In this document: positions 1-64,000 of the stretch, in pieces
Layout: each line of letters begins with the position of its first letter
Position numbering within the stretch: the first letter of the stretch is position 1
Assembly (NCBI RefSeq): GCF_000009905.1
Contig: NC_006177.1
Span: forward strand, 2,170,001-2,234,000
DNA: 64,000 nucleotides
From: Symbiobacterium thermophilum IAM 14863
GTDB taxonomy: Bacteria; Bacillota; Sulfobacillia; Symbiobacteriales; Symbiobacteriaceae
Direction: 5' to 3'
Notes under the pieces: model-generated
The model's input: only the letters and a program-made list of their open reading frames with translations
Database searches by the model: none
What the model was told of the DNA's origin: nothing
Program-made: the position numbers and the translations under genes

Positions 1-1
1 G

Positions 2-253
2 GTGGTGAACCTGCCGTCGGTGGACCTGGACGGCTTCACCCGCTTCGCGGACTACTTCTTCGACAACTTCTTCGTGGACTGGATGGTGCAGAGCAAGATC
101 GGCGAGGCCCGGCGCAGGGTCGAGGAAGCCCGGCGGCAGGTGGACCGCTTGCTGGAGTGGCTGGACGGCGAGGAGCGCCGCGTCCATGAGGCGCTGGAGG
201 AAATCCGGCGCCGGCGGGAGCAGTTGCTCACCGGGCACACGGAGGACTGGTGA
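2..253 (+). CDS. small coiled-coil protein, possibly 5'-partial
   Basis: The reading frame is open to the left edge, with GTG codons at 2 and 5, so the true start may lie outside the window. The 83 residues are amphipathic and charged. An N-terminal part rich in Phe and Asp precedes a long Arg/Glu-rich helix (about residues 33-75) with heptad-like spacing, which predicts a coiled coil. No signal peptide, membrane segment or catalytic motif is visible. It ends just before a strong hairpin and converges on the acetyltransferase-like gene on the other strand. I do not recognise the family and assign no function. Confidence 0.55.
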   Translation: MVNLPSVDLDGFTRFADYFFDNFFVDWMVQSKIGEARRRVEEARRQVDRLLEWLDGEERRVHEALEEIRRRREQLLTGHTEDW

Positions 254-270
254 ATCCACAAGAAAACCCA

Positions 271-300
271 AACGGCGCATTCCGCCCGGAATGCGCCGTT
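271..300. terminator. bidirectional terminator hairpin
   Basis: A perfect 13-bp inverted repeat (271-283 and 288-300) with a 4-nt loop lies between two convergent genes. An A-rich stretch precedes it on the + strand and would give a short U-rich tail to transcripts from the minus strand. Confidence 0.75.
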
Positions 301-306
301 CATCGT

Positions 307-1074
307 TCACCGCCTGACCCGCCCCTCCGCGCTCCACTCCCGACAGACCGGCGAGAGCCCCAGCCGGGCGGCCAGGTGCAGCAGCGGAAGCTCCGACGCG
401 GGCAGCCTGCACAGCACCCTGTGACCTGCCTGGAGCGCGGCCTGCACGGCGGCGGAGAGCGCGGCGGCACCGCAGCCCTGCCGCCCTTCCGGCGATGCCG
501 GGAACAGGCACCGCACCGGCGCGTATCCGTTCTCGGGCGGGCCCAGGGCAGCGCAGGCGAGCAGCCGGCCTTCCCGCACCACGCCGAACAGCCGGTCCCC
601 CTCCTCCGGCCCGACCGCGCCGTCGTGGCCTGCCTGTGCGACCTGATCGGCCCCGATCTCCACGGCCAGGTCCGTGCCGGGATCGGGCCGGAACCGCTGC
701 GCGTCGGCCACGCAGAGCACGTGCTGAACCGTCCGTGCGCCCTCGAGCACGCCCAGGGCCAGCTCGTGCAGCCACGGCCGGTACGTGGTGAGCCGGACCT
801 CCGCCCCCGGCGGGACCCACGCCAGCAGCCGCAGGGCGGCCCCGGCGGTCTCGGCGTCCAGCTGGATGTGGGTGGGGAGCGGATCCCGCTTCCGCCAGTC
901 GGGCCGGTGGACCAGCATGACCGCGGTCACCCGCTCCGGGTCGTCCACGATCGCGGCCAGACCCGGTCGCAGTCCCGACTGGAGCGACCGGAGCAGAGCA
1001 AAACCCGCCTCCGGATGGCGTCCGGCGTACTCCAGAGCCGGCGCCAGGTCGCGCAGCTCGTACGGCATGGCCAC
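307..1074 (-). CDS. GNAT-like N-acetyltransferase domain protein
   Basis: This 255-residue protein ends in a pattern typical of the acetyl-CoA-binding half of GNAT enzymes. A Gly-rich turn in RQGCGAAAL is followed by a helix of small residues, then a strand and a helix ending in AARLGLSPV, the region that normally contacts CoA. The N-terminal half is less recognisable. The start lies 9 nt after the rnhB stop on the same strand, so the two are probably co-transcribed. Substrate is unknown. The classical Q/RxxGxG/A signature is only approximate, so a degenerate or FR47-type member is likely. Confidence 0.6.
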   Translation of the reverse strand: MAMPYELRDLAPALEYAGRHPEAGFALLRSLQSGLRPGLAAIVDDPERVTAVMLVHRPDWRKRDPLPTHIQLDAETAGAALRLLAWVPPGAEVRLTTYRPWLHELALGVLEGARTVQHVLCVADAQRFRPDPGTDLAVEIGADQVAQAGHDGAVGPEEGDRLFGVVREGRLLACAALGPPENGYAPVRCLFPASPEGRQGCGAAALSAAVQAALQAGHRVLCRLPASELPLLHLAARLGLSPVCREWSAEGRVRR

Positions 1075-1083
1075 CCCTCCGAA

Positions 1084-1719
1084 TCAGAAGAACCGGATCT
1101 GCCGCGGGCCGATGAAGGTCCGCCGGTGCAGCGGGCACGGCCCGTACCGCTCCAGGGCGTCCCAGTGCTCCCGGGAGCCGTAGCCCTTGTTGCGGGCAAA
1201 GCCGTACTCCGGGTAGTGCGCGTCGTACTCGATCATCATGCGGTCACGGGTCACCTTGGCCAGGATCGACGCGGCGGCGATGGAAAGCGACTTGTGATCC
1301 CCGCCCACCACCGTCCGCTGCCAGCCGGGCCACAGGGGCAGGGGCCGGTTGCCGTCCACCAGGAGTGCGGCCTCCGCCGTGCGCCCCGGCCGCGCCGCCG
1401 CCATGGCCCGGGCCCCTTCCACCGCCTGGGCCATCGCCTCGAAGGTCGCCTGGAGGATGTTGATCTCATCGATGCGGGCCGCGTCCACGATACCGATCCC
1501 CCAGCCCACCGCAACCGCCTGGATCGCGGCGAAGGCCGCCTCCCGCCGTTTCTCGGTCATCCGCTTGGAGTCGTCCACCCCGGGCAGCGCCGCGTCCGGG
1601 GGCAGGATGCAGGCCGCGGCGACCACGGGCCCGGCCAGCGGGCCGCGCCCGGCCTCATCCACGCCGATCACCTGGCAGCCATGTCGCCAGAGCACCCGTT
1701 CCAGACGCAGGTCCGCCAT
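1084..1719 (-). CDS. rnhB: ribonuclease HII
   Basis: The protein hydrolyses RNA in RNA-DNA hybrids, including single ribonucleotides, in the cytoplasm. At 211 residues it has normal length. The N-terminal motif [15 protein letters not shown] (from about residue 21) supplies the first Asp-Glu pair. A VDDSK motif follows at about 48-52, and the later VDGN and KVTRDR segments carry further conserved residues. The ATG is preceded by a GGAGGAGG site. It is followed on the same strand by the acetyltransferase-like gene and preceded, 40 nt away, by the SanA/YdcF-like gene. Confidence 0.95.
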
Positions 1720-1759
1720 TTCGCCCTGCCTCCTCCGTGCGCGTCCTTACGCCGCCCCG

Positions 1760-2437
1760 TCACGGCTCGTCGTGGGTGGCCCGGCCGTCCCCGGTGATGG
1801 GAATCACGGGGCCGAGGAAAGCCGGTCGGCGGCGGACGGCCACCTCTGCGAAAGCCTTCACCCGGGCGGCGAACTCCCGGGCGGCGTAGTACTGCTCCAC
1901 GCCGTAGCGCCGCTGATCCGCCGCCACCCCCTGCGCGTCCAGCCCGAGGCGCGCCGCGATCCACAGCGCCCGCGGGAGGTGAAAGCCCTGGGTCACGACG
2001 ATGACGTCGTCCACCTGGAAGATCGCCGCGGCGCGGTACATGGAGTCATAGGTGTCGAACCCGGCGTGATCCAGGAACAGATCCTCGGGGGGAACCCCGC
2101 GCTCCTGCAGGTACCGTCGCATGGCGTTGACTTCGTCGTAGTCGGGCCGGCTGTGATCGCCGGAGAGCAGCAGCTTCCGCGCCTTGCCGGCCTCGTAGAG
2201 GGCCAGCGCCGTCTCCAGCCGGTCCCGCAGCATCGGGGTGGGACGGCCGTCGGCGTAGACGCCCGCCCCCAGCACCAGGGCCACCTGGGCCGGCCGGGCG
2301 GCGTCGGCCGTGATGATGCGGCTGCGCCCGGGGAAGTAGACCAGGGCGTTGATGGCCAGCACCGCGGCCGTCCCGACCGCCAGCAGCCTGACCAGCCATC
2401 TGGCCAGCCCCCTCGCGAATCCGCCGGATCCTCGCAC
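1760..2437 (-). CDS. SanA/YdcF-like (DUF218) envelope protein
   Basis: At 225 residues this matches the DUF218 family (SanA, YdcF, ElyC), which acts in cell-envelope integrity. One N-terminal membrane segment (about residues 13-32) is followed by the typical strand and turn VALVLGAGVYADGRPTPML, then LLLSGDHSRPDYDEVNAM and the VVTQGFHLPRALW segment characteristic of the family. The catalytic domain should lie outside the membrane. It probably forms a run with rnhB and the acetyltransferase-like gene. The exact biochemical activity of the family is not settled. Confidence 0.85.
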   Translation of the reverse strand: MRGSGGFARGLARWLVRLLAVGTAAVLAINALVYFPGRSRIITADAARPAQVALVLGAGVYADGRPTPMLRDRLETALALYEAGKARKLLLSGDHSRPDYDEVNAMRRYLQERGVPPEDLFLDHAGFDTYDSMYRAAAIFQVDDVIVVTQGFHLPRALWIAARLGLDAQGVAADQRRYGVEQYYAAREFAARVKAFAEVAVRRRPAFLGPVIPITGDGRATHDEP

Positions 2438-2543
2438 CGGCCGTCCCTCCTCCCGACTGGGTCCGCGCAGGTCACCGTAGATTGGACGTTCGGCGCCGCC
2501 CGCGTGTTCACCTGTGAGAGGATCGTGGCGGACGACGCGGCAA

Positions 2544-2580
2544 CAGGCCCGCAGCCCCCGTTCAGGGGGCTGCGGGCCTG
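2544..2580 (-). terminator. strong hairpin terminator
   Basis: A perfect 16-bp stem (2544-2559 and 2565-2580) with a 5-nt loop lies directly downstream of the lipoprotein gene. It probably ends the two-gene transcript from 3474. Confidence 0.75.
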
Positions 2581-2584
2581 TCCA

Positions 2585-2929
2585 TCACGGCTGCACGTCA
2601 AAGTAGATCGTCTCGGAGACGCCGATGTGCTCGTGCCGCGGGTTGGCCAGTTCGACGTGGATCTTGTACCGGCCGGGTTCGATGCCGGGCACGCGGTACG
2701 TGTAGCCGTAGATCATCGCCTCCGGGCCGTCGTTCAGGTAGATGTGGACGTGGCCGTCCTTGCCCGGCTGCCAGTTCTCCGTGCTGATGCGCACCACCAG
2801 CGCACCGTCCTCCTGCGACGCGGTCACCGCCAGCTTCGGCTCCGCGCTCTGCTTCCCGCCGCAGCCCGCCAGCGCCACCGCCGCGGCCAGCGCGGCCGCC
2901 GGCAGGGCGGCAAGACCCCACCGCCTCAC
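2585..2929 (-). CDS. small secreted lipoprotein, FixH/YtkA-like fold possible
   Basis: Translation most likely starts at a GTG at 2929 that overlaps the stop of the preceding gene (GTGA) and has an AGGAGGT site 11 nt upstream. A further in-frame start at 2986 would place residues in front of the signal peptide. The N-terminus reads as a lipoprotein signal: basic residues, an Ala/Leu core and the lipobox LAGC. The mature domain is a small beta-rich module (NWQPGKDGHVHIYLNDG, then RYKIHVELANPRHEH) with several His residues that might bind metal. It is translationally coupled to the membrane-anchored gene upstream, which suggests a joint extracellular role. Confidence 0.65.
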   Translation of the reverse strand: MRRWGLAALPAAALAAAVALAGCGGKQSAEPKLAVTASQEDGALVVRISTENWQPGKDGHVHIYLNDGPEAMIYGYTYRVPGIEPGRYKIHVELANPRHEHIGVSETIYFDVQP

Positions 2930-3474
2930 TCCTTCACCCCACCTCCTGCCGCCTCCGGTTCCGGACCGCCGGGCCGGCGGCGCCACGCGATCACCGAACC
3001 CACCGCCAGCACCACCGCCGCCGCGGCGAACAGCACCCGGGTCCAGGTCAGGAGCGGCTCGATCTGTTCCATAATAACATACCGTTCCGCCACCGGCACG
3101 CCGGGCTCCACCGGCAGCGTGATCCGGTGCAGGTCGCCCGCCAGCGGCAGGTCGATGACGACCTCATACGGCCCGGCCCGGTTCGGCACCGCCCGCCCCC
3201 GGTAGGTGCCGGGCTCCAGCTCCTCCATCACCACCGGCGGGCCCGCTCGCCCCCCCTGGGGCCTGGCGTACAGCTCCACCCGCTGCCCTTCCACGAGTCC
3301 GCCGTACACGTCGACCAGCCGGGCGGTCACGGTGCCCTGCTCGTCCACCGACACGTAACCGAAGAGGTCCACGGCGTGGGCCAGGGCGGGCCGCGCCGGC
3401 GCCAGCAGGATCAGCGTGACCAGCAGCGCCGCGAGCGCGCCCGGCAGCCGCCGCCCGTCCAACCGTCTCCTCAC
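2926..3474 (-). CDS. secreted beta-domain protein with C-terminal membrane anchor
   Basis: This 182-residue protein starts at a GTG preceded by a GGGGGAGG site. It has a cleavable-looking signal sequence ending near ARPALAHAV. A beta-rich domain follows that resembles carboxypeptidase-regulatory or transthyretin-like modules (VTARLVDVYGGLVEGQRVEL, then LEPGTYRGRAVP). A C-terminal membrane helix (about 143-165) and a short basic cytoplasmic tail close the protein. It overlaps the lipoprotein gene by 4 nt. A His directly after the predicted cleavage site recalls copper-related proteins such as CopC/YobA, but no full metal site is evident. Confidence 0.6.
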   Translation of the reverse strand: MRRRLDGRRLPGALAALLVTLILLAPARPALAHAVDLFGYVSVDEQGTVTARLVDVYGGLVEGQRVELYARPQGGRAGPPVVMEELEPGTYRGRAVPNRAGPYEVVIDLPLAGDLHRITLPVEPGVPVAERYVIMEQIEPLLTWTRVLFAAAAVVLAVGSVIAWRRRPGGPEPEAAGGGVKE

Positions 3475-3501
3475 CCGCTCCTCCCCCCTGTGCGCGCCGT
3501 C

Positions 3502-3545
3502 GCCCGCAGGTCGGCTCCCACGCCGGCCTGCGGGCGCTCGGCCGT
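3502..3545 (-). terminator. possible terminator of the SufR-like gene
   Basis: Arms at 3502-3510 and 3537-3545 pair perfectly over 9 bp around a 26-nt loop that can fold further. It lies just past the stop of the regulator gene and lacks a clear T-tract. Confidence 0.4.
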
Positions 3546-3550
3546 GAGCG

Positions 3551-4279
3551 CTACTCCAGGCGGATCAGCCCGTCTACCTCATAGACGCACTCCAGATCCC
3601 CCCGGGGTACGGTGCCGGCCTGGGTCACGGCGGGCGGGACCTCGGCGCAGGTCTGGGCCACGCCCTCCACCATGGCCTTGCAGAGGTGGCACACCTGCTC
3701 GGGATGGGCGGAGGCCACCTCGTGGAAGCCGCACGACTTCAGCACGAGGCTGGGCCGGTCGCCGGGCCCCTTGATCACCCGGGCCGAGACGCCGAGCCGG
3801 CTGAGCGCCATCGCGCACGCCTCCAGCAGCGCCTGCGGCCCCGTGGCGCCGTTGGCCGCGTTCAGCGACGGCGCCAGCTTGGAGAGGGCCTCCTGTCCCA
3901 GCCGCCGCCCGAAGGAGTGGCCGATCTGCTCCACGGCCTCCTTTCCGCCCTCACCGAGCAGGGCCAGCGACTGCACCAGCAGGTCGGCCAGCAGCTGGAA
4001 GTCGCGGGGCGGCACCGTCGTCAGCGACACCGCGCTGCCGGATGGCTCGTATACGTAACTGGGCCGCCCACCCCTGCCGGTCTTCTCGGTCCGCTGCCGG
4101 AGCAACCCCACCTCCGTCAGCCGGTTCAGGTGCATGCGCGCGACGTTGGGATGAAGGTCGAACCGCCGGGCCACCTCAGCCGCAGACACCGGGTCGGGCG
4201 CCACCAGCACATACTGATAGATGCTGTACCGGGTTGGATCGGCAAGAACCGCACTGATCTTCTGCGGATCCCGTTCCAA
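3551..4279 (-). CDS. SufR-like winged-helix repressor with Cys-rich sensor domain
   Basis: The best start is a TTG at 4279 preceded by GGAGGGGAG; longer in-frame starts would run through the promoter region. The 242-residue product has an N-terminal winged helix (DPTRYSIYQYVL, then SAAEVARRFDLHPNVARMHL) as in ArsR/DeoR-type regulators. Its C-terminal domain carries the cysteine arrangement SCGFHE followed by VCHLCKAM, which matches Fe-S-cluster-binding SufR-type regulators. It is divergent from sufC, and three related palindromes lie in the shared intergenic region. The inferred role is repression of the suf operon and of itself in response to Fe-S status. Confidence 0.8.
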   Translation of the reverse strand: MERDPQKISAVLADPTRYSIYQYVLVAPDPVSAAEVARRFDLHPNVARMHLNRLTEVGLLRQRTEKTGRGGRPSYVYEPSGSAVSLTTVPPRDFQLLADLLVQSLALLGEGGKEAVEQIGHSFGRRLGQEALSKLAPSLNAANGATGPQALLEACAMALSRLGVSARVIKGPGDRPSLVLKSCGFHEVASAHPEQVCHLCKAMVEGVAQTCAEVPPAVTQAGTVPRGDLECVYEVDGLIRLE

Positions 4280-4339
4280 GTTCTCCCCTCCCCCATCCGG
4301 GCTGCCCGGGGCGTCCGTCACGCCCGGGCGATGAGGCAC

Positions 4340-4365
4340 GTCTATACTTACGACACAGTTTGGTT
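4340..4365. promoter_or_regulatory. weak third operator copy near regulator promoter
   Basis: This 26-bp site repeats the layout of the suf operators (two 11-bp halves, 4-nt spacer). The right half starts with ACAGT, but only about half of the palindromic positions agree with the best site. It overlaps a poor minus-strand promoter (TTTCAA at 4364-4369, 17-nt spacer, TATAGA at 4341-4346) that could serve the regulator, consistent with autoregulation. Confidence 0.4.
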
Positions 4366-4385
4366 GAAAATCTCGGAAAGGGCCT

Positions 4386-4411
4386 GATAACACTATTGAC
4401 ACAGTGTAAAT
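4386..4411. promoter_or_regulatory. suf operator 1, overlapping the -35 element
   Basis: An imperfect inverted repeat with 11-bp halves and a 4-nt spacer; the right half ACAGTGTAAAT is almost identical to that of operator 2. It covers the -35 hexamer and the start of the spacer of the suf promoter, so a bound protein would block RNA polymerase. Confidence 0.65.
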
Positions 4412-4425
4412 CGGGTCCATACAAT
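4396..4425 (+). promoter_or_regulatory. sigmaA-type promoter of the suf operon
   Basis: TTGACA at 4396-4401 and TACAAT at 4420-4425 are separated by 18 nt. The site drives sufC, about 210 nt downstream, and is overlapped by operator 1, with operator 2 inside the transcribed leader. Confidence 0.75.
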
Positions 4426-4466
4426 GAGGCGTGAACCGAAACCGGCCACAATCTGGCTCGCGCCCA

Positions 4467-4492
4467 TTTTACACTGTATCCACAGTGTAAAA
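4467..4492. promoter_or_regulatory. suf operator 2, perfect palindrome
   Basis: Two perfect 11-bp halves, TTTTACACTGT and its complement, flank the 4-nt spacer ATCC. The AT-rich palindrome stands out in GC-rich DNA. Its centre is 81 bp from that of operator 1, which would allow looping or independent roadblock repression. Confidence 0.75.
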
Positions 4493-4635
4493 CAAGTGTA
4501 TCGGTTGCGGCCAGTATTCGGTTCCAGGGAATGCTGGAACCGGAAGCGCCGGGGGGCCGGTTGCACGCCGCTCGGCCGTCGTATCCAAACACTATGAGTC
4601 AAGTTCGTCGAACGTGTGAAAGGAGTAGTGCGATC

Positions 4636-5421
4636 GTGACCACTGGCGTCCCGCTTACCGTGCGGAACCTGCATGTGAGCATCGATGACAAGGAGATTCT
4701 GAAGGGCGTCGACCTCGAGGTGAAGCCGGGCGAGATCCACGCGATCATGGGCCCGAACGGCGCCGGCAAGACGACCCTCGGCTTCGCGCTGATGGGCCAT
4801 CCCCGCTACGAGGTCACCGAGGGCACGGTGATGCTCGGCGATCAGAACGTGCTCGAGATGGAGGTCAGCGACCGGGCCAAGGCCGGCCTCTTCCTCGCTT
4901 TCCAGTACCCGTTCGAGGTCTCGGGCGTGACGGTGGCCAACTTCCTGCACCAGGCGGTCAACGCCGTGCGGGGCGAGGAGATCTCGGTCTGGGACTTCCA
5001 GGAGAAGCTGGCCGAGAAGATGGAACTCCTGGAGATGGACGAGTCCTTCGCCGGCCGCTACCTGAACGAGGGCTTCTCGGGCGGCGAGAAGAAGCGGAAC
5101 GAGATGCTGCAGATGCTCCTGCTGGAGCCCAAGATCGCCATCCTCGACGAGACCGACTCCGGCCTCGACATCGACGCGCTGAAGGTGGTGGCCAAGGCGG
5201 TCAACTCCCTGCGCGGCCCGAACTTCGGCGCCATCGTCATCACCCACTACCACCGGATCCTCGATCACATCAAGCCGGACGTGGTGCACGTGCTGATGGA
5301 CGGCCGGATCGTGAAGACCGGCGGCCCCGAGCTGGCGCTGGAGATCGAGAAGAAGGGCTACGACTGGATCAAGGCTGAGCTCGGCCTCGCGGACGAGGCA
5401 GCCGAGGCGGGGGTGAAGTAG
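4636..5421 (+). CDS. sufC: SufC, Fe-S assembly ATPase
   Basis: SufC is the ABC-type ATPase of the SufBCD scaffold that builds Fe-S clusters in the cytoplasm. The GTG at 4636 is chosen because AAAGGAG lies about 10 nt upstream; an ATG at 4594 lacks such a site. The 261-residue protein has Walker A GPNGAGKTT, the ABC signature FSGGEKKRNE and Walker B AILDETDSGLD, with the SufC-typical Asp-Glu-Thr-Asp-Ser-Gly. It is the first gene of a tight operon and is followed by sufD after a 3-nt gap. Confidence 0.96.
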   Translation: MTTGVPLTVRNLHVSIDDKEILKGVDLEVKPGEIHAIMGPNGAGKTTLGFALMGHPRYEVTEGTVMLGDQNVLEMEVSDRAKAGLFLAFQYPFEVSGVTVANFLHQAVNAVRGEEISVWDFQEKLAEKMELLEMDESFAGRYLNEGFSGGEKKRNEMLQMLLLEPKIAILDETDSGLDIDALKVVAKAVNSLRGPNFGAIVITHYHRILDHIKPDVVHVLMDGRIVKTGGPELALEIEKKGYDWIKAELGLADEAAEAGVK

Positions 5422-5424
5422 CCG

Positions 5425-6573
5425 ATGCCCACGGTCACCGAACCCCGCTTCCTGGAGGAGCGGCGCAAGGCCGCCCAGACCCTGACCGAGACGCTCTCGC
5501 TCCCGGCGAAGACGGACGAGGCCTGGCGGCGCACCTCCCTGGAGGGACTGGACGTCCTCCAGTACCGGCCGACCGCCGCCCGGGTGACCCTGAAGGGCAG
5601 CGTGCCCGAAGGCGTGGTCTTCGCCAACCTGCTGGACGCCGCGGCCGAGCACGCCGAGCTGGTTCAGCGCTATCTGGGCCGGCTTTTCCCGATGGACCAG
5701 AACCTGCTGACCGCCGCCCAGGCGGCCCACCTGAACGGCGGGGTGCTGCTGTATGTGCCCCGGGGCGTCGTGGTGGAGGAGCCGCTGGAGGTGGTGTTCG
5801 AGGCGCAGGACGGCGAGGCCCAGTACCTGCACACGCTGGTCATCGCCGAGGACAACGCCGAGGTCACGCTGCTGGAGCGGTACGAGGGCACCGGCGACTA
5901 CCTCAGCGTCCACGTGGTGGAGGTCTTCCCGCTGCAGGGGGCCCGGGTGCGGTACGGCTACCTGCAGAACCACTCCCAGGACGCCTGGGCGTTCACCTTC
6001 CGCCGCGGCCTGACGGGGCGGGACGCCACCCTGGACTGGGCGGGCGGCGAGTTCGGCGGCGCCCTGGTGCGTTCCGAGATCGTCAATGACGTCTCCGGCG
6101 AAGGCTCCCAGTCCAACCTGAAGGTGGTCTTCGGCGCCACCGGCCGGCAGCACCAGGACATCGTCGCCTCCCAGGTGCACAACGGCTCCTACAGCCGCTC
6201 CGACATCCTGGGCCGCGGGGTGCTCTCCGGCCACGCCCACACCGTCTTCCGTGGCAACGGCCAGATCAACCCGGCCGCCAAGCACGCCCAGACCTTCCAG
6301 CGGCAACAGGCGCTGGTGCTGTCGGAGACGGCCCGGGCCGACTCGATCCCGGCCCTCATCATCAACGAGCACGAGGTCGAGGGCGCCGGCCACGCGGCCA
6401 CGGTGGGCCAGCTGGATGAGGAGCAGCTGTTCTACCTGATGGCCCGCGGCCTCACCCGGCAGGAGGCCGTCCGGATGCTGGTCCTGGCCTTCCTGTCGCC
6501 CGTGCTGGAGCAGATTCCGGTTCAGGAACTGCGTGACGAGATGATTCGCCTCATGGGAGAGAAGGTGAGCTAG
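5425..6573 (+). CDS. sufD: SufD, Fe-S scaffold subunit
   Basis: SufD pairs with SufB in the SufBC2D complex. The 382-residue protein has the N-terminal helical part (EAWRRTSLEGLDVLQY) and the long beta-helix core ending in the conserved [21 protein letters not shown]-type segment shared with SufB (here with HAATVGQL). The ATG comes 3 nt after the sufC stop, and the stop abuts the sufS start, so translation is coupled. Clear similarity to the SufB encoded further down shows the usual SufB/SufD paralogy. Confidence 0.94.
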   Translation: MPTVTEPRFLEERRKAAQTLTETLSLPAKTDEAWRRTSLEGLDVLQYRPTAARVTLKGSVPEGVVFANLLDAAAEHAELVQRYLGRLFPMDQNLLTAAQAAHLNGGVLLYVPRGVVVEEPLEVVFEAQDGEAQYLHTLVIAEDNAEVTLLERYEGTGDYLSVHVVEVFPLQGARVRYGYLQNHSQDAWAFTFRRGLTGRDATLDWAGGEFGGALVRSEIVNDVSGEGSQSNLKVVFGATGRQHQDIVASQVHNGSYSRSDILGRGVLSGHAHTVFRGNGQINPAAKHAQTFQRQQALVLSETARADSIPALIINEHEVEGAGHAATVGQLDEEQLFYLMARGLTRQEAVRMLVLAFLSPVLEQIPVQELRDEMIRLMGEKVS

Positions 6574-7800
6574 TTGGCCCTGGATGTGGCCCGTATCCGG
6601 CAGGACTTTCCGATCCTTCACCAGGAGATGAACGGTCATCCCCTGGTTTACCTGGACAACGCAGCCACCACGCAGAAGCCGCGTCAGGTGATCCAGGCGC
6701 TTGTCGAATACTATGAGGGCTACAACGCCAACGTCCACCGCGGCATCCACACCCTGGCCGAGCGGGCCACGGAGGCCTACGAAGAGGCCCGGGCGAAGAT
6801 CGCCCGCTTCATCGGCTCCCCCTCGCCCAACCAGGTGGTCTTTACCCGAAACGGCACCGAGGCCCTGAACATGATCGCCTACGGCTGGCTGCGCCACCGG
6901 CTGCGCCCGGGCGACGTGATCGTCACCTCGGGCATGGAGCACCACTCCAACCTCCTGCCGTGGCAGCAGGCCGCGCAGGCGACGGGCGCGCAGATCAAGT
7001 ACATTGAGCTGCTGCCCGACGGCACCCTGAACCAGGAGCACTACGACCGGCTGCTGAGCGAGGGGAACGTGCGCTTCGTGGCCTTCTCCGGCGCCTCCAA
7101 CGTGCTGGGCACCCTCAACCCGGTGAAGGAGATGGTGGCCAAGGCGCACGCGGTGGGGGCCAGGGTCGCGGTGGACGCCGTGCAGGTGGTTCCGCACATG
7201 CCGGTCAACGTGGTAGACTGGGATGCGGACTGGATCGCCGTGGCCGGGCATAAGATGCTCGCGCCCACCGGCACCGGCTTCCTCTGGGGCAAGATGGAGC
7301 TCCTGGAGGAGATGGAGCCCACCTACTTCGGCGGCTCGATGATCTCCGAGGCCCACCTCACCGGCGCCAAGTGGGCCCAGCCCCCGGCCAAGTTCGAGGC
7401 CGGCACCCCGAACATCGCAGACTTCATCGCCTTCGGGGCCGCCGTCGACTACCTGGCCGACCTGGGCATGGAGAACGTGTACGCCCACGAGAAGGCGCTC
7501 ACGGAGTACGCCTGGGAACGGCTCTCCGCGATCGACGGCATGCGGCTCTTCGGTCCCCGGCAGCCCCGGGCGGGGCTGATCAGCTTCGAAGTGGCAGGCA
7601 TCCACCCCCACGACCTGTCGGCCGTGCTCAACGCCGAAGGCGTCGCCATCCGGGTGGGGCACCACTGCGCCCAGCCGCTGATGGAGATCCTGGACGTGCC
7701 GGCCACCAACCGGGCGAGCTTTTATATCTACAATACGCAGGCGGAGGTCGACCGCCTGGTCGAGTCGATCCTCCACGCAAAGGAGTTTTTCGGAGCATGA
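6574..7800 (+). CDS. sufS: SufS, cysteine desulfurase (group II)
   Basis: SufS takes sulfur from cysteine through a PLP aldimine and an active-site cysteine persulfide and hands it to SufU. It starts at a TTG immediately after the sufD stop and is 408 residues long. Visible features are the PLP-lysine segment VAGHKMLAPTGTGFLWG, the cofactor contact motif NVLGT upstream, and the catalytic loop VGHHCAQPLM with the group II cysteine. The C-terminus overlaps sufU by four bases (ATGA). The presence of SufU rather than SufE fits Gram-positive practice. Confidence 0.96.
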   Translation: MALDVARIRQDFPILHQEMNGHPLVYLDNAATTQKPRQVIQALVEYYEGYNANVHRGIHTLAERATEAYEEARAKIARFIGSPSPNQVVFTRNGTEALNMIAYGWLRHRLRPGDVIVTSGMEHHSNLLPWQQAAQATGAQIKYIELLPDGTLNQEHYDRLLSEGNVRFVAFSGASNVLGTLNPVKEMVAKAHAVGARVAVDAVQVVPHMPVNVVDWDADWIAVAGHKMLAPTGTGFLWGKMELLEEMEPTYFGGSMISEAHLTGAKWAQPPAKFEAGTPNIADFIAFGAAVDYLADLGMENVYAHEKALTEYAWERLSAIDGMRLFGPRQPRAGLISFEVAGIHPHDLSAVLNAEGVAIRVGHHCAQPLMEILDVPATNRASFYIYNTQAEVDRLVESILHAKEFFGA

Positions 7801-8264
7801 ACAACGAAGCTCGGCATCCGGTGAACCTGAGCGCTCTGTACCAGCAGGTCATCCTCGATCATTACAAGAAGCCCCGCAACAAGGGCGCGGTGGAGCGTGC
7901 GGTGCTGAAGAAGCACCTGCACAACCCCACCTGCGGCGACGATATCGAGGTTCAGGTCAGCCTGGGAGAGGACGGCCGGATCGACGACGTCAAGTGGAAC
8001 GGGCGCGGCTGCTCCATCTCGATGGCCAGCGCCTCCATGATGTCGGTCGCCCTCAAGGGGAAGACGCTGGCGGAGGCCCAGGAGCTGATGCAGAGCTTCT
8101 ACAGGATGATTCAGGGCGAGCAGGGCAACTACAAGGCCCTCGGCGAGATTCAGGCGCTCTCGGGCGTCAGCAAGTTCCCCGTGCGCATCAAGTGCGCCAC
8201 CCTCGCCTGGCACTGCCTGGAAGAGGGCATCAGGGAGTACGAAGGAGGGGACGCGAATGGTTAG
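7797..8264 (+). CDS. sufU: SufU, zinc-dependent sulfurtransferase
   Basis: SufU accepts persulfide sulfur from SufS by zinc-ligand exchange. The ATG at 7797 overlaps the sufS stop. The 155-residue product carries the ligands in order: NPTCGDD (Cys about 46, Asp about 48), NGRGCSIS and [10 protein letters not shown]. The inserted segment between the second and third cysteine, typical of SufU as against IscU, is present. The 3' end overlaps sufB by 8 nt. Confidence 0.94.
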
Positions 8265-9657
8265 CCAGCCGCGCGACATCGTCGGTGAGTATAAATACGG
8301 GTTCCGCGACCCGGAGAATTACGTCTTCAAGTCCGACAAGGGGCTGACCCGCGAGATCGTCGAGTCGATCTCCCGGTTCAAGAACGAGCCCGAGTGGATG
8401 CGGGAGATCCGGCTGAAGGCCTTCGAGGTCTTCCACGCCAAGCCGCTCCCCACCTGGGGCGTGGATCTCTCGGCCATCGACTTCCAGAACATCCACTACT
8501 TCGTCCGCGCCACCGAGCGGCAGGGCCGCTCCTGGGACGAGGTGCCGGAGGACATCAAGCGGACCTTCGACCGGCTGGGCATCCCCGAGGCCGAGCGGAA
8601 GTTCCTGGCCGGCGTGTCGGCGCAGTACGAGTCCGAGGTCGTCTACCACAACATCCGCAAGGACCTGGAGGCGCAGGGCGTCCTGTTCTGCGACATGGAC
8701 ACCGCGGTGCGGGAGTACCCGCACATCGTGAAGGAGTACTTCGGCACCGTCGTGCCGATGACCGACAACAAGTTCGCGGCGCTGAACACCGCGGTCTGGT
8801 CGGGCGGCTCCTTCATCTACGTGCCGCCCGGGGTCACGGTGGAGATTCCGCTGCAGGCCTACTTCCGCATCAACACGGAGAACATGGGCCAGTTCGAGCG
8901 GACCCTGATCATCGTCGACGAAGGGGCCAACGTCCACTACGTCGAGGGCTGCACCGCCCCCATCTACTCCACCGACTCGCTGCACGCGGCCGTCGTGGAG
9001 ATCATCGTGAAGAAGGGCGGCCGCTGCCGCTACACCACGATCCAGAACTGGTCCACCAACGTCTACAACCTGGTGACCAAGCGGGCCGTGGCGTACGACG
9101 ACGCGGTCATGGAGTGGGTCGACGGCAACATCGGCTCCAAGGTGACGATGAAGTACCCGGCCATCTACCTGATGGGCCCCGGGGCCCGGGGCGATGTCAT
9201 CTCCATCGCCGTCGCCTCGAAGGGCATGATCCAGGACGCCGGCGCGAAGATCTATCACTTCGCCCCCGACACCTCCTCCCGCATCACCTCCAAGTCCATC
9301 TCCCGGGAGGGCGGCAACGCCACCTACCGCGGCCACATCCTGGTGGAGCCGCAGGCCGAGCGGGCCAAGGTCAAGGTGGAGTGCGACGCGCTGATCTTCG
9401 ACGACGGCTCCGAGTCCCACACCATCCCGTATATGGACATCAAGAACTCCAACGTCACCATCGAGCACGAGGCCACCGTCTCGAAGGTCTCCGAGGAGCA
9501 GCTCTTCTACCTGATGAGCCGCGGCCTCTCCGAGGAGCAGGCCCTGGCGATGATCGTGATGGGCTTCATCGAGCCCTTCGCCAAGGAGCTGCCCATGGAG
9601 TACGCGGTCGAGCTGAACCGGCTCATCGAGATGGAGATGGAGGGCTCGGTCGGCTAA
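8257..9657 (+). CDS. sufB: SufB, Fe-S scaffold subunit
   Basis: SufB is the main scaffold on which clusters assemble. At 466 residues it is of standard length. The conserved blocks [53 protein letters not shown] and the C-terminal [19 protein letters not shown] are all present. It overlaps sufU by 8 nt and is followed 15 nt later by the Rieske-type gene, so it belongs to the same transcript. Confidence 0.96.
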
Positions 9658-9672
9658 GGAGGTCGCATCGTC

Positions 9673-9978
9673 ATGGCGCTGGTCAAGGTCGCAGAGCTCG
9701 GCGAAATTCCCCCCGGCGGGCGCAAGCGGGTGCTGGTGAAGCGCCATCCCATCGCCCTCTTCCACCTGGAGGACGGGTTCTACGCCATCGACGACACCTG
9801 CACCCACGCGGAGGCCTCGCTCTGCGAGGGCCAGCTGATGGGCGACCAGGTGGCCTGCCCGCTGCACGGGGCCCGGTTCGACATCCGCACCGGGAAGGCG
9901 CTCACCCTCCCGGCGGTCACCCCGGTGACAACCTATCCGGTGGTCGTGCAGGGGAACGATATTCTGGTGGAGGTGTGA
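9673..9978 (+). CDS. Rieske-type [2Fe-2S] ferredoxin
   Basis: This 101-residue protein is a single Rieske domain. CTH at 43-45 and CPLH at 62-65 give the two-Cys/two-His ligand set of a [2Fe-2S] cluster, followed by the usual GARFD and proline-loop region. No membrane segment or oxygenase domain is attached, so it should be a soluble electron carrier like those of the NirD/BphF type. Its place between sufB and the sufT-like gene suggests electron supply for cluster assembly, but that is inference. The start is an ATG 15 nt after sufB, with GGAGG in between. Confidence 0.88.
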   Translation: MALVKVAELGEIPPGGRKRVLVKRHPIALFHLEDGFYAIDDTCTHAEASLCEGQLMGDQVACPLHGARFDIRTGKALTLPAVTPVTTYPVVVQGNDILVEV

Positions 9979-9984
9979 GCACCG

Positions 9985-10299
9985 TTGGCGGAGATCACCA
10001 AGGAGCAGGTCCTGAAGGTGCTCGAGCGGGTAAACGACCCCGAGCTGCGGGTCAACATCGTAGACCTGGGGCTCGTTTACGACGTGGAGATCACCGAGGA
10101 CAACAACGTCGGCATCGACATGACGCTGACGTATCCGGGCTGCCCGATCGGGCCCCTGATCCAGATGCAGGTGGAGGCCGCGCTGAAGTCCATCCCGGGC
10201 GTGAACCAGGTCGACGTGCGGTTCGTCTGGGATCCGCCCTGGACCCCGGACCGGATGAGCGAACGGCTGAAGAAGGCCCGGCAAATGGGGTTGATCTGA
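9985..10299 (+). CDS. sufT: SufT/MIP18-family (DUF59) Fe-S maturation factor
   Basis: This 104-residue protein is a stand-alone DUF59 domain. The family signatures NDPELRVNIVDLGLVYDVEI and TLTYPGCPIGPLI are visible, including the conserved Cys. SufT-type proteins help deliver Fe-S clusters to target enzymes. The TTG start is 6 nt after the Rieske gene, and the gene ends at a terminator hairpin, making it the last gene of the seven-gene suf operon. A PaaD-like role is excluded by context. Confidence 0.88.
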   Translation: MAEITKEQVLKVLERVNDPELRVNIVDLGLVYDVEITEDNNVGIDMTLTYPGCPIGPLIQMQVEAALKSIPGVNQVDVRFVWDPPWTPDRMSERLKKARQMGLI

Positions 10300-10308
10300 G
10301 CGAACGCG

Positions 10309-10365
10309 GAAGCCGTCGAAGCAGAGAAGCAGTACTTCTCGTCGCCTCGACGGCTTCTTCTGTCT
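10309..10365 (+). terminator. terminator of the suf operon
   Basis: Arms 10309-10319 and 10347-10357 pair perfectly over 11 bp. A second small hairpin (10324-10328 with 10335-10339) sits in the loop. A T-rich tail (TTCTTCTGTCT) follows. Confidence 0.8.
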
Positions 10366-10380
10366 GGGAGGTGCTGGTGC

Positions 10381-10863
10381 ATGATCTCGGTGCGCGGGCT
10401 GCGCCCGGCGATCTGGTCGGGGCTTCTGATCCTCATGCTGGCCCTCCTCTACCCCAGATCCACCCGTGTACAGACCGCAGGCGCATGGGAGACGACCGGC
10501 ACGTTCGAGGTGCCGGCCGTCGCCGCAGACGGAACGGCGTTCTCCTACACCATGCGGGGCCATGAGGGGCAGTTCGGCTTCATCGACTCTCCCTTCGTGG
10601 CCGGCAAGACCGACAAGTACATGTGGCACTTCTGGGGGAACCAGGAAGACTTCCTGTACAAGACCCTGGAGGTCACGGGGGTGAACCGGCGGGGCCAGAG
10701 GGTTCCCGTGCTGACCACCACGCTGGGCGGGGAACACAACGGCGCCGTCGCGCACACGCCTTCCATGATGTCCCTGCCCACCCCCGGGCTCTGGCGGCTG
10801 GAGGTGCGGGTGGACGGAAACCACCTGGGCGACATCGTGGTCGAGGTCCTGCCCTCCGCGTGA
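10381..10863 (+). CDS. secreted protein, DUF4871-like
   Basis: This 160-residue protein starts with an ATG preceded by GGGAGGTG. A hydrophobic N-terminal segment (about residues 11-24) looks like a signal peptide or anchor. The rest is a compact beta domain with GHEGQFGFIDSPFVAGKT, KYMWHFWG, HTPSMMSLPTPGLWRLEV and GDIVVEVL. This layout resembles the DUF4871 domain seen in secreted Bacillus proteins; that match is from memory. It stands alone between the suf terminator and the TnsA-like gene. Confidence 0.7.
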   Translation: MISVRGLRPAIWSGLLILMLALLYPRSTRVQTAGAWETTGTFEVPAVAADGTAFSYTMRGHEGQFGFIDSPFVAGKTDKYMWHFWGNQEDFLYKTLEVTGVNRRGQRVPVLTTTLGGEHNGAVAHTPSMMSLPTPGLWRLEVRVDGNHLGDIVVEVLPSA

Positions 10864-11018
10864 TCCCGGTCGCGCCCTGGCGGACAACTCGCCCTTGTGC
10901 CTCGGGCGCCGCTGTGCGTAAATGGACTTGTGGACAGACGGCGCGGGCGCGGTGTGTCATCCGGCCCTGTCGGGTGCAACACCGCGCTTGACATGTGCAG
11001 ACATGGGGTTGAACGCCT

Positions 11019-11597
11019 GTGCACCCAACCAGCGGTATCCAACAGGTTCCGGGCGGATGGACGGGCCACGGGAAGGTCTACCCGTACGAGTTTCGCTCGC
11101 AGAAGATTCCGGGGGGTGCGGGCACCTGCCGATCCCCGCTGGAGGAGCGGCTGTTCCGGGCGCTGGCCCGAAACCCTGCCGTCCTCTCGTTCGCGGTCCG
11201 GCCGATGCGCATCGCCTTCCATGTCGGTCCGAAGGCCCACCACTTCACGCCGGACGTTCTGGTGCAATACGCCGACGGGCGGAAGGTTCTGGTTGTGGTG
11301 AAGCCGGGCCAGACGGTTCCGGATCCGGCGGAGCAGGCGATGTTCAAGGCCGCGGCCGACTATGCCGCTGCGCACGGCATGGCCTTCGAGGTGTGGACCG
11401 GACCGCGGTGGGTGTCGGCGACGGACCCACGCGGCGGGAATGGAGACTTCGACATCGCCACCGCGGCCAGGCTGCAGACCGAAGCCGCCGCTGCGGATCA
11501 GCCCCACCGCCGGGAGCCGGCGAAAGGGACCCTGACGTTCTGGACCGTGATCGTTGTTGTCGTCGTGCTGGTGATGCTGATGCGTCTTGCCCACTAG
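11019..11597 (+). CDS. TnsA-like nuclease-fold protein with C-terminal membrane anchor
   Basis: The 192-residue product has a TnsA N-terminal-like restriction fold in residues 35-105: SPLEERLFRAL with its conserved Glu, then FTPDVLVQY with the metal-binding Asp, then KVLVVVKPG. In active members the last strand normally has E-x-K; here the Glu position is Val while the Lys is kept, so cleavage may be lost. A poorly conserved linker leads to a C-terminal membrane helix (about 172-189). No transposon partner genes are nearby. The GTG start has no strong ribosome site, and the N-terminal 20-25 residues look unconvincing, so the true start may be later. Confidence 0.6.
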   Translation: MHPTSGIQQVPGGWTGHGKVYPYEFRSQKIPGGAGTCRSPLEERLFRALARNPAVLSFAVRPMRIAFHVGPKAHHFTPDVLVQYADGRKVLVVVKPGQTVPDPAEQAMFKAAADYAAAHGMAFEVWTGPRWVSATDPRGGNGDFDIATAARLQTEAAAADQPHRREPAKGTLTFWTVIVVVVVLVMLMRLAH

Positions 11598-11689
11598 GAC
11601 CCGGGCAGATCCGACGTTCCCGGGCATCTGGCCCGGTCCGCCGCGCCCGGCCGTTGCTGCGGGCCGGCACCCGTTCCCGCACCCTGTAG

Positions 11690-11723
11690 GGCAGCCTGAT
11701 GGGCAGGCTGCCTTCTTGCATTT
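11690..11723 (+). terminator. terminator after the TnsA-like gene
   Basis: A 9-bp perfect stem (11690-11698 with 11704-11712) and a 5-nt loop are followed by a T-rich tail (TTCTTGCATTT). Confidence 0.75.
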
Positions 11724-11856
11724 CAGACCGCAGCGGCCCCGGCCGGTGGGCCGGCTTGCGACACGTCCCGTCAGCAGGTCCGCCCTTCCCCCTGCACCGA
11801 ACCTTCTGAACGGGTAGCGTGTATGTCTGTTGAACAGCCACAACAGGGGGGATTGG

Positions 11857-12405
11857 GTGACCGACCGGGAACGGATTCTGTCCGCGCAACGCGGGGACCG
11901 GGAGGCAATGGCATCGCTGTACAACACCTATCGGCTGCAGGCGTACCAGACGGCGCTCGTCGTCCTCCAGGACCCCCACCTGGCGGATGACGTGGTTCAG
12001 GAGGCGTTTATCCGGGCCTTCCGCGAGATCGGCCGCTGCGACCCCGACCGGCCGTTTGCGCCCTGGATCGCCCGCATCGTCATCAACCTGTCCCGCAACG
12101 CCCTTCGCAGCCGGCGCTTCCTGCCGCTGCCGGCGCGGGACCGGCACGGAACCCTTGAACCCAGATACGCCGCATCGGAGGCCAGGGTGGACCTGTGGCC
12201 GGTCCTGCAACGGCTCACCCGAGCCCACCGCGAAGTGCTGCTGCTCCGGTACTTCCACGGGTTCACCGAACCGGAGATCGCGGAGATCCTCGGGCTCCCC
12301 GTGGGCACGGTGAAGTCGCGGCTGCACGCCGCGCGGCAGGCGGTGCGGCGGCATCTGAATGCAACCGACGAGATGAGCGGAAAGGAGATGACGCCCGATG
12401 GCTGA
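11857..12405 (+). CDS. ECF-subfamily RNA polymerase sigma factor
   Basis: This is a group IV sigma factor with the usual two domains. Region 2 contains YQTALVVLQDPHLADDVVQEAFIRAFREI, with the DDVVQEAF core; region 4 contains HREVLLLRYFHGFTEPEIAEILGLPVGTVKSRL. The GTG at 11857 is preferred because AGGGGGGA precedes it; an ATG-type start 27 nt upstream is possible. The 3' end overlaps the membrane-bound partner gene by 8 nt, the classic arrangement for a sigma and its anti-sigma factor. The inducing signal is unknown. Confidence 0.9.
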   Translation: MTDRERILSAQRGDREAMASLYNTYRLQAYQTALVVLQDPHLADDVVQEAFIRAFREIGRCDPDRPFAPWIARIVINLSRNALRSRRFLPLPARDRHGTLEPRYAASEARVDLWPVLQRLTRAHREVLLLRYFHGFTEPEIAEILGLPVGTVKSRLHAARQAVRRHLNATDEMSGKEMTPDG

Positions 12406-13198
12406 TCTGGAGCAGATGATCCGAGAGGGATTCGCCCGGGGGCTCGCCGGGTACGGGCCCTCGGACCGGTGGGCGCAGATCGCCGCGGCGCTGGACGCCG
12501 CTCCCGTCCCGGCGCGACGCAGGATCCGCCGGGCGCGGATCGGGACCGCCGCCGCTGCGCTGGCCGCGGCGGCCCTGCTGAGCCTTCTGTACCCGCCGGT
12601 GCGGGCGGCCGCCGTGGACCTGGTCATCAAAGGCGCCAACGTGCTCTGGCAGGGGCGTCTCGGCGACTGGCTCGCGGTCATCTTCGTCGAGGAGCCCCCC
12701 ACCCCCACCGAACCTGCGGGGTCGGATCTCGACGCGGCGGATTACCGCTGGGTGGAGACCGCGGCGGAGGCCGAAGCGCTGGCCGGGTTCGCCCCTCCGA
12801 CCATCCGGGACGCCACGGGCGACGCGGGTCGGTTCTCCGTCTCGATCGTGAAGGTCACCCCTGACCTCGAATGGCGGACCCTGCGGTTCAACTATTGCGA
12901 GAACGCCCGGCGGTATACGCTCAGCGCCGAGGGCTACTTCGCCCCGGACGAGGCCGGGCGGATGGTCCGGCAGACGCAGCCGCTGGTGGGCACCACCATC
13001 CGGCGCGGCGAGGACATGGGGGACGACGTGCAGACAGTCAGCCTGGGCGATGCCGAGGCGCTCTGCTTCACCCGCGACTTCGGCCGCGGCCCGATGCGAG
13101 GATACTGCATGTGGCAGGTGGACGGGATCCAGATCAGGCTGAACGGGCCTGACCTGGACAGTGTGATCCGGCTCGCCCGGCGGGTCACGCTGAAGTGA
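12398..13198 (+). CDS. membrane-anchored putative anti-sigma factor
   Basis: The 266-residue protein overlaps the ECF sigma gene by 8 nt. A cytoplasmic N-terminus of about 45 residues, suitable for binding the sigma factor, is followed by one membrane helix (about 48-65). The large extracytoplasmic domain (about 67-266) resembles DUF4179/DUF4367-type sensor domains, with a pair of cysteines in its second half (ALCFTRDF and GYCMWQV). No HxxxCxxC zinc anti-sigma motif is present. Function is inferred mainly from gene coupling and topology. Confidence 0.72.
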   Translation: MADLEQMIREGFARGLAGYGPSDRWAQIAAALDAAPVPARRRIRRARIGTAAAALAAAALLSLLYPPVRAAAVDLVIKGANVLWQGRLGDWLAVIFVEEPPTPTEPAGSDLDAADYRWVETAAEAEALAGFAPPTIRDATGDAGRFSVSIVKVTPDLEWRTLRFNYCENARRYTLSAEGYFAPDEAGRMVRQTQPLVGTTIRRGEDMGDDVQTVSLGDAEALCFTRDFGRGPMRGYCMWQVDGIQIRLNGPDLDSVIRLARRVTLK

Positions 13199-13278
13199 GC
13201 CGGAAAAGCAGGAACTGCCGGAACCCTCCGAGAAGCGGAGATGCACAGCAACGTCCCCGCGAAAGGAGTGGTTCCGGT

Positions 13279-14037
13279 ATGTCGACGACGCCCCTTCAGG
13301 TCCTCCCCGGCGCAGAGCCGCTGTACAGCGTCGGCAGCCGCATCGGGGTCCTCGTCTCCCACGGGTTCACGGGTTCACCGCAGTCGATGCGCTTCCTGGC
13401 CGAAGGCTTCGCCCGGGCAGGCTACACGGTGGCCATGCCCCGCCTGACGGGACACGGTACCACGCCGGCCGAGATGGCGGCATCCACCGCGTCCGACTGG
13501 ACCGCGGACATCGTGGCGGCAATGCGCTGGCTGGAGGAGCGGTGCGACGTCCTCTTCATGACCGGCCTCTCCATGGGCGGTGCCCTGACGGTCTGGGCCG
13601 CGGGCCAGTTCCCGGAGCGATTCGCCGGCATCATGCCCATCAACGCCGCGCTCCGGATGGAGTCGCCCGACCTGGCTGCGCTGGCCTTCAACCCGGACGC
13701 GCCGGCGGAGCTGCCGGGCATCGGCAGCGACATCAAGGCCGAGGGCGTGAAGGAGCTGGCCTATCCGGTGACCCCGGTGCCGGCCATCAAGCACCTGATC
13801 ACCATCGGCGCCGTCGCCGAGATGCTCCTGCCCCGGGTCAAGTGCCCCGCCCTGATCATCCAGTCCCGGGAGGACCACGTGGTGCCGCCCCACAACGGCG
13901 AGCTGATCTACAACGGCATCGGCAGCACCGAGAAGGAGCTGCTCTGGCTGGAGAACTCCTACCACGTCGCGACCCTGGACAACGACAAAGAGCTCATCCT
14001 GGAGCGTTCGCTGGCGTTCATCCGGAAGCACAGCTGA
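13279..14037 (+). CDS. carboxylesterase / monoglyceride lipase, Est30-like
   Basis: This alpha/beta hydrolase of 252 residues has the full triad: Ser98 in GLSMGG, Asp199 in SREDHVVP and His229 in NSYHVATLD. The oxyanion-side motif SHGFTGSP is near the N-terminus. It resembles the soluble thermophilic carboxylesterase Est30 and monoacylglycerol lipases. The ATG at 13279 has AAAGGAG 10 nt upstream. It may be read through from the sigma/anti-sigma pair, but it ends at its own terminator. Confidence 0.9.
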   Translation: MSTTPLQVLPGAEPLYSVGSRIGVLVSHGFTGSPQSMRFLAEGFARAGYTVAMPRLTGHGTTPAEMAASTASDWTADIVAAMRWLEERCDVLFMTGLSMGGALTVWAAGQFPERFAGIMPINAALRMESPDLAALAFNPDAPAELPGIGSDIKAEGVKELAYPVTPVPAIKHLITIGAVAEMLLPRVKCPALIIQSREDHVVPPHNGELIYNGIGSTEKELLWLENSYHVATLDNDKELILERSLAFIRKHS

Positions 14038-14058
14038 CGATGTGCCCATGCGTGCGAC

Positions 14059-14090
14059 GGGCGCGGAGGACTGACCTCCGCGCCCGGGCT
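14059..14090 (+). terminator. terminator after the esterase gene
   Basis: An 11-bp perfect stem (14059-14069 with 14075-14085) with a 5-nt loop is followed by a pyrimidine-rich tail. Confidence 0.65.
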
Positions 14091-14283
14091 CTCTTCAGCT
14101 TTGCCCATGCCCGGCCGGGACGGCCGAGCAGCCGCTTCCGGGCGGCCCCCGGCTGTCGCACTTGTCGCCTGACGCCCGCAATTGATCTAATATCGGTAAA
14201 ATTCATTTTATCCTGGAGGAAAACGAGCACGCGGAGGCGAAACAATGCCCCCCACGGCCCGGTCGAGGGGGGGAAATGCACGT

Positions 14284-14892
14284 ATGCGTCCGGTGCGGCT
14301 GGTGGTGGCGGTCCATCATCCCGAGGAGCGTACCCGTCTGAGCGCCGCGCTCACCGGCCCGGACCGGGTCGTGGTCGGCACGACCGGCAACGGGCCGGCC
14401 GCCATCTCCCTGGTCCGGCAGCTCCGTCCCGACGTCGCCCTGGTGGACTGCCGGCTCGAAGGGCTGGACGGTCTGGCGGCGGCCCGGCAGCTGCTGCTCG
14501 ACCGCTGCGCGGCGGTGGTGGTGATGATCCAGCTCCATCATCTCTCCCGGGCGTACGACCTGATCGAACTGGGCGCGGCCGGCTGTTTGATCAAGCCCTG
14601 CTCTCCCGAGCAGGTGGGACTGGCGGTGCTGGCGGCAGCGCGCCGGCGGGAGGAGTGGCTCACCCTGGCGCGGCGCGCCGAGACCGCCGAGCGGCGGCTC
14701 GCCGAGCGCAGGCATGTGGAGCGGGCGAAGGCGCTGCTGCTGGAGCAGGAAAACCTCAGCGAGGAGGAAGCCTACCGCCGCCTGCGGCAACTCAGCATGC
14801 GGACCCGCCGGACCATGGGCGATGTCGCACACACGCTGCTCCTGAACGCGTCGCTGCGCCCCTCCCGGGGCGCGGAAAACCCCCTGGCCTGA
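14284..14892 (+). CDS. ANTAR-domain response regulator (RNA-binding antiterminator)
   Basis: The protein has an N-terminal receiver domain (about 1-120) and a C-terminal ANTAR domain (about 140-195; VERAKALLLEQENLSEEEAYRRLRQ, read as two overlapping motifs, then RTMGDVAHTLL). ANTAR domains bind paired RNA hairpins with A-x-x-G-x-x hexaloops and prevent termination. The phosphoacceptor-like Asp55 (LVDCRL) and Lys in LIKPC are present. The acidic pair that normally binds Mg2+ near residue 11 is replaced by His-His, and the switch Thr is not obvious. Signalling may therefore differ from normal phosphotransfer. No kinase lies next to it. A matching ANTAR RNA element sits upstream of eutA in this window. 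ATG at 14284 follows a GGGGGGA site. Confidence 0.88.
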   Translation: MRPVRLVVAVHHPEERTRLSAALTGPDRVVVGTTGNGPAAISLVRQLRPDVALVDCRLEGLDGLAAARQLLLDRCAAVVVMIQLHHLSRAYDLIELGAAGCLIKPCSPEQVGLAVLAAARRREEWLTLARRAETAERRLAERRHVERAKALLLEQENLSEEEAYRRLRQLSMRTRRTMGDVAHTLLLNASLRPSRGAENPLA

Positions 14893-14908
14893 GCTGGCCA
14901 GGGGGTTT
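14877..14908. terminator. bidirectional terminator
   Basis: A 13-bp perfect stem (14877-14889 with 14896-14908) with a 6-nt loop overlaps the stop codon of the ANTAR gene. It lies between that gene and the convergent cytochrome peroxidase gene, ending in T-runs for the + strand and A-runs mirrored for the other. Confidence 0.85.
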
Positions 14909-14918
14909 GTGACGGTGT

Positions 14919-15920
14919 CTATTCGGCCGGCAGCACCGGCACCTCGACCTGGGGCATCTCGCCCACCAGGGACCGCAGGAAGGCGACGATGTCGTCCCGC
15001 TCCTGGTCGCTGAGCTCGTAGCCGAGCTGCACCCGGGCCATGATGGTCACGGCCTCCTCCAGGGTCTCCACCGAACCGTCGTGGAAGTACGGGCCGGTCA
15101 GCGAGACGTTGCGCAGGGTCTGCACCCGGAAGAACTTCTCGTCCTGCGGGTTGTTGGTCCAGCTCGCCTTGCCGGGGTCGCTGCCCCAGTCGAACTTCAT
15201 CATCGCACCGCTGGAGAGCGCCGGGCCGGCGTGGCAGGAGGTGCAGCCGATGCGCTCAAAGGTCTCCATGCCGCGGATGGCCTGCGGCGAGAGCGCATTC
15301 TTGTCGCCGCGCAGGTAGCGGTCCAGCGCGTCGTTGGGCGTGATCAGGGTGCGCTCGAAGGCGGCGATCGCCTTCACGATGTTGTCGAAGGTGATGGGAT
15401 CCTCCTCGCCGGGGAAGGCCTTCTCGAAGTATTCGTGGTAGCCCTTGATCGACTTGATCCGCTCCACGGCCATGTCGGCGGGCATGTTCATCTCGGCCTC
15501 GGCCTGGATCGGGCCCTTCGCCTGCTCCTCCAGGCCCTGCGCGCGGCCGTCCCAGAACTGGTTCTGGAAGAACGCCGCGTTCAGCACCGTGGGGGCGTTG
15601 CGCGGGGTCCTCTGGAAGCCGTGACCGATCGAGGTCGGGAGACGGTCCGTGCCGGCCAGCCCGAGGTTGTGACAGGTCGCGCAGGAGATCACGCCGCTGC
15701 TGCTGAGCCGGGGATCGAAGAAGAGCAGCTTGCCCAGCTCGACCTTCTCGGGGGTGGTGGGGTTGTCCGGGTTCTCGGGCGCTGCGACGATGGTGGCGAA
15801 GCTGCCTTGGCGAACTTCGGTAAGCTGACCCGTCGACTTGGTGGAGCTCGAGCTGCAGCCAACGGCCATCACAAGGACGAGAGCTCCGACCAGCGCCATC
15901 ATGCGCGTCCGTCGAAACAT
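14919..15920 (-). CDS. di-heme cytochrome c peroxidase-family lipoprotein
   Basis: The 333-residue protein has a lipoprotein signal (VLVMAVGC lipobox) and two CxxCH heme sites, CATCH in the N-terminal half and CTSCH in the C-terminal half, as in bacterial di-heme peroxidases of the CcpA/MauG family. The segments GKLLFFDPRLSSSG, RNAPTVLNAAF and FRVQTLRNVSLTGPYFHDGS are family hallmarks. It should be anchored on the outer face of the membrane and reduce hydrogen peroxide or a related oxidant. GGAGGA lies 8 nt before the ATG. Confidence 0.93.
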   Translation of the reverse strand: MFRRTRMMALVGALVLVMAVGCSSSSTKSTGQLTEVRQGSFATIVAAPENPDNPTTPEKVELGKLLFFDPRLSSSGVISCATCHNLGLAGTDRLPTSIGHGFQRTPRNAPTVLNAAFFQNQFWDGRAQGLEEQAKGPIQAEAEMNMPADMAVERIKSIKGYHEYFEKAFPGEEDPITFDNIVKAIAAFERTLITPNDALDRYLRGDKNALSPQAIRGMETFERIGCTSCHAGPALSSGAMMKFDWGSDPGKASWTNNPQDEKFFRVQTLRNVSLTGPYFHDGSVETLEEAVTIMARVQLGYELSDQERDDIVAFLRSLVGEMPQVEVPVLPAE

Positions 15921-15970
15921 GACTGCATCCTCCTCAACCTGATTCCGCGGCGTTCGCCGCTTGTAATCTC

Positions 15971-15999
15971 ACGATAAACTAGAATCTTTCTAAGGGCAA
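15971..15999 (-). promoter_or_regulatory. promoter of the peroxidase gene with PerR-like box
   Basis: On the minus strand TTGCCC (15994-15999) and TATCGT (15971-15976) are spaced by 17 nt. The spacer contains a 7-1-7 imperfect palindrome (15979-15993, TTAGAAA-G-ATTCTAG) matching 10 of 14 positions of the Bacillus PerR consensus as I remember it. The remaining sequence to 16229 holds no gene I can support. Confidence 0.5.
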
Positions 16000-16229
16000 A
16001 GACGCAGTCTTGATATCCGTCATAATGCCGGGTTATGTCCTGTGTGAGGCCCGAAAGTCCCGCCACGAAGGCTTTGGCGGTTTCGTCACAAGCCTCTGCC
16101 GCCGCGGGGCCTGCTATACAAAGGGACTAGAGCCCCGACCCGATCCGGTGTCCGTACAGGATTCCGGACATTCTCCACCGAATTGGCATATCCGTCAGGC
16201 GAAGCGTTGGTCAAAGGGGGCGGTTCCGC

Positions 16230-16709
16230 TTGCGGCGGCTCAAGGCGCTTGGGGTGCGGGTTCTGCTCTGGTTTCTGGGCCGCGGCGCGTGCGCCTGCGC
16301 CCGGCTGGACAGCCGCGTCGCGGCCGAGGTGGCCGGATGGGCGGAGGGACAGCGGCTCTGCCTGCGCATCGGTTCCGCCGGCCCGGCCATGGCCCTTGCC
16401 AAGGAAGGCGGGCGGTTGCGCTTCCTGGGCCTCAGGACCGTGCCGGAGGCCGACCTGGTCATCCACTTCAAGCACCTGGAGGGAGCCCTGCCGGTCTTCC
16501 TGGGGCAGCAGTCCATCGCCGGGGCCTACGCCCAGCGGCGCATGACCCTGAGGGGCGACCTGACCTTCGCCATGTCGGCGGTCCGTGTGTTGCTCATCAC
16601 CGAGGCGTACCTCTTCCCCGGGATCATCACCCGCCGCATCATGCAGCGGGTGCCCCGGCGGGAGGTCTCGATGGGGCGCGTCTACCTGCGCACGCTGCTC
16701 CCAACCTGA
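16230..16709 (+). CDS. small protein, possible SCP2-like lipid-binding fold
   Basis: This 159-residue protein starts at a TTG preceded by AAAGGGGGCGG. The N-terminus is basic and hydrophobic. The middle (LCLRIGSAGPAMALAKEGGRL, then DLVIHFKHLEGALPVFLGQ) has the strand-and-helix pattern of SCP2-type sterol-carrier domains, but the match is weak. It ends 13 nt before the alcohol dehydrogenase gene, with a shared GAGGAGGTG site in the gap, so the two form an operon. Without the neighbour I would call it hypothetical. Confidence 0.6.
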   Translation: MRRLKALGVRVLLWFLGRGACACARLDSRVAAEVAGWAEGQRLCLRIGSAGPAMALAKEGGRLRFLGLRTVPEADLVIHFKHLEGALPVFLGQQSIAGAYAQRRMTLRGDLTFAMSAVRVLLITEAYLFPGIITRRIMQRVPRREVSMGRVYLRTLLPT

Positions 16710-16722
16710 GGAGGTGCCTGCC

Positions 16723-17907
16723 GTGCTTCCGCGGTATTATGAGTTCTACAATCCGGTCAAGGTGCTCTCGGGCGAACACGCCCTCGAGAACCTGCCCTAT
16801 GAGATGGCTCATCTCCATGCGAAGCGCCCCATCCTCCTCACCAATCAGCAGCTGGTGGAAGTGGGGCTCACACGCATCCTGCAGGACGCGCTGCGGGGTT
16901 CGGACCTGACCATCGCCGCACAGTACACGGAGATCCCCCAGGACTCGTCGATCCACGTGGTCAACGCCGCCGGCCGGGTCTTCCGGGAAGCCGGCTGCGA
17001 CTCGATCATCGCCCTGGGCGGCGGCTCGGTCATCGACACCGCCAAGGGGCTGCGGGTGCTGATCGGCCAGGAGACCGACGACATCATGCAGTACATGGGC
17101 GCGGACATCCTGCAGCCGAAGCGGCGCGTGCCCCTGGCCGTGGTGCCCACCACCGCCGGCACGGGCTCGGAGGCCACCCTGGTGGCGGTCATCGCCCACC
17201 CGGAGCGGCAGGTGAAGATGGAGTTCGTCTCCCACCACCTGCTGCCGGACCTGGCCGTGCTCGACCCACGCATGACCCGCTCGCTGCCGCCCCGCATCAC
17301 GGCTTCCACGGGCATGGACGCGCTGGTGCACGCGATCGAGGGCTACACCTCGATCCAGCGGAACCCGCTCAGCGACGCCTATGCCTGGGCGGCCATCGAG
17401 CTGATCCGGGAGTACCTGCCCCGGGCGGTGGCGAACGGCCAGGACACCGAGGCCCGCCTCGCCATGGCCAACGCGGCCCTCATGGCCGGCGCCGCCTTCT
17501 CCAACGCCATGGTGGGGCTGGTCCATGCCATCGGCCATGCGGTGGGCGGCGTGGCCCGGGTCGCGCACGGCGACGCCATGGCGATTCTGCTGCCCCACGT
17601 CATGGAGTATAACCTCGACATGCTGAGCGACCGGTACGGCCGCCTGCTCCTGGCCCTGGCCGGACCCGAGGTCTATGCGGCGACTCCGGACAACGTGCGC
17701 GGCTCCCAGGCCATCGCGGTGGTGCGGGCCTTCGCCGAGCGGCTCCACCAGGCGTGCGGCCTCCCCCTCCGCCTCCGGGACGTGGGCGTCACCGAGGCCC
17801 AGCTGCCCGCCATCGCCCGCACGACCATGAACGACGGCGCCCTGCTGATGAACGCCAAGGAGGCGGGTCCGGACGACGTGATGCAGATCCTCCGGAAGGC
17901 CTTCTGA
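16723..17907 (+). CDS. iron-containing alcohol dehydrogenase
   Basis: This 394-residue enzyme belongs to the group III, metal-dependent alcohol dehydrogenases. Visible features are the dinucleotide site ALGGGSVIDTAKG, the middle motif PTTAGTGSEAT, and the metal-site region MDALVHAIEGY followed by NAMVGLVHAIGHAVGG, which supplies the conserved His and Asp ligands. The GTG start at 16723 has an ideal GAGGAGGTG site. Substrate (ethanol, butanol, a diol or a lactaldehyde) cannot be read from sequence. An aldehyde ferredoxin oxidoreductase gene lies downstream, so alcohol-aldehyde-acid interconversion is plausible. Confidence 0.92.
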   Translation: MLPRYYEFYNPVKVLSGEHALENLPYEMAHLHAKRPILLTNQQLVEVGLTRILQDALRGSDLTIAAQYTEIPQDSSIHVVNAAGRVFREAGCDSIIALGGGSVIDTAKGLRVLIGQETDDIMQYMGADILQPKRRVPLAVVPTTAGTGSEATLVAVIAHPERQVKMEFVSHHLLPDLAVLDPRMTRSLPPRITASTGMDALVHAIEGYTSIQRNPLSDAYAWAAIELIREYLPRAVANGQDTEARLAMANAALMAGAAFSNAMVGLVHAIGHAVGGVARVAHGDAMAILLPHVMEYNLDMLSDRYGRLLLALAGPEVYAATPDNVRGSQAIAVVRAFAERLHQACGLPLRLRDVGVTEAQLPAIARTTMNDGALLMNAKEAGPDDVMQILRKAF

Positions 17908-17984
17908 GCAGGCGCGCAGGCCGCTCGAACCCCGAGCATTCCGCGGTTCCGGCGGGCAACGCCGCGGCCGTCACGCGGCCCCCC

Positions 17985-18370
17985 GCGGGCGTAGGCTGTG
18001 AAGACGACGGCGGCCAGGGCGCCGACCGCGCCCCAGAGCAGCCCGTGGCCCCGAAGTGGCTGCGCGGGCGGCCGGCCCTCACCGTAGATCTGGTGGAGCC
18101 GCTCCAGGAAGGCCCGCCCGGACGGATCGCGGGTGGCGGGATGGGTAAGCGGCGAGCACTCGCCGGCCCAGTACTTCCCCTCCCCGTCTTCATGCCGATG
18201 TACACCTCGGTCCCGGCGAAGGGCAGCGGGCGGTACACGCTCCAGGTGTACACGAAGGTCACCGTCTCCGGGCCGGAACCCCGGAAGTACCGGTCGACGT
18301 CCAGGGTCACCTCGGCCCTCTTCAAGCCCATCCCTACGTCCCGGAGGCCCCGCTCGGCGCCGGCCGCACC
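17985..18370 (-). pseudogene. broken secreted/membrane protein gene, frameshifted remnant
   Basis: Between the dehydrogenase and the DUF4375 gene, the minus strand encodes a protein-like stretch in two frames. The upstream part reads GLKRAEVTLDVDRYFRGSG and VTFVYTWSVYRPLPFAGTEV; the downstream part reads KYWAGECSPLTHPATRDPSG and ends in a membrane helix (LLWGAVGALAAVVFTAYA). The frames meet in a G/A run near 18177-18188, where a single-base indel would join them. The N-terminal signal region and a proper stop are missing. The family recalls small secreted TIMP-like proteins with a C-terminal anchor. Ends are approximate. Confidence 0.55.
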
Positions 18371-18398
18371 GGGCGCCGTTGCACGGGAGGTTCCGCAA

Positions 18399-19055
18399 GT
18401 GCGCAGAAGAATCGCCATCGCCTCGTTGCTGGCCGTCGCCCTGGCGGCGGCCTTGTTCGCCGGCAGGAGCTTTGCCGGCCTGCCCGGGAGGCCGGGCGTT
18501 CGGTGGGAGGCGAGACACATCCGCATCGACGAGGCCCGCCTCGCCGCCATCGACGACGTGATGGACCTGATCGAGCCCCTGTGGTGGACGGTGAACATCT
18601 CCAGCCCGGAGGCCTATGAGGCGAGCCTGGCGCCCTTCACCCGGGGCCAGCGGCTGGTGTACGCCCTCCAGATGTACCGGCTCGAGGTGGACAACGGCGG
18701 GCACGGCCAGTTCTACGGCAACTCCGGCGGCATCGTCTGGCGCGACGCCCTCGAAGGGTTCGAGCTGTTGGGGCTCCGGGAGCTGGCGGACAACCTGCGC
18801 GCGTCGGCGGCGCTCCTGGGCGGCGATCCGCCCCTCGACCGAGGTGAGCGGGAGGCGCTGCTCTCCGAGCTTCGGCCCGACTTCGCAGAGATCACGGAGC
18901 AGTTCTGGAAGCTGGAGGCGCAGCACGACGTCGATGGGGCGATCCTGGCGTACGCCCGGGCCCACCCGGAGGAGTTCCTGTTCGACGGCGTGGTGCGCGT
19001 GCCCACGTCAGACACCGTAATACTCCGCCAGTTCATCATCTGGTTCTTCCCATAG
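18399..19055 (+). CDS. DUF4375-domain protein with signal peptide
   Basis: The GTG at 18399 has GGGAGG 8 nt upstream. The 218-residue product has an N-terminal signal or anchor (about 4-25) and then a domain with LVYALQMYRLEVDNGGHGQF and YGNSGGIVWRDALEGFELLG, which is the DUF4375 (DMP19-like) signature. The role of that domain is not established. Location would be outside the membrane, unusual for a family often found as cytosolic immunity-type proteins. It precedes the aldehyde ferredoxin oxidoreductase gene by 26 nt. Confidence 0.8.
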   Translation: MRRRIAIASLLAVALAAALFAGRSFAGLPGRPGVRWEARHIRIDEARLAAIDDVMDLIEPLWWTVNISSPEAYEASLAPFTRGQRLVYALQMYRLEVDNGGHGQFYGNSGGIVWRDALEGFELLGLRELADNLRASAALLGGDPPLDRGEREALLSELRPDFAEITEQFWKLEAQHDVDGAILAYARAHPEEFLFDGVVRVPTSDTVILRQFIIWFFP

Positions 19056-19081
19056 CCGGAGGTCCGGCGGCACGAAAGAAG

Positions 19082-21091
19082 GTGAAGCGCATGCCCTCCC
19101 AGCTGGGAGGCTACATGGGACGAATGCTCAGGATCGACCTCACCACCCGTGAGGTGACGGAATACCCCATCACAGACGAGCAGCGGCGGCTCTACCTGGG
19201 CGGCAAGGTGCTGGCCGCCCGGATACTCGCCGACCTGATCACCGGCCCCCTGGACCCCTTCGGGCCCGAAAACGTCATCGTCGTCACCACCGGGCCGCTC
19301 ACCGGCACCGGCGCCCCGATGGCCAGCCGGTTTAACGTGTCCACCATCTCCCCCCTCACGGGGCTGCTCACCTCCTCCAACTGCGGCGGCTCCTTCGGGC
19401 TGCACCTGAAGAAGGCGGGCTGCGACGGGGTGGTGATCACCGGCCGGGCGGAGGGCCCGGTCTGGCTGGAGATCACAGAGGACGGTGTCCGCTTCCACGA
19501 CGCGTCGCCCCTCTGGGGGATGACCACCGGCGCAACCCAGGCGGCCCTGCCGCCCCGCACCGGCAAGCTGGTCATCGGACCGGCGGGCGAGAACCGGGTG
19601 CGCTACGCCGGGCTGGTCAGCGACGACCGTATGGCCGCCCGGGGCGGCGTGGGCGCGGTGTTCGGGGCCAAGAACCTGAAGGCCCTGGTGGCCCACGGCC
19701 GCAGAGTGGTGCCCGTCGCGCGCCCGGAGCGGTTCCGGGACCTGCAGAAGGACTGGGTGCAGGAGCTGCGGTCCCATCCCATCACCGGACGGCAGCTCCC
19801 CCGCCTGGGCACCGCGGGGCTGCTGAGCGGGATGCAGGCCCACCGGATGCTGGCCACCCGCAACTTCAGCCGGGGCCGCTTCGACCAGTTCGACGCCGTC
19901 TCCGGCGAGACCCTGGCCGAGGAGCACCTGGTCCGAAACGGCGGCTGCACGGGCTGCCCCGTCCACTGCGGGCGGGAGGTGATCCTGCCCGAGAAGGCGG
20001 GGAACGGGGCGCCGGAAGCAGGGGACGCCGCGGCAACCGGCTGGGGGCCCGAGGTGACGCCGGCGGCGGCGAACGGCCGGGCGAGTGGTGGCGGGCGCAA
20101 GGGGCGCCGGGTCAAGGGGCCCGAGCTGGAGACCATCGTCCTGCTGGGGCCCAACCTGGAGAACGCCGACCTGGCGGAGATCATCCGCCTGAACCACCAG
20201 CTGGACGAGCTGGGGATGGATTCCATCTCCACCGGGGGCACCATCGCCTTCGCCATGGAGCTGAACGAGAAAGGGCTGTGGGAGAACGGCCTGCGCTTCG
20301 GCCGGGTGGAGAACCTGTCTCAGCTCCTGGACGACATCGCACACCGGCGGGGCATCGGCGACCTGCTGGCTGAGGGCAGCCGCCGGCTCGCAGAGCGCTT
20401 CGGCGGGAAGGGCTTCGCGATGCAGGTGAAGGGCATGGAGCTGCCCGCCTACGAACCTCGGGCCGCGGTGGGCCAGGGGCTGGGCTACGCGGTCTCCAAC
20501 CGGGGCGGCTGCCACCTGAACGCGGGCTACCTGGCCGTGCTGGAAGGGCTGGGGCTCGAGATGGACCCCTACACCCCCCGGGCGAAGGCGGCCCTCACGA
20601 TCCTGATGCAGGATCTGATGGAAGCCATCTCCGCCGCGGGCAACTGCCTGTTCAGCTCGTACGACGTCTTCCCCGCCGCCCTGCTCAACCGGCCCAACGG
20701 GTGGCTCACCCGGGCGGTCAACCGGCTGCTGCCCTGGGCCGGAGGCCCGGTCGCCCTCCTCCTCCGGTTGCGCTGGATGCCCGTACACCTGCCCGGGCTG
20801 CCGCTCACGCGGGCCCTGGAGGCGGTCACCGGCATGAAGATGGACCTGGGCCGGCTGAAGCTGATCGGGGAGCGAGGGTACAACCTGGAGCGGCTGGTGA
20901 ATACCCGCCTGGGCATGACGGCAGCAGACGACGACCTGCCCGAGCGGCTGAAGGCGGTGGAGCAGGTGCCGGGGGATCCCCGCACGAAGGTGCCCCTGGA
21001 ACCCATGAAGCGGCAGTACTACCGGCTGCGGGGCTGGACGGACGCCGGCGTGCCCACGCCGGGGTTGCTGCGCCGGCTCGGGATCCAGTAG
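19082..21091 (+). CDS. aldehyde ferredoxin oxidoreductase, tungsten enzyme
   Basis: The enzyme oxidises aldehydes to acids with ferredoxin, using a tungsten bis-pterin and one [4Fe-4S] cluster. The 669 residues show the N-terminal pterin domain (LTGTGAPMASRFNVS, NCGGSFGLHLKKAG), the cluster cysteines C289, C292 and C296 (CTGCPVHC), and the fourth Cys in AAGNCLFSSYDVF. A Gly/Ala-rich insertion at about 303-345 is unusual and probably a surface loop. Start may be GTG 19082 or ATG 19091. A MoaD-like gene follows 11 nt later, a common pairing for tungstopterin enzymes. Confidence 0.92.
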   Translation: MKRMPSQLGGYMGRMLRIDLTTREVTEYPITDEQRRLYLGGKVLAARILADLITGPLDPFGPENVIVVTTGPLTGTGAPMASRFNVSTISPLTGLLTSSNCGGSFGLHLKKAGCDGVVITGRAEGPVWLEITEDGVRFHDASPLWGMTTGATQAALPPRTGKLVIGPAGENRVRYAGLVSDDRMAARGGVGAVFGAKNLKALVAHGRRVVPVARPERFRDLQKDWVQELRSHPITGRQLPRLGTAGLLSGMQAHRMLATRNFSRGRFDQFDAVSGETLAEEHLVRNGGCTGCPVHCGREVILPEKAGNGAPEAGDAAATGWGPEVTPAAANGRASGGGRKGRRVKGPELETIVLLGPNLENADLAEIIRLNHQLDELGMDSISTGGTIAFAMELNEKGLWENGLRFGRVENLSQLLDDIAHRRGIGDLLAEGSRRLAERFGGKGFAMQVKGMELPAYEPRAAVGQGLGYAVSNRGGCHLNAGYLAVLEGLGLEMDPYTPRAKAALTILMQDLMEAISAAGNCLFSSYDVFPAALLNRPNGWLTRAVNRLLPWAGGPVALLLRLRWMPVHLPGLPLTRALEAVTGMKMDLGRLKLIGERGYNLERLVNTRLGMTAADDDLPERLKAVEQVPGDPRTKVPLEPMKRQYYRLRGWTDAGVPTPGLLRRLGIQ

Positions 21092-21102
21092 GGGGTGAGC
21101 CC

Positions 21103-21339
21103 ATGGTCACGGTGCGCCTGTTCGGCACGCTGCGGCTGGATGCCGGGCGGCGCCGGGTCGAGGTGGACGCGGCGACGGTGGCCGAGGCGCTGGAGAAGAC
21201 GGCCGCTGCCCTGGGGCTGGCCGACCCGGGGCCCCTGCTGCAGGGGGCAGTCTACGTCAACGGCGAACGGGCGGGGATGCGCACCCGCTTGAAGGACGGG
21301 GACGAGCTGTACCTGCTCTCCCCTGCCGCGGGCGGATGA
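21103..21339 (+). CDS. MoaD/ThiS-family sulfur carrier
   Basis: This 78-residue beta-grasp protein ends in Gly-Gly, the site that is adenylated and thiocarboxylated in MoaD-type carriers. The pattern VTVRLFGTLR, then GAVYVNGERAG and LKDGDELYLLSPAAGG is typical. Its place directly after the aldehyde ferredoxin oxidoreductase gene suggests sulfur delivery for the pterin cofactor of that enzyme. Confidence 0.9.
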   Translation: MVTVRLFGTLRLDAGRRRVEVDAATVAEALEKTAAALGLADPGPLLQGAVYVNGERAGMRTRLKDGDELYLLSPAAGG

Positions 21340-21353
21340 ACTGGATACGAGGG

Positions 21354-21392
21354 GCCGGGCCCCGGCCGCCGGATGGGCGGCCGGGGCCCGGC
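21354..21392. terminator. 17-bp hairpin between convergent operons
   Basis: Perfect arms at 21354-21370 and 21376-21392 flank a 5-nt loop. The stem is nearly all G/C and lacks a T-tract, so it may act as a bidirectional block between the two operons. Confidence 0.6.
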
Positions 21393-21421
21393 TTGCGTGC
21401 GACCTGCCGCGCCACCGGCGG

Positions 21422-21604
21422 CTAACTCAGGTTCACTTCCGTGTACCCGTACATCTCCACCTTCGCCTGGCGCTGCGCCGGCCGGGCCAGCCGCCGGGCT
21501 GCCGCGCGGGCCCCGGGCAGCCCCCTGCCCCCGGCCGCGACGGCCAGGGCCGCGAGGGCTCCGGTAAGCAGCGTCAGGAGAGCATTTCGCCGGGTCGTCT
21601 TCAT
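21422..21604 (-). CDS. small protein with Tat-like signal, NapA-like operon
   Basis: The 60-residue product begins with TTRRNALLTLLTGALAALA, a twin-arginine-like or Sec-type signal, and ends with a short polar tail. It is the last gene of the molybdoenzyme operon, 15 nt after the anchor gene. Its size and signal might mean a maturation or assembly factor, or simply a short exported peptide; I do not recognise the family. Confidence 0.5.
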   Translation of the reverse strand: MKTTRRNALLTLLTGALAALAVAAGGRGLPGARAAARRLARPAQRQAKVEMYGYTEVNLS

Positions 21605-21619
21605 CCGTCGTCCTCCCCT

Positions 21620-22585
21620 CTAGAACCAGGGCTGGCCGGTCAGGTAGAACAGCGCCCGTCCCGCCAGATGGCCCAGCAGCGTGAGCACCATGCCGAAGGA
21701 AGCCAGGCCCCGGCAGAGCCGCAGGCTGCCGCCGCGCCGGCAGATGAGCCACAGCGCTGCGCCGACCGCCGCGGGCGCCCCGATTGCCAGGGCGACCTCC
21801 GCCCCCAGGAGGAGGCCGTTGGCCTCCACCGCCTGCCGGGCGACCAGCAGTGCCGTCTTCACCGTATCCGCCCCCACCGCCGCCTTGCCCGCCGCGCCGG
21901 CCGTGGCCAAGGCCGCCGCGGCGCCGGCGGACAGGTAGGTGAGCCGGCCCGCCAGGCCAAGGGCGTACACCGCAGCACCCCCCAGCACAGCGGATCCCAA
22001 CCGCCCGAAGCCGCTGCGGAGGACCTCGTCCGCGCCGCTGCCGGCAAGGCCCGCGGCGAGGCCCTGCGCCGCCGCCACCGCCAGCGGCCCCAGGGTGAAG
22101 GCGGACCCGAAGAACAGGACGACGGTGGACCAGTGGTTCCACATGGGCCGGCCGGGGATCAGGTAGATCATCGCCTGGGTGACGACGGTCAGCGCGCCGA
22201 CCGCCGCGCCCGCGGCGCCCACGGCGCGGCGAGCCTTGTCCGCCGACGGCCGCCACCACCACAGCAGCGTGTACAGGGCGATGAGGCCGAAAAAGAGGCC
22301 GGTCGCCCAGATCTCCCGGGACATCCAGGAAGTCTCCCAGTGGCGCAGCGCCCGGACGGCCAGCAGCGGCCGGCCCAGGTGGGTGGTGGAGAAGAGCAGG
22401 CCCACCGCGGCCGCGGGCACCAGCACCGCGGTCCCCAACCGGGTGAACCGGGACCGGGCGGGGTCCGCCGCCCCGGCCAGCCGCAGGTCGACCGCGGCCA
22501 GGGCCCACAGGGCCCCGACGGTGAGCTGGATCAGGACCGTGAAGATCACAAGACTGTACTGTGCTTCGTGCAACCACGCCGCCAT
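21620..22585 (-). CDS. DmsC-like membrane anchor subunit
   Basis: This 321-residue protein has about eight hydrophobic helices. The start ATG at 22585 lies 1 nt after the stop of the ferredoxin subunit. The N-terminal stretch (QYSLVIFTVLIQLTVGALWA), STTHLGRPLLAVRAL and GRPMWNHWSTVVLF match the DmsC family, which passes electrons from menaquinol to the iron-sulfur subunit. It replaces the NapB/NapC cytochromes that usually serve NapA. Confidence 0.88.
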   Translation of the reverse strand: MAAWLHEAQYSLVIFTVLIQLTVGALWALAAVDLRLAGAADPARSRFTRLGTAVLVPAAAVGLLFSTTHLGRPLLAVRALRHWETSWMSREIWATGLFFGLIALYTLLWWWRPSADKARRAVGAAGAAVGALTVVTQAMIYLIPGRPMWNHWSTVVLFFGSAFTLGPLAVAAAQGLAAGLAGSGADEVLRSGFGRLGSAVLGGAAVYALGLAGRLTYLSAGAAAALATAGAAGKAAVGADTVKTALLVARQAVEANGLLLGAEVALAIGAPAAVGAALWLICRRGGSLRLCRGLASFGMVLTLLGHLAGRALFYLTGQPWF

Positions 22586-22586
22586 G

Positions 22587-23237
22587 CTACCGCACCTCCC
22601 CCGCCGCGGCCACCACGGTTTCCGCCGCACCCCCGACGCTCGTCCCGTCACCGGCAGGTGGCGCGACCCGTACCTGACGATCAGGCTGCGGCCCTTTCTC
22701 CGGCCAGGCGAACCGGGTTGCCGGCCGGGTGACCGACGGGTCCGGGAAGCCCGGCGCCTGCCGCACCGCCTGCCGCTTCTGCGCCTCGTGGGCCACCACC
22801 TCGCCGAAGCTGAGCGCACCGGTCAGGCAGGCCTGGACGCAGCGGGGCAGCTGGCCCTGGTCCACCAGTTGGTAGCAGCCGTTGCACTTGGAGACCACGC
22901 CCTGCTCGGGGTCGAACTGGGGCACGCTATACGGGCAGGTCCAGGTGCAGTATTGGCAGCCGATGCAGGCGGTGGGGTCGTGGATCACCAGACCGTCAGC
23001 CCGCTTGGTGTACGCTTCCACCGGGCAGCCCTTCATGCAGGCCGGATCCTCGCAGTGGTTGCAGGCCAGGCTCAGGTGGACCCGGATGGCCTTGGGAAAC
23101 TCGCCCGTCTCGAAGGAGCGCACCCGGCGCCAGCGGATCTCGGGCGGCAGCCGGTAGAAGTCCTTGCAGGCCGCCTCGCATGCCTTGCAGCCGATGCACT
23201 TCTCCATGTCCACGTGAAAGCCGAGCTGTGTCGTCAT
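22587..23237 (-). CDS. DmsB-like four-cluster ferredoxin subunit
   Basis: The 216-residue protein has four cysteine clusters, starting with CIGCKACEAACK, CNHCEDPACMKGCP and CIGCQYCTWTCP and completed by CNGC plus CVQACLTGAL. This is the electron-transfer subunit of DMSO-reductase-type complexes. The C-terminal 60 residues are Pro/Ala-rich and poorly ordered. It sits between the catalytic and anchor genes. Confidence 0.94.
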   Translation of the reverse strand: MTTQLGFHVDMEKCIGCKACEAACKDFYRLPPEIRWRRVRSFETGEFPKAIRVHLSLACNHCEDPACMKGCPVEAYTKRADGLVIHDPTACIGCQYCTWTCPYSVPQFDPEQGVVSKCNGCYQLVDQGQLPRCVQACLTGALSFGEVVAHEAQKRQAVRQAPGFPDPSVTRPATRFAWPEKGPQPDRQVRVAPPAGDGTSVGGAAETVVAAAGEVR

Positions 23238-23250
23238 CCGCGGTCCCCCC

Positions 23251-25455
23251 TCACACCCTGCGCAGGCGCACGGCCTGCTGCTTGTAGTTGGGCTCCTTGG
23301 AGAACGGGTCGACCGCCCAGACGGTCAGCCGGTTCACGGGGCCCTCGCCAAAGTGCATCGGGACGAAGCAGGAGCCCGGGGCCACCTGGGAGGTGACCAC
23401 CACCTTCGCCTCGATCTGGCCACGCCGGCTCTCGATGCACACCCGGTCGCCGTACTGAACGCCCAGGGCCTCCGCGTCCCGGGGGTTCAGCTCGACGTAA
23501 GCGGTGGGCACCAGGGCGTTCAGCTCCGGGACCTTGCGGGTCTTGGTGCCGGTGTGGTAGTGCTCCTGCACCCGGCCGCTGTTCAGGTTGAAGGGGTACT
23601 CGCCGTCGGGGACCTCGGGAAGCTCGATGGGATCCACGGCCCACAGCACGGCCCGCCCGTCGGGGGTGTTGAACCGTCCGTCGGCGTAGAGCCGCGGGGT
23701 TCCGGGCGACCGCTCATCCGGGATGGGCCACTGGAGCCCCTTGCTGGCCTCGATGCGGGCGTAGGTCGCGCCGGAGTAGTCGTTGGGCCGTCCCCGGGTC
23801 ACCCGCTTGATCTCCTCGAAGCACTCCTCGGTGGTGCGGTAGGGGAACAGGTGGCCGAAGCCCATGCGATCCGCGACGTCCAGAAAGATCTCGAAGTCCG
23901 TCCGGGCCTCGCCGGGCGGCTTCACCGCCGGCTTCAGCAGGTTGAGCCGCCGCTCCGAGTTGACCATGATGCCGCTCTTCTCGGCCCAGAGCGCCGCCGG
24001 CAGGAAGATGTGGGCGTACTGGGCGGTGTCCACGGTCTCGAAAGCGTCCTGCACCACCAGCAGCTCCAGCTTCTCCAGCGCCTGCCGCACCCGGTTCTGG
24101 TCCGGCAGCGACATGAGCGGGTTGGTGCAGATGACCCAGAGCGCCTTGATCCTGCCCTCCAGGATGGCGTCGATGATCTCGGTGATGGACGGGGACTTGT
24201 CCGGCAGCGTTGCCGGATCCACGCCCCAGAGCGCCGCGATCTCGGCCCGGTGCTGGGCGTTGCCGATGGCCCGGTAGCCGGGATACGAAGAGGAGCCGCC
24301 CACCTCCCGGGAGGCCATCGCCGCGGGCTGCCCGGTGATGGAGAAGGAGGCGCAGCCCGGCTTGCCGATCTTGCCCTGGATCAGGTTCAGGTTGTGGAAG
24401 CAGTTGTTGGCGATGGTGCCGTTGACCGACTGGTTGATGCCCATCACCCACATGGAGAGCGACCGCTCGGCCCGTCCGTAGAGCAGGGCGGCCGCCTCGA
24501 TGTCCTCTGCCGGCACGCCGCAGATCCCGGCGGCGTACTGGGGCGTGTACTTCCGCAGGTGCTGCTCCAGTTCCGGGTAGCCGGTGGTGTGCGCGTCGAT
24601 GTACGCCCGGTCGATGAGCCCCTCCCGGATGATGACGTGGGCCATGGCGTTCAGGAGCACCACGTCGGTTCCCGGCCGGATGGGCAGGTTGATGGTCGCG
24701 ATCCGGCTCACCTGGGTGAGCCGCGGGTCGACGCAGATCAGCCTGGCCCCCTTCTCCACCGCCTTCACCACCCGGCCGAACAGGATCGGGTGGCACTCGG
24801 CCATGTTGGAGCCGGCGATCAGGATCACCTCGGCCGCCTCGATGTCCGCGTAGGCGCCCACGGGGCCGTCGGTGCCGAAGGAGCGGATATGACCCATCAC
24901 GGCCGAGGCCATGCAGGTCCGGGTGTTGCCGTCCAGATTCGGGGTGCGGAAACCCGCCCGCATCAGCTTGCCGAGGGTGTAGAACTCCTCCATGCAGAGC
25001 TGGCCGGTGTTGTAGCAGGCGATGGACTCCGGCCCGTAGTCGGCCAGCAGCTGCTTCAGTTTGTCGGTCATGGCCGTCAGCGCCTCGTCCCAGGTCGCCG
25101 GCACCATCTTCCCGTCCTTCCGGATGAGCGGGCGCTTGCCCCGGTCGGGCGCCGTAATGATCTTCCACTGATAGATGCCCTTGGCGCAGAGCAGGCCGTC
25201 GTTCACCGGATACCCCTTGGTCCCGCGGATGGCCACGGGAACCCCGTCTTTCGTGCCGATCTCGATCCCACACCCGGTGCCGCAGAAGCCGCAGGTGGAG
25301 TAGGTCCACGTGTCCGGCTCCACGTGCCCGGGTGCGAACCCGCCGCTCACGTAACTGCGGCCGTCCCCTGCGGCGACGGCGCCGGCTGCCCCCAGGGCCG
25401 CCGTCGCGGCCACCGAGAGCTGCAGGAACGTGCGGCGGCTGATCCCGCCTGTCAT
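23251..25455 (-). CDS. NapA-type molybdopterin oxidoreductase (nitrate reductase-like)
   Basis: The catalytic subunit has a Tat signal (ISRRTFLQ) and is probably exported. The [4Fe-4S] ligands are C55, C58, C62 and C90. The segment GNTRTCMASAVMGH places Cys180 as the molybdenum ligand, as in NapA and assimilatory nitrate reductases rather than Ser (DmsA) or Asp (NarG). At 734 residues it is shorter than NapA (about 830). The partners are DmsB/DmsC-like, so the substrate could be nitrate or a different oxyanion. An AAAGGAGG site precedes the ATG and the leader is AT-rich. Confidence 0.88.
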   Translation of the reverse strand: MTGGISRRTFLQLSVAATAALGAAGAVAAGDGRSYVSGGFAPGHVEPDTWTYSTCGFCGTGCGIEIGTKDGVPVAIRGTKGYPVNDGLLCAKGIYQWKIITAPDRGKRPLIRKDGKMVPATWDEALTAMTDKLKQLLADYGPESIACYNTGQLCMEEFYTLGKLMRAGFRTPNLDGNTRTCMASAVMGHIRSFGTDGPVGAYADIEAAEVILIAGSNMAECHPILFGRVVKAVEKGARLICVDPRLTQVSRIATINLPIRPGTDVVLLNAMAHVIIREGLIDRAYIDAHTTGYPELEQHLRKYTPQYAAGICGVPAEDIEAAALLYGRAERSLSMWVMGINQSVNGTIANNCFHNLNLIQGKIGKPGCASFSITGQPAAMASREVGGSSSYPGYRAIGNAQHRAEIAALWGVDPATLPDKSPSITEIIDAILEGRIKALWVICTNPLMSLPDQNRVRQALEKLELLVVQDAFETVDTAQYAHIFLPAALWAEKSGIMVNSERRLNLLKPAVKPPGEARTDFEIFLDVADRMGFGHLFPYRTTEECFEEIKRVTRGRPNDYSGATYARIEASKGLQWPIPDERSPGTPRLYADGRFNTPDGRAVLWAVDPIELPEVPDGEYPFNLNSGRVQEHYHTGTKTRKVPELNALVPTAYVELNPRDAEALGVQYGDRVCIESRRGQIEAKVVVTSQVAPGSCFVPMHFGEGPVNRLTVWAVDPFSKEPNYKQQAVRLRRV

Positions 25456-25654
25456 GGGACAACCTCCTTTAACGCTTAAACAAAAGATCTTGCTTCAAAT
25501 TGTATGGAGGGGCCCCTTCCCATCCCAGTACCCTGTTGGCCAAAGAAAGGCGCATCATCGTATCAAGCCTCGGCCCGAGGCGTTCTTGCTGCCGCGGAAC
25601 CAAAGCACTAGGGCGGACGACCGTGCCCGGGTGCGAGCACGGGCCGTGCGGACG

Positions 25655-27534
25655 ATCGAGTAGGAGGGGGCGGCTAGCCCCCGTCCTCTCACACCACCGG
25701 ACATGCGGGTCCGCATCCGGCGGTTCGCCAGGATTGACGAGTCGCTTCATAGCATTCGGTCAGGCTTATCAGCCCCTGGGCACGCCAGTAGGCGTCGCCC
25801 AGGGCGCTGTTTAGTGGGCCACCTGCCATCCGCCACGGGCCTTTGCGGCTGTTGGCGAGTTGGTGGACTACCCATTCGGGCAAACCGAGGGCGCGCAACT
25901 CCCGAAAGCGCGTGCGTACACGCTTCCACTGCTTCCATACGCATGCTCGCAGCCGACGCTTCAGCCATCCTTCGAGTCTTTCAAAGGCTGACCTGGCATC
26001 GGAGAGCGCATAGTACCCAACCCAGCCCCGCAAGTAAGCATTCAGGCGCCGGATTCGGTCCTCCATGCTCTGGCTGCGGTTGCGGTCCGTCAGCGTGCGG
26101 AGCTTGTCCTTCACGCGCTTCAGGCTCTTCGGGGCCAGCCGGATGCGCACTCCCCGGTGCTTGTAGAAACTAAACCCGAGGAACTGCCGCTTCCACGGCC
26201 GGTCCACTGCGCTCTTCTCCTCGTTGACCTTCAGCCGTAACCGCTCCTGCAGGAAGTGGCGCACGCTCCTGTAGACCCGTTCTCCCGCCCGCTTGCTGCG
26301 GACGTAGATGTTGCAGTCATCGGCGTACCGGACGAAGTGGTGCCCGCGGCGCTCCAGCTCCTTGTCGAGGTCATCCAGCAGGATGTTCGCCAGCAGCGGG
26401 CTCAGCGGACCGCCCTGCGGCGTCCCTTCCTCCGTCGCCACGACTACCCCGTTCAGCATGACCCCAGCCTGTAAGTACCGCCGGATCAGCCGCAGCACAC
26501 GCTTATCCGTTACCCGCCGCGCCACGCGGGCCATCAGCACGTCGTGGTTGACCCGGTCGAAGAACTTCTCCAGGTCCATGTCCACGACCCAGTCGTACCC
26601 TTCCTCCACGTACTGACGTGCCTTCCTGACCGCATCATGACCCCGCCGCCCCGGCCGAAAGCCGTAGCTGGATTCGGAGAATGTCGGGTCAAAGATCGGC
26701 GTCAGTACTTGCAGGAGTGCCTGTTGGATCAGGCGGTCCATCACGGTGGGAATCCCCAGCATCCGCTTGCCGCCGCCCGGTTTCGGGATTTCGACCCGGC
26801 GGACTGGCTGCGGTCTGTAGGTCCCCTGGAGCAGTCCCTCACGGATGCGGCTCCACTCCACGCGAATCTGGTCCCGCAGCCGTTCGGTGGGGACACCGTC
26901 CACGCCGGGAGCGCCTCCGTTCCGCTCCACCCGTTTCAGGGCGGCCAGCATGTTCTCCCTGGCCACCACCTGCTCCATCAGGTTGCTGTGCTCCCCGCGG
27001 GGTAACGTTCCGTCTTGTGCCGGCTGCCCACTCCGCCCTCTCGCCGTCCCTTGCGGCTTCACCGCTACCTCCGGCGAGCAGGTCCCGTTCGGGGTCTTCT
27101 GCGTTTGTCGCGGGCTGCTCGAACGCAACGGGTTCACCCCTTTCCTGACGTTCGGCCCTTCCCGGTTGGGGCGTCCCCCTGCCGGTACTATGGCCTTTGC
27201 TGACTTCTGCCGGTTCAGCTGCGTCTCCCGACGCAGGTTACCAGCGTTGCTGGCGTTCCCGGCAGATCTCCCCGGGTAAGAACGCTGACCTTCACCCCGC
27301 ACCCGCCCCATCTACCGCACCGCCCTTTGGCAGCTTCGGGTTTTGCTGTGTTCGGCCAGCTCACCCGAGCGGCACAGCCTCCTATGGGGTTCGTGTTCCT
27401 CGGGTCGTGGCTTTGCCTCGGGCTTCCTTCAGATTCCGCCTCACGACGGACACCCTTGCCTTTGGCTAACGGGCTGGTGCTGCCTCGCCCGTAGCGGACT
27501 TTCACCGCCAAGTCAGCGCCCATGCCGGGCACAC
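25655..27534 (-). mobile_element. group IIC intron
   Basis: The 5' end on the minus strand is GTGTGCCCGGCATGGGCG, the form typical of bacterial class C introns. The 3' end carries a domain V hairpin around GCCGGATGCGG and GCATGTCCGG and a domain VI GGGGGC/GCCCCC stem, ending near CTCGAT at 25655. The encoded reverse transcriptase fills most of the interior. The 5' exon is a hairpin (27542-27566) lying 7 nt from the splice site, which fits the known preference of group IIC introns for sites just 3' of terminator stems. Ends are read from motif and are accurate to a few bases. Confidence 0.88.
25689..26978 (-). CDS. ltrA: group II intron reverse transcriptase/maturase
   Basis: The protein splices the intron RNA and copies it into DNA. 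Reverse transcriptase motifs are in order: KPGGGKRMLGIPTVMDR, SESSYGFRPGR, VVDMDLEKFFDRVNH, EGTPQGGPLSPLLANILLDD and the catalytic FVRYADDCNIY. The maturase X domain (VGYYALSDAR onward) follows. No HNH endonuclease motif is visible, as is usual for class C. I start at ATG 26978 (429 residues) because the frame further upstream lies in ribozyme sequence. The frame is intact, so the intron may be active. Confidence 0.92.
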   Translation of the reverse strand: MEQVVARENMLAALKRVERNGGAPGVDGVPTERLRDQIRVEWSRIREGLLQGTYRPQPVRRVEIPKPGGGKRMLGIPTVMDRLIQQALLQVLTPIFDPTFSESSYGFRPGRRGHDAVRKARQYVEEGYDWVVDMDLEKFFDRVNHDVLMARVARRVTDKRVLRLIRRYLQAGVMLNGVVVATEEGTPQGGPLSPLLANILLDDLDKELERRGHHFVRYADDCNIYVRSKRAGERVYRSVRHFLQERLRLKVNEEKSAVDRPWKRQFLGFSFYKHRGVRIRLAPKSLKRVKDKLRTLTDRNRSQSMEDRIRRLNAYLRGWVGYYALSDARSAFERLEGWLKRRLRACVWKQWKRVRTRFRELRALGLPEWVVHQLANSRKGPWRMAGGPLNSALGDAYWRAQGLISLTECYEATRQSWRTAGCGPACPVV

Positions 27535-27541
27535 CGAAAGG

Positions 27542-27566
27542 CCCCGCCCGGCTCGGCCGGACGGGG
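27542..27566. terminator. terminator hairpin serving as intron target
   Basis: Arms 27542-27552 and 27556-27566 pair over 11 bp with one wobble and a 3-nt loop. On the + strand a T-rich tail (TTACTTTCTGTT) follows. On the minus strand the intron begins 7-8 nt past the stem. Confidence 0.75.
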
Positions 27567-27587
27567 TTACTTTCTGTTAGTTGGTTG

Positions 27588-27617
27588 TTGTCTTTCAACC
27601 GTATGTTCCTTTACAAT
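27588..27617 (+). promoter_or_regulatory. promoter of the DsbA-like gene
   Basis: TTGTCT (27588-27593) and TACAAT (27612-27617) are 18 nt apart, about 33 nt before the ATG. The promoter starts just beyond the T-rich tail of the hairpin next to the intron, so the intron has not separated the gene from it. Confidence 0.6.
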
Positions 27618-27649
27618 GGACCAAACTATGCCAAAGGAGCGACGTGGGA

Positions 27650-28363
27650 ATGTCCAAGGCTAAAGGGGGGCGCTCCCTCAACCGGAAGAAGGACAGGAGC
27701 CTGTGGTGGGTCATCGGCGTCGCCGTGGGGGTCACCGCGGCGCTGATTGTGGCCAGCAACGTCACCGCCCGCAGACTGGGCGAGATCGTCCTGCCCAGCA
27801 TCATCCTCACCGACCAGGAGCGGGGCGCGGACCGGCACGTGCTCGGCAGCGCCGACGCACCGGTGGAACTGGTGGAGTTCAGCGACTTCCGCTGCCCGCA
27901 CTGCCGGGAGTCCCACGAGATCCTCGGGTCGCAGATCGAGGAGCTGGTCGCGGAGGGTACCGCCCGCTACGTCCGCAAGCACATGCTGGTGATCGACCCG
28001 TCCGACACCTCGCTGAACGCGGCCGAGGCCGTGGAGTGCGCGGCGGACCAGGGATACTACTGGGCGTTCCTTGACATGCTCTTCGCGAACCAGGCCGCGC
28101 AGGGGCAGAAGTGGACACGCGACGCGATGAAGACCTACGCCCGGGAGCTGGGGCTGGACACGAAGGCCTTCAACGAATGCATGGACCAGCAGAAGTACCG
28201 GGACAAGGTGCTGGCTGACAGCGCCGAAGGGTACAGCACCCCCGGCATCACCGGCACCCCCTCCTTCCTGGTGAACGGCGAACTGCTGCGCATCCGCAGC
28301 TACCAGGACGTCATCAGCGCGGTCCTGGCCGCGGCGGGCCAGTCCCCGGGGCAGGGGCAGTAA
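27650..28363 (+). CDS. DsbA/BdbD-like thiol-disulfide oxidoreductase
   Basis: The 237-residue protein is anchored by one N-terminal helix (about 19-38) and carries an extracellular thioredoxin domain with an inserted helical part. The active site is CPHC (SDFRCPHCRESHE), the form found in DsbA and BdbD oxidases. The cis-proline loop is GTPSFLVNG. It starts at an ATG with AAAGGAG 10 nt upstream. The convergent gene encodes another thiol-redox protein, the candidate selenoprotein. Confidence 0.9.
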   Translation: MSKAKGGRSLNRKKDRSLWWVIGVAVGVTAALIVASNVTARRLGEIVLPSIILTDQERGADRHVLGSADAPVELVEFSDFRCPHCRESHEILGSQIEELVAEGTARYVRKHMLVIDPSDTSLNAAEAVECAADQGYYWAFLDMLFANQAAQGQKWTRDAMKTYARELGLDTKAFNECMDQQKYRDKVLADSAEGYSTPGITGTPSFLVNGELLRIRSYQDVISAVLAAAGQSPGQGQ

Positions 28364-28372
28364 GGCACCCGC

Positions 28373-29035
28373 TCATTCCCGGGCGGCCTGCAGCAGCGCC
28401 GCCAGAAACCGCTCCTCCGGGCCTCCCCCTGCCAGGGTCACCCTCCGGGCGCCCTCGATGATGGTGTGGGGCACGGACCGGACGCCGTTGCGCCGGGCCA
28501 GCTCTCCAAACGCGGCGGCGTCCACGGCGTAGGCCCGGATGCGGGGGTTCTCCATCGCCGCCATGTGCGCCAGGCGGACCGCCTGGGGGCAGCGGGGTCA
28601 CGTCGGCGTCGAGTACACCTGGACGGTCAGGTCCCGGTCGACGGTGCGGACCAGCGCCCGGGCCGGCGGCGAGAGGCGGGTCTCCCCGTGGGAGACGTCG
28701 ATCAGGTCCTCCAGCAAGACCACCAGGTCCACGCCCATGGGCACGCCGTAAAAGCGGATGCGGGTGTCGCGGCCGGCGCCGTCCAGGAGGACGAGCGCCG
28801 GCGCCTGCTTCACGCCGTACGCGGCCGCCTCCGCCCGGGCTTCCGGCCCGGACCGGGCGACGACCCGGATCCGCCCGTCGGAGAGCGAGGCCAGATCGGC
28901 GAGCAGCGCGCGCAGGGCGGCGGTCGAACGATCGTGCTCGGTGGCGGAGAAAAAAACCATCTGCACCGGCGCCCGGAGGTGCTCGGCGAAGAGGCTGCTC
29001 ACCTGCCGGCGCTGGGCAGCGGACAACGCGACCAA
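28373..29035 (-). CDS. protein disulfide oxidoreductase with in-frame UGA (probable selenoprotein)
   Basis: Read through a single in-frame TGA (28600-28598), the frame gives a 220-residue two-domain glutaredoxin-like protein of the PDO family. The N-terminal domain has lost its CxxC: the site reads HDRS at 34-37. The C-terminal domain reads TVQVYSTPT-[UGA][11 protein letters not shown]. The UGA lies exactly where PDO proteins have the first Cys of CPYC, and the second Cys is kept at 149. A cis-proline loop (SVPHTII, Pro189) follows, and homology continues to the end. A hairpin with GGUC at its tip lies 17 nt after the UGA. I therefore read UGA as selenocysteine (U146xxC149). TTG start at 29035 follows GGGGAGGAA. 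A nonsense mutation is the alternative. Confidence 0.82.
28570..28600 (-). promoter_or_regulatory. candidate bacterial SECIS element
   Basis: Directly after the UGA, the mRNA forms a perfect 7-bp stem (28586-28580 with 28576-28570) with the triloop GUC, so the tip reads GGUCC. There are 17 nt between UGA and GGUC, close to the 18 nt in E. coli fdhF, whose SelB-binding loop also displays GGUC. It lies within the coding sequence, as bacterial SECIS elements do. Confidence 0.75.
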
Positions 29036-29336
29036 TCCACGTTCCTCCCCGGGAGCTCCCCTCTTGCGGCGGGAGCCCCTTTTCTATGGTTCCGTATTCG
29101 TGGCCTGGGCTTGCGGTCCCTGCCCCGCGCCCTCCCAGGCGTCCGGAACCGGGGCGCCGGAGCCGCCGGGCACACCCGGTCCCCAGTCAGGGGCCAGAAC
29201 GCAGGGTGGCAATATACGCAGAGATATTCCTTCAGTCCACTGCTCAGAAGAAGGATTATCTGATTTCATATCGAATTCGGACTTCACCGTTCCTGCTCAC
29301 GGCCTGCCGCGGCTCCGCACCGGGAGGTGTACACCT

Positions 29337-29675
29337 GTGGAGGAGAGACAGCGCATTATCCAGGAGTACGTCCCCGGCAAACAGGTCACCCTGGCGCACC
29401 TGATCGCCCACCCGACGCGGGAGCTGTGCGAGCGGTTGGGCATCGAGCAGGCCGGCGCCATCGGCATCCTGACGATCACCCCGGGCGAGGGGGCAATCAT
29501 CGCCGGCGACGTGGCCACGAAGGCCGCGGCGGTGAGCATCGCCTTCCTGGACCGCTTCAGCGGCGCCGTGGTGATCTACGGCGACGTCGCCGGCGCGGAG
29601 ACGGGGCTGAGGGCCGTGAACGAGACGCTGGGCGAGGTGCTGAAGTTCACCCCCAGCCTGATCACCCGGTCGTGA
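29337..29675 (+). CDS. eutS: EutS, bacterial microcompartment shell protein
   Basis: The 112-residue protein is a permuted BMC domain as in EutS/PduU: the N-terminal beta strands [20 protein letters not shown] precede the core, which ends in [19 protein letters not shown]. EutS forms hexameric shell tiles of the ethanolamine microcompartment. The GTG start is 6 nt past GGGAGGTG. It is followed by a 228-nt gap containing an ANTAR antitermination element and then eutA. No other shell genes are visible in the window. Confidence 0.9.
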
Positions 29676-29795
29676 CGGGCGCTGCCGCAGGCGGACCGGT
29701 CTGACGGCGCCCGCGACCTTGCGGCCCGGCGACGCAGCCGGGCACAGGGCGGCGCACCCTGTCCCGCCGCGGTGGCATACACAACGGAAGAGTGG

Positions 29796-29880
29796 GCGGA
29801 CAACGGCGTCCGCACCCGGGCAATGGGGCCCACCGCCCTCACCTGTGCGTGAGGGCCGTGGGTCCTTTGTGCATTTTTGT
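29796..29880 (+). promoter_or_regulatory. ANTAR two-hairpin antitermination element upstream of eutA
   Basis: Hairpin P1 (29796-29813) has a 6-bp stem and hexaloop AACGGC. Hairpin P2 (29818-29831) has a 4-bp stem and hexaloop AATGGG. Both loops keep A at position 1 and G at position 4, the ANTAR recognition rule. They are 4 nt apart. P2 overlaps the 5' arm of a terminator (29826-29865, inner stem 29835-29842 with 29849-29856) that ends in TTTGTGCATTTTTGT. Binding of an ANTAR protein to P1-P2 would stop the terminator from folding and allow eutAB expression, as shown for EutV. Confidence 0.82.
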
Positions 29881-29903
29881 CACGGGAAGGGGGATGGCCG
29901 CGC

Positions 29904-31385
29904 ATGCCGAGGCGGGACTGCGACCCCAAGGTGCGCGACAGCCTCACCAGCATCGGCATCGACATCGGCACGACCTCCACCTGCCTGGTCGTCAGCCGGC
30001 TGACCACGGCCCGGCTCGGCGGCGTCCACGCGCTGGCGTCGGTGGAGATCACCGGGAGGGAGGTGCTCTACCGCAGCCCCGTCATCTTCACCCCGCTCAT
30101 GGACGAGGCCCGGCTGGACGGTGACGCCATCTTCGCCTGGGTCCGGGAGCAGCTGCGCCGGGCGAACCTGACCTGGGGCAGCATCGACTCCGGCGCGGTG
30201 ATCATCACGGGCGAGTCGGCCCGGCGGGAGAACGCGCGGGCCGTCGTGGAGCGGCTGTCCGGGGATGCGGGCCGCTTCGTGGTCGCGACGGCGGGGCCGC
30301 AGCTGGAGGCCATTCTGGCCGGACGGGGCAGCGGCGCCGCGGCGCTGTCCCGGGAGCAGAACCTCCGGGTGCTCAACCTGGACGTCGGCGGCGGCACCAC
30401 CAACGGCGCGCTGTTCGTCGGAGGCGAGGTCGAGGCCACGGTCTGCGCCCACGTGGGCGGGCGGCTGGTCCGCGTCGATCCCGACACCGCCCGCATCACC
30501 GGCGTATCGCCGCCCGCCCGCCGGGCGGCGGAGATCCTGGGCGTCCGGATCGAACCGGGGCAGCCGGCCAACCCGGAGGCGCTCTGGACGCTCTGTACCG
30601 GGATGGCGGAGGCGCTGCACGAGCTGATCGGGGGCCGGGCGGAGTCGGAGCTGGCCCGGGCCCTGGCCATCGGGCCGCCTCCCCCCTCCCCCGTCCGGGC
30701 GGACGTGGTCACGTTCTCCGGCGGCACCGGCCGGGAGCTCTACGCCGCAGCCGAGCGCCGGTCGCTGAAGGAGGTCACCCGCTACGGGGACATCGGCCCC
30801 ATGCTCGCGGACGCCCTCCGTCTGGGGCCGACATGCCGCGCCTTTGCCCTGCGGGAGCCGCCGGAGACGGTCTACGCCACCGTCATCGGCGCCGGGATGG
30901 AGGTGCTGGAGCTGAGCGGCTCCACCATCTTCCTGCATGCCGAGGGGCTGCTGCCGCTGCACAACGTCCCGATGGTCAGGCCGCCCAACCTCGATCCGCT
31001 GGCGCCCGCCGAGGCCATCGCCGCCTCGGTGCGCCGGGGGCTGGCCTGGTTCGAAACCGGCGGAGACGGGCCCGACCAGCCGGTGGCCGTGGCCTTCCCC
31101 GGGCTGCCCCATCCCCGGTTCGAGCAGGTGCGCAACCTCGCGGCGGGGCTGGCCGAAGGGGTGCGCCCGCTGGTGGAGCGGGGCCTCCCCGTCATCGTGG
31201 TCCTGCAAGAGAACATCGGCAACGTGCTGGGCCACAGCCTCGCCGCGCTGCTTCCCCCCGGCCACCCGGTGATCTGCGTCGACCAGATCCGCACCCAGTC
31301 CGGGGACTACCTCGACATCGGCGCGCCGCTGTATGGGGGCATCGTCGTCCCCGTGGTCGTGAAGAGCCTGGTGTTCCACAGCTGA
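29904..31385 (+). CDS. eutA: EutA, ethanolamine ammonia-lyase reactivase
   Basis: EutA is an ATPase of the actin/Hsp70 fold that swaps damaged cobalamin out of ethanolamine ammonia-lyase. The phosphate-binding motifs SIGIDIGTTSTCLVVSRL and VLNLDVGGGTTNGALF are visible, and the conserved ITGESARRENAR segment marks EutA. I prefer ATG 29904 (493 residues), which follows GGGAAGGGGG; a TTG at 29877 is the longer alternative. It is followed 25 nt later by eutB. Confidence 0.92.
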   Translation: MPRRDCDPKVRDSLTSIGIDIGTTSTCLVVSRLTTARLGGVHALASVEITGREVLYRSPVIFTPLMDEARLDGDAIFAWVREQLRRANLTWGSIDSGAVIITGESARRENARAVVERLSGDAGRFVVATAGPQLEAILAGRGSGAAALSREQNLRVLNLDVGGGTTNGALFVGGEVEATVCAHVGGRLVRVDPDTARITGVSPPARRAAEILGVRIEPGQPANPEALWTLCTGMAEALHELIGGRAESELARALAIGPPPPSPVRADVVTFSGGTGRELYAAAERRSLKEVTRYGDIGPMLADALRLGPTCRAFALREPPETVYATVIGAGMEVLELSGSTIFLHAEGLLPLHNVPMVRPPNLDPLAPAEAIAASVRRGLAWFETGGDGPDQPVAVAFPGLPHPRFEQVRNLAAGLAEGVRPLVERGLPVIVVLQENIGNVLGHSLAALLPPGHPVICVDQIRTQSGDYLDIGAPLYGGIVVPVVVKSLVFHS

Positions 31386-31410
31386 ACCACTGCGCTGAGG
31401 AGGGAAAGGG

Positions 31411-32682
31411 ATGATCCTCAAGACGACCCTGCGCGGCCAGGTCTACCAGTTCCGATCGGTCAAGGAGGTGCTCGCCAAGGCCAACGAGCTGCGCTCGGGC
31501 GACGTGCTCGCCGGGATCGCAGCGGAGACCGAGGCGGAGCGGGTGGCCGCCAAGCACGTCCTCGCCAACCTGACCCTGGAGGACCTGCGCAACAACCCGG
31601 TCATCCCCTACGAGGAAGACGAGGTCACCCGGGTCATCCAGGACGCGGTCAACGAGCACGTGTACCGGCAGATCAAGGGATGGACCGTCGCCGAGCTGCG
31701 GGAGTACATCCTCTCGGACAAGGCCGACGCCCAGGAGATCCAGCGGATCAGCCGGGGCCTGACGTCGGAGATGGTCGCGGCGGTGGCCAAGCTCTGCTCC
31801 AACCTGGACCTGATCTACGGCGCCAGCAAGATGCACAACGTCGTGCAGTGCAACACCACCATCGGCCTGCCCGGCACGCTCGCGATGCGGCTGCAGCCCA
31901 ACGACCCCGTGGACTCCATCGACGGCATCATGCCCCAGATCATGGAAGGGCTCTCCTACGGCATCGGCGACGCGGTGATCGGCATCAACCCGGTCAACGA
32001 CGATCCCGAGTCGGTCTCCCGGCTGCTGTGGGCGGTTTACGAGTTCATGGAAAAGTGGCGGATCCCGACGCAGCAGTGCGTGCTCGCCCACGTGACGACC
32101 CAGATGCGCTGCATCCGGGACGGGGCCCCCGTCGGCCTGGTGTTCCAGTCCATCGCCGGCTCGGAGAAGGCCATGGAGGCCTTCGGCGTCTCGGTGGAGA
32201 TGCTGGACGAGGCCCTGGAGCTGGTGCGCAAGTACGGTTCCGCCAAGGGGCCCAACCTGATGTACTTCGAGACCGGGCAGGGATCGGAGCTTTCGGCCGA
32301 CGCGCACCACGGCGCCGACCAGGTCACGCTGGAGGCCCGGTGCTACGGCCTGGCCAAGCGGTACCAGCCGCTCCTGGTCAACACCGTCGTCGGGTTCATC
32401 GGCCCGGAGTACCTCTACGACGCCAAGCAGGTCATCCGCGCCGGCCTGGAAGACGTGTTCATGGGCAAGCTCACCGGCATCTCCATGGGCTGCGACGTCT
32501 GCTACACCAACCACATGAAGGCGGATCAGCACGACATCGAGAACCTGGCCGTCCTGCTGACCGCCGCGGGCGTCAACTACTTCATCGGCGTGCCGATGGG
32601 CGACGACCCGATGCTCAACTACCAGTGCGGCGCGTTCCACGACGGCGCGGCCCCGTGGCGCATCACCAGATCCAGACCATGA
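31411..32682 (+). CDS. eutB: EutB, ethanolamine ammonia-lyase large subunit, C-terminally truncated
   Basis: EutB is the TIM-barrel catalytic subunit of the cobalamin-dependent lyase that turns ethanolamine into acetaldehyde and ammonia. Most of it is intact: LTSEMVAAVAKLCSNLDLIY, SYGIGDAVIGINPVNDDPES, MYFETGQGSELSADAHHGAD and GCDVCYTNHMKADQ. Normal EutB has about 455 residues. Here the sequence follows the family to MLNYQCGAFHD and then runs into a foreign tail (APWRITRSRP), giving 423 residues. The last helix is lost, and the 3' end overlaps a convergent membrane-protein gene by 20 nt. eutC is absent. The enzyme is probably non-functional unless completed elsewhere. Confidence 0.9.
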   Translation: MILKTTLRGQVYQFRSVKEVLAKANELRSGDVLAGIAAETEAERVAAKHVLANLTLEDLRNNPVIPYEEDEVTRVIQDAVNEHVYRQIKGWTVAELREYILSDKADAQEIQRISRGLTSEMVAAVAKLCSNLDLIYGASKMHNVVQCNTTIGLPGTLAMRLQPNDPVDSIDGIMPQIMEGLSYGIGDAVIGINPVNDDPESVSRLLWAVYEFMEKWRIPTQQCVLAHVTTQMRCIRDGAPVGLVFQSIAGSEKAMEAFGVSVEMLDEALELVRKYGSAKGPNLMYFETGQGSELSADAHHGADQVTLEARCYGLAKRYQPLLVNTVVGFIGPEYLYDAKQVIRAGLEDVFMGKLTGISMGCDVCYTNHMKADQHDIENLAVLLTAAGVNYFIGVPMGDDPMLNYQCGAFHDGAAPWRITRSRP

Positions 32683-33172
32683 TCAGCGCCGCCGCGACAC
32701 CGCCGACGGCGAAGAGCGGCAACATCGGCAGCATCGCCTTCACATGAAACCACTTCTGGCGGTACTCCCGATCCATGTGTTCCGTGCCCGGCAGGCGGAT
32801 CCGTCTGATGTTCGGGAAGAGGACCCAGTCCAGAAAGCAGGTGTCGAACACCGCCAGAACAAGGCCATAGCCGTACACGGCCATCAGACCTTCCCCGAAG
32901 GTGTCGGCGCCCGCCCACTTGGCCATCCAGGCGAAGAGAAACAGGAACGCCGTCAGAGCCGCTGCCTTCTTGATCCCCATGATCACCGTCAGCTTCCGTC
33001 TCGCCGCTTCTTTGCTCTGAGAGCGGTAATACTCGGCTTGAATCTCGGGTGGGTAGGAGTTGATGAAGCTGACGGGGTTCATCAGGAGCATACCGAACAC
33101 CAGCACACCGAACACCAGGCACATCACGAGGCAGGCTGCGAGAAAGCGGGCGATGCTGAACATGCCCTGCAC
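32663..33172 (-). CDS. four-helix integral membrane protein
   Basis: The 169-residue protein has four clear membrane helices (about 6-30, 64-86, 96-118 and 146-168) and a polar loop with EIQAEYYRSQSKEAARRK between the first two. Its 3' end overlaps truncated eutB. I do not recognise a named family. It appears complete, with an N-terminal ATG, so the rearrangement that cut eutB spared this gene. Confidence 0.7.
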   Translation of the reverse strand: MQGMFSIARFLAACLVMCLVFGVLVFGMLLMNPVSFINSYPPEIQAEYYRSQSKEAARRKLTVIMGIKKAAALTAFLFLFAWMAKWAGADTFGEGLMAVYGYGLVLAVFDTCFLDWVLFPNIRRIRLPGTEHMDREYRQKWFHVKAMLPMLPLFAVGGVAAALIMVWIW

Positions 33173-33228
33173 CCCCGGTCATGACCTGTCCCGGCGACGC
33201 CATCCCCCGGGCCCATGGCCCGTCACGA

Positions 33229-33633
33229 TCACTCCCGGTACCGCAGCTTGTCCAGGATGCCCCGGGGCTTGTTCAGGTTGAACAGCATGATCTTGTCGTT
33301 CAGCTCCTGGATGCGGGCCTGGCGCTCCGGGTGGTCCTTGGGGTGGGTCGCCAGCCACTCCCTGTCCTCGCGTATGGACTTCTCCAGCTCGATCCAGAGC
33401 GGCGCCACCTTGTTCTCACGCAGGATGCGGTTGACCAGCCACGACCCCTCCTTGGCGTAGGGGTCGGGCTCGTCCCTGTCCAGGTCGATGGGCTTGCCCT
33501 TGCCGGGGAGGTTGTCGAACTCGCCGCGGCGCATGGCGTCGGTGATGATCTCGTCCAGCCAGCCCGCCGAGAACTTCTGCGGCGGAGGCGTGTTGCGTTC
33601 CCTGTCGTCGGTCACCGTGCGCGCCCCCCTCAT
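33229..33633 (-). CDS. DUF1992 (DnaJ-homologue C28-like) protein
   Basis: The 134-residue protein contains the DUF1992 signature: GWLDEIITDAMRRGEFDNLP, then GKGKPIDLDRDEPD and WLVNRILRENKVAPLWIEL. The family occurs in bacteria and as the eukaryotic DNAJC28; its role is not established. It is cytosolic, with no signal. It lies 123 nt downstream of the MFS exporter gene on the same strand. Confidence 0.88.
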   Translation of the reverse strand: MRGARTVTDDRERNTPPPQKFSAGWLDEIITDAMRRGEFDNLPGKGKPIDLDRDEPDPYAKEGSWLVNRILRENKVAPLWIELEKSIREDREWLATHPKDHPERQARIQELNDKIMLFNLNKPRGILDKLRYRE

Positions 33634-33756
33634 CAGGATGTGGTTCGTCGCGCGGGTTGTCCCGTCTGATAGACGTTGGTTCCGGCCCCATGCGGCTCAT
33701 GGGCGCGGGCGCAGGCTCCGTCTGGTTCATGCCCGCGGCCTGCCCGCTCGGCGCCC

Positions 33757-35277
33757 CTAATCGGCCGTGCTCGCCTGCGGCGCCTTCTCGGGTGCAAACC
33801 GCAGATTGGGCAGCAGCAACGCCGCGGCCAGGCTGAGCACGGCGGCCAGGAGCATCACCAGGTGGACGTTGCGGAGTGCGTCCGCCAGCGCCTCCTGCAT
33901 CGCCGCCTGCAGCTCCGGGCCGAGGGCCGCGCGCTGCGCGGGATCCAGGAGCCGGTTGGCCCACTGGCCCGCCTCGGCGGCCGTCCTCGCCGCCACGCCG
34001 GGGATCCGCTGCAGCCGGCCCAGCAGGTCCAGGTTCATCACGCCGCCCATCGCCGAGACCCAGATCATGCCGCCCAGGGTGCGGATGAACTGGAACGAGG
34101 CCGTGGCGACCCCCCGCTGAGCCCAGTCGACCGAGGACTGGATCCCCAGGATGAAGGCCAGGGTGGAGAAGCCCATCCCGGCGCCGATCACGAACGTCAC
34201 CAGGGCCAGCAACACCTCGGGGATCTCGGCCATGGTCCGCGCCAGGGCCACCAGCGCGGCAGAGCCGGCGACGTTGAGGCCGAGCCCCAACAGGGCCGAG
34301 GGGCGCACACCCATGCGCACGATCAGCCGGCTGCCCAGCACGGCCGCCAGCGGCCAGCCGATGGAGAGCCAGAGCAGCGAGGCCCCGGAGCGGGTGGCGG
34401 AGTAGCCCTGCACCCCCTGCGCCCAGATGGGCAGGTAGACGGAGGTGCCGTACATCACGCCGCCCACCATGAGCGACGAGAGGTTCCCCCAGCCGATGAC
34501 GGGGATCCGGAACAGCCGCAGGGGCAGGATCGGGTCCAGGGCGCGCCCCTGCGTCCAGAGGAAGAGCAGGAGCAGCACGGCGGCGCCGCCGGCCATCCCG
34601 AGGATCTGGGGCGACCCCCAGGGCAGCTGGCTGCCACCGGTGAGCAGCACGAGCAGGAGCAGGGTCATGCCGCCCGTGAGCGTCACCGCTCCCAGGTAGT
34701 CGACCCGGGCCTTCCGCCGCTGGACCCGCTCGTCGAAGTGGCGCCAGACCATATACAGGGCCAGGGCGCCCAGGGGCAGGTTGATGTAGAAGAGGTAGCG
34801 CCACGAGAGGTAGTCGACCATCAGCCCGCCCACCAGCGGTCCCGCCAGGGCGGAGAAGCCCCAGACGGCGGAGAACCACCCCTGCACCTTCGCCCGCTCC
34901 GCCGGGGTGAAGATGTCGCCCAGGATCGTCTGCACGGTGGGTTGCATCGCGCCGGCCCCCAACCCCTGCAGGGCGCGGAACAGGATCAGGGCCTCCATCG
35001 ACGGTGCCGCGCCGCAGAGCGCCGAGCCGATCACGAAGATGACCGCGCCGATGGTGAACGTTCTCTTCCGTCCAATGATGTCCGCCAGCTTGCCGTAGAC
35101 CGGCATCGTCGCGGTGGAGGTGAGCATGTAGGCCGAAACGAGCCAGGTAAGCATCGAGAAGCCGCCCAGGGATCCGACGATCCGGGGCATCGCCGTGTCG
35201 ACGATGGTGACGTCGACGGCGGTAAGAAAGCTCGCCAGCATCAGGGCGAACACAGTTAACATCCGACGGTCACGCAC
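33757..35277 (-). CDS. MFS drug exporter of the DHA2 (EmrB/QacA) family
   Basis: This 506-residue protein has 14 predicted membrane helices, the hallmark of the DHA2 group. Motif A reads GKLADIIGRKRTF and the N-terminal motif D1 SFLTAVDVTIVDTAMPRI. The motif C region ALQGLGAGAMQPTVQTILGD is also clear. It should use the proton gradient to expel hydrophobic compounds. No linked regulator is present, but a structured leader lies upstream at 35305-35378. Confidence 0.92.
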   Translation of the reverse strand: MRDRRMLTVFALMLASFLTAVDVTIVDTAMPRIVGSLGGFSMLTWLVSAYMLTSTATMPVYGKLADIIGRKRTFTIGAVIFVIGSALCGAAPSMEALILFRALQGLGAGAMQPTVQTILGDIFTPAERAKVQGWFSAVWGFSALAGPLVGGLMVDYLSWRYLFYINLPLGALALYMVWRHFDERVQRRKARVDYLGAVTLTGGMTLLLLVLLTGGSQLPWGSPQILGMAGGAAVLLLLFLWTQGRALDPILPLRLFRIPVIGWGNLSSLMVGGVMYGTSVYLPIWAQGVQGYSATRSGASLLWLSIGWPLAAVLGSRLIVRMGVRPSALLGLGLNVAGSAALVALARTMAEIPEVLLALVTFVIGAGMGFSTLAFILGIQSSVDWAQRGVATASFQFIRTLGGMIWVSAMGGVMNLDLLGRLQRIPGVAARTAAEAGQWANRLLDPAQRAALGPELQAAMQEALADALRNVHLVMLLAAVLSLAAALLLPNLRFAPEKAPQASTAD

Positions 35278-35304
35278 GCGGGCACCCCTCCCCCTGCCCT
35301 TTGG

Positions 35305-35378
35305 GACGTGCCGCGATGGCGGCGCGCTACGGCCGCCCCTGGGGACACAGGTTCCAATCCAAGCCGAGTCGGCACGTC
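35305..35378 (-). other. possible structured leader RNA of the MFS gene
   Basis: GACGTGCCG (35305-35313) pairs perfectly with CGGCACGTC (35370-35378), closing a 56-nt interior that contains a further GGCGGC/GCCGCC hairpin and a CCCC/GGGG hairpin. The closed element ends 28 nt before the MFS start. It looks like a three-way junction, but I do not recognise a known riboswitch. Confidence 0.3.
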
Positions 35379-35451
35379 ACGGCCGGTGTCACCGGGCGGA
35401 ACATCTCCGTCCCCTGTCCTGCGTATCGCTCACATGTGGGGGGATCGGGCC

Positions 35452-35610
35452 GTGCGCAACCGCACCGCCGGCTGGATGCTCTTCTCCAGTGCGTGCCTGC
35501 TGCTGGGGCTCTCCCTGCAGCCCGTTTCGCCTAATGCGGTCCTCGTCGGGTTCTTCGCAGGGTTTGCCTGTGCACTGGCAGCCGTCGTCAGCTACTTGTT
35601 GGGATACTGA
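35452..35610 (+). CDS. small two-helix membrane protein
   Basis: A GTG at 35452 follows GGGGGGA; an ATG at 35434 has no ribosome site. The 52 residues hold two membrane helices (GWMLFSSACLLLGLSLQPV and AVLVGFFAGFACALAAVVSY) with a short loop and no charged tail. The family is not recognised. It ends just before a strong terminator. Confidence 0.6.
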   Translation: MRNRTAGWMLFSSACLLLGLSLQPVSPNAVLVGFFAGFACALAAVVSYLLGY

Positions 35611-35623
35611 ACGTCCGTGCAGA

Positions 35624-35662
35624 GATCGGCCCGCACTCACCGGATTGGAGTGCGGGCCGATC
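35624..35662. terminator. bidirectional terminator
   Basis: Perfect 15-bp arms (35624-35638 with 35648-35662) and a 9-nt loop lie between the small + strand gene and the convergent mtnA gene. Confidence 0.8.
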
Positions 35663-35745
35663 CCTTTGCCGGCTTCTTTGTGGTCTCGGAACGCCCCTTC
35701 CGCCTCCCGGACCCCTTCACGGCCCGGGAACCGGGCCGCCGCCGG

Positions 35746-36828
35746 TCACGCCCGGCGCTCCGCCTCCTCTTTCCGCCGGAACAGCTCCTTCAAGGACTCG
35801 GTGTACGGCGGCCGGGCGATTCCGTACTCGGTGATGATCGCCGTGATCAAGTCGGCATCGGTGACGTCGAAGGCCGGGTTGTAGACCTTTACGCCCTCCG
35901 GCGCCATCCGCTTCGCGTACCACTGTTCGGTCACCTCTTCAGGCCGGCGCTCCTCGATGACAATGTCGGCGCCGGTGGGGCATCTCAGGTCGATCGTCGA
36001 GGTGGGTGCGCACACGTAGAACGGGATGCCGTAGTGCCTGGCCAGGATCGCCACGCCGGAGGTGCCGATCTTGTTAGCGGTGTCGCCGTTGGCGGCCACC
36101 CGGTCGCAGCCGACGAAGACCGCGTCCACCCAGCCGTTCTTCATCACCGCGGAGGCCATGTTATCGCAGATCAGGGTCACGTCGACCCCGGCCTGCATCA
36201 GTTCGTAGGCGGTGAGCCGGGCGCCCTGCAGCAGGGGCCGCGTCTCGTCCGCGAACACCCGGAAGTTGTACCCCCGCTCCTGGCCCAGGTAGATCGGCGC
36301 CAGGGCGGTGCCGTAGGCTGCCGTAGCCAGCGCGCCCGCGTTGCAGTGGGTGAGAATCCCCATACCGGGCTTCAGCAGCGAGAGGGCGTACTCGCCGATG
36401 GTGCGGTTGGCCCGGGCGTCCTCCTCCCGGATCGCCTCCGCCTCGGCCCGCAGGGCCTCCTTGATCTCCGGGATCGGCCGGTCCCGATGGCGCAAGAGAC
36501 ACGCCTCCATCCGGTCCAGGGCCCAGAAGAGGTTCACCGCCGTCGGGCGGGCGGAGGCGAGATACGCCTTCACCTGCCGGAACTCGTGGTAGAAGTCCTC
36601 GAAATCGGCCGCCTCTGACCCCTTCACCCCCAGGTAAAGCCCCATGGCCGCGGCGATGCCGATGGCGGGGGCCCCACGCACCCGCAGCGACCGGATGGCC
36701 TCCCACGTCTCCTCCGGCGTGGTGAGCCGCAAGTACCGGGTCTCGTTGGGAATCAGGGTCTGGTCCACAATCACCAGGGCGCTGCCCGCGTCATCCAGCG
36801 CCACCGGCTCGATCTGCTTGGGCATCAT
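35746..36828 (-). CDS. mtnA: methylthioribose-1-phosphate isomerase
   Basis: MtnA isomerises methylthioribose 1-phosphate to methylthioribulose 1-phosphate in methionine salvage. The 360-residue sequence is standard length. Hallmarks are [17 protein letters not shown], the catalytic Cys in [11 protein letters not shown], and the catalytic Asp in [20 protein letters not shown]. Nothing else of the salvage pathway is in the window, and no S-box (SAM-I) riboswitch is visible in the leader. The ATG has AAAGGGGAG upstream. Confidence 0.95.
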
Positions 36829-37242
36829 CGCACCAGTTCTCCCCTTTCTCCGTCGCGGCCGCCCCGTTCAGCCACCTCCGGGGGGCGGCAGCCCGGCGCA
36901 TGGCCGGGCCGCCCGCCGGCCGTGTCACACGCAACACCATCGTACCATACCCGCGGCCTGGCGCCGACGGGTCGTTGCCCCCCCAATCCCCCGGCTCACC
37001 GGCCGTCGCCGGGCCTGGTGCAAGACCTGTCCGCTCCCGCTGCCGTCCACCGTTCGTCAAATAGATCGGATCTTCAGAATCCACAGGCTGGCGCAACACC
37101 CATGGCCGGACGCCGACCAGCCGGCCTTTCGTGGTGTCCAGGGCATGGGCCCGCCACCGGCGGGATGCCAAGGAGCGCTTCCCCCGACGCAGCGCCGGCC
37201 GGTCGGTCCGATTCAATCACGGCGCCTCACGGAGGTGGGAGC
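36829..37242. other. intergenic region upstream of mtnA, no gene supported
   Basis: The 414 nt contain a possible extended -10 for mtnA on the minus strand (TACGAT at 36944-36939 after TATGG) without a good -35. GC-rich hairpins occur near 36860-36920. Short open frames are present on both strands but have no ribosome sites or protein-like composition. Confidence 0.4.
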
Positions 37243-37628
37243 ATGCGACGACACTTCACCGTGGCCATGGCGGCGCTTCTCGCCCTGATCACCGGGCTCG
37301 GCCTCGCCGCCGGACCCGTAACGGAACCCGGCTCTGCCCGCCGGACGGGACAGGTGCAGGATGGGACCACCGCAGCCTCTGCGACCTGGCCGCGGACCCT
37401 GAGGGGGTCGTCCTCACCTTCTCCTTCCCGTCCGGGACCCCTGTGGAGGCCGTGCGGGCTGCGCTGCAGCTGGAGGGCGAGGAACCGCTCCTCGCCGAGG
37501 TCGTCCTGGGGCCCCGTCCATCCCCCGCCCTCCCCGGTCCGGCGCAGCGCGCAGGACCAACCCGCGTCCGGGCGGCGCCCCACCCAGGGCGACACCCCTC
37601 CTTCCGCCACGCCATAGACTGGCGGTGA
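37243..37628 (+). pseudogene. secreted-protein gene with frameshift
   Basis: An ATG at 37243 with GGAGGT upstream starts a clean signal peptide (MAALLALITGLGLAAG core). About 35 codons on, this frame becomes nonsense-like (Ser/Arg/Pro-rich), while the +1 frame takes over with plausible protein: CDLAADPEGVVLTFSFPSGT and EAVRAALQLEGEEPLLAEVV. A one-base indel around 37349-37362 would join them. Two stacked coding-like frames and a proper start suggest a recent frameshift or an assembly error. Confidence 0.5.
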
Positions 37629-37652
37629 ACGTACTTCCGAAGGAGGATACCC

Positions 37653-38660
37653 ATGCAACTGCCGCCCTGGTTCATGCCGGGCTGGCCCGTGCCCCTCGCG
37701 CAACGACCGCCCTGGGGACGGCCAGATTGGAACAACAACGACTGGAACGACCGGGACGATGACGACCGGGACGACGGGCGCGACGTGGAGTGGAACCTGC
37801 GGCAGGAGGGCGGACCCCTCAGCCGAACCGGCTGGTCCAACTGGCGACGCATCGGCGCCGGGACCACCCTGGACTCCCCCGCCCCCGCCACCTACCAAAA
37901 CGACCTCCACCTGTTCGTCCGCGGCACTGACAGCGGCATCTACTGGAACCGGATGAGCCGTCGCACCGGCTGGGGCGAGTGGTGGGAGGTGCCCGGCCAG
38001 GGCCGGACGCCCAGCGCACCCGCCGCCACCGCGTACCGGGGTTCCCTCCACCTCTTCGTGCGGGGCACCGACAACCGCATCTACCAGAACCGGCTGACCG
38101 GCAACCGCTGGAGCCGCTGGACCGAGGTGCCCGGCGGCGGGCTCACCACCAGCAGCCCCGCCGTGACCGTGCACCAGGGCGCGCTCTACCTGGCGGTGCG
38201 GGGCACCGACAACGCCGTGTACGTACAGCGTTATGACGGTCAGTGGCAAGGCTGGCAGCGGGTGCCGACGGGGGCTACCTCCGATGCCCCGGCCATCGTG
38301 TCGTACATGGGCGCCCTGTGGCTCTTCGTGCGGGGCACCGACAACCGCATCTACTACGCCGTGATGCGCGCCCCGAACCAGTGGTCCGGCTGGACCGAGG
38401 TGCCGGGCGGGGGGCTCACCCCCAGCGGCCCCGGCGCCGTCGTCTACCGGGGCAACCTCTACGTGGTGGTGCGGGGCACCAACGACGGCATCTACCTGAA
38501 CGTGCGCGACCCCAGGGGCCAGTGGTCCGGCTGGACCGAGGTGCCCGGCCAGGGGCGCACGCCCAGCGGGCCCAGCGGGGTCCGGTTCGCCGACCGGCTG
38601 TACCTGTTCGTGCGGGGCACGGACAACGGCATCTACACCACCGTGCGGACGCGGCGGTAG
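37653..38660 (+). CDS. six-bladed beta-propeller, lectin-like repeat protein
   Basis: The 335-residue protein has an Asp/Asn-rich N-terminal segment (DWNDRDDDDRDDGRD) and then six repeats of about 46 residues. Each has the core L-x-LFVRGTDN-x-IY followed by WSGWTEVPGGG and a P-A/G-V turn. The layout resembles PLL/AAL-type propellers that bind sugars such as fucose. No signal peptide is visible, so export, if any, would be unconventional. AAGGAGG lies 7 nt before the ATG. The repeats are very similar to each other, pointing to recent internal duplication. Confidence 0.82.
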   Translation: MQLPPWFMPGWPVPLAQRPPWGRPDWNNNDWNDRDDDDRDDGRDVEWNLRQEGGPLSRTGWSNWRRIGAGTTLDSPAPATYQNDLHLFVRGTDSGIYWNRMSRRTGWGEWWEVPGQGRTPSAPAATAYRGSLHLFVRGTDNRIYQNRLTGNRWSRWTEVPGGGLTTSSPAVTVHQGALYLAVRGTDNAVYVQRYDGQWQGWQRVPTGATSDAPAIVSYMGALWLFVRGTDNRIYYAVMRAPNQWSGWTEVPGGGLTPSGPGAVVYRGNLYVVVRGTNDGIYLNVRDPRGQWSGWTEVPGQGRTPSGPSGVRFADRLYLFVRGTDNGIYTTVRTRR

Positions 38661-38680
38661 CCGCTGCCGCGCCACAGCAC

Positions 38681-38712
38681 GCCGCCGCTCGGGCAACGGC
38701 CCGGGCGGCGGC
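38681..38712 (+). terminator. terminator after the propeller gene
   Basis: A 14-bp stem with one wobble (38681-38694 with 38699-38712) and a 4-nt loop is followed by TGCTTT. Confidence 0.7.
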
Positions 38713-38858
38713 TGCTTTCCGCCGTCCCGGGCTGTCGCGCGGCCGTGCGGGCACGCCGATGCAGGTCACCTCGGGACCGCGGGCGAATCACCGGGGTGGA
38801 GCGCGACCAGCCTGCTGCGTGCCGGGCCGGCACGACGGCTTCTCCGGAGGTGGCGAAG

Positions 38859-39209
38859 ATGCGGAAGGCGATCCTGTTCCTGGCCGCGCTGGCGGCGGTG
38901 CTGGGCGGCGTCTGGCTGTACCCGGTGGGCGGGCGCATCTGGACCGCCACGCAGGTCTCGGGCGTCGCCCTCGTACGGGAGGGCCGGCGGGCGGAGCTCT
39001 CGAATCCCGCGGCGCTCCCGCATGCCGCCCAGGACGCGCTGCTGGCGGCGCGGCTCGACCGGTTCCGCCGGCTTGCGCCCGCGCTGAGGGGAGGACCGTG
39101 CGTGCCGCTGGACCTCGCCCTGCGCAAGGGAAACGTATGGGTAAACGTGTCGCTCAAGTGCACGGACGGGCTGACGTTCGATGACATCGACCGGGACGCC
39201 TGGCGATAA
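38859..39209 (+). CDS. small membrane-anchored protein
   Basis: The 116-residue product begins with a membrane helix ([17 protein letters not shown]) and continues as a small outer domain with two cysteines (PCVPLDLAL and LKCTDGL) that could form a disulfide. GGAGGT is 7 nt upstream of the ATG. The family is not recognised. It lies alone between the propeller and the AraC regulator genes. Confidence 0.65.
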
Positions 39210-39450
39210 CCGCTGCACCCCGCGTCACTGCAGTTCCCGAGGCGGCCGTTGTCGTGGGGGTCGAACCGGCCGCGCCCAAGGCACCGGACGCGCCATGCAC
39301 ACCAAGTCGCCTGACGCTCCGGCACACACTGCATGTCACCCGGTGCCGCGGCGTGGCAAGCCCTCCCGGCTACCCTGCAATCGTTGCACCGGAACCGTCG
39401 GGCGGCCGCGCGGCTCACCTGTTATGGTTGGACACGAGGGAGGTCATGAC

Positions 39451-40314
39451 GTGAATCCGCTGCACGACCTGAACGGCGCCCTGGACTATATCGAGGCGCA
39501 CCTGGACGGCGAGGTGGACATCCGGGCCGCGGCCCGCATCGCCGGCTGCTCGGAATACCATTTCCGCCGGATGTTCGCCACCCTGGCCGGAATGCCGATC
39601 TCGGCATATGTCCGCCGCAGGCGGCTCACGCTCGCCGCACAGGAGCTGACCGCCGGCGCCCGGGTGACCGACGTGGCCCTGAAGTACGGCTACGACTCGC
39701 CCGACGCCTTCGCCCGCGCCTTCCAGGCGGAACACGGCTTCCCGCCGTCGCAGGCGCGGCTTCCGGGACGTGCGCTGAACGCCTTTTCCCGCATGGCCTT
39801 CCAACTGACCATCCGAGGGGGCACAGACATGCGCTACCGCATCGTGGAGAAGGAACCCTTCCGCATCGTGGGCATCATGCGCCGCGTCCGCCTGCAGTAT
39901 GAGGGGGTCAACCCCGAGATTGCCGCCATGTGGAAGGACCTGGGCATGGAGCAGATCCAAGAGCTAATCGCCCTGTCCAACGTCGAGCCCAAGGGCATCA
40001 TTCAGGCCTCGCTGAACTTCTCGGAGGGCCGGGCGGACGGCGGGTCGCTGGAGCACTGGGTCGGCGCGGCCACGGACCAGCCCTGCCCGCCCGGCTTCCA
40101 GGCGCTCGAGGTGCCCGCGCTGACGTGGGCCGTGTTCGAGTCGGTCGGCCCGTTCCCAGAGACCCTGCAGAGCACGTGGGCCCGCATCTACGCCGAATGG
40201 TTCCCCTCCTCCGGATACCAGGCGGCGGAAGGGCCCGAGATCCTGTGGAACGAGACCGACGACGTCTCCTCGCCGGAGTTCCGCAGCGAGATCTGGATCC
40301 CCGTCAGGCGCTGA
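39451..40314 (+). CDS. AraC-family regulator with GyrI-like ligand domain
   Basis: The 287-residue protein has the double helix-turn-helix of AraC members ([19 protein letters not shown] and [20 protein letters not shown]) in residues 1-110, followed by a GyrI-like small-molecule domain ([19 protein letters not shown] to the C-terminal EIWIPVRR). This is the order found in Rob- and SoxS-related multidrug sensors such as YdeE-type proteins. The GTG at 39451 is chosen for its GGGAGGT site. The target genes are not evident. Confidence 0.92.
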
Positions 40315-40383
40315 CGGCTACGGCGACGGAGCTGGTCTAGGGCCGCATCATGCCCCAGGCCGCTCCGTCGGGCGTGGAAGGTT

Positions 40384-40415
40384 GCAGCCGCCACCCCTTT
40401 CGGGGCGGCGGCTGC
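40384..40415. terminator. hairpin in the 40315-40717 gap
   Basis: GCAGCCGCC (40384-40392) pairs with 40407-40415, and an inner CCCC/GGGG stem extends the hairpin. It lies between the convergent AraC and ABC permease genes and lacks a T-tract. The rest of the 400-nt gap holds no gene I can support. Confidence 0.55.
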
Positions 40416-40717
40416 GCTCATCGATGTCACCGACCGGAACCTTCCGACGCCGGCCGGTCTGCGCTGGCTGACACCTGCATGGCGCGTGCTTGGTCGTCGT
40501 CAAGGAATGGCAGTCGGCCGTCTGCCGCCAGACGTCGAAGCGGCACGCCGACGCCCACACGCTGCCACCGTCCGGTCCGCCCCTGCATGCGTCGCCGCGT
40601 CTGAGCCGCACACGACCAGCCACGGCCGGGGCGCCATCCGCCCGTTCCCGGCGCTGGTCACCGGCGAACGCCCCAGGGTCGCCGTGCTGAACCCCGAGAC
40701 CGGGCAGGCGCAGGACC

Positions 40718-41455
40718 CTACGCCCTGCGCATGAGCCGGGCGTCTGGATCCCACCGGAAGGTCGCGACAGCCACCAGAAGGATCGCGGCCGTGAAGCCGC
40801 ACAGGATCGCCAGCGGCCGGATCATGGCGACCGGGTCGACAGCAGCGGCCGCCTGCAGGGCGGCGACCAGGTGGCGGAGCGGCATGGCCTCCGAGAGCAG
40901 CTGAACCCAGCGGGGTGCGCCCTCCAGGCTGTAGAAGACCGGGCTGGCGCAGGTCATGGGCAGGACGAAAAGGTTGTTGATCCCCGCCACCTGCGTCTCC
41001 GTGTTGCCCAGGTTGCCCAGGATGAACCCCAGCGCCGTGAAGCACACGGTGCCCAGCGCCAGCGCCGGAAGCATGAGCAGCAGGCCGGCGGGGGCGATAC
41101 CCGCGCCCAGGAACAGGGCGCCGCCCACGTAGACGAAGAGCGCGCAGACCAGGGCGATCAGCCCCCGGGCGGCCGTCAGGGCCGACACGAACGCGCCGGT
41201 GGGAAACGGCGTGGCCCGCAGCAGCTTGTACACGCCGCGCTGCCGCTGCCGCATGACCTCGAACCCGGTGCCACTCATGGTGAAGAAGAACCCGCCCAGT
41301 GCGGTCACCCCCACCAGCAGGTGCCGGCGGTAGCCCGGATCCTCGAAGAAATAGGCGAGCACCGCCAGGGCGGCCGCGGGGAAGATGAGGGCGTAGAACA
41401 GGGAGATCCGGTCCCGCAACGCGCCGGAAAGGAGTCCCCGGAAGACGATCCACAT
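40718..41455 (-). CDS. ABC-2 type exporter permease
   Basis: This 245-residue protein has six membrane helices in the ABC-2 layout, with the amphipathic coupling segment GTGFEVMRQRQRGVYKLLRATPF in the first cytoplasmic loop. It follows its ATPase after 2 nt and is the last gene of a padR-ATPase-permease operon. The substrate is probably a hydrophobic compound or peptide, judged from the PadR control. Confidence 0.9.
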   Translation of the reverse strand: MWIVFRGLLSGALRDRISLFYALIFPAAALAVLAYFFEDPGYRRHLLVGVTALGGFFFTMSGTGFEVMRQRQRGVYKLLRATPFPTGAFVSALTAARGLIALVCALFVYVGGALFLGAGIAPAGLLLMLPALALGTVCFTALGFILGNLGNTETQVAGINNLFVLPMTCASPVFYSLEGAPRWVQLLSEAMPLRHLVAALQAAAAVDPVAMIRPLAILCGFTAAILLVAVATFRWDPDARLMRRA

Positions 41456-41457
41456 CG

Positions 41458-42165
41458 CTACACCGCCTCCTCCGCGGTCAGGTTGAGGTAGAGCTCATCC
41501 AGGCTGGCGGCGCCGTGGCGCTCCAGCAGCTCCTGCGGGGCGCCCTCGGCCCACACCCGGCCGTTCACGATCAGCACGACCCGGTCGGCCAGCCTGCCCA
41601 CCTCCTCCATGTCGTGGGAGGTGAAGACCACCGCCGTGCCGCCCTGGGCCAGTTCCCGGATGAGGGTGCGGATCTCGTGGCGCGCCCGGGGATCGAGCGC
41701 CGCCGTGGGTTCGTCCAGGAACAACGCCCGCGGCTGGTGCACGAGGGCAACCGCGATGGCCAGCCGCTTCTGCTCCCCGCCCGACAGGCGGGAGGCCTCT
41801 GTGCGGGCCGCGTGCTGGAGCCGGCACCGGACCAGCAGTTCATCGGTCTCCGCCCGACTCAGCCGCCGCCCGTAGAAGGCGGCAAAGACCCGCAGGTTTT
41901 CGGCCGCGGTCAGCCCGGGAAAGAACGGGGTGGACTGGAGCTGGACCCCGATCTCCCGTCGGGGTTCGGCGCACCCATAGCGCACCTCGCCGCCGTCCCG
42001 GCTTCGCAGCCTCAGGATCATCTCCAGGGTGGTGGACTTGCCGGCGCCGTTGGGGCCGATCACAGCCACCACCTCCCCCGGCGCCACCGACAGGCTGACG
42101 TCGCTCACGGCGATGCGGTCGCGGTACCGCTTCACCAGGTTCCGGGCATCGATGAGAAGCGTCAT
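41458..42165 (-). CDS. ABC exporter ATP-binding protein
   Basis: The 235-residue ATPase has Walker A GPNGAGKSTT, Q-loop VQLQSTPFFPGLT, signature LSGGEQKRL, Walker B ALFLDEPTAALD and H-loop TSHDMEE. It matches the DrrA/CcmA-type group that pairs with ABC-2 permeases. The ATG at 42165 has GGGGGAG upstream and lies 17 nt after padR. Confidence 0.95.
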   Translation of the reverse strand: MTLLIDARNLVKRYRDRIAVSDVSLSVAPGEVVAVIGPNGAGKSTTLEMILRLRSRDGGEVRYGCAEPRREIGVQLQSTPFFPGLTAAENLRVFAAFYGRRLSRAETDELLVRCRLQHAARTEASRLSGGEQKRLAIAVALVHQPRALFLDEPTAALDPRARHEIRTLIRELAQGGTAVVFTSHDMEEVGRLADRVVLIVNGRVWAEGAPQELLERHGAASLDELYLNLTAEEAV

Positions 42166-42182
42166 CCCCACTCCCCCTTCAA

Positions 42183-42725
42183 TCACTCGGACTCCGCAAA
42201 CTCCTCCAACAGGCGGCGCAGAAACCGGAGGTCCGCCTCCATATGCTCCCGCCCGTTGTCGAAGGCCGCCCGGATCGGCGGCGGGAGGTCGCCCACGGCC
42301 GCCGCCTTGGCCGCCCGGCCCTCCTCCCACTGCGCCAGCCGCTCCTCCAGCCGGGCGATCAGCTCCCGCAGCGCGGCCTGCAGATCGGCACGGGGCATGT
42401 CGTGGGCAAAAGAGAGAAGCAGATAGAAGTCCCCCGGCAGCGACCGGGGCACCTGGCTCCACGCCTCCCGCAGAACCCGCCGGTACTCGGCCCGGCCCGC
42501 GTCCGTGATCTCGAAGATGGCCTTGGTGCGCATGCCGGTCTGCTCGGTGCCGGCCAGCGCCACCAGCCCCTCGGCGGCCATCTTCTTCAGGGCGTGGTAG
42601 ATCGACCCGGGAAGGATGTCGGACCACTGGTCGATCCGGCTGACCTGGTGCAGCTGCTGGATCTCGTAGCCGGACATCGGTCGCTGGTTGAGCAACCCGA
42701 GGATGACGAGTCGGACCACGGGCAT
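42183..42725 (-). CDS. PadR-family transcriptional repressor
   Basis: The 180-residue protein has the PadR winged helix (VILGLLNQRPMSGYEIQQL, then ILPGSIYHALKKMAAEGLV) and a long C-terminal coiled coil for dimerisation (VirR-type). It is the first gene of the exporter operon, and a perfect palindrome overlaps its -10 region, so it is almost certainly autoregulated and released by an exporter substrate. Confidence 0.93.
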   Translation of the reverse strand: MPVVRLVILGLLNQRPMSGYEIQQLHQVSRIDQWSDILPGSIYHALKKMAAEGLVALAGTEQTGMRTKAIFEITDAGRAEYRRVLREAWSQVPRSLPGDFYLLLSFAHDMPRADLQAALRELIARLEERLAQWEEGRAAKAAAVGDLPPPIRAAFDNGREHMEADLRFLRRLLEEFAESE

Positions 42726-42740
42726 ACCCCCAAGGTTGTT

Positions 42741-42781
42741 TACTCAACGTTGAGTATATGAGCGCGACGGGTCCGTGTCAA
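42741..42781 (-). promoter_or_regulatory. promoter and operator of the padR-ABC operon
   Basis: On the minus strand TTGACA (42781-42776) and TATACT (42758-42753) are spaced by exactly 17 nt, a near-consensus sigmaA promoter. A 16-bp perfect palindrome, TACTCAACGTTGAGTA (42741-42756), overlaps the -10 element and the start site. It is the likely PadR operator. Confidence 0.85.
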
Positions 42782-42804
42782 GGGGCGGATCCGGCCGCAC
42801 GCGC

Positions 42805-42840
42805 GGAACCGCCCGGGGAGCGCTTCCCCGGGCGGGTTCC
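42805..42840 (-). terminator. terminator of the UPF0316 gene
   Basis: A stem of 11 perfect base pairs (42809-42819 with 42825-42835), extendable with GGAA/TTCC, and a 5-nt loop lies just after the UPF0316 stop on the minus strand. Confidence 0.7.
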
Positions 42841-42854
42841 CGCGCCCGATGCGA

Positions 42855-43388
42855 TCACTGCAACATCTTCTGAATGAAGCCCCCACGGTACCAGGAGGCG
42901 TCCAGCTGCACCACGAAGGCCTGAGGATCCAGCTCCTCCAGCAACCGCACCACCTGGGGCCCGTTCTTCCGGCGGGCGACGACCATCAGCACCTCCCGCT
43001 GGCCCATGCGGCCCTCGGCCCGCCAGTCGGTCACGCCCAGGCCGTGTTCCCGGAGCGCCGGGGCCAGTTCGCCGATGCGGGTGGTGATGACCTGAAACAG
43101 CACGTACCCGAGCGCCAGCCGCTCCTCGATCTTGCTGCCTACCAGCGCTCCCACCGCATAGCCGAGGGCATACGTGGCGACCTTCACGGGATCGGAAAGC
43201 TGGCTGACCACAAGGCCGAGGGCGTACACCCACAGGATGACCTCGAAGAAGCTGATGGCTGAAGCGAGAAGCCGTCGACCCTTGACGAGGATGATCCACC
43301 GCACGGTGTTGACCGACACGTAGGTGGCCTGCGCGAGGAAGATAATCAACAGATCCAGAGCTGCTTCGACCTCCTTCGCCAGACGCAT
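42855..43388 (-). CDS. UPF0316 (DUF2179/DUF5698) membrane protein
   Basis: The 177-residue protein has three N-terminal membrane helices with the family segment ATYVSVNTVRWIILVKGRR and FFEVILWVYALGLVV, followed by a C-terminal DUF2179 domain (DWRAEGRMGQREVLMVVARR). UPF0316 proteins are widespread in Gram-positive bacteria with no fixed function. The start could be the ATG at 43388 or a codon slightly downstream. Confidence 0.9.
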   Translation of the reverse strand: MRLAKEVEAALDLLIIFLAQATYVSVNTVRWIILVKGRRLLASAISFFEVILWVYALGLVVSQLSDPVKVATYALGYAVGALVGSKIEERLALGYVLFQVITTRIGELAPALREHGLGVTDWRAEGRMGQREVLMVVARRKNGPQVVRLLEELDPQAFVVQLDASWYRGGFIQKMLQ

Positions 43389-43725
43389 TCGCCGGGACGA
43401 GGCCGGCGTCCTCTCGCTGCGCTGACGAATCCTCCTGGAACGGCCGCCAGCAACCTCACAACACGGCTACGGGTCCGCCGCGGGTTGGCGAATTCTGTCC
43501 AGTGGCGGCAGCCGACCTTCCCAAGCGTTGACGAACCCTGTCGAAGCCGTTAGAATGGCAAGAACTCAGGGCCGCCACGGCTCCGGGAATGGCCCCCGTC
43601 CGGGCTCATGGGGCGGCCGTGCGCCACAAGGCGCCGGCCCCGAACGGACAACCGACGAGGGGCGCAGGCTGTCCTGGCGGCCAGACCACGCAGATCCAAG
43701 ATCACCGGAAGGTGGTGCTGGCGAC
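43389..43725. other. intergenic region, nothing recognised
   Basis: The 337 nt between two divergent genes hold the ribosome site of the DUF4256 gene (GGAAGGTGG, near 43707) but no clear promoter. Short in-frame extensions upstream of 43726 are Arg/Gly-rich and look non-coding. Confidence 0.4.
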
Positions 43726-44292
43726 ATGATCTCCCCCGAGCGCACGCTCACGCCCGAGCAACGCGACGAACTGATCCGCACGCTGAAGACCCGCTTCGAG
43801 CGCAACATGCACCGCCACCCCGGCCTGGACTGGACCGACGTGCAGGCCAGGCTGGAGGCCCGCCCGGAGAAACTGTGGTCGCTCCACGAGATGGAGCGGA
43901 CAGGCGGGGAACCGGACGTGGTGGGATTCGACAGCCAGACCGGCGAGTACATCGTCTACGACTGCGCGCCCGAAAGCCCCAAGGGGCGCAGGAGCCTCTG
44001 CTACGACCATGCCGCGCTGGAGTCGCGGAAGCAGCACAAGCCCGAGGGCAGCGCCGTGGGCATGGCGGAGGCGATGGGCATTGAACTGCTCACCGAGCAG
44101 GAGTACCGGGAGCTGCAGAAGCTGGGCGCCTTCGACACCAAGACGTCCAGCTGGGTCAGAACGCCCCCGGAGATCCGAAGGCTCGGGGGCGCCGTCTTCT
44201 GCGACCGGCGGTATGACACCGTGTGGGTCTACCACAACGGGGCGGAGTCATACTACGCTTCTCGGGGCTTTCGCGGTTCGCTGCGGGTCTGA
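43726..44292 (+). CDS. DUF4256 protein
   Basis: The 188-residue protein carries the DUF4256 pattern: LKTRFERNMHRHPGLDWTDV, LWSLHEMERTGGEPDVVGFD, YIVYDCAPESPKGRRSLCYD and FDTKTSSWVRTPPEIRRLGG. The ATG at 43726 is preceded by GGAAGGTGG. The family is cytosolic and of unknown activity. Its 3' end overlaps the broken NUDIX gene on the other strand. Confidence 0.88.
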   Translation: MISPERTLTPEQRDELIRTLKTRFERNMHRHPGLDWTDVQARLEARPEKLWSLHEMERTGGEPDVVGFDSQTGEYIVYDCAPESPKGRRSLCYDHAALESRKQHKPEGSAVGMAEAMGIELLTEQEYRELQKLGAFDTKTSSWVRTPPEIRRLGGAVFCDRRYDTVWVYHNGAESYYASRGFRGSLRV

Positions 44293-44721
44293 GGCAGGCG
44301 GTCGGCGCGGGCCCAGGGCCAGCGCGGCGGAGAGGGCCCGCTCGAGCATCCGGTTCCAGTGCGGATGGAGGCGGCGCGCCTCCTCGGGCGCGACAAAGAT
44401 CCGGCGGGCCGATTCGGGACGCCACCGGTCGTTCTCGCTGTGGTCCACCTTCACCAGCCCCGCGAAGGTGGACACGCCCCGGACGTACCCCTCCTCCATC
44501 ACCTCCCGGAGCAGGCATTCCTAGGGCGGTTCGCCCGGATGACGGTGCCCGCCGGGAATGTCCCATCCCCGTGCGCGCAGGTCCACCAGCATCAGCTTGC
44601 CGTCCAGGAAGCAGAAGCCGTGCACCATGGTGATCAGCTCAGCCGGCGGCGTTTCCGCCGGGCGGCCCATCCACTCCAGCCGGATCCGCCCGGCCCAGTT
44701 CACATACTCGACGTCGCTCAT
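44248..44721 (-). pseudogene. NUDIX hydrolase interrupted by an in-frame amber codon
   Basis: The ATG at 44721 with a GGGGGG site starts a NUDIX-type protein. The NUDIX box reads GHRHPGEPP-[TAG]-ECLLREVMEEGYV: the spacing G-x5-E-x7-REV-x-EE-x-G is exact if TAG (44523-44521) is counted as one residue. The stop falls at a variable position where Gln would be one base away. Downstream the frame stays open and protein-like for 90 codons (VSTFAGLVKVDHSENDRW). This is a fresh nonsense mutation or a sequencing error. Confidence 0.78.
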
Positions 44722-44864
44722 CCCAGTCCCCCCGTCCACCGTGGCTCCCGGCGGCTGCGGGGATGAAGCCGGGCCCCTGCCCGTCGGGCCGTGCCGGGCA
44801 GTCCACGCTCCCTCCGACGAACCGACGGAAACGGAAGTTTCCGCCGTATCACGCCGCGTCGACG

Positions 44865-44906
44865 CGCACCAACCGCCCCCCACCTGAGGAGGGGTCGGCT
44901 GGTGCG
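44865..44906 (-). terminator. terminator of the ttr-like operon
   Basis: Arms 44865-44875 and 44896-44906 pair over 11 bp with one wobble; an inner CCCC/GGGG stem continues the hairpin. It lies just after the stop of the catalytic subunit gene. Confidence 0.65.
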
Positions 44907-44911
44907 TTCGT

Positions 44912-47900
44912 TTACAGCTTCTCCACTTCCACCCACGTATCGTACTGGGCGCTGCCGTTGGTGAGCACATCCACCAGGCTCGAACCCGGGCCCAGGTGGT
45001 CGTCCTGGCGGATCACGTCGTTCACCCGGAAGCCCGTGCCCCGTCCGGGGGCAAGCCCCGTCGGCTCAGTTCCCGTCTGCCGGAACTGGTACCCCGTGTG
45101 ACCGTAGGCCGACACCGGCGGAATCAGCACCCCGTCGATGACCACCGCCTTCGCGCCGTAGGTCTCGTGACCGTAAGAGAAGTCCGCCCCGACGACCCCG
45201 GGCCGGATGCCCTCGGTGATGTAGGCCGTCGCCTCCACCGTACCCGAGGCCGACCGCACCCGCACCCGGTCCCCATTGCGGATCCCCCGGGCCGCGGCGT
45301 CCTTCGGGTGCATCCAGACCGGGTTCTCCTCCCGGATCTCCCGGAGCCAGGCGTTGCCGATGGTCCGGTGGTTGGAGAGGTGGCTGGACTTCCAGTTGAT
45401 GAACTGCAGCGGCAGGGGATCCTGGATCTCGTTGCCGGCGTAGTCCACCGCCGTCCAGAGCATCGGCGTGCCGTCGAAGTACTTCCCCGTGTACGACGAC
45501 TTCTGCCGGGCCGCCACCTCGTCGTAGAGGTTGACCTGGCCGCCGTAGCGCATCCGGAGCCACTCGCCTTCGTAGGCGGTATCCGGCGGGGCGAACCGGC
45601 CGCCGCGGTTGAGGACGTACACCACCTTCGGCCACTCCTCCGGCTTCACCGCCGCCTTCCAGGCCGCCTCGTCGTATCGGTCGCCGAGGGCGATCCGACG
45701 GGAGCGGGAGAACAGCTCCAGTTCCTCGGGGGAGGCGTCGGGCACCGGCTCCTCGTCGTAGGCGATATTGGCGACGATCTTCAGGTAGAAGTCCTCCGCC
45801 CGGTCCAGGCTGTAGCCACCCGGGAAGGCGTTGGGGCCGAACCCCTTCAACCCGAGCGCCTTGCCCAGGTCGATGAGCACGTCCTCCACCGCCCGGGGGC
45901 CGTCCATCACGTGGCAGGCCGGCTGCTCGATGTGGCTCTCCTTCAGGTTCTGGTTGGGGTAGATGGTGACCAGGTTCCACCGCTCCAGGTAGGAGAGGTC
46001 GGGCAGGATGTAGTCGGCGTACTGGGACGTGCCGCCGATCACCAGGTCGAAGGCCACCACCAGGGGCAGCTTCTGCTCATCCTTCAGCATCTCCGCCTGG
46101 ATGTTGCCGCCGGGGGCGGACTCCACCAGCGACATCCGGTTGATGAACAGGGCCTTCAGCCCGTAGGGGTACTCGTCGTACGCCGAGGGGATCACTTCGT
46201 GGCAGGCGTTGCCGCCCAGGAAGGTCCAGCGCCGCTTCGCCGGATAGCCGTCCCGCTCAAACAGCGTCGACTGCTCGTAGACCTGCTTCTCCCGGGTGAT
46301 GGGCACGCCCCACGGGGTGTAGCCCCCCTCCACCTTCGACACGTCGTAGCGGCTGCCGGAGGGCTCCGCGTACCGCACGGCGGAGGAGTTCTCGCCGCCC
46401 TTCCAGTCGTGGTTGCCGATCAGGAAGTTCAGGATGCCGATGGCGTAGACGGCGTAGAAGCCGTTGGTGTGCATCGCCGGGCCCCGGTAGGAGACGGCGA
46501 CGGCCCGCTTGCCGTGGGAGGTGAAGTCCCGGGCCATCTCAACGATGGTCGCCTCGGGCACGCCGCACATCTCGGCGTACTCGGCGAGGGTCTTCTCGAA
46601 CACCCGCTCCTTCAGCAGCGTGAACGCCGACTTCACCCGGATCCCGTTAATCTCGGTGTCGACCTCCAGCTCACCGTCCATGGCCTCGGTGGCCGGGACG
46701 GGCACGCCGTCCTGCAGCACCACGAAGGCGTCGCCCTCCAGGCCGACGTCCTTGGCCCGCAGCTTCGGCCGGTTGGGATGCGAGAGGTTCACCAGGTGGG
46801 TTGCGTCGGACCACGTGGGCTCGCCGTCGGCCGCGGCCGCCTTCTTGCCCGGGTTGCGCAGGTAGCGTTCGTCGTAGCGCCGGTTCTCGATGATCCAGCG
46901 GATCATCCCGAAGGCCAGGGCGATGTCCATGGCCGGCTTCACCGGCACCCAGAGGTGCGCCTTCTCCGCGGTCTTGGAGAGCCGCGGATCCACCACCACC
47001 AGCTTCATCCCGCGCTGGATGGCGTTCATGAGGCGGGGCGCCAGCCACGTCGGCCCCTTGTTGGCCACGGCCAGGTTGGTGCCCCAGGCGATCAGGTACT
47101 CGCAGTGGTCCAGGTCGGCGTACTGCCGCTTCTTGAGCTGGTTGCCGTTGCGGCCGCGGACGTTCGCCGCCACCCCCGGGATGCCGCAGATGCCGGCGTG
47201 GTTGAAGGTGTTGATGGTGCCGATGGCCTGGTTGAACATCCGGGTGATGAACTCGTCCCGGTTGCCGAAGACAAAGGCGATCTGGTTGGACTTGGGGCCC
47301 AGGTCCGGGTGCCGGGTATCGATGAGGACGTCCTTGTACTTGGCGTCGAACGCTTCCTGGGTCATCTCCCCGGCCTTGACCTTGGCCCAGTCGGCCATCA
47401 CCGGCTCCTGGGGCACGAAGGCTATGTGGGGGCGCAGCTTCTCGGCGATCTCCTGGATCGCCTGCTCCCACGAGATGGTCTGCCATTCGCCCGAGCCCCG
47501 GGGGCCCACCCGCTTCAGGGGCCTGGCGATGCGGTAGGCGTCGTACGCCGTCTGGATCCCGGCCTGCCCCTTCAGGCAGGTGCGGCCGCCGGCGAAGAGC
47601 CGTCCGTCCACCGCCAGGTCGCCGTGGCCACGGGCGGCGTCGAAGGGCGAGGTATCGTACGGGATCTGGTCATAGGGCGCCGTGTTCAGCGGCGAGTAGG
47701 GGTTCCCCGCGATCTTGCGGACGTAAGCCTTGCCGCCGGTCTTCGCCGGGTCGGTGAGCACGACCTTGATGGTGCAGTGGGTCTGGCACTGCTCACACGT
47801 GGTGTAGATCACCCGCTCCGCGGGCGTCTCCTCACCGAAATCGCCGGTGCCGTGGCTCTTGGCGTTGGCGAAGGGGTCATCGAAGGCCTGGGAGATGCCG

Positions 47901-48019
47901 CCGCCCAGCAGGGGCATCGCGGCGATGGAACCGCCCACCACCGCCGCCCCGGCGACGAACTGACGGCGGGTGAGGGCCGAAGAAGAGTCTGCCTGGCGGT
48001 GCTTGCGATCCTCAGTCAT
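44912..48019 (-). CDS. ttrA: tetrathionate reductase-like catalytic subunit (TtrA family)
   Basis: This 1035-residue molybdoenzyme has a Tat signal (LTRRQFVAGAAVVGG) and a [4Fe-4S] site starting CEQCQTHC and completed by Cys in GGRTCLKGQAG. The segment TFNHAGICGIPG offers a Cys ligand to molybdenum. Length and the gene order B-C-A match the Salmonella ttr operon, where TtrA reduces tetrathionate to thiosulfate outside the cytoplasm. The related sulfur or arsenic oxyanion reductases cannot be excluded. The ATG at 48019 overlaps the NrfD-like gene by 8 nt. Confidence 0.8.
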   Translation of the reverse strand: MTEDRKHRQADSSSALTRRQFVAGAAVVGGSIAAMPLLGGGISQAFDDPFANAKSHGTGDFGEETPAERVIYTTCEQCQTHCTIKVVLTDPAKTGGKAYVRKIAGNPYSPLNTAPYDQIPYDTSPFDAARGHGDLAVDGRLFAGGRTCLKGQAGIQTAYDAYRIARPLKRVGPRGSGEWQTISWEQAIQEIAEKLRPHIAFVPQEPVMADWAKVKAGEMTQEAFDAKYKDVLIDTRHPDLGPKSNQIAFVFGNRDEFITRMFNQAIGTINTFNHAGICGIPGVAANVRGRNGNQLKKRQYADLDHCEYLIAWGTNLAVANKGPTWLAPRLMNAIQRGMKLVVVDPRLSKTAEKAHLWVPVKPAMDIALAFGMIRWIIENRRYDERYLRNPGKKAAAADGEPTWSDATHLVNLSHPNRPKLRAKDVGLEGDAFVVLQDGVPVPATEAMDGELEVDTEINGIRVKSAFTLLKERVFEKTLAEYAEMCGVPEATIVEMARDFTSHGKRAVAVSYRGPAMHTNGFYAVYAIGILNFLIGNHDWKGGENSSAVRYAEPSGSRYDVSKVEGGYTPWGVPITREKQVYEQSTLFERDGYPAKRRWTFLGGNACHEVIPSAYDEYPYGLKALFINRMSLVESAPGGNIQAEMLKDEQKLPLVVAFDLVIGGTSQYADYILPDLSYLERWNLVTIYPNQNLKESHIEQPACHVMDGPRAVEDVLIDLGKALGLKGFGPNAFPGGYSLDRAEDFYLKIVANIAYDEEPVPDASPEELELFSRSRRIALGDRYDEAAWKAAVKPEEWPKVVYVLNRGGRFAPPDTAYEGEWLRMRYGGQVNLYDEVAARQKSSYTGKYFDGTPMLWTAVDYAGNEIQDPLPLQFINWKSSHLSNHRTIGNAWLREIREENPVWMHPKDAAARGIRNGDRVRVRSASGTVEATAYITEGIRPGVVGADFSYGHETYGAKAVVIDGVLIPPVSAYGHTGYQFRQTGTEPTGLAPGRGTGFRVNDVIRQDDHLGPGSSLVDVLTNGSAQYDTWVEVEKL

Positions 48020-49286
48020 GGGCCGTCCCTCCGATCTCGTGCACTTCCTCATCCACGGGCAGCAGGTCCGCGGCCACGCTGAAGAGCAGGAGCCCCATGG
48101 CGATGATGCCAGCGCTCGTCCACCACTCCACCGCGTTCGGGAAGTACTGGCCGGCGGGCAGCCCCTGCAGCACGGGCTCGATGAGCGGCGGCACGACGAT
48201 GTTGAACCGCACGCCCACGATGCCCACGACCACCATGAGGCAGGCCAGGGCGGTGAGCGGCACGGACTCCCGCAGGCGGGTCATCAGGAGGATCGCCGGC
48301 GCTACCATGCCGATGCCCAGCTGCAGGATCCAGAAGGTCCAGGCGTAGGGCCCCTCCATCATCAGGTGCACGACGCTGGTCTCGTGCGGCGCCATGGAGA
48401 GCAACGGCACCAGGAACTCGTAGAACAGGAGCCCCAGATCCACCAGCAGGAAGCCGCCCAGCAGCTTGCCCAGGTCCGCCACCATGCCGGCGTTCACGGG
48501 CCGCTTCAGTGCCTTCTGCCGCAGGATGTAGAGCAGGGCCAGGAGCGCCGTGCCCGATACCAGCGCCGACACGATGAACACGATGGGCGTGAGCGCCGAG
48601 AACCACATGCCCCGGGCCTTCACGATGGCGAAGATCGTGCCCGTGCCGCCGTGCACGCCGAAGATGGCGATGGGCACGCCGATGGTGCCGAGGATCCGGA
48701 GCATCCGGTGATCCCGCCCGGTGTCCAGGGACCGGCTGCCGAAGCTGAGCCACCGGGCCAGTCGGGAACGCTCCGCCCGGCGCACCAGGTCGGCGCGCAT
48801 CGCGAACCAGAGCTCGGCGGCCAGGAGCAGGATGTAGATCACGTAGAAGCGCATCTCCCAGGCGAGCGGCGAGAGCCAGTTGAAGTAGACCAGGGCGCTG
48901 AGCGCCCGCTCCATCCGGCCCAGGTCCAGCAGCACGAAGGTCAGGGCGACGATCATCGCCACCAGGGCGGTGAGCAGGGCCATCCGCCCCAGCCGCTCGA
49001 ACCGGGCCATGCCGAACACATAGATGAGGCTGGAAAGCAGGAACGCCCCGGCCGAGAGGCCGACGAAGTAGATGTAGAAGGCAATCCAGGCGCCCCAGGG
49101 GGTGATCGAGGTCAGGTTGGTGGCGGCAAGCCCGTGCGCGGTCCGGTGGGCGATGGCTACCCCGCCGGCGGCGACCAGGGCGATGAGCAGCAGGTACCAG
49201 CCCGCTCGGAGCAGCCTGCCCGGCCCGGGCGACGGGCGCTGGTCGGCGAGCCGCAGGGCCGCCTCTTCTCGGGTCAGTGCGGACAT
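48012..49286 (-). CDS. ttrC: NrfD/TtrC-like quinol-oxidising membrane subunit
   Basis: The 424-residue protein has ten hydrophobic helices and belongs to the NrfD/PsrC family that takes electrons from menaquinol. Typical segments are SITPWGAWIAFYIYFVGLSA and LLDLGRMERALSALVYFNWL. It lies between the ferredoxin and catalytic genes, starting 16 nt after the first and overlapping the second. Confidence 0.88.
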   Translation of the reverse strand: MSALTREEAALRLADQRPSPGPGRLLRAGWYLLLIALVAAGGVAIAHRTAHGLAATNLTSITPWGAWIAFYIYFVGLSAGAFLLSSLIYVFGMARFERLGRMALLTALVAMIVALTFVLLDLGRMERALSALVYFNWLSPLAWEMRFYVIYILLLAAELWFAMRADLVRRAERSRLARWLSFGSRSLDTGRDHRMLRILGTIGVPIAIFGVHGGTGTIFAIVKARGMWFSALTPIVFIVSALVSGTALLALLYILRQKALKRPVNAGMVADLGKLLGGFLLVDLGLLFYEFLVPLLSMAPHETSVVHLMMEGPYAWTFWILQLGIGMVAPAILLMTRLRESVPLTALACLMVVVGIVGVRFNIVVPPLIEPVLQGLPAGQYFPNAVEWWTSAGIIAMGLLLFSVAADLLPVDEEVHEIGGTAHD

Positions 49287-49302
49287 CGAGCGTTCCCTCC
49301 TC

Positions 49303-49968
49303 CTACTTCAGGTAGATGACCCGGGGCTGCGTGCCCAGCTCCTCCTTCAGCCGGAAGGCCCGCGGGCTGGCGGCCAGCTTGGCCACCACCGAGTTGGGGT
49401 CGTTCAGGTCGCCAAAGTACCGGGCGTCGCCGATGCAGGTCTCCACGCAGGCGGGCTCCTCGCCCCGGTGGATGCGGTGCAGGCAGAACGTGCACTTGCG
49501 CACCGTGCCGATGGGCGTCTCGCCCCTGCGGCGCGGCCCCCGGTCGACCCCATACTCGGGGGCCTGGACCTCGGTGTAGCCCAGCATCTCGTCGTAGTTC
49601 TCGCCGAAGTCGAAGGACCGGGCGCCGTAGGGGCAGGCGGCGATGCAGTACCGGCAGCCGATGCACCGGTCGTCGTCGATGACGACAATGCCGCTCTCGC
49701 CCTTGTAGGTGGCGCCCACCGGGCAGACGCCGGCGCAGGGCGGACTGTCGCACTGCATGCAGGGCCGGGGCACGTACGCCCGCCGGGTGTTGGGGTACTC
49801 GCCGAGCTCCATTTCCAGGACAACGTTGTAGCTGACGCCCGGCGGGGTGCGGTTTTCGGCCTTGCAGGAGACGGTGCAGGTGTCGCAGCCGATGCACTTC
49901 TGCAGGTCGATGACCATCACCCAGTAGGGCTCGTGCCGGGAGCCGGGATCCCGGGCTGCTGCGGTCAT
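49303..49968 (-). CDS. ttrB: TtrB-like four-cluster ferredoxin subunit
   Basis: The 221-residue protein has four cysteine clusters ([38 protein letters not shown] and CTFCLHRI with CVETCIGDA). ATG 49968 is selected for its AAGGGAG site; upstream extensions are in regulatory DNA. No Tat motif is obvious, so it may be exported with the catalytic subunit. It is the first gene of the operon. Confidence 0.92.
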
Positions 49969-50138
49969 GGGGGTCACTCCCTTGCTGGATCTGTGGACTT
50001 CACCCGGAGATGGATGCAAGGACCGTGCCAGGGTCTCGGGGAGGTGCCCACGCAGGGCCGCCGAAGGCTGCACATGCCCGGCGAATCGGGTCCAGGGGCC
50101 ACGGAACGGTCCGGGCCATACCTCCAGAGGCGCGCGAC

Positions 50139-50210
50139 GCCGGGAGTGACACTTTGTCACTCCCGGCGCTGTGTGCAGGTATGTCATTTTGTCACGTTGT
50201 CGGATTGTCG
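50139..50210 (-). promoter_or_regulatory. regulatory array upstream of the ttr-like operon
   Basis: A perfect inverted repeat of 13-bp arms (50139-50151 with 50155-50167) with a 3-nt centre contains GTGACA-n3-TGTCAC. Next to it four copies of TGTC or TGTCA start at 50182, 50190, 50198 and 50206, exactly 8 bp apart; on the transcribed strand they read as TGACA-type boxes. No classical -35/-10 pair is clear. The array probably binds one or two regulators. Confidence 0.6.
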
Positions 50211-50329
50211 ATCAATTCCCGTCAAGTGGTGTAAATTGGGTTCCCGCGATCCCTGCACCCCCTTAGATGGTTGCCGGAGATGACCATCTAGTCGGGGTGC
50301 TTTTTACACCACTACTGGGTACTCTAGCT

Positions 50330-50500
50330 CGTGGGAGTCTGGCCTCATCGTGGGAGGCTGGCCTCGTCGTGAGAGTCCAGCCTCATCGCGGGAGTCTCAC
50401 CTCGTCGTGACAGTCCAGCCTCATCGTGGGAGTCTCGCCTCATCGTGGGAGTCTCGCCTCATCGTGGGAGTCTCGCCTCATCGTGAGAGTCCGGCCTCGT
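50330..50500. repeat. 19-bp tandem repeat, nine copies
   Basis: Nine head-to-tail units of exactly 19 bp share the consensus CGTGGGAGTCTCGCCTCAT; three consecutive units are identical and the others differ at one to five positions. The unit length is not a multiple of three and no ribosome site is present, so it is not coding. Confidence 0.9.
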
Positions 50501-50522
50501 CGTGGAGTGGTGGAAAGGCTAG

Positions 50523-52049
50523 GAGCCTGTCCGGGTAACCGCACGTGAGATAGGGGCAGACTCCCAATGATTGGATATCAACGATCGTGCCTACTTCTTC
50601 ATGCGCTGTCTGAAGGCAGATTTCGGGTCTATCCGGCCTGCCTGAACGCGTAGAGCTTCAAGAGGTTGTGGCAAAGGCACACGAGAACCCATTCCCCGTT
50701 GACTGCTTCCAGTCCACGGAGATGGAACTGCCGGAAACCACGAGCCTCCTTGATCTGCCCGAAGACCGGCTCAACGCTTTGCTCTCGCTTCCGGTAGCGC
50801 TCGGCGTGTCGCTTTAGCTGCAGTTTCCGCCGCATCCGATCCCGAAGCGTTGCTCCCTTGGGAATCGGGCCGCGTGGTGATTTCGCACGCCGACGTTCGC
50901 TGTGTCGCTGCTTCTCCGGAGGAATGTAGGGATTAATTCGCCGCTGCAACAGCCACTGAACATTTTGCTCACTGAAGTACCCTGCATCGGCAGAAACCTC
51001 CTCCGGCATCTCATCGACATTGGCTTCGACCTGTTCCATCATGGGGATCAAGTGCGGAGCATCTGCCGCCTGGTTTGTTACGGCAGCGGCTACGATGATC
51101 TGCGTATCGGCATCGACGACGGCTTGTGCGTTGTATCCCTGGATGAACTGCTTGTCAGAGCCTTTCATGATCCGGGAATCGGGATCCGTAAAGTTGCGCT
51201 GCGCTGTCGGAGCAGGTTCTGCCTTCCGCTGCTTCCGCCGACGGCCCCCCTTGGACCCCTTGGGCTCGGGCCCTTCGGGAGGCTCATGTTCGTCAACTCC
51301 GGCCCTCAGACGCGCTTCGCCTTCCAGTGCAGCCTTGGCCTCTTGAATCTTGGCCAGCCGCTGCTCACGGAAGCGGAGTTCTTCGGGCAGTTCATCCCCA
51401 CGACGATGCGGGCCGAAGCGATCATCCTCGGCCTGGTCAGCTTCCTCGGCTTTCTGGAGCAGCTCTGCGATCTCCGCCTTCAGGCGTTGTTCTTCCTCCA
51501 CCATCCGGCTGTAGCTCATCGCCTTGTGCTTGGAGGCGTTGGCCTTGATCTTGGTGCCGTCCAGGGCCACATGACCCAGGCGAACCAGCCCGGCCTTCTT
51601 GCAGATCTTGACCACTTGCAGGAACAGGTCGGAGAGGGCCTTTAGATGCCGCTTCCGGAAATCGCTGATCGTCCGGAAATCTGGCTGATTGTTGGCCGCA
51701 AGGACGCGGAAGGCTACGTCCTCCTGCAGCCGGCGTTCGATCTTGCGAGAGGAGTAGACGCCGTTGCAGTAGGCGTACAGCAGCACCTTGACCATCATCC
51801 GCGGATGGTACGGTGGGTAACCTCGCAGCTCTCGCTCGTATGTCCGTTCGATTTGGCTTAGATCGAGTGAGTCCACGACATCACTCAGGAAATAAGCGAA
51901 ATGGTCATGCGGAAGCCAGTCCTGCAGGGCAGGGGGCAGCAGCAACAGCTGATTGGGCTGATACGGTCGATACGTCTTCTTGCTCATGATGAAGACATTG
52001 GACACCCAACCCTTTTGCTCCTACAGAACTGGCTTACTCAGACAGGCTC
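50523..52049 (-). mobile_element. IS1182-family insertion sequence, copy 1
   Basis: The 1527-bp element starts GAGCCTGTCCGGGTAA and ends in the inverted form with two changes (GAGCCTGTCTGAGTAA). It is flanked by CTAG at 50519-50522 and 52050-52053, which can be read as a 4-bp target duplication. One transposase gene fills it. Copy 2 (52995-54521) has the same length and opposite orientation. Confidence 0.88.
50629..52005 (-). CDS. IS1182-family transposase, copy 1
   Basis: The 458-residue DDE transposase has the N-terminal DUF772 region (DHFAYFLSDVVDSLDLSQIE, YHPRMMVKVLLYAY), the first Asp in GHVALDGTKIKAN, a charged linker rich in Glu and Lys, the second Asp in AVVDADTQIIVAA, SADAGYFSEQNV and the C-terminal KREQSVEPVFGQIKEARGF with the catalytic Glu. 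The frame is intact. Confidence 0.93.
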   Translation of the reverse strand: MSNVFIMSKKTYRPYQPNQLLLLPPALQDWLPHDHFAYFLSDVVDSLDLSQIERTYERELRGYPPYHPRMMVKVLLYAYCNGVYSSRKIERRLQEDVAFRVLAANNQPDFRTISDFRKRHLKALSDLFLQVVKICKKAGLVRLGHVALDGTKIKANASKHKAMSYSRMVEEEQRLKAEIAELLQKAEEADQAEDDRFGPHRRGDELPEELRFREQRLAKIQEAKAALEGEARLRAGVDEHEPPEGPEPKGSKGGRRRKQRKAEPAPTAQRNFTDPDSRIMKGSDKQFIQGYNAQAVVDADTQIIVAAAVTNQAADAPHLIPMMEQVEANVDEMPEEVSADAGYFSEQNVQWLLQRRINPYIPPEKQRHSERRRAKSPRGPIPKGATLRDRMRRKLQLKRHAERYRKREQSVEPVFGQIKEARGFRQFHLRGLEAVNGEWVLVCLCHNLLKLYAFRQAG

Positions 52050-52116
52050 CTAGCCTCATGGGGTGGCGGTCTCTGTCATGCCCGGGACATGTGGTGTACA
52101 GTTTGCCCGGAGCACA

Positions 52117-52626
52117 TCATCGCTGCCGGTAGGCCGCCCGCAACCTGGCGATCTGCCCCTGATGGTGGCAGGAATGGCCGGCCATGTGCCAGAGCATGTA
52201 CCGCACGGTCGCCGGCTCGGGCCACCACGGTACGACAACCGCCCGCTCCGCATCCTCATCCGACAGGCCGGAGATGTACCGCCGGGCTGTATCCATGAGC
52301 TCCCGGTACTCCCCCAGCAGCCCTGAGAGCGTGGCTCCCTGCGCCTCGGGAATGCGCCCGTTCTCGTCCTGGAAAGGCCCGTACTTCCCCCGAATCTCCG
52401 GGACCCGTTCGGAATCGCCCATGATCAGATGCAGGTAGGTCATGTCCACGAGAACCAGATGCCGGAGCAACATGGCCGTGGAGTTCACGTTGTCCGGCGC
52501 CTTGAAGTGAAACTCTTCCTCGCTCATGCCCTCAAGCCGCTTCTCCAGACGTCGGAAGGCATCCTCCACGAGACCGAACGGAACCGCCAGGGCCTGAGGA
52601 ACTCCGGAGCTATGCACGTCGCGCAT
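52117..52626 (-). CDS. DinB-family four-helix metalloprotein
   Basis: The 169-residue protein shows the DinB His triad: an early His in LLRHLVLVDMTYLH and the C-terminal pair in LWHMAGHSCHHQGQIARLR. ATG 52626 follows GGAGGACTGGCG. DinB-like proteins include metal-dependent thiol transferases that use bacillithiol or mycothiol, as well as damage-induced proteins of unknown role. It is carried between two inverted IS1182 copies and may move with them. Confidence 0.85.
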   Translation of the reverse strand: MRDVHSSGVPQALAVPFGLVEDAFRRLEKRLEGMSEEEFHFKAPDNVNSTAMLLRHLVLVDMTYLHLIMGDSERVPEIRGKYGPFQDENGRIPEAQGATLSGLLGEYRELMDTARRYISGLSDEDAERAVVVPWWPEPATVRYMLWHMAGHSCHHQGQIARLRAAYRQR

Positions 52627-52990
52627 CGCCAGTCCTCCCCTCCTCAACGGGACAATCCCTGAATCGGATCGTCCCCACACACCTAGAGTGGATTTGCACC
52701 AGGAAGCGGCACCCGCAGAGAGTCCCTGGGCCCGCCCAACCGCCATCTGTCAGGCGGGCCAGGTCCCGCAGCCCGTTCCGGGATAGAACCTGCCGGTACC
52801 GGCTCCGGCAGCGCCTTGGTAGACGGTATCGGAACCCTTCGGGCGACCATGCAGGAGGCTCAAGCAGAAACCGTCATGATTGCCCGGCGACCACTCGCTC
52901 GGGAGAAAACGGGCAATGCTACCCGTCCAGTTGCTCCAGACCAGGTTACTGCGGTAAAGAGGGGTGCCCATCATGTGCGATCACGCGGAG
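52627..52990. other. cargo region between IS copies, no gene supported
   Basis: The 364 nt upstream of the DinB-like gene have no coding pattern I can support. They should hold the promoter of that gene, but no good hexamer pair is visible. Confidence 0.4.
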
Positions 52991-52994
52991 CTAG

Positions 52995-54521
52995 GAGCCT
53001 GTCTGAGTAAGCCAGTTCTGTAGGAGCAAAAGGGTTCGGTGTCCAATGTCTTCAGCATGAGCAAGAAGACGTATCGACCGTATGAGCCCAATCAGCTGTT
53101 GCTGCTGCCCCCTGCCCTGCAGGACTGGCTTCCGCATGACCATTTCGCTTACTTCCTGAGTGATGTCGTGGACTCACTCGATTTAAGCCAAATCGAACAG
53201 ACGTACGAGCGAGAGCTACGAGGTTACCCACCGTACCATCCGCGGATGATGGTCAAGGTGCTGCTGTACGCCTACTGCAACGGCGTCTACTCCTCTCGCA
53301 AGATCGAACGCCGGCTGCAGGAGGACGTAGCCTTCCGCGTCCTTGCGGCCAACAACCAGCCCGACTTCCGGACGATCAGCGATTTCCGGAAGCGGCATCT
53401 AAAGGCCCTCTCCGACCTGTTCCTGCAAGTGGTCAAGATCTGCAAGAAGGCCGGACTGGTTCGCCTGGGTCATGTGGCCTTGGATGGCACCAAGATCAAG
53501 GCCAACGCCTCCAAGCACAAGGCGATGAGCTATAGCCGGATGGTGGAGGAAGAACAACGCCTGAAGGCGGAGATCGCAGAGCTGCTCCAGAAAGCCGAGG
53601 AAGCTGACCAGGCCGAGGATCACCGCTTCGGCCCACATCGTCGTGGGGATGAACTGCCCGAAGAACTCCGCTTCCGTGAGCGGCGGCTGGCCAAGATTCA
53701 AGAAGCCAAGGCTGCTCTGGAAGCCGAAGCGCGCCTGAGGGCCGGCGCTGACGAACATGAGCCTCCCGAGGAGCCGGGACCCAAGGGGCCCAAGGGCGGT
53801 CGTCGGCGGAAGCGGCCGAAGGCAGAACCCGCACCAACAGCGCAGCGCAACTTTACGGATCCCGATTCCCGGATCATGAAAGGCTCTGATAAGCAGTTCA
53901 TCCAGGGGTACAACGCCCAGGCCGTCGTCGATGCCGATACGCAGATTGTCGTCGCTGCTGCCGTAACAAACCAGGCGGCAGATGCTCCGCACTTGATCCC
54001 CATGATGGAGCAGGTCGAAACCAATGTCGATGAGATGCCGGAGGAGGTTTCTGCCGATGCAGGGTACTTCAGTGAGCAAAACGTTCAGTGGCTCTTGCAG
54101 CGGCGAATCAATCCCTACATTCCTCCGGAGAAGCAGCGGCACAGCGAACGTCGCCGTGCGAAATCACCACGCGGCCCGATTCCCAAGGGAGCAACGCTTC
54201 GGGATCGGATGCGGCGGAAACTGCAGCTAAAGCGACACGCCGAGCGCTACCGAAAGCGAGAGCAGAGCATTGAGCCGGTCTTCGGGCAGATCAAGGAGGC
54301 TCGTGGTTTCCGGCAGTTCCATCTCCGTGGACTGGAAGCAGTCAACGGGGAATGGCTTCTTGTGTGCCTTTGCCACAATCTCTTGAAGCTCTACGCCTTC
54401 AGCCAGGCCGCATAGGCCCGAAATCTGCCTTCAGACAGCGCATGAAGAAGTAGGCACGATCGTTGATATCCAATCATTGGGAGTCTGCCCCTATCTCACG
54501 TGCGGTTACCCGGACAGGCTC
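52995..54521 (+). mobile_element. IS1182-family insertion sequence, copy 2
   Basis: This copy has the same 1527-bp length and ends as copy 1 and lies in the opposite orientation. CTAG flanks it at 52991-52994 and 54522-54525. Its right flank is the first unit of the 125-bp repeat array, which begins at 54526, directly after the duplication. Confidence 0.88.
53039..54415 (+). CDS. IS1182-family transposase, copy 2
   Basis: The 458-residue protein differs from copy 1 at only about 20 positions, mostly in the charged linker (for example KRPKAEP against KQRKAEP). All catalytic segments are conserved (HVALDGTKIK, AVVDADTQIVVAA, QSIEPVFGQIKE). The differences show the copies are not the product of a very recent single duplication. 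The frame is intact. Confidence 0.93.
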   Translation: MSNVFSMSKKTYRPYEPNQLLLLPPALQDWLPHDHFAYFLSDVVDSLDLSQIEQTYERELRGYPPYHPRMMVKVLLYAYCNGVYSSRKIERRLQEDVAFRVLAANNQPDFRTISDFRKRHLKALSDLFLQVVKICKKAGLVRLGHVALDGTKIKANASKHKAMSYSRMVEEEQRLKAEIAELLQKAEEADQAEDHRFGPHRRGDELPEELRFRERRLAKIQEAKAALEAEARLRAGADEHEPPEEPGPKGPKGGRRRKRPKAEPAPTAQRNFTDPDSRIMKGSDKQFIQGYNAQAVVDADTQIVVAAAVTNQAADAPHLIPMMEQVETNVDEMPEEVSADAGYFSEQNVQWLLQRRINPYIPPEKQRHSERRRAKSPRGPIPKGATLRDRMRRKLQLKRHAERYRKREQSIEPVFGQIKEARGFRQFHLRGLEAVNGEWLLVCLCHNLLKLYAFSQAA

Positions 54522-54525
54522 CTAG

Positions 54526-55144
54526 CCCGGGCATACTCGCAGACCGTGCGAGCTTCGACAGCTCACCGCCGGCGACACCGTTCCCACTGCTCGACCTCGT
54601 GTACCCTTCTCCCCCGCCCCGCGTCCAACCGCACACATCTTGCCAGTTGTCCCGGGAGACCTCTTACATCGTGGGAGCTTTACCAGCTCAGCACTGGCAG
54701 CACCTCTGCCCACTGTGGCCCCCCACTTAATCTCTTCCCCACCCAGTGCCCAACCTTACATCCCTTGCCAGTGTGCCCGGGGGTACTCGCAGACCGTGCG
54801 AGTTTCGCCAGCTCAGCGCCGGCGACGCCGATCCCACTGCTCGCCCTCGTGTACCCTCGTCCCCCGGCCCGCGTCCAACCGCACACATTTTGCCAGTTGT
54901 CCTGGGAGTCCTCCTGGGAGCTTCACCAGCTCAGCTCTGGCAGCACCGCTGCCACTGTGGCCCCCCACTTACTCTCCTCCCCCACCTCGTGCCCGGCCTT
55001 TCATCCCTTGCCAGTTGGCCCGGGAATACTCGAAGATCGTGCAAGCTTCGCCAGCTCAGAGTCGGCGGCGCCACCCCCACTGCTTTCTCCCGCTTACCCC
55101 CTTCTGCTGCCTCGCGTCCAAGCTCACACATGCTGCGACTTTCG
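54526..55144. repeat. 125-bp tandem repeat, five units in a 250-bp higher-order pattern
   Basis: Units start at 54526, 54651, 54776, 54901 and 55019. The first three are exactly 125 bp, the fourth 118. Units begin with C-C-C/T-G-G-G and most end in TGCCAGTT. Units 1, 3 and 5 are more alike (CTCGCAGACCGTGCGAG in 1 and 3, able to form a hairpin), as are 2 and 4. The period is not a multiple of three, so the long open frame across it is not a gene. Confidence 0.88.
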
Positions 55145-55277
55145 CTGAAGGTCCCCACCCGTTGCTGGAGCTTCATGCCCGGAGCATCGGCCGCGTCACC
55201 CCGCCGTCACCACCGTCGTGCACCCCACCACCCGGATACCGCGGTGCCGTGCCACGTGACACGCAGACACGGTACCG

Positions 55278-55643
55278 CGTAACCCCCTGGTGCTGCACAA
55301 CTTGACTCCCAGGTACTCTGCCGCTTGACTCCCAGGTACTCTGCCGCTTGACTCCCGGGTGCTGCGCAACTTGACTCCCAGGCACTCTACCGCATGACTC
55401 CCGGGTACTGCACAACTTGACTCCCAGGTACTCCGCCGCTTGACCCCGGGGTACGGCACAACCGGGCTCCCAGGCGCCCCTACCGCGCGATTCCCGGGCG
55501 CTGTACCACTTGACTCCCAAGCAGCTACCGCTTGACTCCGAGATGCCGTACCACTGGACTCCCAGACCCCCACCGCTTGACTCCCAGATGCCGTACCGCA
55601 AAAACCCCAGACCCCCGCCGCTTAACTCCCCGGCACCGTACCG
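55278..55643. repeat. 23-bp degenerate tandem repeat, about 16 units
   Basis: Sixteen units of 22-24 bp follow the pattern CTTGACTCCCAGGTACTCTGCCG, written here as CTTGACTCCC then AGGTACTCTGCCG. Ends alternate between CCG and CAA. Divergence increases to the right. No spacers separate them, so it is not a CRISPR array. Confidence 0.88.
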
Positions 55644-55681
55644 CTCGCCCCGGGCGATCAGATCACCCAGCGACACACAGA

Positions 55682-55715
55682 GAAAAACCCGCCGGCAGGT
55701 CAGTCCTGCCGGCGG
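55682..55715 (-). terminator. terminator of the kinase-regulator operon
   Basis: Perfect 11-bp arms (55689-55699 with 55705-55715) and a 5-nt loop are followed on the minus strand by a GTTTTTCTC tail. It overlaps the end of the small frameshifted gene. Confidence 0.9.
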
Positions 55716-55941
55716 TACCGCTCTTCCTCCAGCCCAACCTTCCGTTCAAATGCCCGCACAAAGCGCCAGAACAAGTATAAGCCGACAACCAGCGCCCCCG
55801 CATCACCACCCAGTCCAGGAAACCAAGCCCCACCGTGGCTTCCAGCGGCGCCCGCTCCACCATCATGCCCAGACTGACCAGCACAACGATGAGCAGTACA
55901 TAAGCCAGGCGCCGCTCCCACGGCACCTTCAATCCCTCCAC
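55700..55941 (-). pseudogene. small two-helix membrane protein gene with one-base deletion
   Basis: A GTG at 55941 overlaps the stop of the sigma54-type regulator. The first frame gives WERRLAYVLLIVVLVSLGMM and ATVGLGFL, then turns poor. In the next frame the sequence resumes as LGGDAGALVVGLYLFWRF and ends KVGLEEERYRRQD just at the terminator. Adding one G near 55812 (GGA instead of GA) restores an 80-residue two-helix protein. This is a recent frameshift, a sequencing error or, less likely, programmed slippage. Confidence 0.65.
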
Positions 55942-57335
55942 TACATCCCGGACCTGAGTCCGTAGCTCTCGATCTTCCGATACAGCGTGCGTACGCTGAC
56001 CCCGAGCAACTGTGCGGCCTGCGCCCGGTTCCAGCCCGTGCGCTCCAGCGCCCGGGCGATGTGCGCCCGTTCCACTTCGTCCAGCGTGGGGAAAGGTTCA
56101 CCGGTCTCGCTGGCGGAACCATCCAGCCGCCCGGTTGGCCCGGCTTCCAAGCCGGCGCCGGCCTGCCCGGAACGTGCGCGACGCACGGCAAGCCCCAGGT
56201 CTTCCGGCGCGATAAACCGGTCGGGACTCAGGATCACACCGCGCTGCACCACGTTGAACAATTCTCGCACATTCCCACGGAACTCCTGCTGCATGAGGAT
56301 CTCCATGGCGTCCGGCGTCATCTCCTTCGCCGACCCCAGCCGGGCCAGGAAGTGTTCGACCAGCAGCGGGATATCCTCGCGCCGCTCCCGCAGGGGAGGC
56401 ACGTGGAGGGTGACCACGTTCAGGCGGTAGTACAGGTCCTCCCGGAACCGCCCCGCGTTCACCTCATCGGTCAGGCACCGGTTGGTGGCGGCGACGATGC
56501 GCACGTCCACCCGCCGGATGCGCGTTTCGCCTACCCGGCGCACCTCATGGCTCTCCAGAAAACGGAGCAGCTTGGCCTGCACCTCCAGGGGCATCTCCCC
56601 GATCTCGTCGAGGAACAGCGTCCCACCCTCGGCGAGCTCCACCAAACCCGGTTTGGCCGCCACCGCACCGGTGAAGGCGCCGCGCGCGTGGCCGAACAGC
56701 TCGCTCTCCAGGAGCGGGGCCGGCAGCGCCCCGGCGTTTACGGGAATAAACGGACCCGAGGCCCGGGGACTCCACAGGTGGACCGCCCTTGCGATCAGCT
56801 CCTTGCCCGTGCCGCTCTCGCCCTCGATGAGCACCGGCATGGACCCCTGGGCCACCCGCCGGGTCAGCTCCAACAGCCGCCGGATCGGCTCGCTGCGGCC
56901 CACGATCTCGACCTCGTCGCCCAGGCGCCGCAGCGCCTCCCGCAGCCCCTGGTTCTCCACCTCCAGAACACGCCGCTCCAGCGCCTTCTCCAGGACGGCC
57001 TCCAGCTCGGCCAGGTTGCACGGCTTGGTCAGGTAGTCGTAAGCGCCGGCCCGGATCGCCTCCACCGCCGTCTCGATGGAACCGTGTCCGGTGAGGATCA
57101 GCACGGGAAGGGAAGGCTGGATCTCCCGCGCCCGCCGGAGCGTTGCGATGCCATCCAGCCCCGGCATCTTCATGTCGAAGATGGCGGCGTCGAACTCCTC
57201 CTCCGCCAGGGCTTCCAGCGCCTCCGTTCCCGACCCCACGGCCTTCACCAGGTAACCCTTGCGGCCCAGTCGCCGCTGCAGGAGTTCGCGAAACGAGGCC
57301 TCATCGTCGGCGATCAGCAGGGCGTAGGTGCGCAC
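55941..57335 (-). CDS. NtrC-family sigma54-dependent response regulator
   Basis: The 464-residue protein has a receiver domain with Asp54 ([12 protein letters not shown]) and Lys in YDYLTKPC, an AAA+ domain with Walker A GESGTGKE and the sigma54-contact loop GAFTGA in [11 protein letters not shown], the Walker [12 protein letters not shown], and a Fis-type C-terminal helix-turn-helix ([19 protein letters not shown]). It activates sigma54 promoters. The kinase gene ends 3 nt before it. The target promoters are not identified. Confidence 0.96.
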
Positions 57336-57338
57336 GCG

Positions 57339-59504
57339 TCACTCCCCCTCCCAGACCGGCAGTTCGAACCAGACCCGGGTACCCTGTCCGCGGCGGCTCT
57401 CCAACCAGAACCGCCCCCCCAGGCCCGTGATGATGCCGTAGCAGGTGGACAGCCCAAGCCCCGTCCCGCGTCCCGGCGGCTTGGTGGTGAAGAACGGATC
57501 CAGCGCCCTCGCAAGAGTGTCCTCGTCCATTCCAGGCCCGTCGTCATGCACGCCGACCCGCACCACGCTCTCCGGTCGGGTGACCTCTCCTGCGCCCGCG
57601 GCGACACCGATGTCCGAGACGCCCGGCCCTTCTGAAGCCGGGGCGCCCGCGACCGCCTCCGCCGTGACCCACACGCGCCCGCCCCCGCCTTCCTCGATGG
57701 CGTCCAGGGCGTTGGTAACCAGGTTCAGAAACACCTGCTGCAGCTGATCGCGGCTGGCCCGAACCGCCGGCAGCGCAACGGGAACATCGACCGCCACCGC
57801 GACCCCCGCCCGCCGGGCGCGGGGCGCGACCAAGGCGGCCGTCGCCCGGGCAACGCCCGCCACGTCGACCGGCTCAGGGTCGGCCGAGCCCTGCCGGGCG
57901 AAGTCCAGCAGGTTTCCGGTAATCGCCTTGCAGCGCTGCACCTGGAACTGCAACTGGGCCAGATAGGCCGCCAGCTCGCCCTCGCGCTCCAGCGCCGCGG
58001 CCCCCTCGTCGCGGAGGCGGTCGCTCAGGTCCTCCGCGTAGGCCGAGATGACCGCAAGCGGGTTGTTGATCTCGTGGGCCACGCCCGCCGCAAGCTGCCC
58101 CACTGCGGCGAGTTTCTCGGACTGCCGGACCATCTGCTCCATGGCCCTCCGCTCGGTCACGTCCTCGATCACCTCGAGCCGTGCCGGTCCGTCGGGGCCC
58201 GCGCCGGCGATCCGGTGGTTCTGATACCGCAGGACCCGCTCCCGGCCGCCGATGCGCACCCGGTACTCGCCGTCAGGCGCACATCTGCCCCCGGTGCAGG
58301 CGCGACCCAGGACGGCCATGCAGGGGCCGCCCACACGGGCGTCGGGGAACCACTCCAGCAGATGCCGGTTTGCCCAGAGAATGCGGCCGCGGGCGTCGAT
58401 CAGGGCCAGACCCGCCCCCATGGCGGAAACCGCGGTGTCCAGGAGGTCCCGCTCGGCCCGCAGGCTCTCGCCCTGAACCCGGAGTCTCTCCGTCATCTGG
58501 TTGAAGGCCCGGACCAGGCGACCCAGTTCATCGCGGCCGCCCTCCGGGATGCGCACCGACAGGTCGCCGGACCCCACCCGCACGGCCCCCGCCTCCAGCC
58601 GCTCCAAAGGCACCGTGAGCTGCAGGCCGAACACGATGGAGAGGCCGACCACGACGGAGACCATCAGCAGGGCCCCGCCTGCGAACTCCCAGGCCAGCCT
58701 TCGGACAGGGACCATGGCGTCATCCACCGTGGTCTCCGCAAGCACCCGCCACCCCAGTCCAGGCACCTCGGCGAGGTAGCCGAACGCCTCCTCGCCGGTG
58801 AGGGAGCCGTACGGCTGGTCAGGTGCGGGCACACCCGCCCACCGGTAACCGGCCAGCACGAGGCTGAAGTCCGAGTCGCCGATCAGGCGCCCGGTTTCGT
58901 CGATGACGTGCGTCCGCACGGCTCCACCGGCCCTGACGGCCGCCAGGTTGTCCACCAGCCCCCGCAGCGTGGGCCGGGCGATCAGGGCGCCGGCGCCGTC
59001 GGGGAGCGGCACGCCCACGGTGAAGAGCGGGCGGCCGTGCGGGTCGAAGGTGACCGGCCCCACGACGGATTCGCCGCGCCGGAGATCGGCCCAGTAGGGC
59101 TCACCGCTGTATCGAGCGGCCGGCTGACCGGCCACGACCTCCCGCCGGGATGCCCGGGACACCTCCGCGCCTGAGGCGTCGACCAGCGACACCTCCTCCA
59201 GGTAAGGCGTGTCCCGGAGCAGGGTGTAGAGCACCCGCTCCTGCTCGGCCGCGGGGGCCGAAACCAGCCCGGCGCCCTCCAGGCGGGCGAGCAGCTGCAG
59301 CTGCCCGGTGATGCGCTCGACGAACCGGGCCAGCTCCTCGGAGACCGTGCGCGCAGCGGCCTGGTTCTGCGCCTGCACCACCTCCACCTGCGCGGTGCGG
59401 GCCGCAGCCAGTCCGTACCAGCCGTAGATCGAGACGGGAAGGACCGACATGGCGATGCCGAACGCGAGCACCTTCAACCGCAGGTGGCCGAACCAGCGGG
59501 TCAT
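57339..59504 (-). CDS. sensor histidine kinase with extracellular CACHE-like domain
   Basis: The 721-residue protein has a membrane helix (about 12-30), an extracellular dCACHE-like sensor domain (about 35-270), a second helix (about 274-297), HAMP (about 298-350), a PAS domain (about 355-450) with three cysteines (GPCMAVLGRACTGGRCAP), the HisKA motif GVAHEINNPLAVI with His477, and a HATPase domain (FLNLVTNALDAI, HDDGPGMDE, GRGTGLGLSTCYGI). The ATG overlaps the stop of the lipoprotein gene. It should phosphorylate the downstream regulator. Confidence 0.94.
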   Translation of the reverse strand: MTRWFGHLRLKVLAFGIAMSVLPVSIYGWYGLAAARTAQVEVVQAQNQAAARTVSEELARFVERITGQLQLLARLEGAGLVSAPAAEQERVLYTLLRDTPYLEEVSLVDASGAEVSRASRREVVAGQPAARYSGEPYWADLRRGESVVGPVTFDPHGRPLFTVGVPLPDGAGALIARPTLRGLVDNLAAVRAGGAVRTHVIDETGRLIGDSDFSLVLAGYRWAGVPAPDQPYGSLTGEEAFGYLAEVPGLGWRVLAETTVDDAMVPVRRLAWEFAGGALLMVSVVVGLSIVFGLQLTVPLERLEAGAVRVGSGDLSVRIPEGGRDELGRLVRAFNQMTERLRVQGESLRAERDLLDTAVSAMGAGLALIDARGRILWANRHLLEWFPDARVGGPCMAVLGRACTGGRCAPDGEYRVRIGGRERVLRYQNHRIAGAGPDGPARLEVIEDVTERRAMEQMVRQSEKLAAVGQLAAGVAHEINNPLAVISAYAEDLSDRLRDEGAAALEREGELAAYLAQLQFQVQRCKAITGNLLDFARQGSADPEPVDVAGVARATAALVAPRARRAGVAVAVDVPVALPAVRASRDQLQQVFLNLVTNALDAIEEGGGGRVWVTAEAVAGAPASEGPGVSDIGVAAGAGEVTRPESVVRVGVHDDGPGMDEDTLARALDPFFTTKPPGRGTGLGLSTCYGIITGLGGRFWLESRRGQGTRVWFELPVWEGE

Positions 59505-60586
59505 GGCCCCACCTCCCCGGCGGGTACCTGCACATCGCCCGGGCCGGGGCCAGCCTCGTCGCCCCGCACGTGGGCGAACGCCATTCCCTCGGGCTTCAGC
59601 GTGATCCCCAGTCTCCGGACCACCTCAAGGTCGACCACGAGCTCCGGGTTGTCGATGGACTCGATGGGCAACGTGGCCGGGTCGGCCCCGGACAGCACCT
59701 TGGCCACGAACCGCGCGGCCTGTTTCCCCTGGGCCCGGTTGGAGTTGCCGTACGCGGCCATGAGCCCGGCCTCCGGCCCCAGGTCCAGCGGCCCCATCGC
59801 GGGCAGACCCAGTCGCTCCAGCGCCGCCGCAATCGCCCCCGCTCCGGATTCCAGCACGAATGCCGGCAGGAGCAATGCGGCATCGTACTCCCCGGGCTCG
59901 ATCGCACCCAGGCCGGCCAGGGCCCCATCCAGGTCACCCGCCTCGACGGTGCCGAGGGACACGCCCAGCCGCGCCGCCGCCTCCTCCACCACCTCCAGGG
60001 CATGGAGCCCCGGAACCACCTGCGGGTCGTACAGCACGAGCACCCGCCGCACGTCGGGCAGGAGCTTGGTCAGGAGCTCCAGCCGCTTGCCCGACAGTTC
60101 CGCGTGCTGGTTGTCCACCCCCGTCATCAGGCCGCCGGGCCGGGCGTAGGAGTCGATCCACCCCCAGCGCACCGGCGAAGCCACGCCGGCCATCACCACC
60201 GGAAGGCCCGGGTTGTCGCTCCGGTGCAGCGTATCGGCCTCGATCCCGCCTCCGGCCACCAGCACGTCCGGCCCGGAGGCGATCGCCTGCGCGGCCAGGG
60301 CCGGCAGCCGGGAGCGATCCCCGCGGGCGGAGTAGACGGTGATGTCGACCCGGTCGGGCGTGTAGCCCAGTTCGGCCAGCCCCTCCCTCAGCCCCTCGAC
60401 CTTCTCCAGCCGCACGTCGTCAGCCAGAAGGACAGCGATGGCCGCCGGCGCCGGATCGCGGCGGGCACAGCCCGCGAACAGCGCCGCGGCCAGGACGAGG
60501 CTCAGGAGCGCGACGTGCCGGCCCGGGCCGCAAAGACCCGGACGCCGGCGATGCCGCCCGTTCCGGTCGATCCGCTGGTCCATCAT
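59501..60586 (-). CDS. ABC-type substrate-binding lipoprotein, orphan
   Basis: The 361-residue protein has a lipobox (LAAALFAGC) and the two-lobed fold of the ABC_sub_bind family (EGLREGLAELGYTPDRVDIT, LPVVMAGVASPVR, RRVLVLYDPQVVPGLHALE). No permease or ATPase is next to it. Instead it starts the operon and overlaps the sensor kinase gene by 4 nt. It may deliver a ligand to the kinase rather than feed a transporter. Confidence 0.88.
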   Translation of the reverse strand: MMDQRIDRNGRHRRRPGLCGPGRHVALLSLVLAAALFAGCARRDPAPAAIAVLLADDVRLEKVEGLREGLAELGYTPDRVDITVYSARGDRSRLPALAAQAIASGPDVLVAGGGIEADTLHRSDNPGLPVVMAGVASPVRWGWIDSYARPGGLMTGVDNQHAELSGKRLELLTKLLPDVRRVLVLYDPQVVPGLHALEVVEEAAARLGVSLGTVEAGDLDGALAGLGAIEPGEYDAALLLPAFVLESGAGAIAAALERLGLPAMGPLDLGPEAGLMAAYGNSNRAQGKQAARFVAKVLSGADPATLPIESIDNPELVVDLEVVRRLGITLKPEGMAFAHVRGDEAGPGPGDVQVPAGEVGP

Positions 60587-60752
60587 GTCCCCCTCCCTCG
60601 CCCCCAGTCTACCGACTGATGAGGTCTGCGCCTATGACACGAAGGGGCCGCTCTGCCTCCGGTCTTCGGCTGATTTTGGCGGCGATGAAGGGGGCGGGGC
60701 GGAGGCGACGTCCAATCCAGTAGATGACCGTGAAGGCAGGGGAGAGGTGACC

Positions 60753-62234
60753 ATGGACCAGCAGAACCCACGCCGCGACCAGCGCCCGGAGCTGGACCGC
60801 GAGCCCAGCGCTACCCCGGAACCGACAACCCCGCCGTCGCCTGTCCCGCCGGTGCCGGCCTACCGGCCGCCGCTCACGTCGCCCTTCCGCACGTCCGCGA
60901 TCGGGGAAGGCGGGCAGCCCGAACCCACCGGTACCGAGAAGACCGCCGACGATCGGCCCGACACCGGCCGCATGCACGGCCGGGGCGAAGACGGCGAAGC
61001 CGCGCCGAGGCGCCGCGCCGAAGGCGAGGAGTCCGGCGCGGAGACCGGCGCCCCAGGGCGAGATCACGCCATCCCCGGAGGAGCAGAAAGCATGCACAGC
61101 GATGCCGGCGGCCCGCCACCCGGCACACCCGGCGGCCGGGGCCCCGCGGCGTTCGCCCGTGACGAAGGCGGCCGCGACGAGGAGGGGACGTCCGGTCCCC
61201 GCGGTCCGCACGGGCCCCTGTACCATCCACCGCCGCCGCCCCCGCGCAGCAGGCGCCAATCCATCGTCGGCCCGCTCGTCCTGATCTTCCTGGGGCTCTT
61301 CTTCCTGGGACAGAGCCTGGGCCTGATCGAGTGGTCGCTGTGGGAGGTCGTCTGGCGGCTGTGGCCGGTCTGGCTGATCGTGGCCGGTCTCGACATGGTC
61401 TTCGGTCAGCGGGGCGGCTGGGCCAGGGCGCTGCTGGTGCTCATCGCCGTGGCGATCGTCCTGGGCATCGTCCTGGGCATCCAGCCCCAGAGGGCCATCG
61501 ATCGGCCGACGGGGGCAGTGCCCTCGTCCCCGTCCCGAACCTTCCTCATGGAGCCGTCGGAGCGGGTTCCGGCCGCTCCGTCCCTGCCCGTGACCGGGCA
61601 GCAGCCGGAGCCGGTGACCATCGCCCAGCCGCTGGAGGGGATCTCGGCGGCGGAGGTCCGAATCGAGTCCGCCGTGTCCGTACTGGAGATCCGGGGTGGG
61701 GATCTGCCCGATCTGCTGATCGAGGGCACGGTGGTGCCGCTCATCGGCGAGCAGGTTCAGTGGGACTATGACGCCGTGGACGGGACAGGCGTCTTCCGGC
61801 TCTACTCGGACAAACCCACCCGGATCTCCTCCGGGCCGCGGCAGGGCGAGTGGGACCTCGTGCTCACGGACCGCATCCCGATCAGCCTGCACCTCAGCAC
61901 CGGCGTGGCGGACAGCGACATTGACCTGACCCGGCTCCACGTGCCGGAGCTGAACGTGGAGGCCAGCGTCGGCGAGGTGTCGATCAAGCTTCCGGAAACG
62001 GGAGCGGTGAAGGGGACGATCAACGCCGGCATCGGGGAGGTCATCCTGTGGATCCCCGAAGGCCGGCCGGCCCGCATCCGGGTCGAGACCGGCATCGGGA
62101 GCACGAGCGTCGCCCCAGGCTTCCTGTACCGGGACGGGTACTACGTGACGCCGCAGTACGCTGACCAGGAGGACGCCGTAGACCTGGTGGTGACCGGCGG
62201 CGTGGGAACCGTCGATCTCAGGATCATGGACTGA
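60753..62234 (+). CDS. LiaF-like membrane protein with long disordered N-terminus
   Basis: The 493-residue protein begins with about 165 Pro/Gly/Glu-rich residues of low complexity. Then come two or three membrane helices (SIVGPLVLIFLGLFFLGQSL, VVWRLWPVWLIVAGLDMVFG, ALLVLIAVAIVLGIVLGI), as in the LiaI/LiaF transmembrane module. The C-terminal half is a beta-helix-like DUF2154/DUF4097 domain (VSVLEIRGGDLPDLLIEGT, LNVEASVGEVSIKLPETG, GTINAGIGEVILWIPEG). LiaF-type proteins inhibit cell-envelope stress signalling. No LiaRS pair is linked here. ATG 60753 follows GGGGAGAGGTG. Confidence 0.8.
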   Translation: MDQQNPRRDQRPELDREPSATPEPTTPPSPVPPVPAYRPPLTSPFRTSAIGEGGQPEPTGTEKTADDRPDTGRMHGRGEDGEAAPRRRAEGEESGAETGAPGRDHAIPGGAESMHSDAGGPPPGTPGGRGPAAFARDEGGRDEEGTSGPRGPHGPLYHPPPPPPRSRRQSIVGPLVLIFLGLFFLGQSLGLIEWSLWEVVWRLWPVWLIVAGLDMVFGQRGGWARALLVLIAVAIVLGIVLGIQPQRAIDRPTGAVPSSPSRTFLMEPSERVPAAPSLPVTGQQPEPVTIAQPLEGISAAEVRIESAVSVLEIRGGDLPDLLIEGTVVPLIGEQVQWDYDAVDGTGVFRLYSDKPTRISSGPRQGEWDLVLTDRIPISLHLSTGVADSDIDLTRLHVPELNVEASVGEVSIKLPETGAVKGTINAGIGEVILWIPEGRPARIRVETGIGSTSVAPGFLYRDGYYVTPQYADQEDAVDLVVTGGVGTVDLRIMD

Positions 62235-62248
62235 GCCGGGTCTGATGT

Positions 62249-62295
62249 GCGCGCAAAGACCCCGCCCCTCTCGCCGGGGCGGGGTCTTTGCGCGC
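62249..62295 (+). terminator. 20-bp perfect terminator hairpin
   Basis: Arms 62249-62268 and 62276-62295 are perfectly complementary with a 7-nt loop. The T-run lies inside the stem rather than after it. It lies at the 3' end of the LiaF-like gene. Confidence 0.75.
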
Positions 62296-62417
62296 GTCTG
62301 GCCCGGCGCGAGTGCTCCGGTCCTGCCGCGCCGTCAGGATGCGGCGTCCGGACCGCCGGCCCCGCGGGCTTCAGCCAGTACAGGGAGGGCTGCCCGGACC
62401 TTCCGCACCACGGGCGC

Positions 62418-62702
62418 TCACCGCCGGCCCCGGTAGCCGCCCGGGATCACCCGCAGCCGGGGGGCGGGCCGCATGCGGCCGTGCATGTACCCCACAGCCG
62501 CACCGACCAGCGCGCCGAGCACGTGAAGAGAAGCCAGGAGCCCGATCAGGTTCAGCGGCCGGGAGAAGTATCGGACGGCAACCGTGGCATCCAGCAGGCT
62601 TCCGTCCACCAGCAGGATCGTCAGCAGGCAGACCTCAAACAGCGGCATGGCCAGGGCAGATCCCAGCGCAGCGCCCACCAGGGCCGTACGGTTCCGTCGC
62701 AT
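62418..62702 (-). CDS. small three-helix membrane protein
   Basis: The 94-residue protein has two or three membrane helices (ALVGAALGSALAMPLFEVCL, LLASLHVLGALVGAAVGYMH) and a short basic C-terminus. It follows the DUF420 gene by 48 nt on the same strand, so it may belong to the ctaB operon. The family is not recognised. Confidence 0.65.
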   Translation of the reverse strand: MRRNRTALVGAALGSALAMPLFEVCLLTILLVDGSLLDATVAVRYFSRPLNLIGLLASLHVLGALVGAAVGYMHGRMRPAPRLRVIPGGYRGRR

Positions 62703-62750
62703 GCCCGTGCCTCCCTCATCTACCGCCCGTACGGCCGCCCGCGGCCGGGC

Positions 62751-63179
62751 TCAGGATGGGTACGGGAACCGCAGGAGGCCGTAGACGAGCACCCCGGTTG
62801 CCGAAACGTACACCCAGATGGGCCACGTCACCCTGCCCAGGCGCCGGTGGGACGGCAGCAGCCCCCGGAGTCCCCGCCAGACCGTGATCAGGACCAGGGG
62901 CGTCTGCACCATGGCCAGGGTGAAGTGGCTGATCAGGATCGCCAGGTAGATCGGCCGCAGCCACCCCGGGCCGGAGAACGTGGACAGCCCTCCCAGGAAG
63001 ACCCGGGTGACATACAGGACGAGAAAAAGCGCCGCGAGCGCAGTGGCCGTCAGCATGACCCGCTGATGCCGCTGCGGCTCCCCACGCCGCACCAGGCGTA
63101 TGCCCCAGAGGATAAGGATGCCGCTCACCGAGATGAGGATGGCGTTGACCGTGGGCAGCACGGCCAGGATGCGGTCCAA
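62751..63179 (-). CDS. DUF420 membrane protein (YozB-like)
   Basis: The 142-residue protein has four membrane helices and the DUF420 pattern with a conserved His in GEPQRHQRVMLTAT and another in LAILISHFTLAMVQTPLVLI. It ends close to the next gene and follows ctaB by 134 nt. DUF420 genes commonly sit next to heme A synthesis and cytochrome oxidase genes, so a role in oxidase assembly is likely but not shown. Confidence 0.88.
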   Translation of the reverse strand: MDRILAVLPTVNAILISVSGILILWGIRLVRRGEPQRHQRVMLTATALAALFLVLYVTRVFLGGLSTFSGPGWLRPIYLAILISHFTLAMVQTPLVLITVWRGLRGLLPSHRRLGRVTWPIWVYVSATGVLVYGLLRFPYPS

Positions 63180-63313
63180 TGCAGTTCTCCCCCCTCCCTG
63201 CCGCCGTCACGGGCCGGGGCACCGGCCAGGCCGCCCGGCGCGGGGGAGCCTCCGTCGCCGGGCGTGCAGGCGCGCACCGCGACGGCGCCCGGCCCGGGTT
63301 GCCGCCGGCGCCG

Positions 63314-64000
63314 TCAGGCGCGGGTCACGTCCAGCATCATCGCGAGGAAGATCACGAACAGGTACAACAAAGACCAGCCGTAGGTCCGGTGGGCCCAGTC
63401 CATCTGCGGCGCCCGCTCACGCAGGAGGCCCACTGAGGCGGACACCATGGCGCACCCCAGCACGACCGATGTCCAGAGGTACAGCCGGCCGACCGTCCCG
63501 GTCCAGTAGAGCAGGGCCGCGGAGGGAATCAGGAGCAGCGAGTAGAGCAGGATCTGCCACTTGGTGGCCCGCTCCCCCCTCACCACCGGCAGCATGGGGA
63601 CGCCGGCCCGCTCGTAATCCTCGCTGCGGAAGAGCGCCAGCGCCCAGAAGTGGGGCGGCGTCCAGAGGAAGACCACGAGGAACATGATGACAGCGGCCCA
63701 GTCGAGCCGTCCGGTGACCGCGGCCCAGCCCACCAGCGGGGGCGCCGCGCCCGCTGCGCCGCCTATGACGATGTTATGCACCGTCGAGCGCTTCAACCAC
63801 ATGGTGTAGACCAGCACGTAGAACAGCAGGCCGGCGGTGGCCAGCAGGGCCGTGAGCAGGTTGACGGTGAGCAGAACCAGGAAGCTGAGCGCCCCGGTGA
63901 TCACGCCGAAGCGCAGGGCCTGCTCCGGTGTCAGCCGGCCTGCGGGCAGCGGCCTGCGTCGGGTCCGGGCCATGACCGCGTCGATGTCCCGGTCGTACCA
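63314..64000 (-). CDS. ctaB: protoheme IX farnesyltransferase (heme O synthase), 5' end outside window
   Basis: The gene runs off the right edge: the first visible codons read WYDRDIDAVMARTRRRPLP, which contain the Asp-rich prenyl-diphosphate site (DxxxD) and the TRRRPLP motif of CtaB. The second Asp-type motif region (DYERAGVPMLPVVRGERAT) and five to six membrane helices follow. It attaches farnesyl to heme b for cytochrome oxidase, so the neighbouring region probably encodes an aa3- or cbb-type oxidase. Confidence 0.93.
   Translation of the reverse strand, partial: WYDRDIDAVMARTRRRPLPAGRLTPEQALRFGVITGALSFLVLLTVNLLTALLATAGLLFYVLVYTMWLKRSTVHNIVIGGAAGAAPPLVGWAAVTGRLDWAAVIMFLVVFLWTPPHFWALALFRSEDYERAGVPMLPVVRGERATKWQILLYSLLLIPSAALLYWTGTVGRLYLWTSVVLGCAMVSASVGLLRERAPQMDWAHRTYGWSLLYLFVIFLAMMLDVTRA

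Follow-up and report, generated by a model that had tools for sequence, protein, structure and literature searches.

The DNA analysed here, referred to as the window, is a stretch of 64,000 nucleotides from Symbiobacterium thermophilum IAM 14863 (contig NC_006177.1, positions 2,170,001 to 2,234,000). On its minus strand, a reading frame runs from position 29035 to 28373 and is open from a TTG start codon to a TGA stop codon (28375–28373), except for a TGA at 28600–28598. When this codon is read as selenocysteine (Sec, U), the frame specifies 220 residues, with the sequence STPT-U-PRCPQAV at positions 142–153 and U146 as the first residue of a U-P-R-C motif. We predict that the gene encodes a Sec-containing protein disulfide oxidoreductase (PDO) of the TIGR02187 family. 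A gene caller unaware of Sec would end this gene at the UGA. The frame, its single in-frame UGA and the surrounding peptide had been described in an initial annotation of the sequence, and all of the coordinates given there proved correct. As read from the sequence, a Shine-Dalgarno-like GGAGG (29044–29048, minus strand) lies 8 nt 5' of the TTG start. A GC-rich inverted repeat, GGGGCTCCC ... GGGGAGCTCCC, is located directly 5' of this ribosome binding site (29045–29080, minus strand).

The predicted protein matched the TIGR02187 profile (PDO_seleno_TRX) over positions 3–208 of 209 (E=1.7e-53). Its score of 181.1 bits falls narrowly under the NCBI curated cut-off of 185, which is an annotation threshold and not a biological feature, whereas orthologues from the same genus (196.6), order (206.5) and class (271.1) pass it. 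No other full-length TIGR02187 gene is present in the genome. The protein also gave an end-to-end match to the Pyrococcus furiosus PDO structure 1a8l (E=5.6e-33), and resembles this protein and the Sulfolobus PDO (SsPDO) in having two thioredoxin units, with Sec146 and Cys149 at the site of the C-terminal CxxC. It differs from the archaeal proteins in carrying Sec for the first Cys of this site and DRST for the N-terminal CxxC. The initial annotation had placed the UGA at the first Cys of a CPYC motif, and the alignments with 1a8l, where it coincides with the leading Cys of the C-terminal CPYC, and with 28 homologues bear this out. The second Cys and the cis-Pro loop are intact after the UGA, as had been claimed (U-P-R-C, then S-V-P-H), and the reported loss of the N-terminal CxxC is seen in the replacement of CQYC in 1a8l by DRST. 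The two-active-site feature of archaeal-type PDO is therefore absent from the window protein; many bacterial homologues have the N-terminal CxxC, and others lack it. In AhpF, the N-terminal domain consists of two fused thioredoxin folds, of which the second alone is redox-active. The window protein shares this arrangement with the AhpF domain (1zyn, 1hyu), but stands alone without the flavin reductase part and has Sec. AhpF N-terminal domains also match the window protein, more weakly than do TIGR02187 and 1a8l.

Scanning genome contigs with the protein yielded two loci only, and the homologue set was therefore drawn from 61 genomes belonging to the same class, among them that of the window; 30 of these gave matches. 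The alignment comprised 28 sequences, including the window gene and one from the contig scan. At the Sec column, 21 of the 28 have TGA and the remaining seven TGC or TGT, hence UGA or Cys throughout, and P-x-C follows in all. Although nonsense mutation or sequencing error can leave a lone TGA in a frame that is open elsewhere, so that the gene might be a broken Cys-type PDO gene, the recurrence of TGA at the same codon in separate assemblies argues against this. The three nearest aligned relatives retain the TGA at protein identities of 48–68%, a conservation that is far beyond chance. When the window gene was compared with two relatives from the same genus, identity was equal on both sides of the TGA (51/74 after it and 95/143 before it with L024; 46/74 and 87/145 with L025), and third codon positions were the most variable on both sides. 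The frame after the TGA has thus not decayed in close relatives. The equal identity and third-position variation effectively exclude a nonsense mutation or sequencing error and, together with the full Sec machinery described below, leave the broken Cys-type gene a negligible probability. The same observations bear on whether the TGA is a real stop, in which case only the 145-residue N-terminal unit would be made and the downstream part would be unused or form a separate ORF. UGA does terminate in this code, and partial termination at Sec codons is normal. However, the N-terminal unit is without any CxxC, protein identity does not drop beyond the TGA, and the downstream ORF, which starts from a GTG at 28601, lies in a different frame. 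We consider a real stop to be very improbable.

The genome searched is a single contig of 3,566,135 bases. The initial annotation had named selA, selB, selD and tRNA-Sec as the genes to look for, and all four are present: selA (612 bits), selB (379 bits), selD (380 bits, itself containing an in-frame TGA) and a tRNA-Sec with the anticodon TCA (71.4 bits). A GrdA gene contains one in-frame TGA, and a gene for a DsbG-like protein (L063, genome contig 2753751–2754215) has TGA in a UxxC site (U-P-G-C). Judged by gene content, the Sec-decoding pathway is complete and is used by several genes. Two thioredoxin reductases scored above the cut-off in the genome. One of them immediately precedes selB, in the same orientation and with about 95 bases between the two (genome contig 1185145–1187998; L009, L054), and these genes are perhaps co-transcribed.

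A probable apical hairpin of a bacterial SECIS element, CCAGGC-GGUCC-GCCUGG, is located at 28570–28586 on the minus strand, 14–30 nt downstream of the first UGA base, and has a stem of six pairs in the window gene. Among the 21 UGA genes, 112 of 126 stem pairs are formed, compared with 79.7 (sd 4.3) expected from random synonymous recoding that leaves the peptides unchanged. None of 2000 such simulations reached 112 pairs, a count that is not a strict probability because related sequences share history. In a thinned set of 16 UGA genes, 87 of 96 pairs are formed against 61.7 (sd 3.7) expected. By the same synonymous recoding, the seven Cys genes show no excess (25 of 42 pairs, 23.6 expected). 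The stem has changed on both sides in L027 (U-A) and in L041 (C-G and A-U), is shifted in L033 and L035, and is found only in a displaced form in L030. The second base of the apical loop is G in 21/21 UGA genes and also in 7/7 Cys genes, so that the enrichment of stem pairs is the telling part. In this GC-rich DNA, the folding energy of single sequences is unremarkable (z −0.5 to −1.9), and we therefore place weight on the comparative result.

Given the Sec machinery, the conserved UGA or Cys and the SECIS-like hairpin, the selenoprotein reading is strongly supported and as firm as sequence allows, with Sec insertion a prediction. Taken as a whole, we hold with very high confidence that the best explanation is a cytosolic two-unit PDO of the TIGR02187 family, in which the C-terminal UPRC site is the sole redox site and the UGA is read as Sec. 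This corresponds to the textbook Cys-to-Sec pattern, confirmed in a thermophile. The comparative set gained, 21 Sec and seven Cys forms within one class, introduces no new principle.

The initial annotation had proposed a probable new selenoprotein of PDO type with a UxxC site. Its assignment as a UxxC selenoprotein of PDO type holds, but the claim to novelty does not, as the Sec form was already published in 2006. Zhang et al. (2006; PMC1794560) included among the selenoprotein families one of two members, named ‘Homolog of AhpF, amino-terminal domain’. Their Table 3 gives 12 selenoproteins for S. thermophilum, as printed: FdhA (3), SelD, GrdA, GrdB, HesB-like, AhpF N-terminal domain, peroxiredoxin, SelW-like and DsbG-like; a member of the AhpF N-terminal domain family is also listed for Carboxydothermus hydrogenoformans (PMC1794560). 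The TGA-containing GrdA, SelD, DsbG-like and window genes agree with the S. thermophilum list, and L063 is probably its DsbG-like selenoprotein. Since the window gene is the sole full-length TIGR02187 gene in the genome, the AhpF N-terminal domain entry very probably refers to it. Reviews of 2022 and 2026, citing an earlier survey, identify the family as TIGR02187 with the motif UxxC and give ABB15282.1 as an example (PMC9312934, PMC13188914). We find no essential difference between the window protein and this family, whether termed homolog of AhpF, amino-terminal domain or Grx-like domain protein: the family model, the UxxC motif with Sec first and bacterial Sec decoding are the same. That the family had not been described before, as might be supposed from the initial annotation, which knew of no Sec form, has next to no likelihood in the light of the 2006 survey entry, the two later inventories and the very name of the NCBIfam model, PDO_seleno_TRX. 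The TIGR02187 family is already known in Sec form, whether or not the 2006 entry is this locus.

The conservation of the UGA and the machinery of the genome suggest that the codon would be read as Sec by SelB and Sec-tRNA(Sec), guided by the hairpin just 3' of it. By analogy with archaeal PDO, the selenolate of Sec146 would then attack a substrate disulfide or a peroxiredoxin intermediate, and Cys149 would resolve the selenenylsulfide. In Sulfolobus, peroxiredoxins are reduced by PDO, which is itself supplied by NADPH and thioredoxin reductase; thiol-transferase activity resides at the C-terminal site and isomerase activity needs both sites (PMC7465337). On the same archaeal model, which also supplies the likely partner and substrates, the enzyme might be re-reduced by the cellular thioredoxin reductase. 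Since the N-terminal CxxC is absent in the Symbiobacterium group, the UxxC site should be solely responsible for redox activity, and the window protein should act as a one-site reductase via Sec146 and Cys149. Isomerase activity is not expected, because in SsPDO it needs both sites and the N-terminal one is DRST here. We tentatively suggest, as a possibility somewhat short of even, that the one-site PDO of this group, with Sec in the site that is left after loss of the N-terminal CxxC, has become specialised in donating electrons to peroxiredoxins or other reductive partners and no longer works as an isomerase. A one-site Sec PDO subtype is not singled out in the selenoprotein and PDO literature cited here, and we regard the missing N-terminal CxxC of the Symbiobacterium-group proteins as a modest variation on a known family.

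Elsewhere in the window, a eutB gene (31411–32682, plus strand) departs from its profile after position 411 of 461 and continues with unrelated residues to the end. EutA and an EutS-like ORF are present and EutC was not found anywhere in the genome; ethanolamine ammonia-lyase looks incomplete. Convergent with the selenoprotein gene is a gene for a DsbA/DsbG-like thioredoxin-fold protein in Cys form (RCPHC; 27581–28363, plus strand), which matches PF13462 and, weakly, NF041057. This arrangement is found in three Symbiobacterium-group genomes (those of the window, L021 and L025), and the conserved pairing hints at a functional link between the two genes. Adjoining the DsbA-like gene is a group II intron with a reverse transcriptase/maturase and matching Rfam domains (25655–27450, minus strand).
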